From Candidatus Rokuibacteriota bacterium (GTDB taxonomy: Bacteria; Methylomirabilota; Methylomirabilia; Rokubacteriales; CSP1-6), in contig QHRU01000050.1 in NCBI GenBank assembly GCA_003220225.1, positions 1 through 64,000 of the forward strand: a stretch of 64,000 bases of DNA, read 5' to 3'. The notes under the pieces are model-generated. The model saw only the letters and a program-made list of their open reading frames with translations, had not been told where the DNA came from and did no database searches. Below, piece after piece: positions 1-64,000 of the stretch; the first letter of the stretch is position 1, and the number at the start of each line of letters is the position of its first letter. Both the position numbers and the translations under genes were made by a program.

Positions 1-421
1 AGGGGGTCGGCGCGCCGCCGATGATGTCGTCGCCGAGGAAGACGCCGAACGGCTCGTCGCCCACGAGCGCGCGGGCGCACAGGATGGCGTGGCCGAGGCC
101 GAGCGGCTCCTTCTGGCGCACGTAGGACACCGACGCCATCTCGGAGATCGTCTTGATCTGCGCCAACTCCTCGACCTTGCCGCGATCGTTCAGGTAGTAC
201 TCCAGCTCGAAGGCGGCGTCGAAGTGGTCCTCGATCGCGCGCTTGCCGCGGCCGGTGACGATGATGATCTCCTGCAGCCCCGAGGCCACCGCCTCCTCGA
301 CGACGTACTGGATGGTCGGCTTGTCGACGAGCGGCAGCATCTCCTTGGGCTGGGCCTTGGTCGCGGGCAGGAACCGCGTGCCGAGACCGGCCGCGGGAAA
401 GACGCCTTTGCGGACGCGCAT
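1..421 (-). CDS. galU: UTP-glucose-1-phosphate uridylyltransferase, N-terminal part (cut by window edge)
   Basis: Only the first 140 codons are present; the C-terminus lies beyond base 1. The protein begins [20 protein letters not shown] and continues with the nucleotide-binding signature [15 protein letters not shown], typical of GalU, then a LGDDII segment at the edge. GalU makes UDP-glucose from UTP and glucose-1-phosphate in the cytoplasm, the precursor of many surface sugars. The ATG at 421 follows a GAGGAG ribosome site by about 7 bases. It is the last gene seen of the minus-strand polysaccharide operon, 35 bases after the WecA-type gene, so it supplies activated sugar for that pathway. 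Other sugar-nucleotide transferases share the fold, but the TKAQPKEML motif favours GalU. Confidence 0.93.
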
Positions 422-456
422 GGATGGCTCCTCGCTGAATCTCATCATACCCCGAC

Positions 457-1617
457 TCACCGGCCTCGTCCGCGCGCCACGCCCTCGAGCACCGCGATGA
501 TCGCCAGCACGCAGCCGGCCTGGATGAGCACGAGCGCCGCCTCGTGCTTGGTCGCGTCCTTGAGCAGCATGGCCGACAGGCCCAGGGTGGCCGCGATGAA
601 GAAGATCAGCAGCACCGTCTCCGTGCGCGTCAGGCCGAGCGCCTCGAAGCGGTGATGGATGTGATCCCGGGCCGTGTAGGCGAGCCACTCGCCGAACGAG
701 TGCACCTTGCCCGTGACGATCCGCACGGTGCCGACGAACGCGATGTCGAAGAGCGGCACGGCGAGGATCAGCACCGGCGTGAGCAGCCCGATGAAGTCGT
801 TCTCCGCCCACTCGCCCATCACCGCGAGGCCGGCCAGGGTGAAGCCGATGAAGCTCGCGCCGGCGTCGCCGAGGAAGATCGTGGCCGGCCGCCCGAAGCG
901 GAAGTTGTAGGGCAGGAAGCCGAGGCAGGCGCCGACGAGCGGGGCGGCGAGGAACATCAGGTACGGCTGGTTGGTCTGGAGCGCGGCCAGGCTGAAGAAG
1001 AGCGCGGCGATCGCGCCGAGGCCCGCCGCGAGGCCGTCCATGCCGTCGAGGAACTGCAGGGCGTTGGTCACCATGAGGAACCAGAGCAGCGTGAGCACGA
1101 GGTTGATCGCATACGAGCCGGGCCAGGCGGTGGGAATCGTGTCGAGCACGACGCCGTAGCTCATGGCCACCGCCACCGCCACGACCTGCCCCGCCAGCTT
1201 CCAGCGCGCGGGCACGTCGAGGAGGTCGTCGAGCACGCCGATGCCGACGACGATCGTGGCCCCGAGGGCGACGCCCTTGAGGGTGAGCGAGAACGTGAAG
1301 TTGAAGAGGACGGTGGCCGCGAACGCCGCGTAGACGGCGGCGCCGCCCAGGAGCGGCGTGGCGACGGCGTGCACCTTGCGCGCGGCCGGCGTGTCGAGCA
1401 CGCCCCACCAGCGCGCCAGCGCCCGCACCAGCGGCACGCTGACGAGCGCCAACGCGAAGGCGAGGGCGACGAGGTAGGCCCAGCCGAGGCCCGACGCCCC
1501 GAAGCCGCGCCGCACGGACGGCAGCGTCAGCGCGACGAGGAAGGCGCCGCGCAGGAGCGTGGCGGCGAGCGCCGCCGGCGTGGTATCGGGAAGCGTCTGG
1601 GCGGCGGGCCGGCTCAC
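457..1617 (-). CDS. WecA/MraY-family undecaprenyl-phosphate sugar-1-phosphate transferase
   Basis: Polytopic membrane enzyme of 386 residues. It should transfer a sugar-1-phosphate (GlcNAc-1-P in WecA) from a UDP-sugar to undecaprenyl phosphate, the first membrane step of repeat-unit synthesis. Family signatures in order: [17 protein letters not shown] with the paired Asp, [27 protein letters not shown] and the late HIHHRF histidine cluster, with about ten hydrophobic segments. The start is taken as GTG at 1617, which overlaps the preceding stop as GTGA; upstream codons in the open frame carry no family similarity. The sugar specificity cannot be read from the sequence. It closes the assembly part of the operon although it acts first in the pathway. 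Confidence 0.88.
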
Positions 1618-2678
1618 CGGGTGGGCTCTCCCTGGGGGGATGCCGCGAGCACCGCCGCGAGCGCCCGACCCACGTGCTCGGCCTCGTCGTCGGTGAGCGC
1701 CGGGTAGCACGGGATCGAGAGCGACTCCCCCCACAGCCGGTCGGCCTCCGGGTAGCCGCCGAGGCCGAGCGCGCGATGCGCCGGGCGGAAGACGGGCCGC
1801 CGGGCCGCCACCCCGCGCGCGGCGAGGGCTGCCGCGACGCCGGCGGGATCGCGATCGAGCCCGAGCACGAACCGGTGGTAGACGTGCCGCGGCCCCGCGT
1901 CGGCGGGTAGCCGGACCGGCGCGCCGGCGAGCGCGGCGCGGTAGCGGGCGGCGAGCGCGCGGCGCCGCGCGACGAAGGCGTCGAGGCGGGCGAGCTGGCC
2001 GCGCGCGAGCGCCGCGGCCATGTCCGTGAGCTTGGCGTTGGTGCGCGGCGCCAGCGTCTCCTGCTCGTCGTAGTCGCGAGCCTCGCGCACGCGCGCGACG
2101 AGCGCGGCCGGGCCCGCCACCGCCCCGCCCTCGCCCGCCGCGATCATCTTCGTCGCGTAGAACGAGCAGACGGCGAGCGCGCCGTCGGCCCCGGCCGGAT
2201 GGCCGGCGGGCGTTCGCGCGCCGAGCGCCTGGGCGCAGTCCTCGATCACCGGCACCTCCAGCGCCTGGAAGGGCTCGAGGTCGGCCACGAGACCGAAGGC
2301 GTGCGGGACGATCACCGCGCGCGTGCGTCGCGTTCGCCGGGCGCGCGCGTCCTTGGCCGACAGCGACTGGGTCACGGGATCGGCGTCCACCAGCACGGGC
2401 GTCGCGCCCCCGCGGCGCACCGCGTGGTGGAGCGCGTCGCACACGTAGGTCGGGATCAGCACCTCGTCGCCGGCGCCGATCCCGAGCGCGGCGAGCGCCA
2501 GCTCGAGGGCGACGGTGCCGGAGGCCACGGCGGCGGCGTCCTGGACGCCCAGGCGCGCGGCGAGCTCGCGCTCGAACGCGGCCACTTCCGGCCCCTGCGC
2601 GAGCTGGCCCGAGCGCACGACGCGCGCGACGCGCTCGGCGTCGTCGTCCGTGACGGACGGTTTGGAGTGCGGAATCAA
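1614..2678 (-). CDS. DegT/DnrJ/EryC1/StrS-family aminotransferase
   Basis: PLP-dependent sugar aminotransferase of 354 residues, expected to convert a nucleotide-linked keto-sugar into an amino-sugar. The PLP lysine is K177 in [13 protein letters not shown]; the EDCAQALG segment (about 147-153) holds the cofactor-stacking Asp and Gln region, and IPTYVC and PHAFGL are family landmarks. The start is an unusual TTG at 2678 overlapping the previous stop as TTGA; the protein then opens [13 protein letters not shown], a normal beginning for the family. It sits between a PIG-L deacetylase gene and the initiating transferase gene. The substrate is not readable. The 3' end carries a GC hairpin and encodes the tail SPQGEPTR. 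Confidence 0.88.
1627..1640 (-). repeat. GC hairpin motif upstream of the WecA-type start
   Basis: On the minus strand TCCCCCCAGGGAGA lies before the GTG at 1617. The purine half serves as ribosome site and can pair with the C-run. Weaker version of the motif at 24495. Confidence 0.45.
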
Positions 2679-3289
2679 AGGTTGAGCAGCAGCCGGATGC
2701 TCTGGAAGGCCTCGGCGTACTTCACGCGCGCCTGGATCCCACGGAAGTTGGCGGTCGAGACGGCCAGCTCCAGGATCGACAGATCCTCGATGTTGGTCTT
2801 GGCCACCTGCGAGCGGTGCGCCTCCAGGCACGCGAGCTTCTTGTCGAGCACCTTCTCGATGTCGGTGAAGCAGTTCGGCGTGAAGTTGACGCTGGTCGGC
2901 CCCTCGTAGAACAGGAAGTTCGGGACGTACCGGGTGGCGGAGAGCGTGCCCTGGGCGAGGTTGCGGTGGTCCTGGTGCGTGTCCTCCGGAAAGTTGACGA
3001 AGATCATGCGCGGCTCGATCTGGCGGATCACGGCCTCGAGGCGGACGATCAGCTCGCGGTTGAGCGGGATCTCGGTGTCCTGGTAGTCGCCCCAGAACAC
3101 CTCGCGGGCGCCGATGACCAGCGCCGAGTCCTGCTGCTCGCGGCGGCGCACGGAGCCGTCGCCGCCCAGCGCGCCGTCGGAGGCCACGAACAGGTAGACG
3201 GCGTGGCCTTTCTCCGCGTACTTGGTGAGCATCCCGCCGCAGCCGAACTCGATGTCGTCGGGGTGGGCGCCGATGGCGAGGACGTTCAC
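2675..3289 (-). CDS. PIG-L/LmbE-family N-acetyl sugar deacetylase
   Basis: Zinc-dependent deacetylase of 204 residues, complete for the LmbE family. The metal-binding signature AHPDD is at residues 8-12 and a second site, HQDH, is at 105-108. Characterised relatives remove the acetyl group from GlcNAc linked to lipids, inositol or antibiotics. The start is GTG at 3289, directly after the upstream TGA and preceded by AGGAG six bases away. Position next to DegT and WbqC genes suggests it prepares an amino-sugar of the polysaccharide; the substrate is inference. Confidence 0.9.
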   Translation of the reverse strand: MNVLAIGAHPDDIEFGCGGMLTKYAEKGHAVYLFVASDGALGGDGSVRRREQQDSALVIGAREVFWGDYQDTEIPLNRELIVRLEAVIRQIEPRMIFVNFPEDTHQDHRNLAQGTLSATRYVPNFLFYEGPTSVNFTPNCFTDIEKVLDKKLACLEAHRSQVAKTNIEDLSILELAVSTANFRGIQARVKYAEAFQSIRLLLNL

Positions 3290-3991
3290 TCAGGGCTCCT
3301 CGGTCCAGGCGTCGCCGCGACGGAGGATCGGGAGGCTCTCATCGCCGTGCATCAATAATAGATCGAGACCCGACAAAAACGGCACGAAATCGCCGTGTTG
3401 CTGAGCATAGACGGGGTGCTCGTAGGTCTGGTAGAGCACGCGGATCCCGGCGTCGGCGAAGCGCTTGGCATCGATATATCTGGCGCCGTGGCCGCCGGCC
3501 AGATAGGTGTCGGCCCCGACGGCCCGGCAGAGGGCGACCAGGCGCCCGGTCGGGTCGTCGTCGTCCACCGCCAGCGAGGACGCCAGCCGGGCCGGTGCCG
3601 TGACCCCCGTCGCGCGGGCGAGGAACTCGGCGCTCGCCACCGCCACCGGCGCCAGGCGCTCCCAGGGCTGCGCGTAGAGGCGCGCGAGCGCCTCGCGCCA
3701 CGCCGGCAAGTGCGGCGCGCGCTCGTACGCGGTCTCGATCGAGCGCAGGTGACGCTCCCCCCACGGCTGATCGACGTCGAGGGCCACGGCCGCGATGCGC
3801 GTGCCCAGGCGCGCGCGGACGGGGACGGTGAGCCAGCGCGCGCCGTCGGCCGTCTTGATGCGGTTGCGGTTCTGCCAGCCGTTCTTCTCGTACTGCACGG
3901 TGTCGAGGAAGACGAACAGGTCGGCGGCCGCCCACTTCGCCAGATAGCCGAGCCACGGCAGATATTGAGGTTGGTGGATCGCGACCCTCAC
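3290..3991 (-). CDS. WbqC-like family protein
   Basis: Cytoplasmic protein of 233 residues, beginning VRVAIHQPQYLPWLGYLAKW, the N-terminal signature of the WbqC family, with FLDTVQYEKNGWQNRNRI following. WbqC-like proteins occur widely in O-antigen and capsule clusters and are thought to act in acylating or modifying amino-sugars such as viosamine; the reaction is not firmly established. The start GTG at 3991 overlaps the PHP gene stop as GTGA, and the frame upstream shows no family similarity. The neighbours on its 3' side are PIG-L and DegT, so an amino-sugar decoration module (amination, deacetylation, re-acylation) is a reasonable inference. Confidence 0.85.
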   Translation of the reverse strand: MRVAIHQPQYLPWLGYLAKWAAADLFVFLDTVQYEKNGWQNRNRIKTADGARWLTVPVRARLGTRIAAVALDVDQPWGERHLRSIETAYERAPHLPAWREALARLYAQPWERLAPVAVASAEFLARATGVTAPARLASSLAVDDDDPTGRLVALCRAVGADTYLAGGHGARYIDAKRFADAGIRVLYQTYEHPVYAQQHGDFVPFLSGLDLLLMHGDESLPILRRGDAWTEEP

Positions 3992-5475
3992 GGCTGCCTC
4001 ACGAAGATCGGGTTCGAGAGCAGGCGCGCGCCGCCGCCGCGCGCCTCGAGACGGAAGACGGCCGGCCGCCCGTCCCACACCTCGCGGTGCGTCGCGCGGA
4101 ACGGCGTCGAGCCGCTCCACGCCGCGATCGCGGAGCCGTTGCGGACGAACGTCACGCGCACGTCGGCGGGCCGCGGCTCGACCGCGTCGACGGCCACCGT
4201 CACCTCGAGCGGCGCGCCGGGGGCGGCGCGCAGCGTCTCGCCGGAGATCGCGCTCGGGCCCCCGGCGGTGGCGGCGAATTCCCTCAGCGCCAGCCCCGTG
4301 TCGCGTCCGCGCTGCAGCGCGTACATCCGCCCTGCGCGGAGCGCCTCCAGCACGCCCGCGTCGGTGTGCTCGCGGACGAGGAAGACGGTCTGGATCGGCC
4401 CCACGCGCTTGCCCGCGCTGTGCTCGTGGAACGCCGCCTCGGCGAGCGCCCAGGGCACGCGCGTGCGCTGGCCTGCCGCGTATTCGCCGAGCAGCCGGTC
4501 CCACCCCTCGCCCGGCCGCTCGAAGCGGGTCGTGTCCTCGTAGATCGCGCCGAACGCCGTGTAGCGGAACGTCTTCATCAAGTCGTCGGGGTACGGCTCG
4601 GTCTCCCACGTCACGCGCACGGGCCCGACGGCCTGCTCGCCGGCATCGCGCGCCTCGGGAAGCGACCACACGCTGACGCCGCCGCGCCGCTCGACGTAAT
4701 CGATGAGGTCCTGGTACGGCGCGCTGCCCGCGTCCGCCCACGCCGGGTGCACCGGGTGCGTGAACGGCCACGCGCGCACGAGCGCGCTCACGCCGATCGC
4801 GCAGAGGATCAGGCCGGGCAGCCACGCGCGGCGCCGCACGATCACGACTGCCCGTCCGAGCGGACGGCGATGCGTGCGCGGTCGGGCGAGCAGCAGCACG
4901 CCCGGCACGATGAGGAGCGCGGGCAGGAGGTCGAGCACCGTCTGCAGCCCGACGACACCGCCGGCGTCGTTGCCGATGACGGGCAGGCGCTCGAGCGCCG
5001 CGCGGTCGAGGCCCCAGATGAGCAGGTTCTTCTGCGTGCCGTGCAGCGTGAGCGCCAGCGAGAACGGCGAGCCCGTCCAGAAGTAGTGCGGCATGACCTC
5101 GACGCCCGGCAGGATCAGCACCCGCGGGCGCGCCGTGCGCGCCTGAGCCACGCGCGCGAAATATTCATCGAGCCGGCCGCGCACCGAGCGCGACTCGTAC
5201 GTCACGCGCGCCAGCGCGCGGAACGGCGGCAGGCTGTACTCCACACGGTTGAGGTAGTTCTCCGTCAGCAGCACCGCGGAGAGTCCCTGGCGCTCGGCCA
5301 TGTCGGTCAGCTCCTCGAGCGGGAACTCGCCGGTCGAGAGGTCGGAGTGCACGTGGACGATCGCGGCCAGCCGCTCGTACGGCTCCGCGGCGTCCGCCGG
5401 CGCCGCGCCGAGCGCGATGGCGAGCCACGCCGCCAGCAGCGCAGCGCGGCGCGCCGCAGGCGCGCCGAGGCTCAC
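3988..5475 (-). CDS. exported or membrane-anchored PHP-domain protein
   Basis: Protein of 495 residues. A signal-like hydrophobic N-terminus (about residues 5-30, ending APADAAEP) is followed by a PHP metal-binding motif HVHSDLSTGE (H41, H43, D45) and further His/Glu residues. Two hydrophobic segments lie near residues 195-210 and 225-245, and the C-terminal 150 residues look beta-rich. PHP domains are metal-dependent phosphoesterases, including tyrosine phosphatases of capsule systems (CpsB type); here the export signal suggests the domain works outside the cytoplasm. GTG at 5475 overlaps the upstream stop as GTGA and follows a GC hairpin at 5481-5493. The substrate is unknown. Confidence 0.7.
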   Translation of the reverse strand: MSLGAPAARRAALLAAWLAIALGAAPADAAEPYERLAAIVHVHSDLSTGEFPLEELTDMAERQGLSAVLLTENYLNRVEYSLPPFRALARVTYESRSVRGRLDEYFARVAQARTARPRVLILPGVEVMPHYFWTGSPFSLALTLHGTQKNLLIWGLDRAALERLPVIGNDAGGVVGLQTVLDLLPALLIVPGVLLLARPRTHRRPLGRAVVIVRRRAWLPGLILCAIGVSALVRAWPFTHPVHPAWADAGSAPYQDLIDYVERRGGVSVWSLPEARDAGEQAVGPVRVTWETEPYPDDLMKTFRYTAFGAIYEDTTRFERPGEGWDRLLGEYAAGQRTRVPWALAEAAFHEHSAGKRVGPIQTVFLVREHTDAGVLEALRAGRMYALQRGRDTGLALREFAATAGGPSAISGETLRAAPGAPLEVTVAVDAVEPRPADVRVTFVRNGSAIAAWSGSTPFRATHREVWDGRPAVFRLEARGGGARLLSNPIFVRQP

Positions 5476-6650
5476 TTGTACCCCCCCTGGGGGCACCCGA
5501 GGCCCTTCTCGCGCGCCAGCTCGTCGTAGATCGCGCGCATCGCCGCGTGCGCGACGTCGGTCGAGAACGCCTCGGCGCGCGCGGCAGCGGCGGCGCCGAG
5601 CTTGGCGCGCAGCGCGGCGTCGCGCCCCAGCTCGATCAGAGCCGCGGCGAGCGCGGCGGCGTCGCCCGGCGGCACGAGCCGTCCCGTCTCGCCGTCGGCG
5701 ACGACGGCGGGAATGCCCCCGACCTCGGTCCCGACCACGGGCAGGCCGAGGGCCATCGCCTCCACGAGCGCCCGGCCCATGCCCTCGTTGCGCGAGGGCG
5801 CCGCCAGCGCGTCGGCGGCGGCGAGCCCGACTGCAACGTCCGACGTGGCGCCGGTGACGAGCAGGCGCTCGCGCACGCCGAGCCCGGTGGCCTGGGCCTC
5901 CAGCGCCGTGCGCTCGGGCCCGTCGCCGACGAGCACGACGCGCGCCGACGGCACGGCCGCGGCCAGTGCGGGCAGCGCCGCCACCAGGAGGTCGAAGCCC
6001 TTGACCGGCACGAAGCGCCCGAGCCCGGCCACGACGAAGGCGTCGCCGGCCAACCCGAGCCGCGCGCGGGCGCCGGCGCGGGCGGGCGCGCGGGCGCGCA
6101 GCTGGGAGGTCGGCACGCCGCTCGGCACCGCGCGGTACTGCGCGCGGCGCCCGATGCCGCGCGCGAGGTGCTCGTCGGTCCCGCGCTCGGTGAGGGTGAC
6201 GAGCCGATCGGTCCAGCGCGCGGCGAGGCGCTCCAGCGCGACGTAGAACGCCGTGCGGCCGGCGCCGTAGTAGCCGTAGAAGATGTGGCCGTGCGGCTGG
6301 TGGATGATCGCCGGGACGCCGGCCAGCCGCGCGGCGAGCCGGCCGACGAAGCCGGCCTTGGACGTGTGCGTGTGCACGATGGCCGGCCGCCGCGCGCGCA
6401 TCAGGCGCCAGAGGTGGACGAGCGCGGTGAGGTCGCGCGCCCCGACCTCGCGGCCGAGCGCGGGGACGTCCAGCAGCCGCACCCCGCGCCGGCGCGCGTC
6501 GTCCACGCTGCCCGCGTCGGACTCCGCGACGCCCACGGCCAGCGGTCCCGGGTAGCCGGCGGCGTCGAGCGCCACCATGGTCGCCACCGTGTTCTCGGCG
6601 GCGCCGCCGAGGGTCAGCCGCGTGATGACGTGCAGGGTGGTCAGGCTCAT
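5472..6650 (-). CDS. GT4-family glycosyltransferase
   Basis: Retaining glycosyltransferase of GT-B fold, 392 residues. The N-terminal half has RLTLGGAAENT (acceptor and donor loop) and HTHTSKAGFVGRLAAR, as in WecF/PimB-like enzymes. The C-terminal half has GRFVPVKGFDLL and the donor-binding stretch NEGMGRALVEAMALGLPVVGT. ATG at 6650 overlaps the previous stop as ATGA. It probably adds one sugar to the lipid-linked repeat unit on the cytoplasmic face. Sugar donor and linkage cannot be read from sequence. The coding end forms part of the hairpin at 5481-5493. Confidence 0.87.
   Translation of the reverse strand: MSLTTLHVITRLTLGGAAENTVATMVALDAAGYPGPLAVGVAESDAGSVDDARRRGVRLLDVPALGREVGARDLTALVHLWRLMRARRPAIVHTHTSKAGFVGRLAARLAGVPAIIHQPHGHIFYGYYGAGRTAFYVALERLAARWTDRLVTLTERGTDEHLARGIGRRAQYRAVPSGVPTSQLRARAPARAGARARLGLAGDAFVVAGLGRFVPVKGFDLLVAALPALAAAVPSARVVLVGDGPERTALEAQATGLGVRERLLVTGATSDVAVGLAAADALAAPSRNEGMGRALVEAMALGLPVVGTEVGGIPAVVADGETGRLVPPGDAAALAAALIELGRDAALRAKLGAAAAARAEAFSTDVAHAAMRAIYDELAREKGLGCPQGGYK
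5481..5493 (-). repeat. GC hairpin motif upstream of the PHP gene start
   Basis: On the minus strand CCCCCAGGGGGGG is followed by TACAA and the GTG at 5475. The G-run is at Shine-Dalgarno distance and pairs with the C-run; the motif also encodes the tail CPQGGYK of the upstream protein. Confidence 0.6.
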
Positions 6651-8752
6651 GGACGCCCCGGCTCGGGGAACGTGCGCCTGGCGTAGACCTCGAGCGACGG
6701 CCCGAGCAGCCAGCGGCCGCGCGAGGCCGCCGCCGTGAGCGCGGCCAGCGTCTGCACCGCCGAGCCGAGCGCGCGCCCCGCGCGGCCGCTCGGCGGGCCC
6801 GCGAGCCCGGAGTTGCCCACGCGCAGGACCTCGAAGCCCGTCCCCGTCAGCAGCCGCACGAGCGCGCCCCGCCCGAACGCGAAGACGTGCAGGATCGGAA
6901 ACGCGTCCAGGCCGCGCAGTCGCGCCAGCGGTCCGAGCCGCGCGAGCGTGCGGGCCGCCGTCGCGTGAACCGGACCGTTCGGCACGCGCACGACGAGCAG
7001 GCCGCCGGGACGCAGCACGCGCGCCGCCTCGTGCAGCGTGCGGCGCGCGGCCGCCGTGTGGTCGAGGACGTTGACGAGCGTGACCGCGTCGAGCGCGCCG
7101 TCACGGAAGGGCAGCGCGGTGGCCTCCGCCTGCGCGATCGGGGCTGCCGCTGTCTCGCGCGCGGCCACGCACGCGACGTGCGAGAGATCGGTGCCGACGC
7201 CGCGCCAGCCGCGGGCGCGGGCGGCGCTCAGCAGATGGCCGCCGCCGCAGCCGACGTCGAGGAGCCGGCCCGGCGCCGTGTGGCGCCGCGCCTGGGCGAG
7301 GAGGCCCGTGAGCATCTCGCGGCGCGGCGCCCGGACGCGGGAGGGCGTGAACATCCGCGGATAGGCCGTCTCGTAGCGCAGCCGCAGCTCGGTGTCGGTG
7401 GGCATCGCGGCCAGCGCCCGGGTCCCACAGGCCGCGCAGCGACGGTAGTGGAGGCCGCGGTATGCGAGGCGCGCGGGCCCGAGCGGCGCGGCGCACGTCT
7501 CGCACGCCGCCGCGGGCAGCGGCGTCGTCGCGCCGCGCACGAGCCGCGCCAGCTCGGCCTCGAGCGCGGCGACCGTGCGGTCCCAGCTGTAGTGGCGCTC
7601 GGCGTGCGCGCGCGCGGCCTGCCGCAGCCGCGCGCCGGCGCCCGGATCGCGCTCGAGCCGCTCGAGGAAGCCGACCAGATGCTCGCCGATCGCCTCCGGC
7701 GTGGCGGCCGGGAACACGAGGGCCGGATCGAGCGGGTCGAGCAACTCGGGCGTGGCGCCGACCGCCGTGCCCAGCACGGGCGTGCCGCACGCGAGCGCCT
7801 CGACGGTGACGAGCCCGAAGCCCTCCAGCTCGCGCGTCGGCAGCACGAAGCAGTCGGCGGCCTGGTAGTAGCGCGGCAGGTCGGCCTCCGGCACGAAGCC
7901 GAGGAAGCGGACGTGCGCGCTGACGCCGAGCGCGGCGGCGAGGGCCTCGAGGTCGGCGCGCAACGAGCCCGCGCCGACGATCAGGAGCTGGGCATCCCCC
8001 CGGCGCGACACCACGAGCGGCAGCGCGCGCAGCAGCGTGTCGAGCCCCATGCGCAGCTCGAGGTTGCGCACCGTGAGAAGCAGCGACGCCTCCTTGGGCA
8101 GGCCCAGACGCGCGCGCACGGCGGCGCGGTCCTCCGCCGGCCGGAAGGTCGTCAGATCGGCGCCGCCCGGGATCTTCACGAGCCGGTCGGCGGCGATCCG
8201 GTAGAGCTGCCAGAGCTGCTCCGCGGAGTAGTCGCTCAGCACCTGGATCCGGCTGGCGCGGCGCAGGCACGCGCGCTCGAGCGTCCAGAGCGCGGCCGCG
8301 CCCAGCCAGCCGGTCACGCCGCCGACGTGATGCAGCGTCATCCTTTCACGCGAGCGATACTCGAGCGGCGCCGGCGACAGGAACGTGTAGAGCGCGGGAC
8401 GGCGGCGCGCGGCCGCCAGCCCCAGCACGCCGTAACCCGAGAGCGGCTGGTACACGTTGAGGACGTCGATCGCGGACTCGGCGAGCACGGCGCCCGCGGC
8501 GCGGCGCGCGGCGAAGACCGCCTCGCGCAGGAAGCCCGCGCGCGTGCCGCGGCCGGCGGCGAAGAGCACCACGCGCACGCCCTCGCGCTCGTGGGTGCCG
8601 GCCGGCGCCCCGTCGGAGGCGCGGGCGAGGACCGTCACCGCGTGGCCGCGACGCGCGAGGCCACGGGCGTGCTCCCAGAGCACGCGCTCGCCGCCGCCCG
8701 CGCCCGCGAGCGGCGAGACGTCGGCGACCATCAGCACGCTCAGGGGCGTCAC
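6647..8752 (-). CDS. fused GT4 glycosyltransferase and zinc-ribbon SAM methyltransferase
   Basis: Protein of 701 residues with two enzymes in one chain. Residues 1 to about 410 are a GT4 glycosyltransferase (LAGAGGGERVLWEHARGLA near the start; ELEGFGLVTVEALACGTPV as donor site). A short zinc-ribbon follows (CETCAAPLG and CAACG, about 420-450), then a class I methyltransferase with LLDVGCGGGHL and VLDHTAAARRTL. Zinc-ribbon plus methyltransferase is a known arrangement in sugar methyltransferases; fusion to GT4 suggests addition and methylation of the same sugar. GTG at 8752 overlaps the upstream stop as GTGA. There is no stop codon or frame break between the domains. The preceding open frame is noncoding-like, so the start is fairly secure. 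Confidence 0.85.
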   Translation of the reverse strand: MTPLSVLMVADVSPLAGAGGGERVLWEHARGLARRGHAVTVLARASDGAPAGTHEREGVRVVLFAAGRGTRAGFLREAVFAARRAAGAVLAESAIDVLNVYQPLSGYGVLGLAAARRRPALYTFLSPAPLEYRSRERMTLHHVGGVTGWLGAAALWTLERACLRRASRIQVLSDYSAEQLWQLYRIAADRLVKIPGGADLTTFRPAEDRAAVRARLGLPKEASLLLTVRNLELRMGLDTLLRALPLVVSRRGDAQLLIVGAGSLRADLEALAAALGVSAHVRFLGFVPEADLPRYYQAADCFVLPTRELEGFGLVTVEALACGTPVLGTAVGATPELLDPLDPALVFPAATPEAIGEHLVGFLERLERDPGAGARLRQAARAHAERHYSWDRTVAALEAELARLVRGATTPLPAAACETCAAPLGPARLAYRGLHYRRCAACGTRALAAMPTDTELRLRYETAYPRMFTPSRVRAPRREMLTGLLAQARRHTAPGRLLDVGCGGGHLLSAARARGWRGVGTDLSHVACVAARETAAAPIAQAEATALPFRDGALDAVTLVNVLDHTAAARRTLHEAARVLRPGGLLVVRVPNGPVHATAARTLARLGPLARLRGLDAFPILHVFAFGRGALVRLLTGTGFEVLRVGNSGLAGPPSGRAGRALGSAVQTLAALTAAASRGRWLLGPSLEVYARRTFPEPGRP

Positions 8753-10656
8753 GACAGCCGCCACGCGCCGCGCGCGTCGAGGTACGCGCGCATCCACAGC
8801 TCGAGCATGACGAGCGTCCAGATCCGGTCGCCGTGCGTGCGCGCGCCCGCGAGGTGCTCGCCCACGAGCCGCCGCACCACGTCGACGCGCCACAGCCCCC
8901 GGCTCCGCACGAGCTCGGGCGCCAGCGCGTCCTCGACGAGATCTCTCAGCTCCGTCCGCAGCCAGCGGTCGAGCGGGATCATGAAGCCCTGCTTGCGCCG
9001 CCGCACGATCTCGGGCGGCAGCACGTCGGCGAACGCGGCCTTGAGCAGCGCCTTGAGCCGGAACCCCGCGAGCTTGGCCGCCGGCGGAATCGTCAGGCTG
9101 AACTCGATCAGCCGGTGGTCGCAGAACGGCGCCCGGAGCTCGAGCGAGCGCGCCATGCTCATGCGGTCGGCCATCGTCAGGAGGTCGTGCGGCAGGTAGC
9201 TCGCGAGGTCGATGCGCCAGGCGCCGTCCACGGCATCGCCGTGGCCGCGGCCCGCCCACGCCGCGCGGTGGGCGGTCTCGACGTCGCTCCCAAAATAACG
9301 GCCCAGCGCCGGCGTGGCGAGCGTGGCCAGCGCCCCCGCGTCGAAGAAGCGCGTCCAGCCGACGTAGCGCTCGGGCATCGGCCGCCCGGCGCCGTCGGCG
9401 AAGCGGCGCGCCCAGTCGCCGAGGTTGCGGCTCCCCGCGGAGTCCGGCAGCAGCCGCCGCGCGAGCGCCTCGGGCCCCGCGCGCAGCACGCGCGGCACGC
9501 GCGCCCACGCCTCGGAGAGCCGCACGCCGAGGTAACGCGGGTAGCCGCCGAACGTCTCGTCGCCGCCGATCCCGGACAGCGCGACCTTCAGGTGGCGCCC
9601 GGTGGCCTCGGCGACGACCAGGGTGGGGATCGCCGAGGAGTCGGCGAAGGGCTCGTCGAAGTGACGCAGGACCGTGGCCGCGAGATCCGCCGCCTTGGGC
9701 TCGAGGATCTCCTCGTGATGCTCGGTCTCGAACCGCCGCGCGACGGCGCGCGCGTACGGCAGCTCGTCGTGCGAGAGGTCGGCGCCGAAGCCGACCGAGA
9801 ACGTGGCCAGCCGCCCGACGTTCAGCTCGCGCATGCAGGCCACGATCACGCTCGAGTCCACGCCGCCGCTCAGGAACACGCCGAGGGGGACGTCGGCCTC
9901 CAGGCGCACGCGCACGGCGTCGCGCACCTCGGCGCGCACGCGGCGCCGCAGCTCGTCCCAGGAGGAGGCCGCGGGCGCGCGCACGGCGGCGCCCGCCGGC
10001 AGCACCCAGTAGCGCCGGAGGGCCAGCGCGCCACCCGCCAGCGTCGCCGTGTGGCCCGGCGGCAGCTTCGCGATGCCCTCGAAGATCGAGCGCCCGGCCG
10101 GCGTGTAGCCGAAGGCCGCGTAGTGCTCGAGCGCGGCGGGGTCGAGCGCGCGACCCACGGCGGGGTGCAGCAGCAGCGCCTTGGGCTCGGAGGCGAACAC
10201 GAGCAGACCGTCGCGATGCCAGTAGTAGAGCGGCTTCTTGCCGAGGCGGTCACGCGCCAGGAAGAGCCGCCGCCGTCGCGCGTCCCACACCGCGAAGGCG
10301 AACATGCCGCGCAGCCGGTCGACGCACGCCTCGCCGTACTCCTCCCACGCGCGCAGCAGCACCTCGGTGTCGCTGCGCGTGGCGAACCGGCGGCCGCGGG
10401 CCTGCAGCTCGCCGCGCAGGTCGCGGAAGTTGTAGATCTCGCCGTTGAAGACGAGCGTCGCCATCCCGTCCGCGCTCGTCATGGGCTGCTGCCCGGTGAC
10501 GAGGTCGATGATGGACAGCCGCGTCATCCCGAGCGCCGCCTCGCCATCCAGGGACCGGCCCGTGTCGTCGGGGCCACGGTGCTCGAGCGCGCGCAGCATC
10601 GCGTCGAGGACCTCGCGGCCGCCGCCCGCGCCGACCCAGCCGGCGATGCCGCACAT
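8749..10656 (-). CDS. asnB: asparagine-synthase-like glutamine amidotransferase
   Basis: Protein of 635 residues with a complete AsnB architecture. Cys2 of MCGIAGW is the glutaminase nucleophile, RGPDDTG and FNGEIYNF mark the Ntn domain (1-210), and SGGVDSS at 263-269 is the ATP pyrophosphatase loop. The family makes asparagine, but copies inside polysaccharide clusters are often assigned to amidation of uronic acid sugars (as WbpS-like enzymes). Context favours the second role; sequence alone cannot decide. ATG at 10656 shares one base with the preceding TGA (TGATG). Confidence 0.88.
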   Translation of the reverse strand: MCGIAGWVGAGGGREVLDAMLRALEHRGPDDTGRSLDGEAALGMTRLSIIDLVTGQQPMTSADGMATLVFNGEIYNFRDLRGELQARGRRFATRSDTEVLLRAWEEYGEACVDRLRGMFAFAVWDARRRRLFLARDRLGKKPLYYWHRDGLLVFASEPKALLLHPAVGRALDPAALEHYAAFGYTPAGRSIFEGIAKLPPGHTATLAGGALALRRYWVLPAGAAVRAPAASSWDELRRRVRAEVRDAVRVRLEADVPLGVFLSGGVDSSVIVACMRELNVGRLATFSVGFGADLSHDELPYARAVARRFETEHHEEILEPKAADLAATVLRHFDEPFADSSAIPTLVVAEATGRHLKVALSGIGGDETFGGYPRYLGVRLSEAWARVPRVLRAGPEALARRLLPDSAGSRNLGDWARRFADGAGRPMPERYVGWTRFFDAGALATLATPALGRYFGSDVETAHRAAWAGRGHGDAVDGAWRIDLASYLPHDLLTMADRMSMARSLELRAPFCDHRLIEFSLTIPPAAKLAGFRLKALLKAAFADVLPPEIVRRRKQGFMIPLDRWLRTELRDLVEDALAPELVRSRGLWRVDVVRRLVGEHLAGARTHGDRIWTLVMLELWMRAYLDARGAWRLS

Positions 10657-11771
10657 CAGCGCGTCGCCGTCACCGCCGCGCCGGCGACGGTCTCGAGGAG
10701 GTCCAGCAGGCGGCCGGCAGTGCGCGCGGGCGCGAAGTCGGCGGCGCGCGCGCGCCCGCGCCGGCGGAGCGCCTCGCGGTGCTCGGGCTCGAGGAGCACC
10801 CGCGCGAGGGCGGCCGCCAGCGCACCCTCCGCAGCCGCGTCCACCACCGCCGCCCCAGGCCCCGCCACCTCCGGCAGGGCGCCGCGATCGGAGACGATCA
10901 CGGGCGCGCCGCAGGCCATCGCCTCCACGGCGGGCAGCCCGAAGCCCTCGTCGAGCGAGGGCAGCACGAAGGCGGCGCACGCGCTGTAGAGGCCGGGCAG
11001 GTCGGCGTCGTCGATGCGGCCGGGAAAGACGACGCTCGCCGTCACGCCGAGCGCGCGCGTGAGCGTCTCGAGCCGCGGCCGCCGCCCGGCATCGCCGCCC
11101 GCCAGCACCAGCCGGTGAGCGGCCCGCAGCGTGGGCGGCAGCGACGCCCACGCGCGCAGGAGCCCCTCGAGGTTCTTGTGCGGCATGAAGTTGCCGACGG
11201 AGAGGACGTAGGAGCCGCCGAGGCGGTAGCGGGCGCGCGCCACGTCGGCGAGCAGCGTGGGAACGAACTCGGCGCCGACGGCGACGCCGATCGTCGTCAC
11301 CTTCGCCGGCGCCACCCCCAGCCGCTCGATGACGGCCCGGCGCGAGTGCTCGGAGTCGGTCACGATCGCGCGCGCGCGGCGCGCATAGAGCCGCGCGGCG
11401 GCGGTGAGCACGGCGTCGCGCAGCGGCCAGCGCCGGCCGCCGTAGCCGATGAAGTAGAGGTCGTGGACCGTGAGCACGACCGGGCACGGCGCGAGCACCG
11501 GTCCCTTGTAATAGGGCGAGAGCAGCACGTCGGCGCCGCTCCGACGCAGCGCGAGCGGCAGCGCCACTTGATCCCACCAGCGCGTGCCCGGCGCCGCCAG
11601 CCGCGTGAGGGTGACCCCGGCCGGCGCGTCCTCGAGCACCGTGTTCGCGTCGCCGTACACGGTCGAGCGCCAGCCGCGCGCGGCGGCGGCGCGCAGCACC
11701 TCGCGCAGGTAGCGGCCGATGCCGGTGCGCGCCCCGGCCACCAGCTCGCGCCCGTCGACGTCGAGCCGCAT
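10656..11771 (-). CDS. GT4-family glycosyltransferase
   Basis: Protein of 371 residues, beginning MRLDVDGRELVAGARTGIGR, with the N-terminal loop typical of mannosyltransferase-like GT4 enzymes of polysaccharide clusters. SVGNFMPHKNLEGLL opens the C-terminal Rossmann domain and PSLDEGFGLPAVEAMACG is the nucleotide-sugar site with the E-x7-E pattern. The ATG at 11771 shares one base with the preceding TGA. It is cytoplasmic or membrane-associated and probably acts on the lipid-linked oligosaccharide. The donor is undetermined. Confidence 0.88.
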   Translation of the reverse strand: MRLDVDGRELVAGARTGIGRYLREVLRAAAARGWRSTVYGDANTVLEDAPAGVTLTRLAAPGTRWWDQVALPLALRRSGADVLLSPYYKGPVLAPCPVVLTVHDLYFIGYGGRRWPLRDAVLTAAARLYARRARAIVTDSEHSRRAVIERLGVAPAKVTTIGVAVGAEFVPTLLADVARARYRLGGSYVLSVGNFMPHKNLEGLLRAWASLPPTLRAAHRLVLAGGDAGRRPRLETLTRALGVTASVVFPGRIDDADLPGLYSACAAFVLPSLDEGFGLPAVEAMACGAPVIVSDRGALPEVAGPGAAVVDAAAEGALAAALARVLLEPEHREALRRRGRARAADFAPARTAGRLLDLLETVAGAAVTATR

Positions 11772-13033
11772 CACGCCCGTCGCCGCGCGTGGAAGATCAT
11801 CTCGCAGCCGCCGACGTAGCGGACGTCGAGCACCTCGAAGCCGTGGCGCGCGAGGCTCGCGGCCAGGCTCGCGCGCGTGTAGTGGGTGACGTGCTCGTGG
11901 GCGTAGGCGCCGGGCAGCACGCGGCCGTACACCCACTCGATCACCCACCAGAGCCACCGCCCGTAGTCCGGGGTGCCGGCGATCAGGGTGCCGCCCGGCC
12001 GCAGCACGCGCGCGGCCTCCGCGAGGTGGTCCTCGGCGTTGGTGACGTGCTCGATGACCTCGGAGGTGATGAGGGTGCCGACGCTGGCGTCGCGCAGCGG
12101 CAGCCCGTCCCCGCTCGCGCGGGTGAGCCGCGCGTGGCGCGGACGCAGCCAGCGCAGCTTGCTGTGCCGGATGTCGATCCCGACCGCCGCGGCCAGGTCC
12201 ACGATGATCCGGCTCGAGCCGCAGCCGACGTCCACCACCGGCCCCTCGCCCACCCAGCCCGTGACGATGCGATGGCGCGTCCGCTGCCAGTAACGCTGGA
12301 GCCAGATCGCCCCGTCGTAGGCGCGATAGTCGTAGTCGGCCGCGTCCACCGAGTTGCGCAGCCGCCACATGCGCGCGAGCGTGCGCGTCAGCGCCCAGCC
12401 GAACTTCACGAGCCGCGCGTGGGAGCGGCCGGAGCCACGCGCCATGTAGTGAAACGGCACCTCGACCACCCGCCAGCCCTCGGCGTGGGCCCGGACCAGC
12501 ACCTCCTCCAGGAAGTCGAAGTCGCGCGCCTCGGGGCGGAGGCCCTCGAGCGCCTCGCGCCGATACATCCGAAAGCCGCTCGACAGGTCGTGCACCGGCA
12601 GCGCCAGCACGCGCGCGTAGGTGCGGTTGAGCACGTGGCTCAGCAGCCGCCGCAGGCCGTCCATGTCGGCGCGGCCGCCGGGCACGTAGCGGGACGCGAT
12701 GAGCACCTCGGCCTCGTGGCGACGCTTCCACAGCTCCTGCGCGAACACGGGACGGTGCGAGAGGTCGGCGTCCATCGTGAGGATCCACGGCGCCGTCGTC
12801 GCCGCGAACCCGGCCAGCAGCGCGCCGCCGTAGCCGCGCTCGGTCTGCACGACCACGCGCGCGCCGCGCCGCGCCGCCGCCTCACGCGAGCCGTCGGTGG
12901 AGCCGCCGTCGGCGACGACGATCTCGGACGTCACGCCGAGGTCCTCCAGCACCTCGCGGAGCGCGGGCAGGAGCAGCGCGAGGTTCTCGCGCTCGTTCAG
13001 CGCGGGGATGACGACGGCGATCTTCGGCGTCAC
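11771..13033 (-). CDS. fused GT2 (DPM1-like) glycosyltransferase and SAM methyltransferase
   Basis: Protein of 420 residues. Residues 1-235 are a GT2 enzyme of the dolichol-phosphate-mannose synthase type: VVIPALNERENLALLLPAL, VADGGSTDGSREAA, MDADLSHRP (the DXD site), SGFRMYRREAL. From about residue 250 a class I methyltransferase begins with VVDVGCGSSRIIVDL and continues to EVIEHVTNAEDHLAEAARVL. The GT2 part would load a sugar on a polyprenyl phosphate or start a lipid-linked sugar; the methyltransferase may modify it. GTG at 13033 overlaps the previous stop as GTGA, downstream of a GCCTCC/GGAGGC hairpin. Confidence 0.86.
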   Translation of the reverse strand: MTPKIAVVIPALNERENLALLLPALREVLEDLGVTSEIVVADGGSTDGSREAAARRGARVVVQTERGYGGALLAGFAATTAPWILTMDADLSHRPVFAQELWKRRHEAEVLIASRYVPGGRADMDGLRRLLSHVLNRTYARVLALPVHDLSSGFRMYRREALEGLRPEARDFDFLEEVLVRAHAEGWRVVEVPFHYMARGSGRSHARLVKFGWALTRTLARMWRLRNSVDAADYDYRAYDGAIWLQRYWQRTRHRIVTGWVGEGPVVDVGCGSSRIIVDLAAAVGIDIRHSKLRWLRPRHARLTRASGDGLPLRDASVGTLITSEVIEHVTNAEDHLAEAARVLRPGGTLIAGTPDYGRWLWWVIEWVYGRVLPGAYAHEHVTHYTRASLAASLARHGFEVLDVRYVGGCEMIFHARRRA

Positions 13034-15159
13034 CGGGTCGCCTCCCGGAGGCGGCGGGCGAGCAGCCACGCGAGGAGCCCGGCGCCCGCCGTCTTGCCGG
13101 TCAGCAGCAGCGAGGGCAGCCCCGCGTGCAGCGCCGGGAAGCGCTCGAGCGAGTAGCGCGCGCCCAGCAGCACGGCCGCGGCGGCCAGCGCCACGCTCGC
13201 CCGCGGCGAGGCGTCCGGCGCCAGCACCAGGAGCGCCAGCGGCAGCAGGAGCACGACGAGATGGTGCTCCTCGGAAAACGGCGCCACGAGCGGCACCGCC
13301 GCCACGGCGAGGCCGAAGGCCCAGTCGAACGCGGGCGTCCCGGGCGCGGGGCGGCCGCGCGCGGCGTACGCGACGGCGGCGAGGATCGCCAGGCTCGTGG
13401 CCAGCGCCACCGGCTCCACCGCCCGCGCGCCGAGCCCGCCGTCGAGCAGCCGGTGGAGCGCGGCGTGCGGCGCGACGTTCAGGCTCCACGCGTGCAGGGA
13501 CGCCGGCATCGCGAGCGCGTGGCGCACCCAGTCGACGTGCGCGCCGGGGCCGACGGCGGCGACGCCGGCCGCGAGGCCGGCGGCGGCCACCGCGGCGGCG
13601 CGATACGCGACGGCGCGCTGGCCGATCCACCAGAGGGCCGCGATGGGGAGGCCGAACTGCGGCTTGACGTGCACCGCGAGCCCGAGCGCGAGCGCGGCGC
13701 CCCACGGCCGCCCCTGGCGCGCGCCCCGCCAGCCGAGCGCCAGGAGGGCCAGCACGACGACGTTCGCCTGGCCGAGGTGGAGCGTCTCCACGAGCGGCTG
13801 GGAGAGCGCGGCGACGGCGAGGACCGCGACGAGGCGCGCGGGCTCGGCCGCGCGGCGCCGCAGCACGAGCGCCGCCGTCACGACCAGCAACACCTGCCCC
13901 AGCGCGAGCCACGCGAGGGCGGCCGCGCGGAACGGCAGCCACGTCCACGGGCGCATCGCGACGTAGAAGAGCGGCGGGTACTTCAGCGGCGCGCCGGCGG
14001 AGCGGAGCCCGAGCTCCTCGTTGAGCCGCGCGGGCGCCGACGGGTCGAAGGCGTCGCCGCCGCGCGCCACGTGGATCGCGAAGGCGTAGTAGTGCGCGAA
14101 GTCGATGAAGCCGCCGTCGGCGGCGATCCGGATCACCGTGCCCGCGTAGGCCGCGACCAGCAGCGCGGCGGCCACCGCGAGCGCGGTCGCCGCCGGCACG
14201 CGCGCGCGCGGCGCCGCGGCGAGGTCGGCGCGGCACGCGGCGCTCGCCTCCGCGCGCGCGCCGAGCGCCGCGGATCCCGTGAGCCAGGCCCCGAGGCCGA
14301 GGGCGACCGTCCTCACGGCGAGCTCGAGCGAGGCCAGCGCGCCCGCGACGCCGCCGCCCCAGCCCGGAAAGTGCTTGTCGAAGTACGCGACGCGACTGAG
14401 GTACGCATGGCGCAGCATGCGCGCCGGGCTCCTGGCCGTCGAAGCGCCCCAGTGGTGCACGGCGACGGCCTCCGGCACGTAGCGCAGGCGGAAGCCGGCG
14501 GCGCCCAGCCGCGCGCAGAGATCGACGTCCTCCATGTACATGAAGAAGCGCTCGTCGAAGCCCTCCACCGCGTCGAACGCCTTGCGGCGGACGAGGAGAC
14601 AGGCGGCGCCGCCCCACGCCACGTCGTGCGCCGCCGCGTGGCGCCGCAGCGTGCCGCGCAGGAGCGCCGGCTTGAGCGCGGGCGCCCGGTAGAGCGCGTA
14701 CTTGAGCGAGGACGCGAAGAGCACGTCGCCGGCCTGGCTCCAGGGCGTCGGCAGCGCGTCGTGCACGGAGGGCTGCAGCGTGCCGTCGGCGTTGACGAGC
14801 CGCGCGAAGACAGCGCCCAGCGTGGCGTCGGCGTCGAGCGCGCCGAGCAGCGTGGCGAGCGCGCCGGGCGCGAGCTCGCAGTCGCTGTTGAGCAGCAGGA
14901 TGGCGCGGCCGGTGCCCGCCGCCGCGCCGACGTTGGACGCGCCCCCGAAGCCGAGGTTGGACGCGCTCTGGAGCAGCCGCACGCGCGGAAACTTCGCGGC
15001 GACCATCGCCTGCGAGCCATCGCTCGAGCCGTTGTCGACGACGATCGTCTCCACGCGCAGCCCGTCGGCGGCGCCCTCGAGCGCGGCCAGAGAGCGCGCC
15101 AGGTGCTCGCGCGTGTTCCAGGAGACGACGACGGCGGTGAGGTCCACAGGGTGTGTCAC
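13030..15159 (-). CDS. fused GT2 glycosyltransferase and GT87-type membrane glycosyltransferase
   Basis: Protein of 709 residues. The first 270 residues are a rhamnosyltransferase-like GT2 domain (VSWNTREHLARSL, VDNGSSDGSQAM, LLNSDCELAPGAL, FMYMEDVDLCARL). The rest, from about residue 330, is a multi-pass membrane protein of the GT87/DUF2029 type, with a periplasmic-style acidic loop near FIDFAHYYAFAIHVARGG and about ten hydrophobic spans. GT87 enzymes use polyprenyl-phosphate sugars on the outer face, so one chain seems to combine a cytoplasmic and an extracytoplasmic transferase. GTG at 15159 overlaps the upstream stop as GTGA. No frame break lies between the halves. Confidence 0.83.
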   Translation of the reverse strand: MTHPVDLTAVVVSWNTREHLARSLAALEGAADGLRVETIVVDNGSSDGSQAMVAAKFPRVRLLQSASNLGFGGASNVGAAAGTGRAILLLNSDCELAPGALATLLGALDADATLGAVFARLVNADGTLQPSVHDALPTPWSQAGDVLFASSLKYALYRAPALKPALLRGTLRRHAAAHDVAWGGAACLLVRRKAFDAVEGFDERFFMYMEDVDLCARLGAAGFRLRYVPEAVAVHHWGASTARSPARMLRHAYLSRVAYFDKHFPGWGGGVAGALASLELAVRTVALGLGAWLTGSAALGARAEASAACRADLAAAPRARVPAATALAVAAALLVAAYAGTVIRIAADGGFIDFAHYYAFAIHVARGGDAFDPSAPARLNEELGLRSAGAPLKYPPLFYVAMRPWTWLPFRAAALAWLALGQVLLVVTAALVLRRRAAEPARLVAVLAVAALSQPLVETLHLGQANVVVLALLALGWRGARQGRPWGAALALGLAVHVKPQFGLPIAALWWIGQRAVAYRAAAVAAAGLAAGVAAVGPGAHVDWVRHALAMPASLHAWSLNVAPHAALHRLLDGGLGARAVEPVALATSLAILAAVAYAARGRPAPGTPAFDWAFGLAVAAVPLVAPFSEEHHLVVLLLPLALLVLAPDASPRASVALAAAAVLLGARYSLERFPALHAGLPSLLLTGKTAGAGLLAWLLARRLREATR

Positions 15160-16286
15160 CGCCGCCGCCTCGGCGCGAGCGCCTCGTCGTAGACGGCCAG
15201 CGTCCGCGCGATGTACCGCTCGATGGTGAACTCGGCGGCCACGCGGGCGACGCCGGCGGCGCCGAGCCGCGCGCGCACGCCCGCGTCGGCCGCGAGCGCG
15301 CCGATCGCGTGGGCGAGCGCCGCCACATCACGCGGCGGGACGAGCAGGCCCTCGCGGCCGTCGCGGACGATCTCGGGCGTGCCCCCGCTGTTGGTGGCCA
15401 CGACGGCGGTGCCGGAGGCCATCGCCTCGAAGAGCACGCGGCCGCAGGGCTCGGCATCGGAGGCGAGCACCAGCACGTCGAGGGCGCGCATGACCTCGGG
15501 CACGTCGCGGCGGTAGCCGACGAAGCGGATGCGGTCCTCGCGGCCGGCGTCCTTGACGGCGCGGCGGAGCGCGTCGGCGCGCCAGGCGTCCTCGTCGAAG
15601 AGCGGGTCGCCGATGATCGCGAAGTGCGCGTCCACCCCGCCGCGCAGCAGCCTCACGGCGGCGCCGACGAAGTGCTCGTGGCCCTTGCCGAGCCCGATGC
15701 GCCCCACGATGCCGACCAGCGGCGCCGCGTCGGGCACGCCCAGCTCGCGGCGGAACGGCGCGCGCGGCACGCCGGGATGGAACTCGCGCGTGTCCACCGC
15801 GTTGATGATCGTCACCGAGCGATCCCAGCCGCGGCTGCCGGCGAAGCGCCGCCGGATGGCCTCCGCGTTGCAGATGATCCGCGTGGCGAGCGGCGCCAGC
15901 GCGCGGTCCACGTCCCACATGTCGCCGTGAATCAGGTTGCGCGCGTGCCAGATCACGGGCACGCCGGCGAGCCGGCCCGCGAGCCCGGCCGGGACATTGG
16001 TCTGCGGCCCGTTGGCGTGCAGCAGGTCGACGCGGTGGGCGCGCACGATCCGCACGAGGCGCGCGACGGCGCCGAGGACTCTGCCCGCGCGGCGGAGCGG
16101 GGCGAAGGCGAGCGGCAGCGTCGGCACGCCGTCGGCGGCCAGCGCCGCGGGGAACGCGCCGTGCGCGGGCCCGGCAAAGCGCGGCTCCACGCGCGCGCGG
16201 TCGAGATGGCGCAGGAGCAGGCGCAGGCTCCCCTCGGCGCCGCTCAGCTCGCCGACGTGGTGCAGGTAGAGGACCCTAGCCGGCAC
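15156..16286 (-). CDS. GT4-family glycosyltransferase
   Basis: Protein of 376 residues. LHHVGELSGAEGSLRLLLR is the N-terminal acceptor loop, HANGPQTNVPAGLAGRLAG the next landmark, VGRIGLGKGHEHFV starts the second Rossmann domain, and AEPCGRVLFEAMASGTAVV is the donor-binding motif. The GTG at 16286 is chosen because it places the conserved strand VLYLHHVG near the start; this gives an 11-base overlap with the upstream gene. It is one of the GT4 enzymes in the repeat-unit assembly block. Sugar and linkage are unknown. Confidence 0.86.
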   Translation of the reverse strand: MPARVLYLHHVGELSGAEGSLRLLLRHLDRARVEPRFAGPAHGAFPAALAADGVPTLPLAFAPLRRAGRVLGAVARLVRIVRAHRVDLLHANGPQTNVPAGLAGRLAGVPVIWHARNLIHGDMWDVDRALAPLATRIICNAEAIRRRFAGSRGWDRSVTIINAVDTREFHPGVPRAPFRRELGVPDAAPLVGIVGRIGLGKGHEHFVGAAVRLLRGGVDAHFAIIGDPLFDEDAWRADALRRAVKDAGREDRIRFVGYRRDVPEVMRALDVLVLASDAEPCGRVLFEAMASGTAVVATNSGGTPEIVRDGREGLLVPPRDVAALAHAIGALAADAGVRARLGAAGVARVAAEFTIERYIARTLAVYDEALAPRRRR

Positions 16287-17463
16287 GGCGCGCCTTTCCT
16301 CGGGCGGCCGCGCGCGCCAGCACCCGCTCGTAGCCCTCGGCCACCCGGTCCCACGCGTAGAGCGCGGCCGCGCGGCGACGTCCCGCCTCGCCGAGGGCAC
16401 GGCGTCGCGCCGGGTCGTGGGCCAGCGCCGCGATCGCGTCGCCGAGGGCGATGGGATCGCCCGGCGGCACCAGCACGCCGGCGTCACCGACGACCTCGGG
16501 CAGCGCGGTCGAGCGCACGCTGACGACGGCGCGGCCGTAGCTCATCGCCTGCGCCACCACGAGCCCGAACGTCTCGTAGGTCGAGTGGAAGGCGAAGAGG
16601 TCGCAGGCCTCGAAGTACGCGCCGAGCGCGGCGCGCGGGACGTAGCCCGCGAAGCGCACGTGCTTGTCGATCCCCAGCTCCGCGGCCAGCGCGCGCAGCG
16701 CTTGCGCCTCGGGCCCGGTGCCGCCGATCACCAGCGTGACGGCGGCGCCGGCGTCGAGGCCGCGCCGCAGCGCGTGCAGCAGCGCGTCGACGCGCTTCTC
16801 GGGCGCGAGGCGCTGGAGCGCGAACACGAGGACGTTGCCCGGTGGGACGTCGAGGGCGGCGCGAACCGCGCAGCCGTTGCCGGGCGGCGGCGGGATCTCG
16901 ACGCCGTTGGCGACCACCTCGCCCCGCCCGCGGCCGGGACCGTAGATGGCGTCGCGGCAGTATCCGGAGACGTAGGTCGCGTCGGTCACCAGCGCGATGA
17001 GCGCGCGCTGCCACCAGCGCCAGAGCGCCGGCACGCCGGGGCCCGGCACGTCGCGGCCATTCATCGTGAGCACGGTCGGCACGCCGAGCCGGCGGTCGGC
17101 GACGACGGCGGCGAGCCCGGTCGGCATCGCGTAGTGGACGTTGAGCACGTCGGGACGCGCGGAGGCGATCGCGCGGCGCACGGCGGCCACCGCCGACAGC
17201 GAGAACGGCGGCAGCGCGCCGGCCGTGACGCGATGCCCGCGCACGCGCATCAGCGTCACGCGGTCTTCGTAGCGCTCGACCGGGAACGTCACCAGCGCGT
17301 CGTATTCCGACGACCCGTGGTCGCGGCGCAGCGACTCCGGCAGCACCGGCGTCAGCAGGCGGACGTCGTGGCGCCGCGCCAGGCGGCGGTAGACCTCGAG
17401 GAGCACCAGCTCGGCGCCGCCGACGACCGGCAGGAAGGTGGGCGTGAGGACGAGGATCTTCAC
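16276..17463 (-). CDS. GT4-family glycosyltransferase
   Basis: Protein of 395 residues, opening VKILVLTPTFLPVVGGAELV, a typical GT4 start. Other landmarks are NVHYAMPTGLAA, TMNGRDVPG, LQRLAPEKRVDALLHAL and STYETFGLVVAQAMSYGRAVV (donor site). GTG at 17463 overlaps the upstream stop as GTGA. Translation and transcription are presumably coupled to the other GT genes. The substrate is not readable from the sequence. Confidence 0.88.
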   Translation of the reverse strand: MKILVLTPTFLPVVGGAELVLLEVYRRLARRHDVRLLTPVLPESLRRDHGSSEYDALVTFPVERYEDRVTLMRVRGHRVTAGALPPFSLSAVAAVRRAIASARPDVLNVHYAMPTGLAAVVADRRLGVPTVLTMNGRDVPGPGVPALWRWWQRALIALVTDATYVSGYCRDAIYGPGRGRGEVVANGVEIPPPPGNGCAVRAALDVPPGNVLVFALQRLAPEKRVDALLHALRRGLDAGAAVTLVIGGTGPEAQALRALAAELGIDKHVRFAGYVPRAALGAYFEACDLFAFHSTYETFGLVVAQAMSYGRAVVSVRSTALPEVVGDAGVLVPPGDPIALGDAIAALAHDPARRRALGEAGRRRAAALYAWDRVAEGYERVLARAAARGKARRAG

Positions 17464-18551
17464 ACCAGCACCCGGCGGTAGACCGCGCGCGTCTCTTCCG
17501 CGATGGCGGGCCAGGCGACGCGCGCCGCGAGCTTGCGGGCGCCCTGGGCCAGCCGCGCGCGCTCGGCCGACGAGGCGAGCAGCGCGGCGAGCCGCGCGGC
17601 AAGCGCCGCGGCGTCGCGCGGGGGCACGAGCGCGACGTTGTCGGCGTCGCGCAGGTACGCGGACGGCGCAGCGGGCGAGGTGCTGACCACGGGCAGGCCG
17701 TGGGCGAGCCCGGCCATGAGGCTGCCGCGACGGATGGAGGCACCGCCGTCGAACGGCGCCACGAACACGTCGGCGGCGGCGAGGATCCGCGAGACGTCCT
17801 CGTCGGTACGGCGGCCCGTCCACGTCACCGCGGCGGCCACGCCGAGCCGGAGGGCGAGCGCCTCGAGCCCCGCGCGATACGCACGCTCGCTCTCGCGCGT
17901 GTCGCCGATCACGACGAGGCACGCCTCGGGGCGCGCGCGACGCAGCATCGCGAGCGCCTCGAGCAGCGTCTCCATCCCCTTGCCCGGGTACACGAGGCCG
18001 AAGTGGGCCAGCAACGGCGCGCGCGCCGGCACGCCGAGCGCCGCGCGCGTCGCGAGCGGATCGCCGCCCGCCGCCACCGCGATGTTGGAGCCGATGGGAA
18101 TCTCGGTCAGCCGCCGCGCCAGCCAGCGCAGCCGGCGGCGCACCATGGCCGTGACCTCCTCGTTGGCGGCGACCACGTGGCGCGCGCTCGTGAGCAGCCA
18201 GAGGGCGGCCGCGCGCGAGCCGAGGGTGGCGTCGAGAAGCGTGTGGACGGTGACGACGGCCGGCGTGGAGAACGTCGCCCGGAGCGCGCGGCGCCGGTGG
18301 CGATAGAGGTCGGGCGCGTACTGGAGGTTCACGACGTCGGCGGCGACGACCCGCCACCACGGCGCCGCGTCGTCGAGGATCGGGAGCACGGCCACGCCGC
18401 CGCGCGCGGGGCCGCGCCACGCCGCGGAGGCGACCACGGTCACCTGCTCGCCCTGGCGCGCCAGCTCCTCGGCGAGGCAGCGCGTGTAGTCGCCGACCCC
18501 GCACGTGACGGCCTGCGGTGGGTACGACGGGCACGCGATCAGGACGCGCAC
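17460..18551 (-). CDS. GT4-family glycosyltransferase
   Basis: Protein of 363 residues, opening VRVLIACPSYPPQAVTCGVG, with the GDYT acceptor loop, VNLQYAPDLYRH, HFGLVYPGKGMETLLEAL (second domain) and FDGGASIRRGSLMAGLAHG in place of the usual EGFG donor motif, as in several GT4 relatives. The GTG at 18551 gives a 13-base overlap with the membrane protein gene upstream; a later start would remove conserved residues. It is predicted to be cytoplasmic. The donor is unknown. Confidence 0.84.
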   Translation of the reverse strand: MRVLIACPSYPPQAVTCGVGDYTRCLAEELARQGEQVTVVASAAWRGPARGGVAVLPILDDAAPWWRVVAADVVNLQYAPDLYRHRRRALRATFSTPAVVTVHTLLDATLGSRAAALWLLTSARHVVAANEEVTAMVRRRLRWLARRLTEIPIGSNIAVAAGGDPLATRAALGVPARAPLLAHFGLVYPGKGMETLLEALAMLRRARPEACLVVIGDTRESERAYRAGLEALALRLGVAAAVTWTGRRTDEDVSRILAAADVFVAPFDGGASIRRGSLMAGLAHGLPVVSTSPAAPSAYLRDADNVALVPPRDAAALAARLAALLASSAERARLAQGARKLAARVAWPAIAEETRAVYRRVLV

Positions 18552-19996
18552 GCCGGCACCTCCAGCGCGCGCGGCCGCCACACCCGCGCGATGAGCCGGC
18601 TGACCCCGAGCAGCGCGAGCGCGTTGAGGATGAAGAACAGCACCTGGTGCAGCGTCAGCGTCAGCCCCTCGAGCGTCGGCAGCCGCGCCAGCAGATCGCG
18701 CGCGCTCACGTCGGGCCGCGCGACGACCGTGTGCAGCGTGTCGAGGCCGGTCCACACGGGCAGCGCCTCCTTGAACAGCACGCCCATCCCCGTGCCCGAC
18801 ACGAACGTCTTGAGCGCGTACGGCAGCGCGTTGGGCACGGGCGCGAAGCCCGCCTGGGCGCCGAGATAGCCGCACACGAGCGACGGCACCGCCAGGAGCA
18901 GCAGCGCGCGGCGCCCCAGGCGCTCGAGCACGACGCCCGTGAACGCGGCCAGCAGCGGCAGCGCGGGAAAGAGGTAGCGCGCGCCGAGGCCGTGCGACCA
19001 CGAGGCGCGGTCGGCGAACTGCGACTGCCACGAGGCGCCGATGACGACGAGGGCCGCGAGGAGCGTGACCGTCAGCGCCGCCTCCGCGCGCCGCGCCCCG
19101 CGCCAGGCCGTGGCGAGACCGGCCAGCGCGGTGAGGAGAAACGGGGAGTAGAGGAACAGCCCGCCGCGCGGGCCGACGAGGAAGTCGGCGACGATCGCCG
19201 GCTTGGGCGCCACGAATCTCGTCTGGAGCCCGGTGATCGCGGAGTACGACGTGCGCCACGGCGCGCCGAAGAGCCACGTGTCGTAGACGCCCAGGGCGAG
19301 CGCGAAGGGCGCGCCGCCCAGCGCGAAGGCCGCCGCCGCGCGCGCGCCGCTCCGCGCCAGGACGACGAAGCCGAGCAGGAGCGGCAGCAGCACGACCGAG
19401 TGGGTGAGCAGCACCGCCGCGCCGGCGAGCGCCCCGGCCGCCGCCCGGTGGCCCGCCCCACCGACGAGCGCGAGCCGGACAGCCATCGCGAGGGCGAGCG
19501 CGGTGAGACTCTCCTTCGTCAGCATGGTGCCGAACTGAAACGCCTGCGTGCCGAGCGCGAACAGCAGCGCGGCCAGCACGCGGCCGCGGCGGGACGCGCC
19601 CAGCCAGCCCGCGAGCCAGGCCACCTGCACCGCGGTCAGCGCCATGGCCGGCGCGCAGAGCAGCAGGACGACCACGGCGTTGACCGTCTCGAGCCCGGTC
19701 CAGCCCTCGACGGGCGCGCCGCCCGCGACGCGCCAGACGGCGTAGACCGGCGCGATCACCAGCGAGGTGCCGAACGGCACGCCCGGCACCACGCGGCCCG
19801 CGCGGGAGGTGGCCGTGTCCTTGCCCTCGTAGAGCCGCCAGTGCACGAGCTCCCAGCGGCCCGTGTCGACCAGCGACACCGCGCCGTCGACGAAGTTGTC
19901 GCTGTTGGAGAACTGCAGCCACGGGTTCCAGAACGCGACGTAGACCAGGAGCGCGGTGACGAAGATGCGGGCGCCGTCCGAGCGCCACGCGCTCAC
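18539..19996 (-). CDS. polytopic membrane protein, possible GT-C glycosyltransferase
   Basis: Protein of 485 residues with about ten to eleven hydrophobic spans. The first extracytoplasmic loop (NSDNFVDGAVSLVDTGRWEL) carries acidic residues, as in polyprenyl-phosphate-dependent GT-C enzymes (ArnT/DUF2029-like). A later loop reads GPRGGLFLYSPFLL, a segment seen in related uncharacterised membrane proteins. GTG at 19996 overlaps the upstream stop as GTGA. It lies next to a GT87 gene, so an outer-face glycosyltransferase is likely, but no catalytic residue can be assigned with certainty. Confidence 0.65.
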   Translation of the reverse strand: MSAWRSDGARIFVTALLVYVAFWNPWLQFSNSDNFVDGAVSLVDTGRWELVHWRLYEGKDTATSRAGRVVPGVPFGTSLVIAPVYAVWRVAGGAPVEGWTGLETVNAVVVLLLCAPAMALTAVQVAWLAGWLGASRRGRVLAALLFALGTQAFQFGTMLTKESLTALALAMAVRLALVGGAGHRAAAGALAGAAVLLTHSVVLLPLLLGFVVLARSGARAAAAFALGGAPFALALGVYDTWLFGAPWRTSYSAITGLQTRFVAPKPAIVADFLVGPRGGLFLYSPFLLTALAGLATAWRGARRAEAALTVTLLAALVVIGASWQSQFADRASWSHGLGARYLFPALPLLAAFTGVVLERLGRRALLLLAVPSLVCGYLGAQAGFAPVPNALPYALKTFVSGTGMGVLFKEALPVWTGLDTLHTVVARPDVSARDLLARLPTLEGLTLTLHQVLFFILNALALLGVSRLIARVWRPRALEVPACAS

Positions 19997-21255
19997 GTCG
20001 CCTCCACGGGCCGCCCGAGCGTCGTCAGCGCCAGCGCGGCGAGGATCGCGAGACCGTAGGTCTTGATGCCGGCCAGCAGCACGGCGGGGCCCGCGGTCAG
20101 GCCCGGGTGCTGGTAGTAGTCGTCGACGGCGCCGATGAGCACGAGGGCGAGCGCCAGCCACGCCGCGCGCCCGAGCGAGCCGTCGCGCAGCGTCGCGTCG
20201 ACGAGGACGGCGAGCGGCAGCAGCGTGAAGACGAGGTGATTGATCGTGGTGTTCGGCGCGATCAGCAGCAGCACCAGCGCGACGAGCCCCAGCTCCGGCA
20301 CCAGGCGCGCCGGCGCGACCGGGCCCGGCGGCCGCAGCACGATGACGGCGCCGGCGAGGACCGCGAGCGAGGCGACGGCGCCGGCCGCGCGCCAGGCGCC
20401 GAGCGGCAGTGACGGCACGAGCCCGTGGCCCGTGGCGACGATCCAGCCGGTCAGCGAGAGGTTGCCGAGCTGGCCCGGCACCGTGCCGTAGCCGTACTGC
20501 GGCGCCACCCGCGTGACGTACTCCGCCGTGGCCGCCCAGCCGACCGTCGCCGCCGCCAGCGCCGTGCACGCGACGGCGGTGAGGCAGGCGACGCCGAACG
20601 CCCGCCACTTGCCCCGCCACGCGAGCCAGCCGATGAAGAGCGCGGGGTGCACGCGCAGCGCCGTCGCGACGCCGAGCGCGGCGCCGCCGAGCGCGGCGCG
20701 CCCCGAGGCGAGCGCCCAGACGAACAGCGCGAGCAGGGCCAGCACGAGCTGGTTGATCTGCCCCAGGCCCATCGAGTTCTCGAGCGGCTCCCACGTGAGG
20801 AAGATCGCGGCCAGGGTCAGCGCCGCCACCGCGCCCAGCCCGGCCGCGCGCGCGATCCAGGCGAAGGCGGCGACCAGCAGCGCGGCGCTGAGCGCCAGCC
20901 ACGCGCCGACGGCGTGGCGCCAGCCGAGCGCGCTGAACGGCACGAACGGCAGCACGGCGAACGGCGGATACGAGAACTGGTGGATGTGCACGAGGCTGTC
21001 GTGGGCGTGCAGGGTGCCGAGGCGCCGCGCCTCGGCGACCAGCGCGGCGTTGCGGTTCACGCCCTCGCTGTTGACCATGTCCGGCTCGTAGAACGACGCG
21101 CCGTGCCGGAACAGGTGGGCGCCCGTGTAGAGGATCGCGAAGTCGCGCGCGTCGCCGTGGCGCGCCGTCTGGAGCGTGCGCACGGCGAAGCGTGCGGCCA
21201 GCCCGGCGACCACCAGCGCCAGCGCCAGGACGGCGACGGGCACGCGGCCCCTCAC
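19993..21255 (-). CDS. GT87-family (DUF2029) membrane glycosyltransferase
   Basis: Protein of 420 residues with about ten membrane spans. After the first span it has GDARDFAILYTGAHLFRHG, containing the acidic pair expected at the active site of GT87 mannosyltransferase-like enzymes, then YPPFAVLPFVPFS and LGQINQLVLALLAL, both family landmarks. Such enzymes transfer a sugar from a polyprenyl-phosphate donor on the outer side of the membrane. GTG at 21255 overlaps the preceding stop as GTGA. It is probably a late-acting transferase that decorates the flipped repeat unit. Confidence 0.8.
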   Translation of the reverse strand: MRGRVPVAVLALALVVAGLAARFAVRTLQTARHGDARDFAILYTGAHLFRHGASFYEPDMVNSEGVNRNAALVAEARRLGTLHAHDSLVHIHQFSYPPFAVLPFVPFSALGWRHAVGAWLALSAALLVAAFAWIARAAGLGAVAALTLAAIFLTWEPLENSMGLGQINQLVLALLALFVWALASGRAALGGAALGVATALRVHPALFIGWLAWRGKWRAFGVACLTAVACTALAAATVGWAATAEYVTRVAPQYGYGTVPGQLGNLSLTGWIVATGHGLVPSLPLGAWRAAGAVASLAVLAGAVIVLRPPGPVAPARLVPELGLVALVLLLIAPNTTINHLVFTLLPLAVLVDATLRDGSLGRAAWLALALVLIGAVDDYYQHPGLTAGPAVLLAGIKTYGLAILAALALTTLGRPVEAT

Positions 21256-22379
21256 CGCGCGGCCTCGCGCGCCCGCGCGTAGACCTCGGCCGTGCGCCGC
21301 GCCGCGACGTCCACCGACTGCGTCGCCGCGTAGGCGCGCGCCGCCTCCGCGAGCCGGCCGCGCGCCGCGGCGTCGTCGAGCAGCGTGCCGAGCGTCTTCG
21401 CCAGGTCGTGCGCGTCGTCGGGCCGCACCAGCGCGAGGCACTGGCCGCGCTCCGCGAGCTCGCGCAGCGGCGCCAGCGCCGTGGCCACGACGGGCCGGCC
21501 CTGGGCGAGCGCCACGTGCAGCGAGTACGAGACGCTGTCCTCGGTGGCGTAGGGCACCACCACGACGTCCATCGTTTCGAGCGCCACCGCCACCTCGGCC
21601 GGCGGCACGTAGCCCGTCACCACGAGGCGCTCGGCGAGGCCGGCGCGCGCGGCGTCGGCGCGCACCTCGGCGAGCAGCGGGGCGTGCTCGGGCAGCCGCG
21701 GGCCGCCCGCCACCAGCAGCGCGGGCGCCGCGCGACCTCCCAGCTCCGCGAGGGCGTCCAGAACCAGCGCAAAGCGCTTGGAGCGCTCGACGAAGCCGAA
21801 GACGCCCACCACGAGCCGCCGGCCGAGCGCCCAGCGCTCGCGGAACGCCCGCACCGACGCCGCGTCGACGGGCACGCGGCGCGGCACCGGCGGCGGGACG
21901 ACGAGGCAGCGGTCGGCGGCCACGCCGCGCGCCACGAGCCGGTCGCGATGCAGGCGCGCGTGCACGATCACCGCCTCCGCGCGCCGGAACGTCTCGACGT
22001 CGTGCCAGGCCGGGGCGCCCACGGCGTTGGCGAGCGCGCTGCCGAGGCCGCCCTCGTAGCGCGCGGGACCGACCGGGCGCACGGTGTGCGCGGTCACGAC
22101 CAGCGGCGCGCGGATCGCCGTGCGCAAGAAGCGCCACGCCAGCGTGTAGGTCAGCGGGTCCACGCCGAAGAACGAGTAGGTGTGCTGCACGTGGGCGACG
22201 TCGGCGGCGCTCAGCCGGCGCGCGTCGGCCGCGAGGGCGAGCGGGTTGAGGCGGTTCGGCCGCAGCACCACCGTCTCGAGGGCGACGTGGTCCCGCAAGG
22301 CGGGGACGAGCGCGGCGCTGTAGTCGGCGATGCCGCAGCGCTCGCGCGCCGTCGTGTACATCGCCACGCGCAGGCTCAC
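21252..22379 (-). CDS. GT4-family glycosyltransferase
   Basis: Protein of 375 residues. RERCGIADYSAALVPAL is the N-terminal loop, AHVQHTYSFFGVDPLTY follows, GVFGFVERSKRFALVLDAL begins the second domain and EDSVSYSLHVALAQGRPVVA fills the donor-site position. The start GTG at 22379 overlaps the epimerase stop as GTGA. The family call is firm; the sugar is not. Confidence 0.85.
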   Translation of the reverse strand: MSLRVAMYTTARERCGIADYSAALVPALRDHVALETVVLRPNRLNPLALAADARRLSAADVAHVQHTYSFFGVDPLTYTLAWRFLRTAIRAPLVVTAHTVRPVGPARYEGGLGSALANAVGAPAWHDVETFRRAEAVIVHARLHRDRLVARGVAADRCLVVPPPVPRRVPVDAASVRAFRERWALGRRLVVGVFGFVERSKRFALVLDALAELGGRAAPALLVAGGPRLPEHAPLLAEVRADAARAGLAERLVVTGYVPPAEVAVALETMDVVVVPYATEDSVSYSLHVALAQGRPVVATALAPLRELAERGQCLALVRPDDAHDLAKTLGTLLDDAAARGRLAEAARAYAATQSVDVAARRTAEVYARAREAAR

Positions 22380-23503
22380 CGGATCAGGCCCTTGCGCTCG
22401 AGCTCGTCGCGGGCCTGCCCCACGCGGTCGTCCGGCCGCTGCAGCCGCGCCCACGCCACGAGGTCCTCGACGCCCTTCGCGAGCGCGACGCGCGCGCTGA
22501 ACCCGAGCACGCGCCCGATGCGCGAGACGTCGGCCACGCAGTGGCGGATGTCGCCCTCGCGGAAGCGGCCGACGATCTCGGGCGCGAGCGCGACGCCCAT
22601 CGAGCGCGCGATCGCCTCCGCGAGCGCGGCCACCGAGGTCGAGTGCCCGGTGCCCACGTTGAGCGCCACGTCGGCGACGTCCTCCCGCTCCAGGGCCAGG
22701 CAGAACGCCTCCACGATGTCGCTCACGTGGATGAAGTCGCGGCTCTGTCGCCCGTCCTCGAACACGGGTGGCCGCTGACCGTTGAGCAGGCGCGACGAGA
22801 AGATGGCGCCGACGCCCGTGTACGGGTTCGAGAGCGCCTGGCGCGGGCCGTACACGTTGAAGAGCCGCAGGGCGACGGTGCCGATGCCATAGGCGCGGCC
22901 GACGCAGAGGCAGAGCTCCTCCTGATCGCGCTTGGTCACTGCGTACACGGACGTGGGCGCGATCGGCTTGTCCTCGTCGCAGGGGGCGGGTGTCGTCACG
23001 ACGCGGCACGTCGGGCAGCGCAGCTCCCAGTCACGCGCCTGGAGCTGCGCCAGCGGGCGCGGCGTCGGCGCCACCGGGCCGCACGACGGGCAGCGGTAGC
23101 GGCCCTCGCCGTAGATCGACATCGACGAGGCCACCACGAGCCGCCGCACGTGGTGGCCGCCGTTCACGAGCCGATCGAGCAGCACGGCCGTGCCGCGCAC
23201 GTTCTCGTCCACGTACGGCACGATCGCGTACATCGACTGCCCCACCCCGACTTGCGCGGCGAGGTGCACGACGGAGCCCACGCCCGCGAGCGCCCGATCG
23301 ACGGCCGCCGCGTCGCAGACGGACGCGCGCACCAGCTCGACGCCGTCCGGCAAGTGGCGCGCGCGGGTGGCGCCGGCGCCGTGGACCTGGGGCTCGAGCG
23401 AGTCGAGCACCCGCACGGTGGCGCCGCGCGCCAGGAGCGCCTCCACGAGGTGGGAGCCGATGAAGCCGGCGCCGCCGGTGACGAGGACGGGAGACGAGAT
23501 CAT
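22376..23503 (-). CDS. NAD-dependent sugar epimerase with zinc-ribbon insert (dTDP-rhamnose 4-epimerase-like)
   Basis: Extended SDR protein of 375 residues. GGAGFIGSH (10-18) is the NAD site; Y187 and K191 in SVYAVTKRDQE are the catalytic pair, and ALRLFNVYGPRQ and QSRDFIHVSDIV are family landmarks. Between the catalytic Ser strand (VVASSMSIYGEG) and the Tyr there is an insert with two Cys pairs, C138/C141 and C163/C166, a probable zinc ribbon. From memory this insert is a mark of the dTDP-L-rhamnose 4-epimerase (WbiB-like) branch, so a 6-deoxysugar nucleotide is a likely substrate; this is inference. ATG at 23503 overlaps the upstream stop as ATGA. Confidence 0.85.
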   Translation of the reverse strand: MISSPVLVTGGAGFIGSHLVEALLARGATVRVLDSLEPQVHGAGATRARHLPDGVELVRASVCDAAAVDRALAGVGSVVHLAAQVGVGQSMYAIVPYVDENVRGTAVLLDRLVNGGHHVRRLVVASSMSIYGEGRYRCPSCGPVAPTPRPLAQLQARDWELRCPTCRVVTTPAPCDEDKPIAPTSVYAVTKRDQEELCLCVGRAYGIGTVALRLFNVYGPRQALSNPYTGVGAIFSSRLLNGQRPPVFEDGRQSRDFIHVSDIVEAFCLALEREDVADVALNVGTGHSTSVAALAEAIARSMGVALAPEIVGRFREGDIRHCVADVSRIGRVLGFSARVALAKGVEDLVAWARLQRPDDRVGQARDELERKGLIR

Positions 23504-24489
23504 GGCGCGGAGAACCTCCTGACGACGGCGGCGTGGTCGTGGCGCGCGCCGTCGCGCACGCGACGGCGGACGGCCAGCGTGTCGGGCAGCCGGCGCGCGT
23601 TGTGGATGAAGGCCAGGGCGATCGAGAGGGCCAGCTTGAGGTTGCGGCGGCTCACGTGCCACGCCGCGCGCGCCAGCAGCGCCGCCGCCAGCCGCGCGGC
23701 GTCGCGCGCCGGCAGCACTTTCAGGCCGAAGCGGAGCAGGTTCGTGTGGTACGACACGCGGCGGCGGAACCAGGTCTTCGGCACCTGTCCCGGCGCCACG
23801 CCGCGGATCAGGTGCTGGTACTCGTCGCCCGACATCCCGACCTTGTGGTAGAGCACGGCGTCGGGGAGGTGGATCGTCCGCCAGCCGCGACGCCACGCGC
23901 GCCAGCAGAGGTCGGTGTCCTCGAAGTCGATGAAGAACGTCGGGTCGAAGCCGTCCAGCGCCTCGAAGCGGTCGCGCCGCACGAGCAGGCTGCCCGCGCA
24001 GCCCCACGGCACCTCGACCGGTCCCGCCGCCGCCGCGGTGTACTCGACGGCCCACGGCGGCACCACGACGTCGTGGTAGGAGCCGGGCACGAAGCGCGTG
24101 CGGCCGTGGATGACGCGCGCGCCGTCCCAGGAGCGCTGGGTGGGATCGACGGCGAACAGCGTGTCGTCGGCCGCCAGCGCGCGCGCGAGCCGGCCGACGC
24201 AGTCGGGCTCGAAGCGCATGTCGTTGTTCACGAAGAAGAGGAGCTCGCCCTTGGCGTCGCGCACGGCGCGATTGTAGGCGCGCGTGAAGCCGAGGTTGTC
24301 GCCCATCGGCAGCCAGCGGGCGGGGTGGCGCGCGGTGACGGCCGCGCTGTCGTCGCCTGATCCGTTGTCGACGACGACGACCTCGTGGGCCGGCCAGTCC
24401 TGCGCGGCGAGCGTGACCAGGCAGTCGTCCAGCAGGTGCGCGCCGTTCCAGTTCAGCACCAGCGTGCTGACGAGCGGCTGCTCGGTCAT
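23500..24489 (-). CDS. GT2-family glycosyltransferase (rhamnosyltransferase-like)
   Basis: Inverting glycosyltransferase of 329 residues. STLVLNWNGAHLLDDCL, VVVDNGSGDDSAAV, FVNNDMRFEPDCVGRL (the DXD-like site N-D) and FFIDFEDTDLCWRAWRRG (ED motif) are in order, followed by an amphipathic C-terminal region. Relatives transfer rhamnose or similar sugars to cell-surface polysaccharides. ATG at 24489 overlaps the previous stop as ATGA and sits five bases after the G-run of the hairpin at 24495-24508. The neighbouring epimerase gene suggests that the two share a deoxysugar. Confidence 0.88.
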   Translation of the reverse strand: MTEQPLVSTLVLNWNGAHLLDDCLVTLAAQDWPAHEVVVVDNGSGDDSAAVTARHPARWLPMGDNLGFTRAYNRAVRDAKGELLFFVNNDMRFEPDCVGRLARALAADDTLFAVDPTQRSWDGARVIHGRTRFVPGSYHDVVVPPWAVEYTAAAAGPVEVPWGCAGSLLVRRDRFEALDGFDPTFFIDFEDTDLCWRAWRRGWRTIHLPDAVLYHKVGMSGDEYQHLIRGVAPGQVPKTWFRRRVSYHTNLLRFGLKVLPARDAARLAAALLARAAWHVSRRNLKLALSIALAFIHNARRLPDTLAVRRRVRDGARHDHAAVVRRFSAP

Positions 24490-25193
24490 GGATGCCCCCC
24501 CTGGGGGGACCGCGCGCCTGCCTCGCGACGCGCCTTCATGAGGATCCCCATGGCCAGCGACGGCCACCAGTCGCCGGTGACGGCCAGCCACGGCGCGCGC
24601 CGGTCGTCGAGCAGGCGCTGCGGCACGAGCGGGACCCAGTTGCCCAGGTGGCGCTCGACGCGCAGCCCGTGCCTCGCGAGCTGGTGGCGCAGCATGCGCG
24701 GCGTGTAGTAGCGCAGGTGGCCGGTGCCCGCGACGCCGACGTCCATCCACATCGGATAGCGGCCGAGCAGCAGGCGCACGCGGTTCTCCAGGCTCGCGAG
24801 GTTCGGGGTGGTGACGACGAGCGCGCCCCCCGGCCGCAGCACGCGGGCGATCTCGGCCAGGAGGTGGTCGGTGTCCACCACGTGCTCGAGCACCTCGGCG
24901 GCCACCACCGCGTCGAAGGCGCCGGCGGGCCATGGCAGGGGCGCGCGGTCGAGATCCACCGAACGCGCCTCGACGCCGCGCGCGCGCGCCGCCTCGACCA
25001 GCGCGGGCTCGGCCTCGGCGCCCTGCACGCGCCAGCCGCGCGTGGCGAGCAGCGCGGCCAGCTCGCCGCCGGCGCAGCCGACGTCGAGCAGCCGGCCCGG
25101 CGTCTCGTCCTCGAGCAGGCGCAGCAGCTTGCGGATGCGCGACTCGCGCAGGTCCATGCGGTGGCCGGCGTAGTCGGTACGCGCGGAGGTCAT
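24486..25193 (-). CDS. class I SAM-dependent methyltransferase
   Basis: Protein of 235 residues of the Methyltransf_11/23 type. LLDVGCAGGELAALL is the SAM-binding glycine loop, AAEVLEHVVDTDHLLAEIAR the motif after strand 4, and VLRPGGALVVTTPN motif III. The C-terminal half resembles methyltransferases of sugar or lipid clusters. ATG at 25193 overlaps the upstream stop as ATGA, five bases after a C5-AGC-G5 hairpin. The target is probably a sugar hydroxyl of the repeat unit. The protein ends SPQGGHP, encoded by the next hairpin. Confidence 0.83.
   Translation of the reverse strand: MTSARTDYAGHRMDLRESRIRKLLRLLEDETPGRLLDVGCAGGELAALLATRGWRVQGAEAEPALVEAARARGVEARSVDLDRAPLPWPAGAFDAVVAAEVLEHVVDTDHLLAEIARVLRPGGALVVTTPNLASLENRVRLLLGRYPMWMDVGVAGTGHLRYYTPRMLRHQLARHGLRVERHLGNWVPLVPQRLLDDRRAPWLAVTGDWWPSLAMGILMKARREAGARSPQGGHP
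24495..24508 (-). repeat. GC hairpin motif upstream of the GT2 start
   Basis: On the minus strand CCCCCCAGGGGGGG is followed by CATCC and the ATG at 24489. Same spacing as at 5481 and 25199; encodes SPQGGHP at the end of the methyltransferase. Confidence 0.6.
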
Positions 25194-25900
25194 TTATGCC
25201 CCCGCTGGGGGTCTGGCTTCGCCGCGAGAAGCGCCCAGCCCTTGGCGTCCGTCGTCCCGGGACGGTTGCCGTGTCCGGTGAGCCGGCCGTCGAGCCAGTC
25301 GAAGAGCCGGTAGGCGAGCGCGACGAAGGCGAGGCGCGGCCGGGGCGGCAGGTTCAGCTCGATGGCGTGGAAGACGACGAGCAGCGGGCCCCCCGTCGCC
25401 CACGCGGCGACCACGCGCAGACCCGCCTGGGCGCAGAGCGCCTCGAGACCCTGGCGCGTGTAGCGGAAGTAATCGCCGGGATGGTTGTGGGTGATGTGGT
25501 ACTGCGGCGCCGTCAGGCAGAGGTGGCCGCCCGGCGCCAGCACGCGCGCGCACTCGCGGAGCAGGCGCGACGGATCGGACACGTGCTCGAGCACCTCCAT
25601 CAGCAGCACCGCGGCCACGGTCGTGTCGCCCAGCGGCAGCGCGTGGCCGTCGGCGATCAGGTCGAGACCCGCGCCCGGCACGACGTCGAGGGCCACCCGG
25701 CGCCCCGGCCACGCCGCCGACGCGACCGCCGCCTCGGCGCCGGCCCCCACGTCGCAGAGCAGCCCGCCGCCCGGCCGCCGCCGCGCGGCCTCCTCGAGCA
25801 TCAGCCGCGCGTGACGCGTGGGATGGTCGGAGCTGCCCCGCACGCGGCGGTGATGGCCCGTGAGGTAGCGATCTTTGAGACGGCGCGTCAGCGTGCTCAC
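25190..25900 (-). CDS. class I SAM-dependent methyltransferase
   Basis: Protein of 236 residues. The SAM loop reads CDVGAGAEAAVAS, a less common form, followed by LDVVPGAGLDLIADGHALPL, LLMEVLEHVSDPSRLLREC and VLAPGGHLCLTAPQ. QYHITHNHPGDYFRYTRQGL resembles methyltransferases of polysaccharide loci. GTG at 25900 overlaps the flippase stop as GTGA. Two methyltransferases in tandem, plus two fused ones in this operon, imply a heavily methylated polymer. The acceptor is unknown. Confidence 0.82.
   Translation of the reverse strand: MSTLTRRLKDRYLTGHHRRVRGSSDHPTRHARLMLEEAARRRPGGGLLCDVGAGAEAAVASAAWPGRRVALDVVPGAGLDLIADGHALPLGDTTVAAVLLMEVLEHVSDPSRLLRECARVLAPGGHLCLTAPQYHITHNHPGDYFRYTRQGLEALCAQAGLRVVAAWATGGPLLVVFHAIELNLPPRPRLAFVALAYRLFDWLDGRLTGHGNRPGTTDAKGWALLAAKPDPQRGHK
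25199..25211 (-). repeat. GC hairpin motif upstream of a methyltransferase start
   Basis: On the minus strand CCCCCAGCGGGGG is followed by CATAA and the ATG at 25193. A clean 5-bp stem with AGC loop; encodes PQRGHK at the end of the preceding methyltransferase. Confidence 0.6.
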
Positions 25901-27300
25901 TCGGCCAGGAGCCGCTTGACCACGAGGTGGTCGGCGCTGCGCGTGTAGCCGAGCGCCCACAGCGTGGCCGCGTAGACGGCGGCCGCCACCACGATCGCCG
26001 GCATCACGCCGAGTGGATGCGCGAGCCAGAGCGCGGCCAGCATCCCGCCCGTGGCCGCCGCGTAGCGCCAGAGGCCCGCCGCCGACACCGTCACACCGAA
26101 GGCGCCACGTAGCAGGCGCACGACCAGGACCAGGTTCAGCCACTCGCACGCGACGGTGGCCACCGCCGAGCCGGCCGCGCCCCAGCGCGGAACGAGGAGC
26201 ACGTTGCCGCCGACGTTGACGAGCGCGCTGAACGCGTACACGCCGACGAGCGCCCACACGCGGTCGCCGGCGACGAGCGCGTGGTTGGCGACGTTCACCC
26301 AGAAGAGCGGCAGCGTGCCGAGGATCAGCAGGCGCAGAAGCGGCGCGGCGCCGGCGAACTCCGGTCCGAACAGGAGCGCCACGAGGTCGCCCGCGACGGC
26401 CACGGTGCCGACCGTGAGCGGCAGCCCGAGCGCGAGCAGCGGCCGCCAGCCCGCCTCGAGCAGCCGCCGCGCCTCGCCGGGCGCGGAGATGGCCACGCTC
26501 GACAGGCGCGGGAAGAGCGGCCCGCCCAGCGACGCCGCGAGCGCGATGACGGCGTCGAGGAAGCGATAGGCGGCGGCGTAGCGTCCGAGCTCGCCGGGGG
26601 CCGCCAGCCACTCGAGCATCACCATGTCGACCCGGTAGTAGAGCGCGAAGCCCGCCATGAGGAGCCCGAACGGCACCGCGCGACGCAGCAGGGCGACGCC
26701 GGCGCCGGCGGGCACGGCGGGCGCCGGTCCCGCGGAGCCGGCCAGCGCGCGCGCGACCAGCCACATCAGCGTGCCGGCGGCGAGCGAGCCCGCGAGCAGC
26801 GCGACGACGCCGCCGCCCGCGGCGAGCACGCCGACGGTGATCGCGGACGAGAGCACCGAGCCCGTCACCCGGTGCAGCGACAGCCGGCCCATCCGCTCGC
26901 GCGCGGTCAGGAGCACGAGCGAGGGCATGGTGCGCGCGGAGACGACCGACGCGAGCCCGCCGATGCCGATGGCGGCGACGATGGCGGCGTCGTGGCCGAG
27001 GAGCAGCGCCAGGCCCACCATCGCCGCCGACGACGCCACCGCCAGCGTCAGCGCGGCGCGCCGGACGACGGCGATCACGCGCGGCGTCTGGGCCGGCGCC
27101 CGGCTCGCGTCGCGGATGGCGAGGGTCGCGAGGCCGAAGTCCGCGAGCGCGCCGAACGGGAAGCAGAAGGCGAGGACGTAGGCGTAACGGCCCAGCTCGT
27201 GGACGCCGAGCCAGCGCACGAGCGCGACCGAGACGAGGAGGTTGATGGCCTTCGTCGCGACCTGGGCGGCGACGAGGGCCGAGACGTTACGCCCGATCAC
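25897..27300 (-). CDS. Wzx-type polysaccharide flippase
   Basis: Membrane protein of 467 residues with about 12-14 hydrophobic spans, the number usual for the MOP/Wzx family. It begins VIGRNVSALVAAQVATKAIN and has LGVHELGRYAYVLAF, the first-loop landmark of the family, and YYRVDMVMLEWLAAPGELGR in the central region. It should move the lipid-linked repeat unit from the inner to the outer leaflet of the cytoplasmic membrane. GTG at 27300 overlaps the polymerase stop as GTGA. The pairing with a Wzy-like gene supports a Wzx/Wzy pathway. Confidence 0.86.
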   Translation of the reverse strand: MIGRNVSALVAAQVATKAINLLVSVALVRWLGVHELGRYAYVLAFCFPFGALADFGLATLAIRDASRAPAQTPRVIAVVRRAALTLAVASSAAMVGLALLLGHDAAIVAAIGIGGLASVVSARTMPSLVLLTARERMGRLSLHRVTGSVLSSAITVGVLAAGGGVVALLAGSLAAGTLMWLVARALAGSAGPAPAVPAGAGVALLRRAVPFGLLMAGFALYYRVDMVMLEWLAAPGELGRYAAAYRFLDAVIALAASLGGPLFPRLSSVAISAPGEARRLLEAGWRPLLALGLPLTVGTVAVAGDLVALLFGPEFAGAAPLLRLLILGTLPLFWVNVANHALVAGDRVWALVGVYAFSALVNVGGNVLLVPRWGAAGSAVATVACEWLNLVLVVRLLRGAFGVTVSAAGLWRYAAATGGMLAALWLAHPLGVMPAIVVAAAVYAATLWALGYTRSADHLVVKRLLAE

Positions 27301-28757
27301 GGCCGGGCTCCGGCCCGCTCCTTCTTCGGCGCCGCGGCGGCCGCCTTCTGGGCCGCGGCCGCCGCCGCCGCCGCGCGCTCCTTCGCCTCGAGGGCCGGGA
27401 TCATCATGACGATGCCCGTGATGAGCCAGAACGGCTCCATGATGCGCACGATGATGAACGTGTTGGAGCCGAAGCCGTGGATCAGGAGCCCGGCGAAGCC
27501 CGCCAGGAATCCGAGGACGAGGCCGCGCTCCTCGGGATCGCCGCGCGTCGCGTAGACGTCGAGCGCGTGCCGGCCCACCGCCCACATGAGCCAGAGGAAG
27601 GCGGCGAGGCCGACGAGGCCCGTCTCCGCGAGGACCCGCGCGTACTGCGCGTCCATGAAGCCGAAGCCCGTCACGCCCCAGCCGAAGATCGGCCGCCGGG
27701 CGAACCCGTCGAGCGCGGACTTGAAGGAGATGAGGCGGGCGGAGGTGGACGGGTCGAACGCGACCTTCCCGACCCGCACCGTGTCCGAGCCCTTTTCCTC
27801 CTTGAAGGTATAGGTCACGCGATCCTTCACGGCCTTCGGCGCCACGAAGATCAGCGCGGGCGAGAGCACCAGCCCGAACAGGATCAGCCCCACCACGAAG
27901 CGGCGCCGCGTGGTGTAGCGCGCGATCACCAAAAACGCGGGGATCAGGCCGAGGTACGAGGCGCGCGAGAGCGTGAAGAAGAACGGCACGGCCATGAGCC
28001 CGAGCAGGATCAGGCACTGCGCGCGGCGGCGCAGGCTCTCGGTCTCGAACGCGACGCCGGCGGCGATGGCCATCATGAAGAGCAGGTAGCCGCCGAAGGT
28101 GTTGGGCTCGCCGATCTCGCCCTCGAACGGCGCGGACACGCGCTCGCCCGAGGGCACCTGCGCCAGCCCGATCACGCTCACGATGGCCGCCGTGATGAAG
28201 GCGGCGCCGATCAGCCGCCAGGCGTGCTCGCGGTCGCGCAGGTTGTTCACGGCCATGTAGTAGATGACGAAGTACTCGACGTACTTGAGGACGTAGAAGT
28301 AGCCGGACCACGAGGAGATCGTGCCCGTCATGTAACCGAGCATGGTGGCGGCGAGGTTGACCGCGATGTAGGTGAGGATCGGCCAGTTCAGCGGCGTCCG
28401 CGCGATGAGGTTCAGCTCCTTGTTCACGGCCGTCTTCGCCAGCCACGACAGCCCGATGACGAGGAGGACGAAGTCCTCGGTGCGGAAGGTCACGCCGCGG
28501 CCGGCGCCGACGCCGGCGCCCTTGCTGCCGAACTGCGGCGACAGCAGCATCGAGAAGATGACGACGTAGATCCCGAAGTCGGTGCGCACGAAGGCGAGCG
28601 CGAACAGGATGAGCGCGGCGACGGCGCCCATGGTGTAGGTGAACGAGACGTTCGTCAGGCCCTGCGCGACGGTGAAGGCGCCGACGACCGCCACCACCCC
28701 GAAGACGAAGATGCTGCCGGCGGCCGGCGGAGCTGCGGCCCGGCCGTACTGTGACAT
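27297..28757 (-). CDS. Wzy/O-antigen-ligase-like polymerase
   Basis: Polytopic membrane protein of 486 residues with a large outer loop near residues 280-350 (FKEEKGSDTVRVGKVAFDPS) and the Wzy_C-type segment GRHALD after it. GEPNTFGGYLLFMMAIAAG and FFFTLSRASYLGLIP are typical of the O-antigen ligase/polymerase superfamily. It joins repeat units on the outer face of the membrane, either as polymerase or ligase; context with Wzx and Wzc favours polymerase. The C-terminal tail is Ala/Lys-rich. ATG at 28757 starts 3 bases after the Wzc stop. Confidence 0.82.
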   Translation of the reverse strand: MSQYGRAAAPPAAGSIFVFGVVAVVGAFTVAQGLTNVSFTYTMGAVAALILFALAFVRTDFGIYVVIFSMLLSPQFGSKGAGVGAGRGVTFRTEDFVLLVIGLSWLAKTAVNKELNLIARTPLNWPILTYIAVNLAATMLGYMTGTISSWSGYFYVLKYVEYFVIYYMAVNNLRDREHAWRLIGAAFITAAIVSVIGLAQVPSGERVSAPFEGEIGEPNTFGGYLLFMMAIAAGVAFETESLRRRAQCLILLGLMAVPFFFTLSRASYLGLIPAFLVIARYTTRRRFVVGLILFGLVLSPALIFVAPKAVKDRVTYTFKEEKGSDTVRVGKVAFDPSTSARLISFKSALDGFARRPIFGWGVTGFGFMDAQYARVLAETGLVGLAAFLWLMWAVGRHALDVYATRGDPEERGLVLGFLAGFAGLLIHGFGSNTFIIVRIMEPFWLITGIVMMIPALEAKERAAAAAAAAQKAAAAAPKKERAGARP

Positions 28758-28760
28758 GGC

Positions 28761-31700
28761 TTACCGGACCTGGACGACCTGGTGTGCCGGCAGGTCGAGC
28801 TGCCCGAGCTCCCTGCGCTTGGCCTCGGCCTCGTCGCGGGACGGGAAGGCGCCGTGGCGGACGACCAACGCGGACGCCTCGCCGGGCTGCGCGGCCACGC
28901 GGACCTGGTGGCCGGCGGCGCGGACGCGCTCGGCCAGCTCGACGGCGCCGCGCAGCGGCAGCGGCGCGCCGACGCGCAGCACGAGCGGGTCGGTGCTCAC
29001 GACGACGGCCTCGCCGAGTCCCTGCTCGCGGAGCGCGGCCGCGACCGTCTTGCCCTCGTGCGCCGTGGGCACGCGCTCGATCAGCACCGCATAGACGGCG
29101 CTCCCCGTCGGCTGGCGCGAGCGCACCGTCGGATAGCCCGCCTCGGTCAGGCGCCGCTCGAGCTTCTCGGCCTCCGACGCCGAGAAGAACGGTCCGAACT
29201 CGATCGCGAAGCGCGCCGCGGGCGTGGAGGCGCGAGGGGGCGCCGCGAGCGCGGAGGCGACGGGCGCCGGCGGCGACGTGAGCGCGGACGTCGCAACCGC
29301 CGACGGCACTGCAGGCGCGGGCGGTGTCGCCGGGGCCAGGGGCGCGGCGGGCGGCGGCGGCGTGATCGCCGTCGATGGCTTCGCCGCGGGGGGCGGGCTC
29401 GCCGGCGCCGGCGCCGCCGGGGGCGGCGTGACGGTGGCGGGCGCGGGCGGTGCGGGCGGCATGGCCTCGGGCGGCGTGGGCGCGGGCGGCGTGGCCGCCG
29501 GCGACGGCGCCGGGCGCGAGGGCGGCGTCGGCGTCACTGTCGAGGACGGCGCGCCGGGACGCGGCGGCGCCGACGGCGTCGCCGACGGGCTCAGTCGCTG
29601 GCGCAGCAGCTCGCGCGGGTTCACGCCGTCGAGCCCGCCGAAGCGCCACACGACGACGGCGGCCAGCGCGCCGACCGCGCTCAGCACCGCGGCGAGGATG
29701 ATGATCAGGTTCCGGGAACGGCCCCGGCCGCCCGCTTCGCGCCGGGCGGCCCTCGTCGACGGCGGCAGCGTGGCGACCGCGAGCCCCGCGTCGTCGGCGG
29801 CGTCGCTGGCCGCGGCGTCGCTGGCGGCGGCGTCGCCGGCCGCGGCGGCGCCGCGGCCGCGTCCGAACCACCCGCGCGCGCGGTCGACCGCGCGCTGCAC
29901 GCGCCCGCCGCCGCCGCGCGGCGGCTCGCCCGGCGTTTCCTCGCCGTAGTAGTGCGTGTAGTAGTGCGTGTACGTGTAGCCCGAGACCTCGGTCTGCAGA
30001 TCGTTGAGGACGACGCCCCAGACCTGGGCGCGCGCGCTCTCGAGGTGCGCCTTGGCGCGCTTGAGCACGAGGCGGCCGACCTTACCGGCCTGGTAGACGA
30101 GCAGCACGCCGTCGGCCTTGCCGGCCACGATGGCGGAGTCGGTCACGGGCAGGATCGGCGGCGTGTCGATGAGCACGATGTCGTACTCGGCGGCGACCGC
30201 GCGGAGGAACTCGGTCATGGCCGACGTGGAGAGGAGCTCCGATGGGTTGGCCGGGATGGGCCCCGCCTCGATGATGTGGAGGTTGTCGAGGCCGGGCGCG
30301 GACATGACGTCTTCCATCTCGAAACGCCCCATGAGGATGTCGGCGACGCCGCGCACGCAGTCGCGCCACTGCGCGTTGCCGACGAGGATGTCCGACAGGC
30401 CGGGCTCGCGCTCGATGCCGAAGAAGCGATGGATCGACGGCCGCCGCATGTTGCCGCCGACGAGCAGCGTCTTCTGGCCGTTCTGCGCCATCGTCAGCGC
30501 GAGGTTGACGATGGTGGTCGTCTTGCCCTCCTGCAGCGTGGGGCTGGTGACGACGAGCACCTTGCCGCCGCGCTCCATGCGCTCGAACTGGATGTTCGTG
30601 CGCAGCGTGCGGTAGGCCTCGGCCACGGGCGACTTCGGATCGAAGTGGGTGATCAGCAGCGCGTGACTCTGGAGCGCGTCCGGCTCCACCTGGGCGAGTC
30701 CGGGCCGGCGCTCGATGAGGCGCTGCATCGTCTCGTGCGGGTCGATGTGCGGAATGATGCCGAGCACGCGCACGCCGAGGTACGACTCGACGTCCTCGAT
30801 CGTCCCGATGGAGGTGTCGAGCGTCTCCTGCACGAAGGCCAGCACGAGCCCGAGCATGAGGCCGAGGAGCCCGCCCACCAGCATGGTGTTGAACGTCTCC
30901 GGGCCCGTGGGCGCGGTGGGGTCGGCGGCGGGCCGCACGATCGAGACCTCCTCGATGCCCTCCGACTCCTTGATGAGCGCCTCCTGGTGACGCGTCTTGA
31001 GCAGCGTCAGCAGATCGTCGTTCACCTTGGCGTCGCGCTGCAGCCGCTGGAGCGACAGCTCGGTGGCCGGCACCTCACGGTTCTTCGCGAGCAGATCGCC
31101 CATCTGGCGGTTGAGGATCTCCTCGCGGGTGCGCAGCGCGGCCACCTGGGCGGCCACCTCGCGGCGCATCTCCGCGCGCACCTCGCGCAGCCGGTCGTCG
31201 ATGGCCTGCAGCCGCGGGTGGCGGTCGGTCACCTCCAGGGCGAGGTTGGTGCGCTCGAGCATCAGCTCGCTCTGCGTCGAGGCCAGCTTCGCGAGATTCG
31301 GGTTGGTCGAGTCGACGTAGATGCGGTCGTCGTGCGCGGCGGCGCTGTTGCGGGCCAGGCGCGCCTGCATGCCCTCCAGCTCGATCCGCTGCTGGCGCGT
31401 CCGCTCGATGTCGCCGCGCACCTGGGTGAAGAGCGAGAGCAGCACGGTGGACTCGGCCCCGGGCGCGATGATGCGGTTAGCGTCGCGGAACGCCCAGACT
31501 TCCTCCTCGGCCCGCTTCACGCGCCCCTCGACCTCGCGCAGCTGAGCCTCGATGAACTTGCGCGCCTCGGTCACCCGCGAGTTGCGGTTGGCCTTGTTGT
31601 AGTCGCGGTAGACCCCGGCCACGGTGTTGGCGAGCTCCTTGGCCTCCCGCGGATTCGGGGAGGTGACGGCGATCTCGATGATGCTCGTGCTCGGCACGCG

Positions 31701-32078
31701 GCTGGCCTTGACCTTGCCCCCGAGGTTGTCGAGCGTCGCCTGGTAGGAGCGCGACTCGCGGACGGCCTCGCCGGTCGTCGTCTGCGGCAGCTTGCCCATC
31801 CGCCGCGCGACTTCTTCGAGCACGGGATAGCTCTTGATCAACGAGACCTGCGTCTCGATGTTGTCCGAGCCGTTGACGGCGAGGACCTCGACGAGCAGAC
31901 CGGACAGCGTGGTGGACTGCTCGAACTTCACCGCGGCCGTCGCCGTGTACTGCGGCACCTTCTGCCGGGCGAACCAGAAGCTGGACCCCGCCACCAGGAC
32001 CGTGCAGACGATGATGATCATCCGCCGGCGGCGGACGATCAGCCAGTAGTCCCGGAGGTTCATCTCGTACTGCGCCAT
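28761..32078 (-). CDS. wzc: Wzc-type chain-length/BY-kinase-like protein with C-terminal TM, Pro-rich and SPOR-like regions
   Basis: Protein of 1105 residues, much longer than the usual 700-750. Residues 1-420 are a Wzz domain with membrane spans near 20-35 and 398-415 and long coiled coils between. Residues 480-700 are a BY-kinase-like domain: Walker A SPTLQEGKTT (512-521), Walker B VLIDTPP (635-641). The Walker A' position reads LLVGGNMRRPS (538-548), lacking both aspartates of the usual D-x-D. A Tyr cluster with six tyrosines lies at 701-711. After it come a basic linker, a third membrane span (about 791-811), a Pro/Ala-rich stretch and SPOR-like repeats (FAIEFGPFFSASEAEKLERR; VVRHGAFPSRDEAEAKRREL). 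The role is length control and export gating; kinase activity is uncertain. Confidence 0.87.
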   Translation of the reverse strand: MAQYEMNLRDYWLIVRRRRMIIIVCTVLVAGSSFWFARQKVPQYTATAAVKFEQSTTLSGLLVEVLAVNGSDNIETQVSLIKSYPVLEEVARRMGKLPQTTTGEAVRESRSYQATLDNLGGKVKASRVPSTSIIEIAVTSPNPREAKELANTVAGVYRDYNKANRNSRVTEARKFIEAQLREVEGRVKRAEEEVWAFRDANRIIAPGAESTVLLSLFTQVRGDIERTRQQRIELEGMQARLARNSAAAHDDRIYVDSTNPNLAKLASTQSELMLERTNLALEVTDRHPRLQAIDDRLREVRAEMRREVAAQVAALRTREEILNRQMGDLLAKNREVPATELSLQRLQRDAKVNDDLLTLLKTRHQEALIKESEGIEEVSIVRPAADPTAPTGPETFNTMLVGGLLGLMLGLVLAFVQETLDTSIGTIEDVESYLGVRVLGIIPHIDPHETMQRLIERRPGLAQVEPDALQSHALLITHFDPKSPVAEAYRTLRTNIQFERMERGGKVLVVTSPTLQEGKTTTIVNLALTMAQNGQKTLLVGGNMRRPSIHRFFGIEREPGLSDILVGNAQWRDCVRGVADILMGRFEMEDVMSAPGLDNLHIIEAGPIPANPSELLSTSAMTEFLRAVAAEYDIVLIDTPPILPVTDSAIVAGKADGVLLVYQAGKVGRLVLKRAKAHLESARAQVWGVVLNDLQTEVSGYTYTHYYTHYYGEETPGEPPRGGGGRVQRAVDRARGWFGRGRGAAAAGDAAASDAAASDAADDAGLAVATLPPSTRAARREAGGRGRSRNLIIILAAVLSAVGALAAVVVWRFGGLDGVNPRELLRQRLSPSATPSAPPRPGAPSSTVTPTPPSRPAPSPAATPPAPTPPEAMPPAPPAPATVTPPPAAPAPASPPPAAKPSTAITPPPPAAPLAPATPPAPAVPSAVATSALTSPPAPVASALAAPPRASTPAARFAIEFGPFFSASEAEKLERRLTEAGYPTVRSRQPTGSAVYAVLIERVPTAHEGKTVAAALREQGLGEAVVVSTDPLVLRVGAPLPLRGAVELAERVRAAGHQVRVAAQPGEASALVVRHGAFPSRDEAEAKRRELGQLDLPAHQVVQVR

Positions 32079-32088
32079 GCCTAGGCCC

Positions 32089-33186
32089 TCACCGTCCGCC
32101 TTCGCCGACGGGGCCGGTGATGTACAGGAACGGCGCCTCGGAGAGGTCGAGCATCTTCGCGACGGCCAGGCGCTGGCCCTTGCCGTCGGCGAAGATCTCC
32201 ACTTTCGGCCGCAGCGGATGGTTGCGGTTGACGGCGGTCACGCGCCCGACCTCGTCGGTGTTCAGGCGGACGACGGTGCCGGGCGGGAACACCGAGATCT
32301 CGGAGAGGAGCGCCTTGATCAGCGCCGACGGGAACTGGTCGTTGCGCGTCTTCACGATCTCGCGGATCGCCTCGTGGGGCCGCAGCCGCGACCGCGACGC
32401 GGGCGGCACCGTGAGCGCGGTGTACGTGTCGACGAGGGCGACGATCTTCGCATCCGGGTCGATGGTGGGGCCCTGCAGCGCCTGCGGGAAGCCCTGGCCC
32501 TGCTCGCGCTCGTGGTGCTCGAGGATCGTCTGCACGATGTGCTCGTCGGGCGGGCCCCAGCGGCGCACGATCTCGGCGGACTGCCGCGGGTGCGAGCGCC
32601 ACAGGGCCAGCTCCTCGCCGGAGAGCGCGTCGACGCGGCGCAGGATCGAGTCCGGCATCTGCCAGAGGGCGACGTCGAACAGCGCGGCGGCCTGGCCGAG
32701 CGCGGTGAGCCGCACGCGGTCGTACCCGACGCCGCCGCCGATGCGCAGGGCCAGCACGCACACGCGCGCCTGGTGGAACGCGATGTAGTCGACCGCGGGC
32801 GGCGCGGCGGGATTGTTGGCGACCCAGAAGAGATCGGCCGAGCGCGCGAGCGCGGTGATGGCGCGATCCACCAGGGCCTGCAGCCGCGCCCACGGGAAGC
32901 CGCCGCCGCCCCGCAGCAGCCCGTGGACCTCGACGAGGAACTCCTGGATCTCGGCGAAGAGCGGCTCCGGGCGCTCGGCCGGCGCCTCGGGGATGCGCGG
33001 CTCCGGCGGCGGAACGGGCTCGCGCCGCTCGATGGGCTCGGTGCCGAGCGAGGCGAGCGACATGCGGCGCGTGGGCGTCACGTGCGGCGGCTCGGCCGAC
33101 CGCTCCGGCGGAGCCGGCCGCTCGGGCGGCGGCGCGGGCGGCGACTCCCGCACGATCCCGCGCACCAGGTCGCTCATCCGCACCAT
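32089..33186 (-). CDS. degenerate HD-GYP-like protein
   Basis: Protein of 365 residues: a Pro-rich N-terminal 75 residues, then an HD-GYP-like fold. Family positions are partly kept: H138, H199, HHER at 224-227, GFP at 232-234 for GYP, and D253 in DTYTAL. The defining HD pair is FD (F170-D171). Active HD-GYP proteins hydrolyse cyclic di-GMP; loss of the HD histidine suggests a binding or scaffold role. ATG at 33186 shares a base with the ATPase gene stop (TGATG). Position between an ATPase gene and wzc suggests it ties polysaccharide export to signalling; that is inference. Confidence 0.72.
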   Translation of the reverse strand: MVRMSDLVRGIVRESPPAPPPERPAPPERSAEPPHVTPTRRMSLASLGTEPIERREPVPPPEPRIPEAPAERPEPLFAEIQEFLVEVHGLLRGGGGFPWARLQALVDRAITALARSADLFWVANNPAAPPAVDYIAFHQARVCVLALRIGGGVGYDRVRLTALGQAAALFDVALWQMPDSILRRVDALSGEELALWRSHPRQSAEIVRRWGPPDEHIVQTILEHHEREQGQGFPQALQGPTIDPDAKIVALVDTYTALTVPPASRSRLRPHEAIREIVKTRNDQFPSALIKALLSEISVFPPGTVVRLNTDEVGRVTAVNRNHPLRPKVEIFADGKGQRLAVAKMLDLSEAPFLYITGPVGEGGR

Positions 33187-33992
33187 CAGGCGACCCCGAC
33201 CATGTCCTTGATGACCTCGGCCACGATCTTTTCGCCGACCTCCTTCACGCGCTTGGTGTAGCCGACGAGCAGCGCGACGTCGCAGAGGTTGTTGATCTCG
33301 CGCGGCGTGCCGCGCGTGAAGTCGAAGATCAGCTTGATCGCCTCTTCGGTGAAGATCGGCGTGGCGCGGTTGGCCATCTTCAGCCGATGCGACACATAGG
33401 CGGCCGTGTGCGTGTAGTCCAGCGTGTTGAGGTGGTACCGGATCGTGATGCGCTGGTCGAGGTGCTTGAGCCGCCGCACGCGCTCGCGCAGCTCGGGCGA
33501 GCCGATGAGGAGCAGCGTGACCAGGAAGCGGTCGTCCGTCTGGAAGTTCATCAGCAGGCGGACTTCCTCGAAGACGCCGTCGTCCGCGATGAGCTGCGCC
33601 TCGTCCACGATGATGACGGTGTCGCGCCCGTCGCGGTAGTTGCGGAAGAAGACGTCGTTGAGCAGGTGGAGCAGCTCGGACTTGCTCTTCTCCTTCGACT
33701 CGACGCCCAGCTGGTAGAGCGCCTCGCGCAGGAAGTCGGTGGCGTTCCAGCTCGGGTTGGTCAGCAGGCCGATCTCGTAGCGCTCGGCCTCCAGCCGCTG
33801 GATCAGCGCGCGCGAGAGCGTGGTCTTGCCGCAGCCGTACTCGCCGGTGAGCATCCCGCAGCCCTTCCGGTGGCGCACGGTGTACACGAGGCGGACGAGT
33901 GCCTCCTCGTGCTCCGGCGACAGATAGAAGAACTTCGGGTTCGGGGAGTTGTCGAAGGGCGGCTCGCTCAGCTCCCAGTAGGCTTCGTACAT
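33186..33992 (-). CDS. ExeA/GspA-like AAA ATPase of polysaccharide export loci
   Basis: Protein of 268 residues. It opens MYEAYWELSEPPFDNSPNPK, the signature start of ExeA-like ATPases, with Walker A GEYGCGKTT at 50-58, Walker B VIIVDEAQ at 126-133 and a sensor-like segment FTRGTPREINNLCD. Close relatives accompany exopolysaccharide and PEP-CTERM/exosortase loci, but no exosortase is seen in this window. Full-length ExeA carries a C-terminal peptidoglycan-binding domain, which is absent here. ATG at 33992 follows the wza-type stop by 3 bases. Confidence 0.85.
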   Translation of the reverse strand: MYEAYWELSEPPFDNSPNPKFFYLSPEHEEALVRLVYTVRHRKGCGMLTGEYGCGKTTLSRALIQRLEAERYEIGLLTNPSWNATDFLREALYQLGVESKEKSKSELLHLLNDVFFRNYRDGRDTVIIVDEAQLIADDGVFEEVRLLMNFQTDDRFLVTLLLIGSPELRERVRRLKHLDQRITIRYHLNTLDYTHTAAYVSHRLKMANRATPIFTEEAIKLIFDFTRGTPREINNLCDVALLVGYTKRVKEVGEKIVAEVIKDMVGVA

Positions 33993-33995
33993 GGC

Positions 33996-35585
33996 CTACT
34001 TGTTCCCGTTCGTGAGTGGGCCGTTGAACAGGACGAAGATCCCCGTGTAGGCGGTGACCAGGCTCGCGACGAGCGTGGCGATGGTGACGTAGTCCTGCCA
34101 CCACTTCACCGCGACCTCGGGCACCGTCATCACCGCGCCCGGCTCGAGCGGCGGTGCCTCCGCCATCGCGTAGGTGCGGCCGTTGCGGAAGGTCACCGTG
34201 GCGGCCTTGACCTTCGCGCGCGCGCTCGGGCCACCGGCCGCCGCGAGATACTCGCGCGGCGTGAGGTCGGGCCGGAAGTCCTGCGCGCCCGGGGTCTTCA
34301 CCTCGCCCACGACGTAGACCTTGTCCTCGAACACCGGCAGCACCACGACGTCGCCGTTCTGGATCGGGATGTTCTGCGTCTCGTCTTTCTCGACGAGGAG
34401 CCGGTGCAGGTCGACGGGGATGCGCTGCGCGGGCCCGGCGTCCGAGCGGTCCACGAAGGCCAATCGCAGATCCGCGAAGGCGGCGACGCCGCCGGCCTTC
34501 ACCACGACGTCACGCACCCGCTCGCCGCGGGCCAGCTCGAAGCGCTGGACGATCGTCGGCTTGCCCTGCGTCTGCGTCTTGCCGCTCTCGACGGAGCCGT
34601 TGAAGGCGCCGCGCACCTCGACCACGTCCTGGATGCTCGTGAGGGGCGGCACGTAGAGCGTGTCGCCGGCCCGCAGCGGAACGTCGGCGGCGGCGCTCAC
34701 GGTGCGCAGGTCGAGCGACGTCGTTTCCTTGCGTCCGTCGGCGCCGACACGCGTGAGGCGCGCGTCGGAGCCCGCGCCGGCGACGGTGACGCCGCCCGTC
34801 AGCTCGAGCAGCTCGCGCAGCGAGCCGCCGGGCCCGAGCTCGTACTCGCCGGGGCGGCGCACGGCGCCGGTGAGGGTGACGGGGGCCACGCGCGGCGGCA
34901 CGTTGATACGCATGCCTTCCTGGACGAACGGGTTCTGCGTGATGTCGCCCTTGAGCTCGAAGAGCAGGAGGTCGATCTCCGTCGAGCGGCCGTCGCGCGC
35001 GACCAGCACGTGGCGCGCGCTGCCGCGCGGCGTGATGCCGCCCGTGGTGAGGATCACCTCGTGCAGCCGCTGGGTGGCCAGCACCTGCAGCGTGCCGGGC
35101 CGCTCCACCTCGCCCGAGACGACGACCTCGAACGAGCGCGGCGAGATCACGGCGATGCTCACGTCCGCGTAGCGGAAGATCGCGCGCGCGCGCGCGGTGA
35201 TCGTGCGATTCGCCTCGAGAAGCGTCAGCCGCGCCACCCTGATCGTGCCGAGCGGCGGCAGCGCGATCGCGCCCTCCGGATCGACGACGATCTGCACGCG
35301 AGTGACGTCGAGCCGGCCGACGATCTGCACGTCGAGCACATCGCCCGGACCGAGGCGATAATCCGGCCCGGCGATGCTGCGCGCCTGCTGGCCGAGGTAC
35401 AGGTCGCCGCGGCCGGGGGCGAGCGGCGCGAAGGCGCCCGGCGTGCGCGGCGTCTGGGGTGTCGGCGGCGTCTGGGGCACCCCCGGCGGCGGAGCCCCGG
35501 GCGCGGGCTGTGCGACGGCGAGCGTGGGTGCCAGGAGACACACAACGAGAGCGAGGCTGATGGATTTGCGTGACAATCGCTTCAC
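33996..35585 (-). CDS. wza: Wza-type polysaccharide export protein with SLBB domains
   Basis: Protein of 529 residues. A signal peptide (basic VKRLSRK, hydrophobic core, cleavage after AVAQ) is followed by a Pro-rich linker, the Poly_export domain (YRLGPGDVLDVQIVGR...DPEGAIALPPLG) and several SLBB repeats (VSGEVERPGTLQV, LTGAVRRPGEYEL, VRGAFNGSVESG, VVGEVKTPGAQDF). A final hydrophobic span (WWQDYVTIATLVASLVTAY) is near the C-terminus. It should form the periplasmic/outer-membrane conduit. No N-terminal lipobox is evident, unlike E. coli Wza. GTG at 35585 is preferred to an upstream TTG at 35648 because the TTG lies inside the candidate promoter. First gene of the operon. Confidence 0.86.
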   Translation of the reverse strand: MKRLSRKSISLALVVCLLAPTLAVAQPAPGAPPPGVPQTPPTPQTPRTPGAFAPLAPGRGDLYLGQQARSIAGPDYRLGPGDVLDVQIVGRLDVTRVQIVVDPEGAIALPPLGTIRVARLTLLEANRTITARARAIFRYADVSIAVISPRSFEVVVSGEVERPGTLQVLATQRLHEVILTTGGITPRGSARHVLVARDGRSTEIDLLLFELKGDITQNPFVQEGMRINVPPRVAPVTLTGAVRRPGEYELGPGGSLRELLELTGGVTVAGAGSDARLTRVGADGRKETTSLDLRTVSAAADVPLRAGDTLYVPPLTSIQDVVEVRGAFNGSVESGKTQTQGKPTIVQRFELARGERVRDVVVKAGGVAAFADLRLAFVDRSDAGPAQRIPVDLHRLLVEKDETQNIPIQNGDVVVLPVFEDKVYVVGEVKTPGAQDFRPDLTPREYLAAAGGPSARAKVKAATVTFRNGRTYAMAEAPPLEPGAVMTVPEVAVKWWQDYVTIATLVASLVTAYTGIFVLFNGPLTNGNK

Positions 35586-35618
35586 GGATTCGCTTGGACA
35601 GTTGGCGTCCAATACGAC

Positions 35619-35648
35619 ATTTTCCCTTTTTCGCTCAACGGGCGTCAA
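35619..35648 (-). promoter_or_regulatory. candidate sigma70-type promoter of the polysaccharide operon
   Basis: On the minus strand TTGACG (35648-35643) and GAAAAT (35624-35619) are separated by 18 bases. They lie in an AT-rich patch between divergent genes, about 35 bases upstream of the chosen GTG start of the export gene. The -35 is close to consensus, the -10 is weak. It is the only intergenic gap able to hold a promoter for the 28-gene run. Confidence 0.4.
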
Positions 35649-35699
35649 GGAAAAAGGTAGATTTTTTCATAGGTTTTGCAAGGTTTGAGGAAAAAAACG

Positions 35700-36884
35700 A
35701 TGACGCCGCAGACCGTCCGTGCCGCGCTGGCCGCTTCGATTCTTTTCGCCTTTGCGGGCGCGAGTTTCGCCCTCTATGCCGGGCTCACTCGGTTGGGCGA
35801 CGCGGGCAAGGCTGCGGCGCCGGCCCCGATCGCCACCGCGGACGCGCTCCAGGCGGCGTTCGTGAGCGTGGCCGAGCGCGTCCGGCCCGCCGTCGTGCAT
35901 ATCGGCACGCTGCAAGTCATGCGCGGCCGGCGGCCCCCGATGATCCCCGGCCCCAAGGCCGACGACCCGTTCTTCAAGGACTTTTTCGACCAGTTCTTTG
36001 GCCGCAGCGGCCCCGGCCGGCGCGAGGAGTTCCAGACGCCCGGCCTCGGCTCCGGCGTCATCGTGGACAGGCGGGGCTACGTGCTGACCAACTTCCACGT
36101 CGTGAAGGGCGCCGACGCGGTGACCGTGCGCCTGGCCGACAAGCAGGAGTTCCGCGGCCGCATCGTGGGCTCGGACTCCAAGACCGACATCGCGATCATC
36201 AAGTTCGACGCCCCCGCCGACGTGCGGGTGGCCACGCTGGGCAACTCCGACGCGCTGCGCGTCGGAGAGTGGGCGATCGCGATCGGCAATCCGTTCGGGC
36301 TCGACCAGACGGTCACCGTCGGCGTCGTGAGCGCGACGGGACGCGCCGACGTGGGCATCGCGACCTACGAGAACTTCATCCAGACCGACGCGTCGATCAA
36401 CCCGGGCAACTCGGGCGGCCCGCTCGTGAACCTGCGCGGCGAGGTGATCGGGATCAACACCGCCATCGTCGCCACCGGCCAGGGCATCGGCTTCGCGATC
36501 CCCGCCAACATGGTCAAGCGCGTCACCGCGCAGCTGATCGACCGCGGGCGCGTGCAGCGCGGCTGGATCGGCGTCGCGCTCCAGCCGATGTCGGCCGAGC
36601 TCGCGCAGGCGATGGGGCTGTCGGACACCAGGGGCGCCATCGTCGCGCGCGTCTACCCGGGCAGTCCCGCGGAGACGGCCGGGCTCGCGCAGAACGACGT
36701 CATCGTGAGCTTCGACGGCGCGCCCGTCGAGGACTACCACCACCTGCAGCGGATGTCGTCCGAAGCCGAGGTCGGCCGCAAGGTGAAGGTCGACCTCGTC
36801 CGGCGCCGCGAGAAAAAGACCGTCGAGCTCAAGGTCGCCGAAGCCCCCGACACCGGCCCCAGCGCCGAGACCCGCCCGAAGTAA
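35700..36884 (+). CDS. HtrA/DegQ-like periplasmic serine protease
   Basis: Protein of 394 residues. An N-terminal hydrophobic segment (8-28) is a signal anchor or signal peptide. The trypsin-like domain has the triad H133 (TNFHVV), D163 (KTDIAII) and S238 (NPGNSGGP). One PDZ domain follows at about 285-375 (GAIVARVYPGSPAETAGLAQ). Family members degrade or refold misfolded envelope proteins. ATG at 35700 is preferred, with TGAGG upstream. It is divergent from the export operon and ends in a strong terminator, so it is probably monocistronic. Single-PDZ layout fits DegS/DegQ-like forms rather than DegP. Confidence 0.92.
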   Translation: MTPQTVRAALAASILFAFAGASFALYAGLTRLGDAGKAAAPAPIATADALQAAFVSVAERVRPAVVHIGTLQVMRGRRPPMIPGPKADDPFFKDFFDQFFGRSGPGRREEFQTPGLGSGVIVDRRGYVLTNFHVVKGADAVTVRLADKQEFRGRIVGSDSKTDIAIIKFDAPADVRVATLGNSDALRVGEWAIAIGNPFGLDQTVTVGVVSATGRADVGIATYENFIQTDASINPGNSGGPLVNLRGEVIGINTAIVATGQGIGFAIPANMVKRVTAQLIDRGRVQRGWIGVALQPMSAELAQAMGLSDTRGAIVARVYPGSPAETAGLAQNDVIVSFDGAPVEDYHHLQRMSSEAEVGRKVKVDLVRRREKKTVELKVAEAPDTGPSAETRPK

Positions 36885-36885
36885 A

Positions 36886-36997
36886 GCCGGAACGATAGCA
36901 GCGCCGGGAACGGCCGTAGCGACGGAACGGTAGTAGCGGACGGTCAGTCGGGGATTAGCAGCAGCGCCCGAACCGTAGTAGCGCCGGAACGGCAGTA
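36886..36997. repeat. degenerate 17-base intergenic repeats
   Basis: About six imperfect copies of a unit near GCCGGAACGGTAGTAGC lie between the protease stop and the terminator. Copies vary in length (15-23 bases) and in the middle bases. No open frame uses them. Function is unknown; slippage-derived satellite is the simplest reading. Confidence 0.55.
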
Positions 36998-37012
36998 GCG
37001 GACTTGGGGGGT

Positions 37013-37046
37013 ATGGGGGGCCATTTCGGGGCCCCCCATCTCTTTT
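37013..37046 (+). terminator. intrinsic terminator after the HtrA gene
   Basis: A perfect 10-bp stem, ATGGGGGGCC (37013-37022) with GGCCCCCCAT (37030-37039), closes a 7-base loop and is followed by CTCTTTT. It lies 128 bases after the protease stop and just before the convergent gene that ends at 37050. The T-run is on the plus strand. Confidence 0.8.
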
Positions 37047-37049
37047 GCG

Positions 37050-37877
37050 CTAGGCCACAAACGGAGGAATCGGCGGTATCTCGAGCTGCTGCGTCCGGAC
37101 ATCTTTGACGCCCGGAACCGCGCGCGCGACCTCGACGGCGCGGTCGAGCGCGGCGGTGCCCTCGAGCGTGACGACGCCGTCCTGCGCCTCCACCGTGATG
37201 CGATAGCGGCGCGTCTCGGGGTTGGTCGCCAGCGCCACTTGCACGCGTGAGGCGAGGGCGCGCGAGGCGACGAGCCGGCGGCCGGCCTCCGTCGTCGCCA
37301 TCTCGGGACGGCGCACGACGGTGTGGATCATCTCGACGGCGGCGTCGTGGGTGACCCGCTCGGTGTTGATGATCAGCTCGTAGAGCATGGGGTCGTTGAT
37401 GTCCACCTCGTACAGGTAGCGCATCCGGCCCGCCTTTTCGGTGTCGTCACGGCGTACCAGGTCGGCCGCCGCGCGCTGGCTGGGCGTCTCGCCCCTGACG
37501 GCCGCCCAGCGCCGGATCCACTGCTTCACCCGGTGCTCGAACGGCGCGATGAGGCGCACCCGCAGCACGTGGGGCACACCGCGCAGCAGCCACTGGCCGC
37601 CGCCGCGCATGAAGATCGCGTTGTCCAGCTCGGCCAGCTCCAACAGCGTCGTCTGGAGCACGGTGATGTGGTGGCGCGTCTCGGCGTCGAAGCGCTCGAA
37701 GATCGTCGGCTTGGACTCGTCCAGGTGCGACAGGCGCTCCTCGGCGAGGCCGTACCGGCGTCCGGCGTCCTGCAGGAGCTCCTGGTCGACGTACCGAAAG
37801 CCGCACTTCTGGCCGAGCGCCATGCCGATCTCCGGACCGCCCGCGCCCATCTGGGTGGAGACGACGATAATGGCCAT
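37050..37877 (-). CDS. cytidylate-kinase-like protein fused to a BON domain
   Basis: Protein of 275 residues. Residues 1-200 match the cytidylate-kinase-like family (AAK6 type): MAIIVVSTQMGAGGPEIGMA as a variant P-loop, FRYVDQELLQDAGRRYGL and FMRGGGQWLLRGVPHVLRVR. The C-terminal 75 residues form a BON domain (YRITVEAQDGVVTLEGTAAL...AVPGVKDVRTQQLEI), a small lipid- or ligand-binding module normally found in secreted or regulatory proteins. The fusion and the absence of a GK(S/T) loop make true nucleotide kinase activity uncertain. ATG at 37877 follows GGGGGTGA. Its downstream end converges on the HtrA terminator. Confidence 0.78.
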   Translation of the reverse strand: MAIIVVSTQMGAGGPEIGMALGQKCGFRYVDQELLQDAGRRYGLAEERLSHLDESKPTIFERFDAETRHHITVLQTTLLELAELDNAIFMRGGGQWLLRGVPHVLRVRLIAPFEHRVKQWIRRWAAVRGETPSQRAAADLVRRDDTEKAGRMRYLYEVDINDPMLYELIINTERVTHDAAVEMIHTVVRRPEMATTEAGRRLVASRALASRVQVALATNPETRRYRITVEAQDGVVTLEGTAALDRAVEVARAVPGVKDVRTQQLEIPPIPPFVA

Positions 37878-37880
37878 GGG

Positions 37881-38078
37881 TCACCCCCGCCGATATTTGT
37901 CCCGGACCGCCGTCGGCGCGATTGCGATGCGCTTACCGGCGACGTCCTCCAGGATATACACCTCGTCCGTGAGCGAGCCGCTGGCGAACACCTCGAAGAC
38001 GTCGAGGGCGGCCTCGAGCGTGCTGTCGGGCCGCTCGGCCATCATCGCGTCCACCGCGGCCACCGCGAGCCTCGCCAT
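37881..38078 (-). CDS. small conserved-looking protein of unknown function
   Basis: A 65-residue protein without recognisable domain, rich in hydrophobic and acidic residues (EAALDVFEVFASGSLTDEVYI) and ending basic (DKYRRG). ATG at 38078 is preceded by GGAGG at good spacing. It ends 3 bases before the kinase-like gene and is probably co-transcribed with it. No function can be given. Confidence 0.6.
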   Translation of the reverse strand: MARLAVAAVDAMMAERPDSTLEAALDVFEVFASGSLTDEVYILEDVAGKRIAIAPTAVRDKYRRG

Positions 38079-38141
38079 GCTGTCCTCCGGGAAGTGGCGG
38101 CAAGAGTAGCCGACCCCCCCGGCGTCTGCAAACGGGCGCCT

Positions 38142-38843
38142 CTACCCCGCGCGCCGGTCGGCGGCGCGATCGATCGGCGGGGGCGCGGCCGTCGCGAGCG
38201 GCGGACGGTCGAACGTGGGGACGAAGGAGTACGCGGGCCACGGTCCCGTCGGCACCACGGCCACGCCGACCGCGCGCGAGGCCACCGGCGCGATGCGCGC
38301 CAGGAAGTCGGCCAGCTCGCCGCGCGGCAGCAGGAACGCCACCGACGCCACCACGTTGCCCGCGGTGCCCGCGGGCCGGTACCGCCACTGCGCGAGCGCC
38401 GCGCGCTCGACGATCTGGTCGGCGAGCTCGCGCAGGCGCCGCTCGTCGGCGGCGTCGCGCGTCGCGTCCACCGGCGCCGCCGCGGCGGGGGCGGTGTCGA
38501 GCCGCAGCAGCTTGACGCTCATCTCCACGCAGCCGCGGACGCTCGCGAGCGCGCCGTCCAGCGCGGACCGCTCGCGCGTGAGCCAGCCGTCGACGTCGGC
38601 GGCGAGCAGCGCGGTGCCGTACCGGAAGGGCACGAGCCCGTCGGCGTCGAGCGCGGAGGCGACCACGTCGTGATGGAGGGCGAGCGTGGTGGGGCTCGCC
38701 GGCGGAACGACCGGGGTGGCGCTGGACAGGATCACGAGGCCGGTGAGCGCGCGCCGCTCGACGCGCTCGCCGACCACGGGGGGCGGTGGCTGCCAGCCGT
38801 GCGGCAGACCTTCGACGACGGCGTACAGGTACTGCAGCAGCAT
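38142..38843 (-). CDS. GvpL/GvpF-family gas-vesicle-like protein
   Basis: Protein of 233 residues with the layout of GvpL/F: YLYAVVEG at the start, HHDVVASALDADGLVPFRYGT in the middle, a helical stretch with CVEMSVKLLRL, and a C-terminal PTGPWPAYSFVP segment close to the family's GPWPPYSF end. GvpF/L assist gas-vesicle assembly. No other gvp gene is visible, so it may serve a non-flotation role or be a remnant. ATG at 38843 follows AGGAG; the 29 upstream in-frame codons are judged noncoding. Confidence 0.72.
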   Translation of the reverse strand: MLLQYLYAVVEGLPHGWQPPPPVVGERVERRALTGLVILSSATPVVPPASPTTLALHHDVVASALDADGLVPFRYGTALLAADVDGWLTRERSALDGALASVRGCVEMSVKLLRLDTAPAAAAPVDATRDAADERRLRELADQIVERAALAQWRYRPAGTAGNVVASVAFLLPRGELADFLARIAPVASRAVGVAVVPTGPWPAYSFVPTFDRPPLATAAPPPIDRAADRRAG

Positions 38844-38954
38844 CCCCGCTCCTGCGCCCCCGCGACGGGGGCCCGACGGTCGGGCTCGGCCGAGTGGCCC
38901 GAGGGTACGGAGGGCGCGGTCCGTCGTCAAGTGTCGTGCGATAATCGCCAGGTC

Positions 38955-39704
38955 GTGCAGCGGTTTCGCCGTCTCATCGCTGCCGTCGGCGTCGCGACGC
39001 TCGCGACGCTCGCCGGCCCGGCGTCAGCCGGACGCCTGGCACCGGCGCTGCCCGCCGACGTTCCCCCCGCCATCCGCGCCCGCCTCGCGCCCGTCATCGA
39101 TCAGGCCTCCCTCTCCACGCGCGTGCAGGGCGAGTCGTTCGTCGCGCGGCGCGAGGTCTTCGAGTACCTCCTCGAGCACCCGGAGTTCGCCACCCACGTG
39201 ACGCAGACGCTCAGGGTCGCGCGCTACCGGATCTGGCGGACACCCGGCGGGCTCATGCTCGACGACGGCTGGGGCGCGGTGGGCGCGCTGGAGGTCGTCT
39301 ACGGCGCGCCGGGGCTGCGCGTGATGTACGCCAAGGGCGAGTATCACCAGGCGATCCTGCCGAACATCCGCGGCCAGGCCGTGGTGACGATCGACTGGAA
39401 GGTGACCTCCGGGCCCGACGGCAGGAACCTCATCGCGCCGACCGTGGGCGCCTTCGTCAAGCTCGACAGCCGCGTGCTGTCCGCCGCCAGCGCGCTCGCG
39501 GGCTCGATCGCCGCCGCCAAGGCGGAGAAGGAAGCCTCGCGCCTCGTGCGGGTGTTCGAGAAGACGACCCGCGCGATCAACGACAATCCCGGCGCCGTGC
39601 TCGAGGCCCTGCGGCAGCGCGCCGGAACGCCGCGGCGCGAGCTCGAGGAGTTCGGCCGGCTCCTCAGCGTGCCGGCCGCGAGCGCGGCGCCGGCGCCGCG
39701 CTGA
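38955..39704 (+). CDS. secreted protein of unknown function
   Basis: Protein of 249 residues with a clear signal peptide (VQRFRRLIAAVGVATLATLA, cleavage near ASAG). The mature part has a mixed alpha/beta look (YLLEHPEFATHVTQTLRVAR; VYGAPGLRVMYAKGEYHQ) and a helical C-terminus (FEKTTRAINDNPGAVLEALR). I recognise no family. GTG at 38955 has no ribosome site but lies ten bases after a GATAAT box (38940-38945), so a very short leader is possible. Its 3' end overlaps the convergent TPR gene by 41 bases. Confidence 0.65.
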   Translation: MQRFRRLIAAVGVATLATLAGPASAGRLAPALPADVPPAIRARLAPVIDQASLSTRVQGESFVARREVFEYLLEHPEFATHVTQTLRVARYRIWRTPGGLMLDDGWGAVGALEVVYGAPGLRVMYAKGEYHQAILPNIRGQAVVTIDWKVTSGPDGRNLIAPTVGAFVKLDSRVLSAASALAGSIAAAKAEKEASRLVRVFEKTTRAINDNPGAVLEALRQRAGTPRRELEEFGRLLSVPAASAAPAPR

Positions 39705-41487
39705 GCCGCGCCAGCTCGGCCCGGGCGCGGGCCAGGCGCGCCCGCGCGTCGGGATGCTCGGGGAGCCTGGCGAGGAACTCGGCGGTCGCCTCCGCGAGCC
39801 CGGCCCAGTCTCGCCGGCCCTCGAGCGCCTGCCACAGATCGAAGTGCGCGCGCGCCACCTCGAAGTTGAGCGCGATTGCGGCGCGCGCCGCCGTCTCCGC
39901 CTCCGCGTAGCGCCCGCCCGCCAGCAGCACGCCGGGCAGGGCCGCGCGCGCCGTCAGCGAGTCGGGCTTGAGGCGGATCGCCTCGCGGTACGCGCGCTCG
40001 GCGTCCTCGAGCCGTCCCTGCTCCGCGCACATCTCACCCAGGTCGCAGTGCGCGCGCACGTAGTCGGGCTTCAGACGGATCGCGCAGATGAACGCGGCCT
40101 CCGCCTCCGCGGTGCGCCCCTGCCAGTACAGCGACACGCCGAGCCCGCGATGGAGCGCGGGATGGTCGGCGACGGCGAGCGCCTCGCGGTACGCCGCCTC
40201 CGCCTCCGCGTGGCGCCCCTGGCGGCCGAGGCCGAGCGCGAAATTGGCGCGCGCGCGGACGCTGGTCGGATCGACGCGCACGGCCTCACGCAGCACGGCC
40301 TCCGCGTCGGTGTGGCGGCCCTGGCGTCCGAGCGCGACGCCGAGCTCGTAGAGCAGGTCGCCGTCGTCGGGACGCCCGGCGAGGGCGCGCCGCAGCTCCG
40401 CCTCCGCCTCCGCGTAGCGCCCGAGCGCGCCGAGCGCGAGCCCGCGCCCGGCGTGGAGGTCGACGTCGCCGGGTCGCAGGCGCAGCGCCTGCTCGTAGAC
40501 CTCGGCCTCCTCGGTCCAGCGTCCCCGCCGTCGCAGCCCGCCCGCGAGCGCCACGTACGCGGCCACGAACGTCGGGCGCCGGCGCAGCGCCTCGCGCAGC
40601 GCGGCCAGCCCCTCGTCGTACCGTCCCTGGCGCTCGAGGGTCACGCCGAGGTGATACCAGGCGCGCGCGTCGTCGGGCGCCACGCGCAGCGCGTCGCGCA
40701 GCGCGTGCGCGGCCTCGCCGTAGTGGCGGCGGCGGCGAAGGTTGCGGCCGAGGGCGACGAGCACGCGCGCGTCGCCCGGGCGACGGCGTGCGGCCTCGCG
40801 GTAGGCGGCCGATGCGTCGGCGAGCCGGCCGGCGCGCTCGAGCGCGACGGCGAGCCCCTGGTACGCGCGCGCGTCGGCGGGCGCGGCGCCGATCGCCTCG
40901 CGAAACGCCGCCGCCGCATCGTTGAACTGTCCCTGGTCGAGGAGCGCCGCCCCGAGCGCCAGCGCCACGCGGCCCGGCGCCTGCGCGGCGGCCGCGCGAA
41001 GCGTGTCGGCGGCGGCGACGGGGCGCCGCTGCCGGCGCAGCACGCGCGCCAGCGTCTCGCGCGCGAGCGGATCGTCGGGGCGCCGCGCGAGGGCGGCGCG
41101 CGTGGCCGCCTCGGCGCCCTCCCAATCTTGCAGGCGCTCGAGCGCCCAGGCGAGGTTGAGGCCGGCGCGCGCGTGGTCGGGGCGCGCGCGCAGCACCTCG
41201 CGAAAAGCCTCGGCCGCCTCGCGGTCGCGGCCCTGCTCGAAGAGCACGCTGCCGAGCGCCTCGCGCGCGGAGACGGCGCCCGGCGCCAGCGCCACCGCCG
41301 CGCGCACCTCGGTCTCGGCGTCGGCGGCGCGGCGCAGGCGGCGGAGGGCGACGACGAGATCGAGTCGAGCCGTGAGGTCGTCGGGCCGCGCGACGATCGC
41401 CTCGCGGAGCGCGGCGGCGGCGTCCGCGAATCGGCCGCGGCGCGCCTGCACGCGCGCTCGCTCGCGACACGACTCGAAGAGGTCCAT
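39664..41487 (-). CDS. TPR-repeat protein
   Basis: Protein of 607 residues built almost entirely from about 16 tandem 34-residue TPR units, each with the W/L-G-Y-A-F pattern (for example RYDEGLAALREALRRRPTFV and RHTDAEAVLREAVRVDPTSV). There is no signal peptide or extra domain. TPR arrays bind other proteins; the partner is unknown. The ATG at 41487 is chosen; a GTG one codon upstream is equally possible. It follows the response regulator gene by 26 bases and is probably co-transcribed with it. Confidence 0.82.
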   Translation of the reverse strand: MDLFESCRERARVQARRGRFADAAAALREAIVARPDDLTARLDLVVALRRLRRAADAETEVRAAVALAPGAVSAREALGSVLFEQGRDREAAEAFREVLRARPDHARAGLNLAWALERLQDWEGAEAATRAALARRPDDPLARETLARVLRRQRRPVAAADTLRAAAAQAPGRVALALGAALLDQGQFNDAAAAFREAIGAAPADARAYQGLAVALERAGRLADASAAYREAARRRPGDARVLVALGRNLRRRRHYGEAAHALRDALRVAPDDARAWYHLGVTLERQGRYDEGLAALREALRRRPTFVAAYVALAGGLRRRGRWTEEAEVYEQALRLRPGDVDLHAGRGLALGALGRYAEAEAELRRALAGRPDDGDLLYELGVALGRQGRHTDAEAVLREAVRVDPTSVRARANFALGLGRQGRHAEAEAAYREALAVADHPALHRGLGVSLYWQGRTAEAEAAFICAIRLKPDYVRAHCDLGEMCAEQGRLEDAERAYREAIRLKPDSLTARAALPGVLLAGGRYAEAETAARAAIALNFEVARAHFDLWQALEGRRDWAGLAEATAEFLARLPEHPDARARLARARAELARLSAAPAPRSRPAR

Positions 41488-41513
41488 CACCCCGGGCTGG
41501 CCGCTGGCGGTGC

Positions 41514-41900
41514 TCAGCGTGCTGGCCGCGGACGATCGAAGATCGCCGCGATCATGTGATCGAGGTAGCGGAAGTCGAACGGCTTGGGCACGTAGCCGAA
41601 GGCGCCCGTTTTGAGCGCGTCGGCGGCGAGCGCGATCTGCTCGTTGGCGGTGACCATGATCACGGGAATGCTCTCGTCGATCTTCTTGATGTCCTTGAGC
41701 ACCTCGACACCGTTCATCCGCGGCATGTTGATGTCGAGCAGGACGACGTCGGGGCGCCCGCGCAGCACGGCCGTGAGCGCGTCGGTGCCGTTCAGCGCCG
41801 TCTCGATGTCGTAGGTGGGCTTGAAATGCTCGCTGAGCACCTCGATGATCAGCGGCTCGTCGTCCACGACGAGAATGCGCTTGCGCGGCGCCGTCGTCAT
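41514..41900 (-). CDS. single-domain response regulator (CheY-like receiver)
   Basis: Protein of 128 residues consisting of one receiver domain. The acidic pair D13-D14, phosphoacceptor D56 (LLDINMP), T84 and K106 (VPKPFD) are all present, so phosphorylation is expected. No output domain follows, so it must act by protein contact, possibly with the TPR protein encoded just downstream. No histidine kinase gene is nearby. ATG at 41900 follows GAGGGTGG. Confidence 0.87.
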   Translation of the reverse strand: MTTAPRKRILVVDDEPLIIEVLSEHFKPTYDIETALNGTDALTAVLRGRPDVVLLDINMPRMNGVEVLKDIKKIDESIPVIMVTANEQIALAADALKTGAFGYVPKPFDFRYLDHMIAAIFDRPRPAR

Positions 41901-42063
41901 GCGCCCACCCTCAGCGCGGCCCACGCGCGGTAGCGCAGCCGGACTTCGAGCCGGCGGGGACTGGCGGGCAGCGTCGGATCGCGACCACGGCGAGAATCGT
42001 AGCACAACGGGCGCCCGTGCTAGAGTCGGCGACGGGGACGCTCCCACACAAGGAGGGCGCTCG

Positions 42064-42660
42064 ATGGGCATCGGCGGGTGGATCTTCCTCGCGGTCGTCG
42101 TCGCCGTGGTCGTCTGGGTGATGGCGATGTACAACGGGCTCGTCACGCTCCGCAACCGGTTCCGCAACGCGTTCTCGCAGATCGACGTCCAGCTCAAGCG
42201 CCGCTACGACCTCATTCCCAACCTGGTGGAGACGGCCAAGGGTTACATGGCGCACGAGCGCCAGACGCTCGATGCCGTCATCGCGGCGCGCTCGGGCGCC
42301 GTGCAGGCCGCGCAGCGCGCGGCCGGCGCCCCGGGCGGCGCCGAGGCGATGCGCGGGCTCGCGCAGGCGGAGGCGGGGCTGGCGGGCGCGCTCGGCCGGC
42401 TCTTCGCGGTGGTCGAGGCCTACCCGCAGCTCAAGGCGAACGAGAACATGCTGGCGATCCAGGAAGAGCTGACGAGCACCGAGAACCGCATCGCGTTCGC
42501 CCGCCAGGGCTACAACGACTCCGTCATGGAGTACAACATCCGCCGCGAGACGTTCCCGGCGAACTTCATCGCCAACGTCTTCGCCTTCACGCAGGCGGAG
42601 CAGCTGCAATCGACCGAGAGCCCCGAGGAGCGCAAGACGCCGCGCGTCTCCTTCAGCTGA
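42064..42660 (+). CDS. lemA: LemA family protein
   Basis: Protein of 198 residues. One N-terminal membrane span (5-23) is followed by the helical LemA domain, with YNGLVTLRNRFRNAFSQIDV, LKRRYDLIPNLVETAKGYM, LKANENMLAIQEELTSTENR and YNDSVMEYNIRRETFPANFI. Function of LemA is unsettled; it is often encoded with an M48 protease, as here (4 bases downstream). ATG at 42064 has a strong AAGGAGGG site. Confidence 0.93.
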   Translation: MGIGGWIFLAVVVAVVVWVMAMYNGLVTLRNRFRNAFSQIDVQLKRRYDLIPNLVETAKGYMAHERQTLDAVIAARSGAVQAAQRAAGAPGGAEAMRGLAQAEAGLAGALGRLFAVVEAYPQLKANENMLAIQEELTSTENRIAFARQGYNDSVMEYNIRRETFPANFIANVFAFTQAEQLQSTESPEERKTPRVSFS

Positions 42661-42664
42661 CGTC

Positions 42665-44581
42665 GTGGCCGTGACGTTCTTCGAGCACCAGACGCGGGCG
42701 CGGCGGAGCACCTCGCTCCTCGTCGTGCTGTTCGCGCTCGCCGTCGTCGGCGTCGTCCTCGCCGTCAACCTGGTGGTCCCGCTCGCCCTGTACGTGGGCG
42801 CGCGCGGGTTCTTCACGCCGTCGCCCGGGCTGTACGTCACCCTGACCGTGGTGACGCTGGCCGTGATCGGCATCCGCACGCTGGTCGGCGTGCTCCAGAT
42901 GCGCGGCGGCGGCGACGCGGTGGCCCAGCTGGCCGGCGGCGTGCGGGTGGAGCGCGGCACCCGCGACGCCGACGAGCGCCGGCTCCTGAACGTCGTCGAC
43001 GAGATGGCCATCGCCTCCGGCGTCTCGGTGCCCCACGTCTACGTCCTGCGCGGCGAGCGCGGCATCAACGCCTTCGCCGCGGGCTACAGCCCCAACGAGG
43101 CGGTGGTGGCCGTCACCGAGGGCACCGCGCGCACGCTGACGCGCGACGAGCTGCAGGGCGTGGTGGCGCACGAGTTCAGCCACGTCCTCAACGGCGACAT
43201 GCGGCTCAGCGTGCAGATGATCGGCGTGCTCGCCGGCATCCTGTTCATCGGCGAGGTCGGCAACTTCCTGCTCCGCGCGCGGAGCGGCGGCGACGACCGC
43301 CGCAGCGGCGGCGGCATCGTGTTCGTCGGCGCCGCCCTGCTGATCATCGGCTACGCCGGCCTCTTCTTCGGCCGGCTGATCAAGGCGGCGGTGTCGCGCC
43401 AGCGCGAGTTCCTCGCCGACGCCTCCTCGGTGCAGTTCACGCGCAACCCCGAGGGCATCGCGGGCGCGCTCGCGACCATCAGCGCCGGGCCGGGCAGCTC
43501 GCTCGTCGCCAACCGCCGCGCCGAGACGCTCAGCCACATGTTCTTCGCCACCGGCGTCAGCATGTGGTTCGAGTCGCTGTTCGCGACCCATCCCCCGCTG
43601 CTCGAGCGCATCGCGCGGATCGACCGCCGCTTCAACCCGATCGAGTACCTCAAGCGGCGGCGCCCGCGCGCCGCCGAGCCGCCCGAGTCGGTCGCGCCCG
43701 TCGCGCCGACGGCGCGGCCCGCGCCCCTGCCCGCGGCGGTCGCCCCGCTGGCCGCCGCGCCCGCGCCCGCCGCTCGCGCCGCCCGCGTCGCGGGCGTGCT
43801 GGACTCGGTCGGCCGCGTGACGCCGTCCCACGTGCAGTACGCGAGCGCGGTGCTCGAGAACCTGCCGGCGGCGGTGAACGAGGCGGTCGCCGATGCCGAG
43901 GGTGCCGGCGCGCTGGTGCTGGCGCTCGCGTTGAGCGACGACGAGCTGGCGCGCAAGCAGCAGCTGGCGCTGCTGGAGGCGGCGGGGGCCGACGCGCTCG
44001 CGCGCCGCGCCGACGCGCTCGCGGGACAGACGCGCGGGCTGGCCGTCCAGGCGCGGCTGCCCGTGGTGGCGCTCGCGGGGCCGTCGCTGCGCAGCCTCGA
44101 CGCGGCCGCGCGCGAGACGCTGGCGCGCCAGCTGCAGATGCTCGTCGAGGCGGATCACCGGATCACGCTGGAGGAGTCGGTGCTGCTGACGCTGGCGCGC
44201 CGTCACCTGGCGCCGACGGTCGGCCGCGACGTGCCCGTGCGCTTCCGCTCCATTCGCGAGGTGCCGGACGACGCGCGGCTCGTGCTCTCGCTGCTGGCGC
44301 ACGCCGGCAGCGGCGACACCGCGGCGGCGTTCGCCCGCGGCATGAGCGCGCTGGACCTGCCGGACGCGCCGCCGCTGCCGCGCGAGGCGATGGAGTTCGC
44401 GACGGTGGGCGAGGCGCTCGGCCGGCTCACCACGCTCGCGCCGTTCGTGAAGGGCCGCCTGCTCGAGGCGTGCGTGGAGACCGTGATCGCGGACGCGACG
44501 GTGTCGGTCGTCGAGGCGGAGATGCTGCGCGCGGTGGCGGCGGCGCTCGACTGCCCGGTCCCGCCGATCCTGGCGCGCTGA
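42665..44581 (+). CDS. M48-family membrane zinc metalloprotease (HtpX-like) with C-terminal extension
   Basis: Protein of 638 residues. Two N-terminal spans precede the catalytic domain with HEFSH (H169, E170, H173) and the third ligand E248 in RQREFLADASS. Two further spans lie near 185-205 and 217-237. After residue 330 a Pro/Ala linker leads to a 300-residue helical domain (ALVLALALSDDELARKQQLALL...ESVLLTLARRHL) that ordinary HtpX lacks; TerB-like helical modules look similar. GTG at 42665 follows lemA by 4 bases. Probably membrane-protein quality control together with LemA. Confidence 0.88.
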   Translation: MAVTFFEHQTRARRSTSLLVVLFALAVVGVVLAVNLVVPLALYVGARGFFTPSPGLYVTLTVVTLAVIGIRTLVGVLQMRGGGDAVAQLAGGVRVERGTRDADERRLLNVVDEMAIASGVSVPHVYVLRGERGINAFAAGYSPNEAVVAVTEGTARTLTRDELQGVVAHEFSHVLNGDMRLSVQMIGVLAGILFIGEVGNFLLRARSGGDDRRSGGGIVFVGAALLIIGYAGLFFGRLIKAAVSRQREFLADASSVQFTRNPEGIAGALATISAGPGSSLVANRRAETLSHMFFATGVSMWFESLFATHPPLLERIARIDRRFNPIEYLKRRRPRAAEPPESVAPVAPTARPAPLPAAVAPLAAAPAPAARAARVAGVLDSVGRVTPSHVQYASAVLENLPAAVNEAVADAEGAGALVLALALSDDELARKQQLALLEAAGADALARRADALAGQTRGLAVQARLPVVALAGPSLRSLDAAARETLARQLQMLVEADHRITLEESVLLTLARRHLAPTVGRDVPVRFRSIREVPDDARLVLSLLAHAGSGDTAAAFARGMSALDLPDAPPLPREAMEFATVGEALGRLTTLAPFVKGRLLEACVETVIADATVSVVEAEMLRAVAAALDCPVPPILAR

Positions 44582-44611
44582 GGTACCATGCCGCGTAGCG
44601 AGGAGAGCCCG

Positions 44612-45517
44612 ATGGCGTTCGCCCCCGAGCACGACGTCCCGATCCCGTACATGCAGCGTACGCGCGACTATTACCTGAGGCTCGGCTACGGCGCGTATCG
44701 GTGGGCCCACTTCGCCGAGGTGCCGTTCACGCCGCCGCTCGAGCCGCTGGCGCAGTCGCGCCTGGCGCTGATCACGACCGCCGCGCCGTACCAGCCGGGC
44801 GTGGGCGACCAGGGACCGGGCGCGCCCTACAACGCCGCCGCGAAATTCTACAAGGTCTACTCCGAGGCCAGCGACACGGTGCCCGATCTGCGCATCTCGC
44901 ACGTCGGCTACGACCGCGTCCACACGAAGGCCGAGGATCCGAACACCTGGCTGCCTCTCGCGCAGCTGCAGAAGGCCGTGAAGTCCGGGCGGCTCGGCGC
45001 GCTCACCCCGCGGTTCCACGGCGCGCCGACGAACCGGAGCCAGCGGGTGACGCTGGAGACGGACGCGCCGGAGCTCCTGCGACGCTGCCGGGACGACGGC
45101 GCCGACGTCGCGCTCCTCGTCCCCAGCTGACCCGTCTGTCACCAGACCGTGAGTCTGGTCGCGCGGCACCTCGAGGCCAACGGCATCCCGACCGTCATCA
45201 TGGGTTGCGCCAAGGACATCGTGGAGCACTGCGGCGTGCCGCGCTTCCTCTTCAGCGACTTCCCGCTCGGCAACTCCGCCGGACGCCCGTTCGACCTCGA
45301 GTCGCAGGCGCTCACGCTGGAGCTGACGCTGCGCGTGCTGGAGACGGCGCCGGCGGCGCGCACCACGGTCCAGTCGCCGCTGCGCTGGCAGGAGGACGCC
45401 TCGTGGAAGCTCGACTTCTCGAACCTCGACCGGATGACGCCCGAGCAGATCGCCGAGCGGCGCCGCGAGTTCGACGAGATCAAGGCCATCGCGAAGACGA
45501 AGCGCGACGAGGCATAG
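44612..45517 (+). CDS. selenoprotein of the glycine/betaine/sarcosine/D-proline reductase B family (in-frame UGA = Sec)
   Basis: Reading TGA at 45128-45130 as selenocysteine gives one 301-residue protein. The halves before and after the TGA are in the same frame, and the joint reads LLVPS-U-PVCHQTVSLVARHL, with U173 and C176 forming a UxxC redox motif, as known for family members whose UPVCHQ segment is followed by ARHLEANGIPT. A perfect 7-bp hairpin starts 10 bases after the TGA. ATG at 44612 is preceded by GAGGAG. The family reduces C-N bonds via a selenol; this short version lacks GrdA, GrdC and PrdA partners here, so the substrate is unknown. A CoA transferase gene follows. Confidence 0.85.
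45141..45159 (+). promoter_or_regulatory. bacterial SECIS-like hairpin
   Basis: ACCAGAC (45141-45147) pairs perfectly with GTCTGGT (45153-45159) around the loop CGTGA. The loop begins 17 bases after the UGA and has G at its second position, within the accepted distance (about 16-37 bases) and loop rule for bacterial SECIS elements. It would recruit SelB to insert selenocysteine at 45128-45130. Confidence 0.8.
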
Positions 45518-45544
45518 CCCCAGGGAGGCCACCCCCAGGGAGGG
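45518..45544 (+). repeat. tandem CCCCAGGGAGG motifs before a start codon
   Basis: CCCCAGGGAGG (45518-45528) and CCCCCAGGGAGGG (45532-45544) follow the selenoprotein stop directly and precede the GTG of the CoA transferase gene by eight bases. The G-rich half is the ribosome site and can pair with the C-run before it. Same motif class as at 1627, 5481, 24495 and 25199. Confidence 0.6.
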
Positions 45545-45552
45545 CCAAGCAA

Positions 45553-46746
45553 GTGAGCAAGCCGTTCGCGGGCGTCCGGATCCTCGACTTCACCCGCTAT
45601 CTCGCGGGCCCGTACGGAACCTATCAGCTGGCGCTGCTCGGCGCCGACGTCGTCAAGATCGAGTCGCACGAGGGCGACGAGTCGCGCCACCTGCTCGTCA
45701 GCAAGCAATGGGCGGACCGCAAGATGGCGTCCTCGTTCCTCGCGGTGAACGCCAACAAGCGCAGCATCACGCTGGATCTGCGTAAGCCGGCGGCGGTCGA
45801 GGTCGTCAAGCGGCTGGCGACCCGCGCCGACGTCGTGTGGGAGAACTTCCGGCCCGGGGTCATGGACCGGCTGGGACTCGGCTACAAGACGCTCGCCGCG
45901 ATCAATCCGCGGCTCATCTACTGCGCCGTCTCCGGCTTCGGCCACACGGGCCCGGAGCGCACGACGGCGGCCTTCGACGGCAAGCTGCAGGCGATGTCCG
46001 GGATCATGTCGATCACCGGCGAGCCCGCGGGCGGGCCGATGCGCGCGGGGTTCGCGCTCTGCGACACCATCGGCGGCATGACGGCCGCGCTGGCGGTGTC
46101 GAGCGCGCTCTACCAGCGCACGCACACCGGCCGCGGCCAGTTCGTGGACGTCGCCATGCTGGACGCCGCGCTGGCGTTCATCCCGGGCCCGGTCTCCGAG
46201 TACACGGTGGCGGGCATCCCGCAGCGGCAGATCGGCAACGGCTCGGTGAGCCGCAAGCCGACGGCGAGCCGCTTCCGCGCCGGCGACGGCTACCTCGTCC
46301 TCGCCGTGCTGACCGAAAAGCAATTCGCGAGCCTCATGCGCACGCTCGGCCGCGCCGACGCGCTCGAGGACCCGCGCTTCAAGGACTGGCGGGCGCGCAC
46401 GGACAACGACGCCGCGCTGCGCGAGGTGATCGAGACCGCCCTGGCCAAGGACGATCCGAAGTCCTGGGAAGCGCGGCTCACCGCCGCCGACGTCCCGTGC
46501 GCCACCGTCTGGAAGATCGAGGAGATCACGCGGCACCCACAGCTGGAATCCCGCGACGTGCTGCAGACCATCGACTCGCGCTACGGGCCGATGCGCCTGG
46601 TGGGCGCGGGGTTCCGGCTGGCGCATGGCGGCCCCGGCATCGAGCGGGAGCCGCCGACCCTCGGTGAGCACACCGACGAGATCCTCGGCGAAGCGGGTTA
46701 CGAGCCGGCGGAGATCGCGCGCTTGCGGCGGGACGCGGTCGTCTGA
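45553..46746 (+). CDS. family III CoA transferase (CaiB/BaiF type)
   Basis: Protein of 397 residues, the usual length. It opens VSKPFAGVRILDFTRYLAGP, and has LGADVVKIESHEGDESR, NANKRSITLDLRKP, ENFRPGVMDRLGLGY, SGFGHTGPE and GRGQFVDVAMLDAALAF; the Asp of MLDAALA matches the position of the acyl-carrying aspartate of formyl-CoA transferase. It moves CoA between carboxylic acids. GTG at 45553 follows the GGGAGGG site. Direct pairing with the selenoprotein suggests that the two act on one substrate or its product; the acid is unknown. Confidence 0.9.
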   Translation: MSKPFAGVRILDFTRYLAGPYGTYQLALLGADVVKIESHEGDESRHLLVSKQWADRKMASSFLAVNANKRSITLDLRKPAAVEVVKRLATRADVVWENFRPGVMDRLGLGYKTLAAINPRLIYCAVSGFGHTGPERTTAAFDGKLQAMSGIMSITGEPAGGPMRAGFALCDTIGGMTAALAVSSALYQRTHTGRGQFVDVAMLDAALAFIPGPVSEYTVAGIPQRQIGNGSVSRKPTASRFRAGDGYLVLAVLTEKQFASLMRTLGRADALEDPRFKDWRARTDNDAALREVIETALAKDDPKSWEARLTAADVPCATVWKIEEITRHPQLESRDVLQTIDSRYGPMRLVGAGFRLAHGGPGIEREPPTLGEHTDEILGEAGYEPAEIARLRRDAVV

Positions 46747-46768
46747 GCTCCTGACATCCTCGCGAGTC

Positions 46769-47962
46769 TCAGGAGCCCGGGACCTCTCTGTACGTTCCCG
46801 GCTTCACGAACCAGTTCTGCGGGACGGTGCCGCCCCCGTTGCGGACGGACGGGCAGTTGTAGCTGATCGGGGCGTTGCCGACGTCGTCCGTATCGACGTT
46901 CGTCGAGGCCGTGTCCACGCGGTTCGTCGAGATCACCGCGCCCGTGATGCTGCCGCCGCCCGAGCCGTGCAGCGTCACGTCGTTCTGCGCGTAGAGCAGC
47001 CCGTTCATCGTGACGTTGCCGCTGACATGAATGGACCCCGCGACCACGATCCAGCCGTTCCAGCCGGCGCCCCAGTTACCGTGAACATCCACGGTGATCA
47101 GGTCGCTGTTGGGCGAGCTGTTCGTCAGCGCGTTGCCGGAGGGCGTGTCAACGAAGATGATGCCGTTCGGAGGCGGCGAGCTCCAGTGCTGGTCCCCCTG
47201 GTAATACGTCCCGTTCGCCTTCGCGAGCGACTTCAGGGTGAGGATGTCGCTGTCGCTGAACAGGAAATTGCTGAAGTTGGAGGTCGGCTGGTTCGGAGCC
47301 GTGTCCGATCCGCCCACCGGGCCCGTGATGCTCGGGTGGCCGTTCGTGTTGATCGACCCCTGCGAGTACGCGGCCGCGGTCGGGTTGACGCCGGCGCAAT
47401 ACTCCGCGCCGTTGGCGAGGCTGGCGGTGATCGACGCGGAGCCGCCGACCTGGATCTCGGTATTCGTCAACGGCGGCTGCTCGCCGCCCGCGCACACCGC
47501 GCAGGGCGGATCCAGGAACTTCACCCGGGTCACCGTCGTCTGGATTTTCTTGATCGCGATCGGGTTGACGTTGTTGGGCACGTAGCCGACGGCGGTGATC
47601 GTGCGCTCGTTCGAGGCGGCGCCGGGGGCGACCGTGACGATGAAGCCGCCGACGCCCATGGCCACGTACGTCGAGCCGTCGTACAGCGCCGGCAGCGGCG
47701 CCGGCAGCGGGTCGGTCAGCGTGCCGAGCGTGCCCGGAGACGTCGCGCCTTTCGACAGCGCCCAGAGCGCGCGCTCGACGCCCGATTCGGCGATCGCCCG
47801 CGCCTGCACGTTCAGCATCTGGTTGCTGGCGATGATGGGCTCCGTCGAGGTGAGGGCCAGGAAGGCGACGGTCAGCGACGTGATCAAGCACATGATGATC
47901 AGCGTGAGCGGCAGCGCGATACCGTCCTCTGATCCGCGTCGGCGCACAAGTGAGCTGTTCAT
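46769..47962 (-). CDS. PilX-like type IV pilus assembly protein
   Basis: Protein of 397 residues. The N-terminus (EDGIALPLTLIIMCLITSLT, then LALTSTEPIIASNQMLNVQARAIAESGVERALWAL) is the PilX_N pattern: a short basic leader, a pilin-like hydrophobic helix and the ARAIAESG segment. The rest is a Ser/Gly/Asn-rich beta-type region with a C-PP-C-x2-C cluster (DPPCAVCAGG) and repeated GNVTMNGLLYAQNDVTLHG turns. PilX is a minor pilin involved in pilus assembly or adhesion. It stands alone; no other pilus gene is in view. ATG at 47962 follows TGAGG. A sigma54-like box lies upstream. Confidence 0.82.
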   Translation of the reverse strand: MNSSLVRRRGSEDGIALPLTLIIMCLITSLTVAFLALTSTEPIIASNQMLNVQARAIAESGVERALWALSKGATSPGTLGTLTDPLPAPLPALYDGSTYVAMGVGGFIVTVAPGAASNERTITAVGYVPNNVNPIAIKKIQTTVTRVKFLDPPCAVCAGGEQPPLTNTEIQVGGSASITASLANGAEYCAGVNPTAAAYSQGSINTNGHPSITGPVGGSDTAPNQPTSNFSNFLFSDSDILTLKSLAKANGTYYQGDQHWSSPPPNGIIFVDTPSGNALTNSSPNSDLITVDVHGNWGAGWNGWIVVAGSIHVSGNVTMNGLLYAQNDVTLHGSGGGSITGAVISTNRVDTASTNVDTDDVGNAPISYNCPSVRNGGGTVPQNWFVKPGTYREVPGS

Positions 47963-48047
47963 AGAATCCTCAGGCGAACGCGACTCGACCGCCGGTTGGT
48001 TCGCCAGCTTTTCGCTGCCCAGGCTCGAGGCCTGCACGTGCTCTTAG

Positions 48048-48064
48048 AGCAAGGGCCACACCAA
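48048..48064 (-). promoter_or_regulatory. candidate sigma54 (-24/-12) promoter
   Basis: On the minus strand TTGGTGTGGCCCTTGCT has GG and GC separated by exactly 10 bases and a TTGCT at -12. Predicted start would be near 48037, about 75 bases before the pilin-like ATG. Pilin genes are often sigma54-dependent, which supports the reading. The -24 differs from TGGCACG at three positions. No activator site was identified. The rest of 47963-48271 shows no gene. Confidence 0.35.
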
Positions 48065-48258
48065 AACTGCTCACCTCTTGTAAGTGCGGCAAAATTCACG
48101 CGGATCGTGCTCTGGCAGCGACCGCGGGCGGCTGGAACCTGGCTAGTTTTCGATCGGGCCGGAGAGCATAGCCGGCTAGAGTCTGATTAGGGCCGCCCCG
48201 ACTTCCGCCATCGGCCGGCGATCGGCTGGCTGCGCCTGGGAAGCCGAGACGCCGGGCG

Positions 48259-48266
48259 CATAATAC
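48259..48266 (+). promoter_or_regulatory. candidate -10 box for a leaderless transcript
   Basis: CATAATAC lies 6-13 bases before the ATG at 48272, which has no Shine-Dalgarno sequence. If used as a -10 element, transcription would begin at or within a few bases of the ATG. No good -35 is visible. Confidence 0.25.
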
Positions 48267-48271
48267 GGCGC

Positions 48272-49066
48272 ATGCGACCTCGTGAGCAGACGATCTCGGT
48301 CGGCGGTATCGACGTCCACGCGTGGACCGGCGGCCAGGGCGAGCCGCTGATGGTCCTCCACGGTGCCGGCGGCAATCGCGGATGGACGCGGTGGGTCGAG
48401 CAGGTGGCCCAGCGCTTCACCGTGTGGGCCCCCACCCATCCCGGATTCGGACGCTCGGGCGACGCGCCGTGGATGGAAAGCATCGACGATCTCGCGCGCT
48501 TCTATCTCTGGCTCATCGACGCCGCCGGCCTCGGGCGGCCACACGTGCTCGGACACTCCATCGGCGGGTGGGTGGCGGCGGAGCTGGCCACGATGAGTCC
48601 ACGCTCGATCGACCGGCTCGTCCTCGTGGCGCCGGGCGGGCTCAAGCCGGAGAGAGGGGAAATCCTCGACATCTTCTATCATCCGCCCGCGGAGCTGCGC
48701 ACCCTGAGCGTCCACGATCCGACGACGATCCCCGAGTGGGACGAGCTGTTCGGCCGGGCGCCGACGGCGGCGGAGCTGGAAACCGCCGTGCGCAACCAGG
48801 AGATGACCGCGCGGCTCACCTGGAAGCCCTATATGCACAATCCTCGGCTCGCCCGGTTTCTACCGCGGGTGACGAATCCGGCGCTCATCGTCTGGGGACG
48901 CGAGGATCGCGTGGTGCCCCTCGACTGCGGCGAGCAGTATCGGCGGCTGCTGGGCAATGCGACGCTGTCCGTCCTCGACAAGTGTGGCCACCTGCCGCCC
49001 ATCGAGCAGCCCGATACATTCGCGCGCCTCGTGATCGACTTCCTGCGAGGACCCATCCGGCCATGA
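48272..49066 (+). CDS. alpha/beta-hydrolase
   Basis: Protein of 264 residues with a full catalytic triad: S96 in the nucleophile elbow GHSIGG, D212 in WGREDRVVP and H240 in KCGHLPPIEQP. HGAGGNRGWTRW forms the oxyanion region. No signal peptide. Closest in style to C-C bond hydrolases and esterases of aromatic degradation, but the substrate is not readable. Its stop overlaps the next ATG as ATGA, so it forms an operon with the LLM oxidoreductase. Confidence 0.87.
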   Translation: MRPREQTISVGGIDVHAWTGGQGEPLMVLHGAGGNRGWTRWVEQVAQRFTVWAPTHPGFGRSGDAPWMESIDDLARFYLWLIDAAGLGRPHVLGHSIGGWVAAELATMSPRSIDRLVLVAPGGLKPERGEILDIFYHPPAELRTLSVHDPTTIPEWDELFGRAPTAAELETAVRNQEMTARLTWKPYMHNPRLARFLPRVTNPALIVWGREDRVVPLDCGEQYRRLLGNATLSVLDKCGHLPPIEQPDTFARLVIDFLRGPIRP

Positions 49067-50193
49067 AGCTCTACTACTTCAGCGAGATGCCACACCACGA
49101 GTTCCCCGACGAGGAGGGCGCCAAGTATCCGTCGCTTCGTCTCGACTTCCCGAACCGGTTCTTCAACCCGGAGAAAGCCCGGGCGAACTACCAGCGCTAT
49201 CTCGACGAGTACGAATTCGCCGACCGGGCCGGCTTCGACGGGCTGATGATCAACGAGCACCACTCCACACCTTCGTGCGTCAACGTCAGCGTCAACATGA
49301 CGGCCGGGATCCTTGCCCGCACCACGACGCGCGCCAAGCTGCTGATCCTCGGCAACATCTTGCCGATCGAGGACAACCCGGTGCGGATGGCCGAGCAGCT
49401 CGCCATGGCGGACCTGATCTCGGGCGGCCGCGTACTCTCCGGCTTCGTGCGCGGGACCGGCGTGGAGACCTGGTGGGCGAACTCCAATCCCGTCCACAAT
49501 CGAGAGCGCTTCGAGGAGTGCCACGACTTGATTCTGAAGGCCTGGACGACACCGGGCCCCTTCCGCTGGGAAGGTCGCCACTACCATTTCCGGCACGTCA
49601 ACCCGTGGTGCGTGCCGCTGCAGAAGCCGCATCCGCCCATCTGGATACCCGGCACCGCGAGCCCGGAGACGGCGGTGTGGGCCGGCCGTCGCGGGTACAC
49701 GTACGTGCCGTTTCTCGTGCCGTTCGACGTGGCGCGCGAGCTATTCGACTACTACCGTCAGGGCGCCGCCGAGGTCGGCCGTACGGCGGGCCCCGACGAC
49801 TTCGGCTTCCTGATCTGCGCCGTCACCGCGGACACGAAGGCCAAGGCGTTGGAGGCCGGCCGTCACTTCGTGTGGCGCATGGGCCCGACGCTGCGCGGCC
49901 CCGTGGAGTACTTCTCGCCGGTGGGGATGCGCTCGCGGGCCGGCACGCAGTTCGCCATGCGGGCGCGCCCGCGATCGCTCGCGACCATGAGCTATGACGA
50001 GCTGCTGGACGGCCACTACATCATCGCCGGCACGCCCGACGAGGTGATCGACCGCTTCGCCCACGTGCGGCGCGAGCTGGGGATCGGCCACCTCCTGCTC
50101 GAGGCGCAGGAGTCCCGGATGGATCACCCCACGACCATGCGCTCGATCGAGCTGATGGGGGCGAAGGTCATACCGGCCATGGCGACGGGGTGA
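49063..50193 (+). CDS. LLM-class flavin-dependent oxidoreductase
   Basis: Protein of 376 residues of the bacterial luciferase-like family. EYEFADRAGFDGLMINEHHS, ILGNILPIEDNPVRMAEQLA, DLISGGRVLSGFVRGTG and NPVHNRERFEECHDLILKAW are family landmarks, and HYHFRHVNPWCVPLQKPHPP marks the TIM-barrel centre. Uses FMN or F420; substrates range from alkanes to aromatics. ATG at 49063 overlaps the hydrolase stop as ATGA. A hydrolase plus LLM pair suggests breakdown of one organic compound. Confidence 0.9.
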   Translation: MKLYYFSEMPHHEFPDEEGAKYPSLRLDFPNRFFNPEKARANYQRYLDEYEFADRAGFDGLMINEHHSTPSCVNVSVNMTAGILARTTTRAKLLILGNILPIEDNPVRMAEQLAMADLISGGRVLSGFVRGTGVETWWANSNPVHNRERFEECHDLILKAWTTPGPFRWEGRHYHFRHVNPWCVPLQKPHPPIWIPGTASPETAVWAGRRGYTYVPFLVPFDVARELFDYYRQGAAEVGRTAGPDDFGFLICAVTADTKAKALEAGRHFVWRMGPTLRGPVEYFSPVGMRSRAGTQFAMRARPRSLATMSYDELLDGHYIIAGTPDEVIDRFAHVRRELGIGHLLLEAQESRMDHPTTMRSIELMGAKVIPAMATG

Positions 50194-50259
50194 CGGGCCC
50201 CCCCCCGGCTCCGGGCGCGCCGTCGCCGGGTGATCGGGCGCTCCGCTCGGCGCGACAGA

Positions 50260-50415
50260 TCACCAGAGTTCGAGCGTGACCTCTGGTAGGTGTGTGCCCT
50301 TGCACGCCGTCTCGTAGAGCTTGGGCGCCGGTGCGCCACCCTTGACACCCGTTGGGTTGCGAGGCGTCAGATCCTTCACTGCGGGGTTTCGCTGACTGCG
50401 GCTCTTCTTGTCCAT
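50260..50415 (-). CDS. 51-residue protein with VKGG motif, possibly Hcp-like fragment
   Basis: A short protein with a strong AGGAGG site before the ATG at 50415. It reads basic (MDKKSRSQRNPAVKDLTPRN), then VKGG, then KLYETACKGTHLPEVTLELW to the stop. The last part resembles a strand-helix segment of type VI secretion Hcp proteins; the double glycine could instead mark a leader cleavage site. Both readings are tentative. No partner genes are nearby. Confidence 0.5.
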   Translation of the reverse strand: MDKKSRSQRNPAVKDLTPRNPTGVKGGAPAPKLYETACKGTHLPEVTLELW

Positions 50416-50593
50416 GGCGTTCCTCCTGAGACGAGATGACGGAGCCTGGTCGCATACGGGATGCCAGACGGGAATGCGAGGAATACGGGGCATTTCGCGG
50501 GGCGGCGATGAGAGAGCCCGGGTGCCGCGCCCACCGGGCAACCCGTGTCAGGGCACGTGCCCGATGCGTCCGTGCCCTCGGAGATGGCGGCGA

Positions 50594-50905
50594 TCATCGT
50601 TGAGCCTCGTAGGTGTAGTAGTCGCGCGAGACTGCGCGGTCGAGCTCCCAGAGCGCCTTGACGACCTGACTGCGTTGAAGTGGCGTCAGAGTCGCGGCCC
50701 GCTCCTCCCACGGTCCAGAGCGCCCCATGATCTGCGCGACCGTGTCGAAGTGGTTGAACCCCGAGTCTGATGGCAGGCTCATGTGGAAGGCGTGCTCGAA
50801 CTCCATCATGCCGGCGACGAGTTTCTTCTCAAATGGCACGTCAGGGAGCATGAGATAGTGGATGGCTTCACCCATCTTCTCGTGCTGGTAGGAGTAGGGG
50901 TTCAT
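50594..50905 (-). CDS. hypothetical protein, 103 residues
   Basis: I recognise no family. The protein opens MNPYSYQHEKMGEAIHYLML, is helical and slightly acidic, with aromatic residues and histidines (EFEHAFHMSLPSDSGFNHFD). ATG at 50905 is preceded by GGGGGAA. Base composition is lower in GC than the polysaccharide operon, as in the whole stretch 50.2-53.2 kb. Confidence 0.55.
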   Translation of the reverse strand: MNPYSYQHEKMGEAIHYLMLPDVPFEKKLVAGMMEFEHAFHMSLPSDSGFNHFDTVAQIMGRSGPWEERAATLTPLQRSQVVKALWELDRAVSRDYYTYEAQR

Positions 50906-51361
50906 TCGTTCCCCCGATCTCCGAGGTCTTTGGTGCCTCGGTCATCGCCTTCCCCCCTTCGGCCCACGCGGGTCGATGGTGTCGGGAAGACACTGCCAAG
51001 CGAGTGATGCGGTCTGTAATCTGCCGGCGCTGCCCGCACCCACAGCACCCACGCGCCCCAGGCAAACGCCATCACCGCATGGTCGCATAGTCTCCGTCGC
51101 TGTCAGGCCGAGTCCTGCCCCGCGTTGACATGCATTAACTGCGTCGGATAGCATCGCCGCTACCGCACTGACAGTCGTGCCCGCTCGGGCCGAAGGGATG
51201 CGAGTAGCGTGAGGGTCTGCGTCTTGTCCCCCACGTCCCGCGCCCATACGAGGCGGGGACCGGGCCGACTCGCCACCTTCAATCCGTGTGGTCCCAACGC
51301 ACAGTAGGTCCCTCTATGACAGCCATGCTCCGCGGCCTCAAACACGATCATGAGGTGGAAT
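50906..51361. other. intergenic stretch without convincing gene
   Basis: 456 bases with only short frames lacking ribosome sites. It holds a good candidate promoter (51125-51154) and a small GC-rich dyad region around 51230-51270. Nothing else was recognised. Confidence 0.5.
51125..51154 (+). promoter_or_regulatory. candidate sigma70 promoter for the tannase-like gene
   Basis: TTGACA (51125-51130, perfect) and TAGCAT (51149-51154) are 18 bases apart. The predicted start near 51161 leaves a leader of about 200 bases before the ATG at 51362. Confidence 0.4.
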
Positions 51362-53191
51362 ATGGATCACACGGGCGGTCGCAGTCTGTTCGGCCTCGTC
51401 CTTCTGACGTTCGCTCTCTGCGTTGCTTCCCCGGCGAGTGCGCGAGACCATGTTCCGATATTCCAAGACTGCGCGGCCCTCACGACGGCGCGGCTCGCAA
51501 TCCGCGACCACGCGGCCGGCCAACATGGCCACGCCGACCAAGGTGCGGTCTTAGCGAAGGAGATCGAGCCCACCCTCACGTCGGCGACGTGGAAACCCGC
51601 GACTGGCTCCGTTCCTGAATACTGCCGCGTCGAGGGGTTCATTGCGACCGGGGACGCACGCGAAGGCGTAAATCGCGTCAGATTCGCAGTGAATCTGCCG
51701 ACGCAGTGGAACGGACGCTTCGTGGCGCTCGGCGACGGCGGTCACGACGGTGCCGTGTCGACGTCGACGGTGCGCCTGGACCAAGGGTATGCCACCGCCA
51801 ATAGCGACATGGGGCATGATGCGACGATCTTCCCCGCCGCTACATTTGCCTTCAACAACCGCCCGCGTGAAATCGACTACGGCTGGCGCGCAGTCCACGT
51901 CTCGACAGTCGCCGCCAAGGGCATCATTCATTTTTACTACGGTCGCCCGGCGGCCTTCTCGTACTGGGACGGATGCTCGACCGGCGGCCGGGAAGCCGCT
52001 GTCGAAGCTCAGCGATTCCCCGATGACTTCGACGGGATCGCGGCCGGCGACCTGTTCATGAATGCGATCGAGATCGCCATGGAGCAGGTCTGGAGCAGTG
52101 CAATATTCTTCCGCGACGTCAACGGCGATGGAGTTGGCTTCGACAACAATATCACCCAGGCCGACATCGACGCGCTCCGGGACGCCGTGCTCGCGAAATG
52201 CGACGTCTTGGACAACGACAAGATTCGGGACAACGTCGTTGGCAACCCCCTGGCCTGTGCGCGAGTCTTCACGAGCGCCGACATCGACGCGCTCGGTGCC
52301 GCTAGAGGGCTGACCGCGGGTCAGGTCCGGGCAATCAAAGACGTATACGCTGGTCCTCATAACTCCGCCGGCCACCGCTGGTACAAAGGGAAGAGCCTCG
52401 GAACCGAATTCAGCTGGGGCTCATTCGTCGTCCCCACGCCGGCGAATCACTTCTTCCCCGCCCAAGGCGGATTTTCAATGGAGTTCGTGAACTTCCTCTG
52501 GTTTGAGCACGACCCCGGGGTACCGACGGCGCGACGGAACGATCCCTCGCTGCTCCCGGGACCTGGCGAATACCGGTGGCTGGATTTCAACTTCGACACC
52601 AACACGCCAACAGGTCCGACCGTTCATTCGGGGACCGGACCGTGGACGCCCAATGATGGCGGCGGATTCATGCGGGCCATCCTGAACGGATCCGAAACAG
52701 ACCTCACCCCGTTCCTCGTTCACCGGAAGGGGAAATACCTTCTCTACCATGGCTGGGCCGACGGCCTCATTGGCGCCGAGCCGACCGTGGACTACTATCA
52801 CGGAATCGTCCGAGACACCTTCGAGGGCGACACCGCCAGAGCGCAGGAGAACGTTCGCCTCTTCATGGTCCCCGGGATGGATCACTGCGCGGGCGGCGTT
52901 CGCGGCGCGGCGGTGGGATGGGATAAGTTAGCGCCGCTGGTCGACTGGGTCGAAAATAATAAAGCTCCGGACTCGATCGTCGTCACTCAAGACGCTGGAA
53001 CTAGGACCCCCCAAGGGAACGAGCGCATCATCTGCCCCTGGCCTCTACAGCCGACGTATGTAGGCGTATCCGGTGGTGGTGCCGAGAACAACCCCGCGAA
53101 CTGGGTTGCGTCGAATTTCATGTGCCAACCAGAACCACATCACGACGAACGTGATCATGATGTCAAAGACGAGGACAACGTCGATCGGTAG
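51362..53191 (+). CDS. secreted tannase/feruloyl-esterase-family protein
   Basis: Protein of 609 residues with a signal peptide (SLFGLVLLTFALCVASPASA). It follows the tannase family: GDGGHDGAVSTSTVRLDQGY, YWDGCSTGGREAAVEAQRFP with the nucleophile Ser in GCSTGG, YHGWADGLIGAEPTVDYYHG (Asp) and MVPGMDHCAGG (His), with the paired Cys next to Ser and His usual in this family. Members hydrolyse ester bonds of gallate, ferulate or synthetic polyesters (MHETase relatives). A GAGGTG site precedes the ATG at 51362. Codon use is less GC-rich than in the left region, hinting at acquisition. The C-terminus is His/Asp-rich. Confidence 0.85.
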   Translation: MDHTGGRSLFGLVLLTFALCVASPASARDHVPIFQDCAALTTARLAIRDHAAGQHGHADQGAVLAKEIEPTLTSATWKPATGSVPEYCRVEGFIATGDAREGVNRVRFAVNLPTQWNGRFVALGDGGHDGAVSTSTVRLDQGYATANSDMGHDATIFPAATFAFNNRPREIDYGWRAVHVSTVAAKGIIHFYYGRPAAFSYWDGCSTGGREAAVEAQRFPDDFDGIAAGDLFMNAIEIAMEQVWSSAIFFRDVNGDGVGFDNNITQADIDALRDAVLAKCDVLDNDKIRDNVVGNPLACARVFTSADIDALGAARGLTAGQVRAIKDVYAGPHNSAGHRWYKGKSLGTEFSWGSFVVPTPANHFFPAQGGFSMEFVNFLWFEHDPGVPTARRNDPSLLPGPGEYRWLDFNFDTNTPTGPTVHSGTGPWTPNDGGGFMRAILNGSETDLTPFLVHRKGKYLLYHGWADGLIGAEPTVDYYHGIVRDTFEGDTARAQENVRLFMVPGMDHCAGGVRGAAVGWDKLAPLVDWVENNKAPDSIVVTQDAGTRTPQGNERIICPWPLQPTYVGVSGGGAENNPANWVASNFMCQPEPHHDERDHDVKDEDNVDR

Positions 53192-53222
53192 CTAAACGGC
53201 GATCCCTTGGCGCGGAGAGCGG

Positions 53223-53540
53223 TTGAGCCCAAGCCTCACCGCTCTCGGCCGTCGCCTGAGAGAGATGGCGACGCTGGTCTTGCGAGGCTTCGGGCAAGTT
53301 TTTGTCGCTGCCGCGGGGCTGCCGCGCCATCGGCTTTATGACCTGCGGCACACCTCCGCAACGCACCTGCTCGCTGACGGAGCGCCGATCACCTACGTCG
53401 CCGCGCCGCTCGGCCACCGTAAGCCGACGACCACGCCGGCCTTTTACGCCCACTGGATCCCGCGCGGGGATAAGACCTACATCGACCGGCTCGCTGCGGC
53501 GCGTCTCACGGATATGAGCGACGCGAAACTTCTTGAAACA
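53223..53540 (+). pseudogene. remnant of a tyrosine recombinase (C-terminal part)
   Basis: Only the C-terminal catalytic region is left: RLYDLRHTSATHLLADGAP (H-x-x-R box as LRHT), then LGHRKPTTTPAFYAHWIP with the later His and Tyr. The N-terminal core-binding domain and the first catalytic Arg are missing, and the reading frame then runs on through the antisense of the tRNA, which is not real protein. It points toward the 3' end of tRNA-Thr, as expected for an element once inserted on the left side. Confidence 0.75.
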
Positions 53541-53542
53541 TC

Positions 53543-53617
53543 TGGAGCCGGGGGCGGGAGTCGAACCCGCGACCTACTGATTACGAATCAGTTGCTCTGC
53601 CTCTGAGCTACCCCGGC
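53543..53617 (-). tRNA. tRNA-Thr (anticodon CGT), CCA encoded
   Basis: 75 bases on the minus strand fold as a full cloverleaf: acceptor GCCGGGG/CCCCGGC, D stem GCTC/GAGC, anticodon stem ACTGA/TCAGT with loop TTCGTAA, T stem GCGGG/CCCGC with loop TTCGACT, then T and CCA. The CGT anticodon reads ACG (threonine). The integrase frame from the right ends inside it, and a recombinase remnant from the left points into it. Confidence 0.95.
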
Positions 53618-54800
53618 GTTCCCGTGTGGAGTCTACCACTTGCGTTGACTCCTCGTCAGATGCTGGGGCGCCTGGTTCCAGATTCGGTTCCAAAACGGTC
53701 GTGGGACGCTCCGTCCTGGCCATTTCCCCGCTGAGGTGGTGCTTCGCCAGGTGCGCGTACTTCTCCGTCATGCTGATCTTCGTGTGGCCCAGGATCTTCG
53801 AGAGCGCCAACAGGCTGCCCCCGCGCATCATGAACCAGCTCGCGAAGTGGTGACGCAGGTCGTGGAAGTGCCAGGCCTCGAGGTCGTGCCGCGCCAGCGC
53901 CGACTCGAGCTTTGCCTGGGCGACCGCCGTCTCCCAGGCCGTCCGGATGCTCCGGCCGGGCCACACGCGGCCGTGGCGCGGTGCCGGTCGACCGGCGAGC
54001 GCGTCGTACACGGCCTGCCGCATCGGCACCTCGCGCCGGCGCTTGGACTTCGTCGCGCGGCCCTCGAGGCTGATCACGCCGCGGCTGAGGTCGATGCGCT
54101 CCCACGTCATGCCCATGATCTCGCCGGAGCGCATGCCGGTCTCCAGCGCGATGGTCACGATCGGCAGCAGCCGCTCTTCCTCGGACTCCCGGCACGCCGT
54201 CAGCAGCCGCTGCTCCTCGTCGGGCTCGAGCCACGCGATGCGACCTTCCGGCTCCGTCTCGAGCTTCACCGACGGGATGGTCTTCAGCACTCCCCACTCG
54301 TGGGCCAGACGCAGCAGGCAGCGCAGCAGCGCGAGCGGCCGATTGATGCTCGCCGGGGTCAGCGGCGTCGGATTGCCGTCGAGATCTTTGCGCCGCACCG
54401 ACGTCGCCGCGAGTCGGCGCGCCTTGTAGGTAGCGATCCGGGCGGCCGTGAGGTCCCGAAGGCGCGTCGACTTGCCGAACGCGGCCATCAGGTGCTCGGC
54501 CATCCGCCGGTCCTCACCGAGCGAACGCTTGCGCGCCTTTTCGCCGAAATACAGCTCGAACGCGACTCCTAGCGTCATGTTCGGGTCACCGCCCTCCGGG
54601 GCGGCGTCCTGTTTATCGAGGAGTTCCACCTCGTAGGCTTTCGCCGCCTCCTCGGTGCCAAACGACTTCTTCCTCACTCTCGCGCCCATTCGGTCGTGCA
54701 CCGGACGACCCGGATGCTGTGGGCTCTCCCACCACGCGACCCGCCACGTCCCGCGCTGCTCGCGGAACCCGACTTTCACCAGCTCCCTCGGTTTCTTCAT
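53574..54800 (-). CDS. int: tyrosine-recombinase integrase of the prophage-like element
   Basis: Protein of 408 residues. An N-terminal AP2-like arm-binding region and SAM-like core-binding domain (about 75-175) precede the catalytic domain with R224 (TGMRSGE), K251/K253, H313-x-x-R316 (HDLRHHF), H339 (LGHTK) and Y348 (TEKYAHL): all key residues present. The last 13 residues (RGSSEAEQLIRNQ) are encoded by the 5' half of tRNA-Thr. ATG at 54800 follows the HTH gene by one base. It should integrate and excise the element at this tRNA. Confidence 0.93.
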   Translation of the reverse strand: MKKPRELVKVGFREQRGTWRVAWWESPQHPGRPVHDRMGARVRKKSFGTEEAAKAYEVELLDKQDAAPEGGDPNMTLGVAFELYFGEKARKRSLGEDRRMAEHLMAAFGKSTRLRDLTAARIATYKARRLAATSVRRKDLDGNPTPLTPASINRPLALLRCLLRLAHEWGVLKTIPSVKLETEPEGRIAWLEPDEEQRLLTACRESEEERLLPIVTIALETGMRSGEIMGMTWERIDLSRGVISLEGRATKSKRRREVPMRQAVYDALAGRPAPRHGRVWPGRSIRTAWETAVAQAKLESALARHDLEAWHFHDLRHHFASWFMMRGGSLLALSKILGHTKISMTEKYAHLAKHHLSGEMARTERPTTVLEPNLEPGAPASDEESTQVVDSTRERRGSSEAEQLIRNQ

Positions 54801-55378
54801 GTCAGCGCCCCTTTCGACGACGCGTCGTCCCCGGACGTCGCCGCGGCGTTGCGAGCGCCTGGGCGCCCTGCTGCGCGAGGATCTGCAGCAGCCGCTTGGT
54901 CGTGGCGCTCATGCCCTTCGTCCCAGCCTCCCATTTCGCGACGGTGATCTTGTGCACGCCCAGCAGGGCGGCGAACGCCGCTTGGGTAAGGCCGAGCTGC
55001 TTGCGGAGGCTGCGAACCGCGCCCGGGGTCATGGGCGGATGTTAGCCCTGGACTATCAGCGCTGTCAAGCGAGGTGTCGAGGATCGGGATCACCCACTTC
55101 TTCCCCAGCTTTCGCGCCCCGGGTAGCCGGCCCGCGCGGCAGAGTTCGCGGATCCTGGCCTCGGGCATCTCCAAGCGCGCGGCGAGCTCGTCCTTGGTGA
55201 AGATCCGTGTCCGCTCGTCGAGCGTCCCGGCCTCGTGCTGGAGTGCCGCCAGGCGGGTCACGAGCGCCGCCTGGGCGACGGCGCCGCGCGCGAGCTGCTC
55301 GAGCACGCGCGCGTGTGATAGCTCTGCCGCGCGCGTCGGATCGTTCGCCAAATCGTCGAGCGTCGGCCCCTCGGTCAT
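54797..55378 (-). CDS. excisionase/MerR-like HTH protein
   Basis: Protein of up to 193 residues. A helical N-terminus (LDDLANDPTRAAELSHARVL) is followed by a DNA-binding segment FTKDELAARLEMPEARIREL and AGRLPGARKLGKKWVIP, the helix-turn-helix plus wing of excisionase-type proteins. After about residue 115 the frame runs without stop through the whole of the next HTH gene; that C-terminal tail may be spurious or reflect a shifted stop. ATG at 55378 overlaps the upstream stop as ATGA. It may regulate excision or early genes. Confidence 0.6.
   Translation of the reverse strand: MTEGPTLDDLANDPTRAAELSHARVLEQLARGAVAQAALVTRLAALQHEAGTLDERTRIFTKDELAARLEMPEARIRELCRAGRLPGARKLGKKWVIPILDTSLDSADSPGLTSAHDPGRGSQPPQAARPYPSGVRRPAGRAQDHRREMGGWDEGHERHDQAAAADPRAAGRPGARNAAATSGDDASSKGALT
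54802..55032 (-). CDS. XRE-type helix-turn-helix regulator
   Basis: Protein of 76 residues with a typical Cro/CI-like HTH: VRSLRKQLGLTQAAFAALLG, then VHKITVAKWEAGTKGMSATT. The tail is Arg-rich. ATG at 55032; the stop is one base before the integrase ATG, so the two are translated together. It may control the integrase. It lies inside the reading frame of the excisionase-like gene, one of the two having an odd extent. Confidence 0.75.
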   Translation of the reverse strand: MTPGAVRSLRKQLGLTQAAFAALLGVHKITVAKWEAGTKGMSATTKRLLQILAQQGAQALATPRRRPGTTRRRKGR

Positions 55379-55596
55379 CGGACGACTCGCAGGTGTCGCT
55401 GCGTTGTCAGCGCCTCGCGAATCTGAGCGACGATCTCCGTGGCCTTCACGGCGCAGAACCAGCAGTACGCGACGTCTCCGTACGTCACCCACGTGCCGAG
55501 CTCGCAGAATGCGCACCCTGTGAACGCGCTCATGCGTCGCGGCTCGCCGTTGAGCGTCGGCGGCCACGGTGACCATCCGAGCGGCGCGCCGTTCAC
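55375..55596 (-). CDS. small zinc-ribbon protein
   Basis: Protein of 73 residues with two Cys pairs, CAFC and CWFC, separated by 14 residues (ELGTWVTYGDVAYC region), a probable zinc ribbon, and a helical basic C-terminus. GTG at 55596 follows GGAGGG and overlaps the upstream stop as GTGA. Small Cys-pair proteins like this are common in prophages, but no function can be assigned. Confidence 0.6.
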   Translation of the reverse strand: MNGAPLGWSPWPPTLNGEPRRMSAFTGCAFCELGTWVTYGDVAYCWFCAVKATEIVAQIREALTTQRHLRVVR

Positions 55597-55877
55597 GCCG
55601 CCCTCCGCATGATGGGCTTACCCGAGCGAGAGCCGTTCGACTCCCGCCCGGGTCGGTGGTGGTGACGCTGTAGGAGCCGCTGCCGTCGCAGCGGAGCGCG
55701 GGCTTCACCTTCGGCCCGCCCGCGCGATCTGGACAACGTCGCTGTGTAAATGCGCGCCCGCCCACACAGCATCCCCATGGGAGGGTGGGTGTGGATGTGG
55801 GTACGGATCTGGATATGGGTGAGGTTTAGGGTTAGGGGGACGTAATGGGAGGACAGCGGCAAGCCGTAGGAGATCAT
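55593..55877 (-). CDS. possible 94-residue protein, low complexity
   Basis: The frame opens with an ATG overlapping the upstream stop as ATGA and ends overlapping the next start as GTGA, which argues for a gene. The sequence is unusual: a CCCTAA-like and ATCC-like repeat encodes LTLNLTHIQIRTHIHTHPP, and the rest is Arg-rich. No family is recognised, and the coding status is doubtful. Confidence 0.35.
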   Translation of the reverse strand: MISYGLPLSSHYVPLTLNLTHIQIRTHIHTHPPMGMLCGRARIYTATLSRSRGRAEGEARAPLRRQRLLQRHHHRPGRESNGSRSGKPIMRRAA

Positions 55878-56329
55878 GCCAGCCGCTCGAGCAACATGTC
55901 GACGATCGAGTAGCGCGCCGCAGCGGGCAACGGTTGACCGCTGCGATCCCGGTCGACATCCCGCACACGAACTCGGAAGAGACGATGCTTGAAGACGTCG
56001 AGCCCCATGCGATCGCGGCGGCGCGGCGGGCCTCCGCTCGCGACGCACCACGCACGGAAGAAGCGCGAGGAGGGCGCTACGCCGCGCCATCGGCCGTCCA
56101 GACGCCGCGGTAGCGTGCAAATGAACGACACGAGCTTGCCGTCGCAGTCACCACCTTGGATCGTGAAGTCGATGTGGAGCCGGAGAGCGCCGCCATACGA
56201 GGGCCGCACCTTCGCGTGGGTCGCGGTCGCGTCGTAGTTGCCGGCGGGGACGAGCGGCGGCGCGTCGTAGCCGAGCCGAACATCGAGTTCGGGCCAGTCT
56301 GCGTCGCCGGCGGGCGGCTCGTTCGCCAC
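55874..56329 (-). CDS. conserved-type mobile-element protein of unknown function
   Basis: Protein of 151 residues. The N-terminal half has a beta-rich look (PLVPAGNYDATATHAKV, LRLHIDFTIQGGDCDGKLVS), the C-terminal end reads HRLFRVRVRDVDRDRSGQPL and ARYSIVDMLLERL. From memory, proteins with this ending occur in integrated elements next to replication or integration genes, but no reaction is known. ATG at 56329 has no neighbour upstream for 143 bases, so a promoter may lie in 56330-56472, where nothing else is seen. Confidence 0.6.
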   Translation of the reverse strand: MANEPPAGDADWPELDVRLGYDAPPLVPAGNYDATATHAKVRPSYGGALRLHIDFTIQGGDCDGKLVSFICTLPRRLDGRWRGVAPSSRFFRAWCVASGGPPRRRDRMGLDVFKHRLFRVRVRDVDRDRSGQPLPAAARYSIVDMLLERLA

Positions 56330-56472
56330 AAGTCTATTTCACGCCTCAGAGAAAAAGTTGGCGGTCCGCGCCAGCCTTGATGAACCGGCCCGACGGCCGA
56401 GCCGGCGGGAGGCAGGCTGGAGCAGTTTTACGGCGCGCCGCCGCCACCCGGCGCGAAAGGTTGCCCCCCAGC

Positions 56473-56889
56473 TCACGATGAGAATGCCGATCTATAAAGC
56501 CCCTCGCTGTTCCGCGCCACCAGACCGACCGCCTCCCGCTCGGAGATTACATTGACCCTCATCGCCCTGGCGACCTCGGCCCAAAACAGAGCCCTCGCCA
56601 TCGCGCGGTCCGAAAGATCGTCCTCGGACAAGTAGAACCGCTCGACGCGCTCCGACAGAGCGGGATTCTCAGCCCGCACCTCTACCATCGCCTGCGAATA
56701 CGCGACGCCACGCGCTCGCTGACGGCGCTGTACCAGCTCCGCGAGCCGCGCGCGCGGATCGTGCTGTTCGCTTTGTTCATAGCGCGCTTCGTGGAGCGTT
56801 TGCTCTCTGTGAGTCGGCCTCCAGCCGCGGGACCACGCTCCGCCGAGAAGCTCGCGCCAGTAGCTTTCATCGAGCCGCAGCTCGCCCAT
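56473..56889 (-). CDS. hypothetical helical protein, 138 residues
   Basis: Mostly helical, charged protein (MGELRLDESYWRELLGGAWS; ERVERFYLSEDDLSDRAMAR) without recognised domain. Its ATG at 56889 directly follows the TAA of the HTH gene, so the two form an operon. Confidence 0.55.
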   Translation of the reverse strand: MGELRLDESYWRELLGGAWSRGWRPTHREQTLHEARYEQSEQHDPRARLAELVQRRQRARGVAYSQAMVEVRAENPALSERVERFYLSEDDLSDRAMARALFWAEVARAMRVNVISEREAVGLVARNSEGLYRSAFSS

Positions 56890-57108
56890 TTACTTCTCCT
56901 CTCTCAAAGCCGGCGCAGTCGATCGCCTTTGCCGAGCCGCGCGCCGCTCGCGAAACTCTTCGACGGCCTCGCGCTGAAAGATTCGCCAGCCGCCAGGCGA
57001 TCGCGCGGCACGCAGGTCGCCGCTGTCGGCCCAGAACCGCACGGTCGACGCGGAGACGCCGAACATGCGGGCGACGTCCGAGGCCAGAAAAAATTGATCT
57101 CGAGCCAT
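56890..57108 (-). CDS. MerR/excisionase-like HTH DNA-binding protein
   Basis: Protein of 72 residues: FLASDVARMFGVSASTVRFW then ADSGDLRAARSPGGWRIFQR, the HTH and wing of the BldC/MerR-like excisionase family, and a basic C-terminus. ATG at 57108 is chosen over GTG-like starts upstream because the domain begins there. Likely excisionase or early regulator of the element. Confidence 0.75.
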   Translation of the reverse strand: MARDQFFLASDVARMFGVSASTVRFWADSGDLRAARSPGGWRIFQREAVEEFRERRAARQRRSTAPALREEK

Positions 57109-57178
57109 CGGCTCTATTAGAGTCTGTTGCAACCCCTCAAATCACGGGCAGGTGACCCCCACGTTCGGAGGCGGAAGA

Positions 57179-57853
57179 ATGGACTGGGTCGGAGAGGAAT
57201 GGATCCTGCGCCGGGAAGCAACACGGGTCCTAGAGCGGGTGCGGCGCCGAGAGATGCCGGTCGCGTCGCCGCGGGCGTTCCAGCTCGCGCGCGCCACGAT
57301 TTTCGTCCTCAGGCTGACGCACTGGCTCAAACACAGCCACATGGATCGTGTCCATCAAGTCATCACGCGGCTTCCAGGACTCATCGGGACCGGTGCCGCT
57401 TCGTGGCTGGACAAGGACCGGGGCCTTCAGGAGGCGCTTCGACGTTTGCCGCTGACCGGGTGGGATGAAGTGGGGGTACGCCAACTCGCCCAGCGCGTGA
57501 TCGATGCGATTCTCGGCCCGGCAGCGATCAGGCGGCTACCTGCCGACGTATGGCAGCAATGCATCCGCCGTGATGTGGGAAACCGCTGGTGGGTGCCGCT
57601 GGTGGCGGCGATTTCGGCTGGATCGCGAGAGCGCAATGCGTATATATGGCTGCGGATGGTCGCGACGCGAACCGTGCCGGCTTCGTGTCCGGAGTGCGGC
57701 GGCGTTATATGGCGGCCGCTCAGGTACACCGGCGAGTTCGACCCTCCGCACAGTCTGATACGAAAACGGCGGGTGGAGTACTGCGAGGCGCTATGTCAGC
57801 ACCGCGCTGAGGTACGAAGGCGACGGCGTCGCCAGGCACGTGCCCGCCGATGA
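57179..57853 (+). CDS. hypothetical protein with C-terminal zinc-binding motif
   Basis: Protein of 224 residues, the only plus-strand gene of the element. The N-terminal 150 residues are helical (WILRREATRVLERVRRREMP; WDEVGVRQLAQRVIDAI). The C-terminal part has CPECGGVIW and, later, YCEALCQHR, giving a possible four-ligand zinc site, then a poly-Arg tail. ATG at 57179 is preceded by GGAGG. It may bind nucleic acid. A hairpin with T-run overlaps its stop. Confidence 0.6.
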   Translation: MDWVGEEWILRREATRVLERVRRREMPVASPRAFQLARATIFVLRLTHWLKHSHMDRVHQVITRLPGLIGTGAASWLDKDRGLQEALRRLPLTGWDEVGVRQLAQRVIDAILGPAAIRRLPADVWQQCIRRDVGNRWWVPLVAAISAGSRERNAYIWLRMVATRTVPASCPECGGVIWRPLRYTGEFDPPHSLIRKRRVEYCEALCQHRAEVRRRRRRQARARR

Positions 57854-57870
57854 GGCGGGCGTTAGTCTTT
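57842..57870 (+). terminator. intrinsic terminator overlapping the end of the plus-strand gene
   Basis: GCCCGCC (57842-57848) and GGCGGGC (57854-57860) form a 7-bp stem with loop GATGA, which contains the stop codon. GTTAGTCTTTT follows. The distance to the T-run is a little long, so moderate confidence. Confidence 0.5.
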
Positions 57871-57889
57871 TCGGCCGTGTGACGACATC

Positions 57890-57945
57890 AAAAAAGCCCC
57901 TCGAGGTGCGAAGCAGAGCGAAGCGGTAGTCTGAACGCGAGGGGC
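57890..57945 (-). terminator. intrinsic terminator for the minus-strand small gene
   Basis: On the minus strand GCCCCTCG (from 57945) pairs with CGAGGGGC (ending 57896) over an internal region of 34 bases, followed by TTTTTT. A second 9-bp hairpin (57942-57950 with 57961-57969) lies just upstream of it. Good site for ending transcription of the 55-residue gene. Confidence 0.65.
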
Positions 57946-57975
57946 CCGGCCGGGTATCCAGCCGGGCCCGTCATG

Positions 57976-58143
57976 CTACTTCAGTTTCGCGCAGTGCTCG
58001 CAGAGCGGTCGGCCTCCAGTCCCGTTGCGGCGATACTGACTCTCGATATTGTTGCCCTCTGTACAGCTATTGTTGTCGTGATACACGTCGCGTTTCGGGG
58101 GTCGAGCGGGTTGCGAAGAATGGAAGGGCGGTACTTTCGCCAT
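57976..58143 (-). CDS. 55-residue protein with CxxC, conserved-looking
   Basis: A short gene with a very strong GGGAGGTGAG site before the ATG at 58143. It reads MAKVPPFHSSQPARPPKRDV, then YHDNNSCTEGNNIESQYRR and GTGGRPLCEHCAKLK. The pattern C-TEGNNIE...GTGGRP-C-x2-C suggests a small zinc-binding protein; I have seen similar short proteins in other genomes but know no function. A terminator follows. Confidence 0.7.
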   Translation of the reverse strand: MAKVPPFHSSQPARPPKRDVYHDNNSCTEGNNIESQYRRNGTGGRPLCEHCAKLK

Positions 58144-58259
58144 CACTCTCACCTCCCTCGAAGTCGAAGCGGGTAACCGATCCGGTCAAAACCCCAGTAC
58201 AAACGCGCAGAGATTTCCTTTGACCGCCCTGGGGCAGTGTGGGAGCATAAAAATGCCGC

Positions 58260-58335
58260 TGGCAGAGGCGACGGGACTTGCACCCGTTTCACCCGATTAA
58301 CAGTCGGGGGGTTTAACTGCATAACCTACGCCCCT
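58260..58335 (-). tRNA. tRNA-Asn (anticodon GTT), CCA encoded, atypical T loop
   Basis: 76 bases on the minus strand give a full cloverleaf: acceptor AGGGGCG/CGCCTCT (one G-U pair), D stem GGTT/AACC, anticodon stem CCCGA/TCGGG with loop CTGTTAA, T stem ACGGG/CCCGT, discriminator G and CCA. The T loop reads TGCAAGT instead of TTC-type, so position 55 is G. Lies within the phage-like element between terminators. Confidence 0.85.
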
Positions 58336-58349
58336 AAAATCGCGGCACC

Positions 58350-58404
58350 GGGGGTCTGCTCCTTCCGCCTGTCAAGGAAGGTAGGAGCGGCCCCCGTACT
58401 TTTT
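58350..58404. terminator. long imperfect hairpin with T-run, probably bidirectional terminator
   Basis: GGGGG (58350-58354) pairs with CCCCC (58391-58395), GCTCC with GGAGC and TTCC with GGAA inside it. GTACTTTTT follows on the plus strand; on the minus strand the gene ending at 58403 reads into the hairpin and then into CGATTTT before the tRNA. Confidence 0.5.
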
Positions 58405-58834
58405 AGCTAACCAGCCTCACCCCCTCGGTCTTTTTCTTCCACCACGTCTTGTCGGGGTGCATCTCGTACTTGTTGGCTTTCAAGCCGCGGATCAACGCCG
58501 AGTAGACGGAGGCACGGCTGTAGGTCGCGTCGAGGCGGTCCTTAATTTGGGCCCGCACGTCGGGCTCAGTGAGGCCCCGATCGACCGAAAGGATGGTGTC
58601 GATGTGCTCCACGACTCGTCCGCGCGGCGTCTTGCCGTTCGCCTCGGTGGCGTCGACGGCCGGCTTCCTCGGTCGCTTGCCCATTGAGGCTTCGTATTCC
58701 GCGATGGTGTTCTTGTGAACGGCGATACGACGGCCGAGGTCGGCGTACTCCTTTTCGAGCTTGGCGAGGACGGGCACGGCAGCGACAGCCGCCAGTCGGA
58801 GGGCTTCGCGTTCTTCGTCAGTGAGTCGCCCCAT
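58403..58834 (-). CDS. hypothetical protein, possible DNA-binding, 143 residues
   Basis: An N-terminal coiled region (LTDEEREALRLAAVAAVPVL; KNTIAEYEASMGKRP) is followed by a winged-helix-like part (TILSVDRGLTEPDVRAQIKD, SRASVYSALIRGLKANKYEM). This layout suggests a small regulator. ATG at 58834 has GGAGG eight bases upstream. A promoter with an overlapping inverted repeat lies just upstream, consistent with self-regulation, though this is inference. Confidence 0.6.
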   Translation of the reverse strand: MGRLTDEEREALRLAAVAAVPVLAKLEKEYADLGRRIAVHKNTIAEYEASMGKRPRKPAVDATEANGKTPRGRVVEHIDTILSVDRGLTEPDVRAQIKDRLDATYSRASVYSALIRGLKANKYEMHPDKTWWKKKTEGVRLVS

Positions 58835-58856
58835 CCTGTAAACCTCCAGGCTAATT

Positions 58857-58894
58857 GGTACGTCCAAAGTACCGAACGCATCACAGCAGGTCAA
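58857..58894 (-). promoter_or_regulatory. candidate promoter with overlapping operator-like inverted repeat
   Basis: On the minus strand TTGACC (58894-58889) and TACTTT (58871-58866) are 17 bases apart. GGTAC (58857-58861) and GTACC (58869-58873) form an inverted repeat with a 7-base centre covering the -10 and start site. The ATG at 58834 is about 25 bases after the predicted start. Confidence 0.35.
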
Positions 58895-59076
58895 GATCGA
58901 AAACTGTTGCGTCCGAACGGGATAAAACGCATCATTCGGAGGCGAAACTTTAATTCAATACCATATGTAGACCCCAAGGGATAGGGGGTGATTCGAATCG
59001 GACCCCAAGCTGCATATTTCGGCATTGTTTCGGGTTGTTAGACGGCGGGGGTCGGTAGGCAAAGTAGGGCGAGCAC

Positions 59077-59298
59077 TCAGTCCGGACCCTCACGCCGCTG
59101 ATCTGCGCGGCGACCTGATCCCGGTCGCGAATCCGGACGCGTTCTTTTCTTCCCCGCCTTCTTCTTAAGTTTCTGGACCTGCTCCGTGAGGTCGGCGATC
59201 CGCTCGAGGTATTTGGCTCGTTCCCTAAGCTGCTGCGGCGTCGGATTCTTGGTTCCCGGCGGGCGTCCGGGTCCCCGTCGTGGTCCACGTCTCGCCAT
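59077..59298 (-). CDS. small basic protein with AT-hook-like motif
   Basis: Protein of 73 residues. RRGPRRGPGRPPGTKN near the N-terminus resembles an AT-hook (GRP core), followed by a coiled stretch (LRERAKYLERIADLTEQVQK) and a Lys/Arg-rich tail. Probably binds DNA. ATG at 59298 lies after GGGGGCT. An AT-rich patch at 59318-59346, unusual here, precedes it and may hold its promoter; no clear boxes were assigned. 58895-59076 holds no gene. Confidence 0.55.
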   Translation of the reverse strand: MARRGPRRGPGRPPGTKNPTPQQLRERAKYLERIADLTEQVQKLKKKAGKKRTRPDSRPGSGRRADQRREGPD

Positions 59299-59377
59299 TT
59301 GTAGCCCCCTGCGAAATTTATAAAAGAATGATTAATAAATATTTTCGCGGCGTCAAGGCCCCCGGTCAGCCGAGGGC

Positions 59378-59758
59378 TTAGAATTCCCGGCGTACGTTCA
59401 CACCGCCGACCTGCAGCGCCGGCCCTGGCTCGTCCCCGAGGCTTTTCAAGGTCAAGTGCTTCTTAGTGAGGTGTCCGCCACTCCAGCAGAGCAGAACGTC
59501 GGCGTCGGCGTGCATCGCTGCTCGGTTGCAGATATTGAGAAGCACCAGTGCCTCGTCTCTCGAGAGCGCGGCGCCGACCGGCATGGCGAGGCTCCAGAGC
59601 TTCGGCTCGCCCGGCAGCAGCTGCACGCCGATGTCGACGTCGCCGTCCGCCGCGCGCGAGTTCAGCGTCGCGAGCACGTTGCATATCTCGTCGTTCGTGA
59701 GGACGAAGCCCTCCGGGATCTCGAGCCGGCGCGCGGGCTGCGGGGTGCGTTTCTTCAC
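59378..59758 (-). CDS. hypothetical protein, 126 residues
   Basis: Unrecognised. It reads LEIPEGFVLTNDEICNVLAT, then DIGVQLLPGEPKLWSLAMPV and RDEALVLLNICNRAAMHADA. GTG at 59758 overlaps the upstream stop as GTGA. Mixed alpha/beta, no membrane segment. Co-translated with the gene before it. Confidence 0.55.
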   Translation of the reverse strand: MKKRTPQPARRLEIPEGFVLTNDEICNVLATLNSRAADGDVDIGVQLLPGEPKLWSLAMPVGAALSRDEALVLLNICNRAAMHADADVLLCWSGGHLTKKHLTLKSLGDEPGPALQVGGVNVRREF

Positions 59759-60066
59759 TCGCCGAGGCTCTCGAGCGTCCACTCCGGCAGTTCCTCGAGC
59801 CCGCGCAGGATTGCCTCTGCGACCTCCGCCGTCTCGTCGCCGATCGCGAGCACAAACTGCTCAATGAACTCGTCGCGGTGCCCTGTGATCCAGCGTCGGA
59901 GGCGCTGGCGAGCCGATCGCCGACCGGCGACGCGATCGCACGGCGTCAACGGCCGGCCGAGCCACTCCTCCGCCGATTCGAGCCGCTCCATCTCCTCGGC
60001 GTCGATGAACAGCGCGGCGACGAGCGAGAACAGCACGCGCTGACGTTGGCGTGGCGAGAACGGCAT
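59755..60066 (-). CDS. hypothetical phage protein, 103 residues
   Basis: Helical protein beginning MPFSPRQRQRVLFSLVAALF with acidic helices (EEMERLESAEEWLG; DETAEVAEAILRGLEELPEW). ATG at 60066 has GGAGG at good spacing. It starts 20 bases after the terminase remnant ends. No function assigned. Confidence 0.6.
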   Translation of the reverse strand: MPFSPRQRQRVLFSLVAALFIDAEEMERLESAEEWLGRPLTPCDRVAGRRSARQRLRRWITGHRDEFIEQFVLAIGDETAEVAEAILRGLEELPEWTLESLGE

Positions 60067-60085
60067 TTCGACCCTCCCCGGTGGG

Positions 60086-61440
60086 TCAGAACTGCTGCCT
60101 GTGCACGGCCGCGCCGACGATCGTCGGCGACAACGTCGCGATCGTCCGCGCCCCGCTCGCTCGGCGCGCCAGCGCCGAGAGCAGCGCACCGGCCGCGGCG
60201 TTGGCGACATCATCGTGCCCGCCCGGCCGACGTCGCCGACTCGTACCCGATGCCGTGCTCGCGGAACCGTTCCCGTGGCCACTCCCCGGCGTACTTGTCC
60301 CCGCGCACCCTCGTCACGCCATAGCGCCGCAGCACCTGGGTGAACTCACGCACGACGTCGGACGGATTGAACGGCGGCCGCCGCTCCAGCACGACGTCGA
60401 GCACCGCGCGCGCCTCCCCTCCTGCCTTTGCCCGCTCGCGGTGCGCGATCGCCAACGTCATCGCGTCGTGCGAGCCGCCGCTCGGATCCACGAACGCGAC
60501 GTATTGCTCGGTCCGCTGCGGTGGCAGCTCGCGGCGCGCCGATGCCACCACCGCCTCGAGCGCCTCCGGCGAGAGAAAGTCCTCCAGGTCGCGCCGGAAG
60601 ACGGCTCCCCATTCCGCGGCCGCCGACGTGTCGTCGTCGACGTACGCGTCCGCCACCGTCTGCTCGTCGACGGTCGGATTCATCGACCGCGTGTCGGCCT
60701 GCCAGACGAGGACCGGATCTCCGTCCTGCGCCCAGTGGCGCCGATACGCCTCCCACAATGCCCCACGTCGGGCGTACGGCGAGCTGATGCACAGCAACAG
60801 CGCGCCCGGCACCGTCACGAGCCCGGGACGGAGCCCGGCCAAGATCTCGTGGTCGGGGTTGGCCGCGCCCTCGTCGCCGCGCCAGAACGCCAGCTCGTCG
60901 CAGATCGCCGCCACGATCGTGTAGCCGCGCACGAGCCGGAAGTTCGCGCTGTGAACCTCGATCGTCAACCCGTTGTCGAGATCGAGCGCCTCCCGCGTCG
61001 GGCGCACGACCATCGCCTTCAGCATCGGCACGGCGTCGAGCAGCCCTGTGATGTACCGCATCACGACGCGCGCCTGGCGACGATCGGCCGCGATGATCAT
61101 CACCGTCGCGCGCTCCCCCGGCGCCAGCACGCCCAGCCGGCGCCAATCGCGGAAGCACGCGAGGTACACTGCGACGAGCGCCGCGATGCGACTCTTGCCC
61201 CCCCGCCGTCCGACGACGAGCCACCCCTCGCGACTCGCCGTCGTAGGCAGCGCCTGGCGGCCGGTATGGCGCCTGTACAGCGCGATCGCATCGTCCGGCG
61301 ACTCCGTGCTCAGCAATCCGAACAACGCGCCCAGGAACACCCGCCACGCGCGCCACGACAGCCCTGAGAACCACCGGCCGAACAGCTCCGGGTCCTCCAT
61401 CGCCTGCAGCAGCGTCGGACCGCCGGCGCCGGCGCTCAAG
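60086..61440 (-). pseudogene. terL: phage terminase large subunit, internal deletion and frameshift
   Basis: The ATPase half is intact: Walker A VGRRGGKS (about 77-83), Walker B AICDELAFW (D181, E182), then the nuclease domain opening VAFVDPSGGSHDAMTLAIAH. After FREHGIGYE near 60230 the frame runs to a stop at 60210. In another frame the normal end GGHDDVANAAAGAL continues to a stop at 60086. Roughly 50 residues that should lie between the two are missing, including part of the nuclease domain. Start: TTG at 61440 overlapping the upstream stop as TTGA, or ATG at 61400. DNA packaging would be lost unless this is a sequence error. Confidence 0.8.
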
Positions 61441-61999
61441 ATTTGACTTGTCGCTCGCCTCCGACAACCTCGACGAGTGGCCGTCGATACGTGCGATCCG
61501 GCCGCGGCAGATCGCAGACCGCTCCCAGCCGCCACTGCAGGTACCCCGCGATCTGCACGTCGAGATTCAGGCGTGCCCGTGGCCGGCCCAGGTCGTGCGA
61601 GATGCGGAACATGTTCTTGCCGACGAGGGCCAACGCGTTGCAGGCCGCGACGAGGTCCTCGGCCGCACGCTCGACGGCCCGTGCCGCCGCTTCCCGCCGC
61701 GGAAGCAGCTCGGCGAGCTGCCGCTGCAGCTCCCGACGTCGATCCTCCGCCTGTTTGGCTGCCGCGGCCGCGTCTCGGTCCACGCGCTCACGATCGGCCA
61801 GCTCCTGGCGCTCCTCGTCGCGCTCCAACGCGGCGATCGCGCTTTCGATCTCCTCGAGCTCGCGGGCGGCGCCGCGCTTGCCTTCCCGCGCGTCCAGCGC
61901 GAGCGCGCGCCGGCGCCGCTCGAGATCCGCCAGCTTCGTGGTCGTCTGCCCCTCGCTCGCCTCGCTCGCCGTCGTCATTTGGCCGCTCGTCGTCGTCAT
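61436..61999 (-). CDS. coiled-coil protein of unknown function
   Basis: Protein of 187 residues. A Thr/Ser-rich start is followed by a long coiled coil (about 25-130; LADLERRRRALALDAREGKR, ELEEIESAIAALERDEERQE). The C-terminal part (NMFRISHDLGRPRARLNLDV) is globular. ATG at 61999 overlaps the upstream stop as ATGA. Position just before terL would suit a packaging or small-terminase-like role; no direct evidence. Confidence 0.6.
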   Translation of the reverse strand: MTTTSGQMTTASEASEGQTTTKLADLERRRRALALDAREGKRGAARELEEIESAIAALERDEERQELADRERVDRDAAAAAKQAEDRRRELQRQLAELLPRREAAARAVERAAEDLVAACNALALVGKNMFRISHDLGRPRARLNLDVQIAGYLQWRLGAVCDLPRPDRTYRRPLVEVVGGERQVKS

Positions 62000-62631
62000 T
62001 TGCCCTCCGTTTTCGTGGGAGATGCTGGAACCACCGTGGAACCATGCTGCGGAAGTGGTCGATCTACAGCGCCTTTTTCCGCCGCCTCTGATCCGTGATC
62101 AGTTGGGCGGCCCGTCGCGCCATACCGCTGGGCGACGTACTCCGAGAGATCGCGGCCCTTCAGCGCGCGCCGCTCGAGCCCGAGCGACGTCAGCAGACGC
62201 ACCAGTGAGTCCACGAGCTGCTGCCGCTCGCGCAGCACGGGGAACACAGCGCGCCGGCGGGCGTCGACGAGCCTGGGCTGCGCCATCAGGAACGCATCGA
62301 GGTGGTCGACGTACAGCCGCGTCCGCGTGGCCAGCTCGACGAGCGACCGCTGCGCCGCTGAGACGTCGCCGCCGAGGTCGCGCACGAGCTCGTCGCGCCA
62401 CGCGATGAGATCCCGGGCCGCCGCCGTCCGCCGATCAATGGCGCTCAGCCCGCGCACCTTCACCTGGGCCTTGAGCACGTTCAACCCGTGACGCGAGTAG
62501 GGTCGTGTATCTTTCGTGCTACTCGTCGAGCGCTGTTTCTCTCGACGAATCGCGCCGTTTACACGCGTCGTCGCTGAAGATTCCCCGCTTGACGACGAGG
62601 CTGACTCGTGCGTGCCCGCTCCTCCGCTCAC
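61996..62631 (-). CDS. phage protein, possible small-terminase equivalent
   Basis: Protein of 211 residues: a Ser/Thr-rich start, a basic segment RPYSRHGLNVLKAQVKVRGL, then a helical core (RDLIAWRDELVRDLGGDVSA; LVDHLDAFLMAQ-like and RERQQLVDSLVRLLTSLGLE). I recall similar proteins near terminases in prophages, but the role is not established. GTG at 62631 directly follows the upstream TGA. Confidence 0.6.
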   Translation of the reverse strand: MSGGAGTHESASSSSGESSATTRVNGAIRREKQRSTSSTKDTRPYSRHGLNVLKAQVKVRGLSAIDRRTAAARDLIAWRDELVRDLGGDVSAAQRSLVELATRTRLYVDHLDAFLMAQPRLVDARRRAVFPVLRERQQLVDSLVRLLTSLGLERRALKGRDLSEYVAQRYGATGRPTDHGSEAAEKGAVDRPLPQHGSTVVPASPTKTEGK

Positions 62632-62937
62632 TCAGACCATTGGGTCCGGTAGTCCATGCTCGTAGCGGTGGCGCGCTCGTTCCCGAGCCGCCTCTGTTTC
62701 ACCGGCCTTCACGAGCGCGGCCTGCTCGCGATGCCACAGCCGATCTTGAATCATGCGGCCCCAGAGATGCTCGGCGTCCGGCCACATCGCCTCAAGCTCC
62801 TCACGCGGTGCGTTCACGCGCTCGGCCCACGCCTCGAGAGCAGTCGCCCACGGCATCCGCCTGGCGTCGTCGGCCAGCTGGATCACAGCATCATTGGCCA
62901 TGTCCTCGAGCACCGCCCACGTCTGCTGACTGTCCAT
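62632..62937 (-). CDS. hypothetical phage protein, 101 residues
   Basis: Helical, Trp-rich protein (MDSQQTWAVLEDMANDAVIQ; LEAWAERVNAPREELEAMWP). ATG at 62937 is chosen; two GTG codons just before are alternatives. Adjacent to the next gene with no gap. Unrecognised. Confidence 0.55.
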   Translation of the reverse strand: MDSQQTWAVLEDMANDAVIQLADDARRMPWATALEAWAERVNAPREELEAMWPDAEHLWGRMIQDRLWHREQAALVKAGETEAARERARHRYEHGLPDPMV

Positions 62938-62970
62938 CACCACCTGACCGTTCCCTTCGCGCGCAGCGTT

Positions 62971-63516
62971 TCAGTTCTTGAGCCCCAGGATGGAATAGCC
63001 GTGCGCCAGCACGTCATTCGCGGCGCCCGTCGTCGGGCTCGCGCCTGTCACCTTCAGCACAATATCCGCGGCGAGGTTCTCCGCCGGCGCCGTCTTCGTC
63101 ATCACCTCGGCCGTGGCGGTGTCGGCGGTGTACTCGCCGATGCCGAGCTGCGTGGCTGCCCCGGAGCGCACGATCTCCGCGATCAGCCACCAGGCCTTGC
63201 CGTTCAGCACGACGACACCGCTGCTCACGAGCGTGGTGGCGCCGAACTGCATCGTGACGCGCTTGTTGTTGCCGTTTACGGCGAAGACGCCCCAGGCGCT
63301 GACGACGAGCCGGTCACCGTCCTTGGGCAGCGTCTTCGCCTTGATCGTCGTGCTGAACAGCGTGTCGTCCGTTGTGTCGGCGAGGTTCCCCACGCCGGCG
63401 ATCGAGAACTTCGACTCGAGCAGAAGCGGCACGATGCCGAGCAGACTTCCGGGGTCGCCCATCCGGCCTTTCAGCTGCCCCACCAGTCCCATCCCTCTGT
63501 CCAGTCGATGCGGCAT
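62971..63516 (-). CDS. probable phage structural protein (beta-rich)
   Basis: Protein of 181 residues, rich in beta-prone Val/Thr stretches (DTLFSTTIKAKTLPKDGDRL, KRVTMQFGATTLVSSGVVVL, KAWWLIAEIVRSGAATQLGI). The pattern resembles the jelly-roll domain of tail or decoration proteins; no family is named. ATG at 63516 has GGAGG upstream. Confidence 0.55.
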   Translation of the reverse strand: MPHRLDRGMGLVGQLKGRMGDPGSLLGIVPLLLESKFSIAGVGNLADTTDDTLFSTTIKAKTLPKDGDRLVVSAWGVFAVNGNNKRVTMQFGATTLVSSGVVVLNGKAWWLIAEIVRSGAATQLGIGEYTADTATAEVMTKTAPAENLAADIVLKVTGASPTTGAANDVLAHGYSILGLKN

Positions 63517-63546
63517 CAGGTCCTCCCCCTGTTGGTGTGGTGCGGT

Positions 63547-63795
63547 TCAGTTCCGGATGGACCGATCGGCGATGCCGCGCCACTCGATCTGCGCCAAGCC
63601 CTCGAGCGTGACTGCATCGCGCTCAGAGACGTACGGGATCTGCTGCCGATACGCGATCGCGCCTAGAACCGCCACCTCCGCGTCGCTCACCCGCTCGTCC
63701 GTGGCGCGAGCGTGTTCCGCGATCAGATGGTCGACGACGACGGCCAGCTCCTCGCCCACGTCCGCCCCGCAGATTGCGCACGCGGTGTGGGTCAT
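63547..63795 (-). CDS. small zinc-finger-like protein
   Basis: Protein of 82 residues. CAICGADVGEELAVVVDHLI and AEH give a C-x2-C...H-x4-H arrangement typical of a C2H2-like zinc site. The rest is helical. ATG at 63795 overlaps the upstream stop as ATGA. Unknown role in the element. Confidence 0.6.
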   Translation of the reverse strand: MTHTACAICGADVGEELAVVVDHLIAEHARATDERVSDAEVAVLGAIAYRQQIPYVSERDAVTLEGLAQIEWRGIADRSIRN

Positions 63796-63989
63796 GGCCG
63801 GCCCTCCTCCGGTTCCGCAGTGGTGGTTTCAGCAGTGGTCGGCGGTTCCACGCCGAACAGCTGTTCCGCGAGCACGGCAGCGCGAGCGAGGCGGCCACGA
63901 AGCGCGGCGCCTCGCTCCACAGCGTCATACCTCCCGCGGGCGGCTTCGGCGCCGAGGCTGTACAACGCATCCGCCGCTCTCAGCGCCAT
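63792..63989 (-). CDS. hypothetical phage protein, 65 residues
   Basis: Ala-rich helical protein (MALRAADALYSLGAEAARGR) with a Thr/Glu-rich tail (TTAETTTAEPEEGRP). ATG at 63989 is close to the window edge. Co-translated with the zinc-finger gene. No function. Confidence 0.5.
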   Translation of the reverse strand: MALRAADALYSLGAEAARGRYDAVERGAALRGRLARAAVLAEQLFGVEPPTTAETTTAEPEEGRP

Positions 63990-64000
63990 CGTGAGTTTTC

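Follow-up and report, generated by a model that had tools for sequence, protein, structure and literature searches.

A predicted PrdB-like selenoprotein gene paired with a CoA-transferase gene in a Rokubacteria genome

Gene structure at the locus

The DNA analysed here (the window, a 64,000-nucleotide stretch from a Candidatus Rokuibacteriota bacterium) carries a prdB-like gene in which one reading frame leads from an ATG start codon to a TAG stop with a TGA codon inside it (Table 1). If this TGA is read as selenocysteine (Sec), the residues that begin with it form the extended motif U-P-V-C-H-Q-T. A bacterial SECIS-type hairpin follows, and the next gene downstream is predicted to encode a class III CoA-transferase.

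Standard ORF calling with translation table 11 divides the same region into two ORFs, one of 180 amino acids (44588..45130) and one of 122 amino acids (45149..45517), with the break at the U-P-V-C site. The original prediction held that two frames join through the TGA at 45128 and that automated annotation would split the gene, and both points stand: the joined frame is a single one of 301 residues, and relatives read through the site. The end that it gave for the gene, 45544, lies 27 bases too far, as the TAG stop ends at 45517. When TGA-joined frames were filtered across the 64-kb window, only 44612–45517 combined a convincing hairpin with a conserved motif; three further TGA-joined frames under the same filter resemble in-frame neighbouring genes. 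The locus is a clean worked example of how standard-code gene calling cuts a gene at its active site.

Table 1 Features of the prdB-like locus in the window
Feature	Position	Strand	Details or basis
Shine-Dalgarno-like GAGGAGAG stretch before ATG 44612	44595..44611	+	Sequence
prdB-like selenoprotein gene (predicted)	44612..45517	+	301 aa; Sec = residue 173; stop TAG 45515-45517
UGA codon read as Sec (U173)	45128..45130	+	Aligned with Cys in 64 homologues, TGA in 16 others and Terrisporobacter PrdB Sec151
U-P-V-C motif	45128-45139	+	Starts with U173
SECIS-type hairpin, bacterial	45141..45159	+	7-bp stem, loop CGTGA
Class III CoA-transferase (CaiB/BaiF type) gene	45553..46746	+	PF02515, 9.7e-116; neighbour kept across loci

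The equivalence of UGA and Cys codons among relatives, the retention of the hairpin in Sec forms and the presence of Sec machinery in the genome all bear out the selenoprotein reading. On these comparisons, 44612–45517 is almost certainly (probability about 0.96) a true selenoprotein gene of the PrdB/GrdB superfamily.

Relationship to known reductases and their partner subunits

The predicted protein matches the GRDB superfamily model PF07355 with 29.3 bits, above the gathering cut-off of 22, in an alignment confined to the model's C-terminal region (positions 208–344 of 347). The best NCBIfam model is PrdB (TIGR04483), with an E value of 1.4e-24 and 86.8 bits against an equivalog cut-off of 300, and the TIGR01918 subfamily model scores 34.1 bits against a cut-off of 65.45. 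The original assignment to the reductase B family therefore holds at the level of the superfamily, with PrdB as the nearest relative, but it does not extend to glycine, betaine or D-proline reductase, as the scores stay below these family cut-offs and searches for the partner subunits found none. In an AlphaFold model (pLDDT 90, pTM 0.91), Sec173 is placed between a strand (residues 166–170) and a helix that starts at residue 174. No relative of the protein was found among solved structures in the PDB, either by sequence or by fold with the AlphaFold model.

The cores of D-proline reductase PrdB and the window protein are homologous, and in both a UxxCH motif places Sec in the same alignment column. 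Specifically, BLASTP aligns the protein with Terrisporobacter PrdB at 31% identity over 234 residues and places Sec173 on Sec151. The two differ in the motif itself (UPVCHQT in the window protein, UGTCHRS in Terrisporobacter PrdB) and in length (301 versus 241 residues), with extra N- and C-terminal segments in the window protein. Furthermore, prdA adjoins prdB in Terrisporobacter, whereas PrdA was not found in the window's genome. GrdB, GrdF and GrdH (PF07355, TIGR01918) likewise carry Sec at the same place, but the window protein has UxxC and lacks the third Cys of the GrdB motif UxxCxxC (PMC13188914). Cys relatives from Roseomonas and Haematobacter bear the NCBI label ‘glycine/sarcosine/betaine reductase selenoprotein B family protein’.

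The top rank of the PrdB model and the Sec-on-Sec alignment with Terrisporobacter PrdB would also be seen if the gene encoded PrdB proper, or a glycine, betaine or sarcosine reductase B protein, whose pyruvoyl subunit is encoded elsewhere in the genome. We consider this very unlikely, given the large shortfall from the PrdB cut-off and the searches for partners. PrdA (TIGR04480) had no match in this genome or in nine other family-holding genomes, whereas a control plasmid scored 976.5 bits. GrdE (PF09338) was not found in this genome, yet the same search was positive in 20 of 94 phylum genomes, and GrdA had no match here in a search run without a positive control. A missed partner gene is possible but unlikely because the assembly is 97% complete.

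GrdE often adjoins GrdB-type paralogues of the window protein, as at G105:C83, G104:C145 and G089:C144. These paralogues thus have a GrdE partner of their own, and the window subfamily seems to stand alone, without a pyruvoyl partner.

The GrdB-type paralogues (L122–L125; G105:C83, G104:C145, G089:C144 and G083:C49) are about 260–280 amino acids long, lie beside a GrdE-type gene and align to GrdB over its C-terminal region alone (about 166–431 of 431). At the UxxC site of one of them, L125, the sequence is U-G-S-G, so that the second Cys is absent. Another, L123 (3004-3807), weakly matches the UGSC (seleno)protein model NF041046 (22.2 bits versus a cut-off of 125), which hints at a possible remote kinship between the UGSC and GrdB families. 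Some Methylomirabilota paralogues (L119–L121, about 400 amino acids) carry a long C-terminal extension.

The UGA codon, its hairpin and the Sec machinery

The window was compared with its nearest 80 loci, drawn from a set of one genome per species. The homologous codon is TGA in 17 rows (window included) and TGC or TGT in 64 (49 and 15, respectively), and each Cys homologue has one continuous frame across the site. Residue 173 (U or C) and the following P174, V175, C176, H177, Q178 and T179 are invariant in the alignment. On a maximum-likelihood tree, only three changes explain the Sec/Cys label. A single supported clade of Rokubacteria/Methylomirabilota and marine Alphaproteobacteria holds 15 of the 17 Sec rows, and the other two (L066 and L082) fall outside it. 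Two MAGs of marine Alphaproteobacteria, L046 and L067, carry the Sec form of the window protein's subfamily, and the Cys form of the family occurs in many Bradyrhizobium and Acetobacteraceae.

Homologues are present in 68 of 95 phylum genomes (120 matches), and exactly one in-frame TGA is found in all 118 that span the site. The TGA is at the Sec position in all 20 distant phylum homologues inspected. Methylomirabilota have several groups of PrdB/GrdB-like paralogues, about 26–53% identical to the window protein, and because all of them carry one in-frame UGA, annotation can easily miss their functions.

The hairpin is exactly as originally claimed: ACCAGAC (45141–45147) and GTCTGGT (45153–45159) form seven of seven pairs around the loop CGTGA (45148–45152), with a gap of 10 bases between UGA and stem. 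Taken from the lone sequence, it is weak evidence, because its thermodynamic folding z score of 0.09 is nothing special and 1.4% of synonymous recodings of the window sequence also reach seven of seven pairs. An Rfam search of the region returned one chance match only, far under the gathering score.

The comparison of Sec with Cys forms is more telling. Sec rows have a near-uniform CAG ACC GTG AGT CTG, with GTG in 17 of 17 and AGT, a rare Ser codon that accounts for 4 of 79 Ser codons in the window genes, in 16 of 17. Cys rows encode the same amino acids mostly with GTC AGC, and an A-T pair of the stem is broken. Six or seven of the seven pairs are present in 16 of the 17 Sec rows (Mann–Whitney p = 4e-7 versus Cys rows, uncorrected for kinship). 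In distant phylum paralogues (L106–L125), the hairpin is kept in the same register, with compensatory changes on both sides in five of the seven pairs. Among these stems, 92% of cells are paired versus 67% in shuffles, a level that none of 2,000 shuffles reaches, and pairing falls to 43% or less once the register slides. The distinct stems include CAGTC/GACTG, CACAC/GTGTG and TCGTTGC/GCAACGA. The paralogue statistics ignore kinship, but several distinct stem sequences would be hard to explain by descent alone.

The gene might encode a selenoprotein and yet rely on another insertion signal, the hairpin being a mere by-product of the peptide HQTVSL. The ordinary folding of the lone sequence fits this proposal, as does the retention of five or six of the seven pairs in most Cys forms, in which the peptide is conserved. 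However, GTG AGT and the pairing are kept in Sec forms and mostly not in Cys forms. Most of the distant paralogues carry other post-Sec peptides, and those with HQSVGL, THTGGV or NRCGAT rebuild the stem in the same register, which makes the by-product explanation highly improbable. The comparative evidence that the hairpin serves as a SECIS element is strong, combining the 17 TGA and 64 TGC/TGT codons, the retention of the structure in Sec forms and the covariation among paralogues.

Machinery for Sec insertion, suggested as a check when the gene was predicted, is present in the same genome in the form of selA, selB, selC and selD. On contig C5, selA (17007-18359; 584.8 bits) adjoins selB (15074-16951; 372 bits), and the same contig carries tRNA-Sec (19682-19775; 69.7 bits), which ARAGORN identifies as SeC with anticodon TCA. 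The selD gene (L100, G000:C159:12780-13730; 335.3 bits) has one in-frame TGA of its own, and its product, selenophosphate synthetase, is probably itself a selenoprotein here. All four scores are above cut-off. Of the genomes that carry the Sec form, 15 of 16 have a selB match above cut-off, compared with 9 of 25 sampled genomes that carry the Cys form (Fisher p = 2.7e-4). The exception among Sec forms is L046, a 2.3-Mb MAG with no selB above cut-off, probably as a result of its incompleteness. From this anatomy and machinery, we infer that SelB would bring selenocysteyl-tRNA to the hairpin just 3′ of the UGA and that Sec would be inserted at position 173.

If the TGA were an ordinary stop, the locus would hold two genes, one for a C-terminally truncated protein and one for a downstream ORF from GTG 45149, which is what mechanical ORF calling yields. 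Close homologues with an ordinary stop and an independent start had been named as evidence that would count against the original prediction, but the Cys homologues read straight through. Because all 64 non-TGA relatives continue via TGC or TGT, there is no separate downstream gene. Furthermore, invariant residues flank the TGA on both sides and the site is the catalytic motif, leaving the two-gene arrangement with barely any probability. A single base change could also turn a Cys codon (TGC or TGT) into TGA, in a pseudogene or through a sequencing error, but the likelihood of either is negligible, as the same TGA occurs in 16 other assemblies of the nearest relatives and in 118 of 118 site-spanning phylum homologues, the hairpin is intact and the genome has the Sec machinery.

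The CoA-transferase neighbour and a possible reaction

The CoA-transferase gene begins 35 bases downstream of the predicted selenoprotein gene. Adjacency was assessed by tblastn on loci with room to show it, in DNA of 72% GC. A CoA-transferase (54–92% identical) lies directly downstream in 15 of 17 Sec loci versus 10 of 61 Cys loci, so that the pair occurs in 24 relatives' loci as well as in the window. The neighbour is not obligatory, because 51 of the 61 Cys loci have no adjacent copy.

By analogy with GrdB and PrdB chemistry, and given the UxxC motif, we tentatively propose that Sec173, a selenolate at the N-terminal end of its helix, would act as the nucleophile towards a small substrate. 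Its point of attack would probably be the carbon beside a leaving group, in either an organic acid or the corresponding CoA ester. Cys176 might then resolve the resulting selenoether or selenylsulfide, and a thioredoxin-type donor could reset the enzyme. Such a reductase would dispense with a pyruvoyl partner of the kind that D-proline and glycine reductases have. Its substrate or product would be activated as a CoA ester by the CoA-transferase, whose gene appears to belong to the same operon; on the conserved adjacency, we give such a CoA-linked pathway roughly even odds. Taken as a whole, the reading that we favour, with some reserve, is that these proteins form a distinct PrdB/GrdB branch of single Sec (or Cys) reductases that would act on an as yet unnamed substrate, without a pyruvoyl partner and in a dedicated class III CoA-transferase pathway, in soil and marine bacteria missing the classical D-proline or glycine reductase partners. 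The conserved CoA-transferase pair and the missing pyruvoyl partner offer a concrete handle on what the family reduces.

PrdB-type selenoproteins are already known, having been published from marine metagenomes since 2005. ‘Proline reductase PrdB’ selenoproteins were reported as 42 sequences from the Sargasso Sea (PMC1088965) and as 235 sequences with UxxC from the GOS data (PMC2398784). They resemble the window protein in family label and motif, the two features by which they were compared, and the available portions of the two papers give neither a CoA-transferase link nor a Rokubacteria/Methylomirabilota distribution for them. Reviews also list PrdB-type UxxC selenoproteins (PMC9312934, PMC13188914), and one mentions that 63 selenoprotein genes are predicted in a MAG of Methylomirabilota (PMC13188914). 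In the literature searched, no paper was found that ties Rokubacteria to the PrdB-like family. The freshest points are the phylum-wide distribution of the UGA (118 of 118) and the link to a CoA-transferase.

Other neighbours were also seen. At L066 and L082, a similar-looking protein of ~250–270 residues with a signal-like N-terminus replaces the CoA-transferase, about 525–1375 bases past the Sec codon. A family relative on Roseomonas plasmid p546-2 (L127) lies beside the gene for SelO, a protein adenylyltransferase, which is encoded on the opposite strand, and clusters of upstream neighbours in Bradyrhizobium are seen in Cys loci only.
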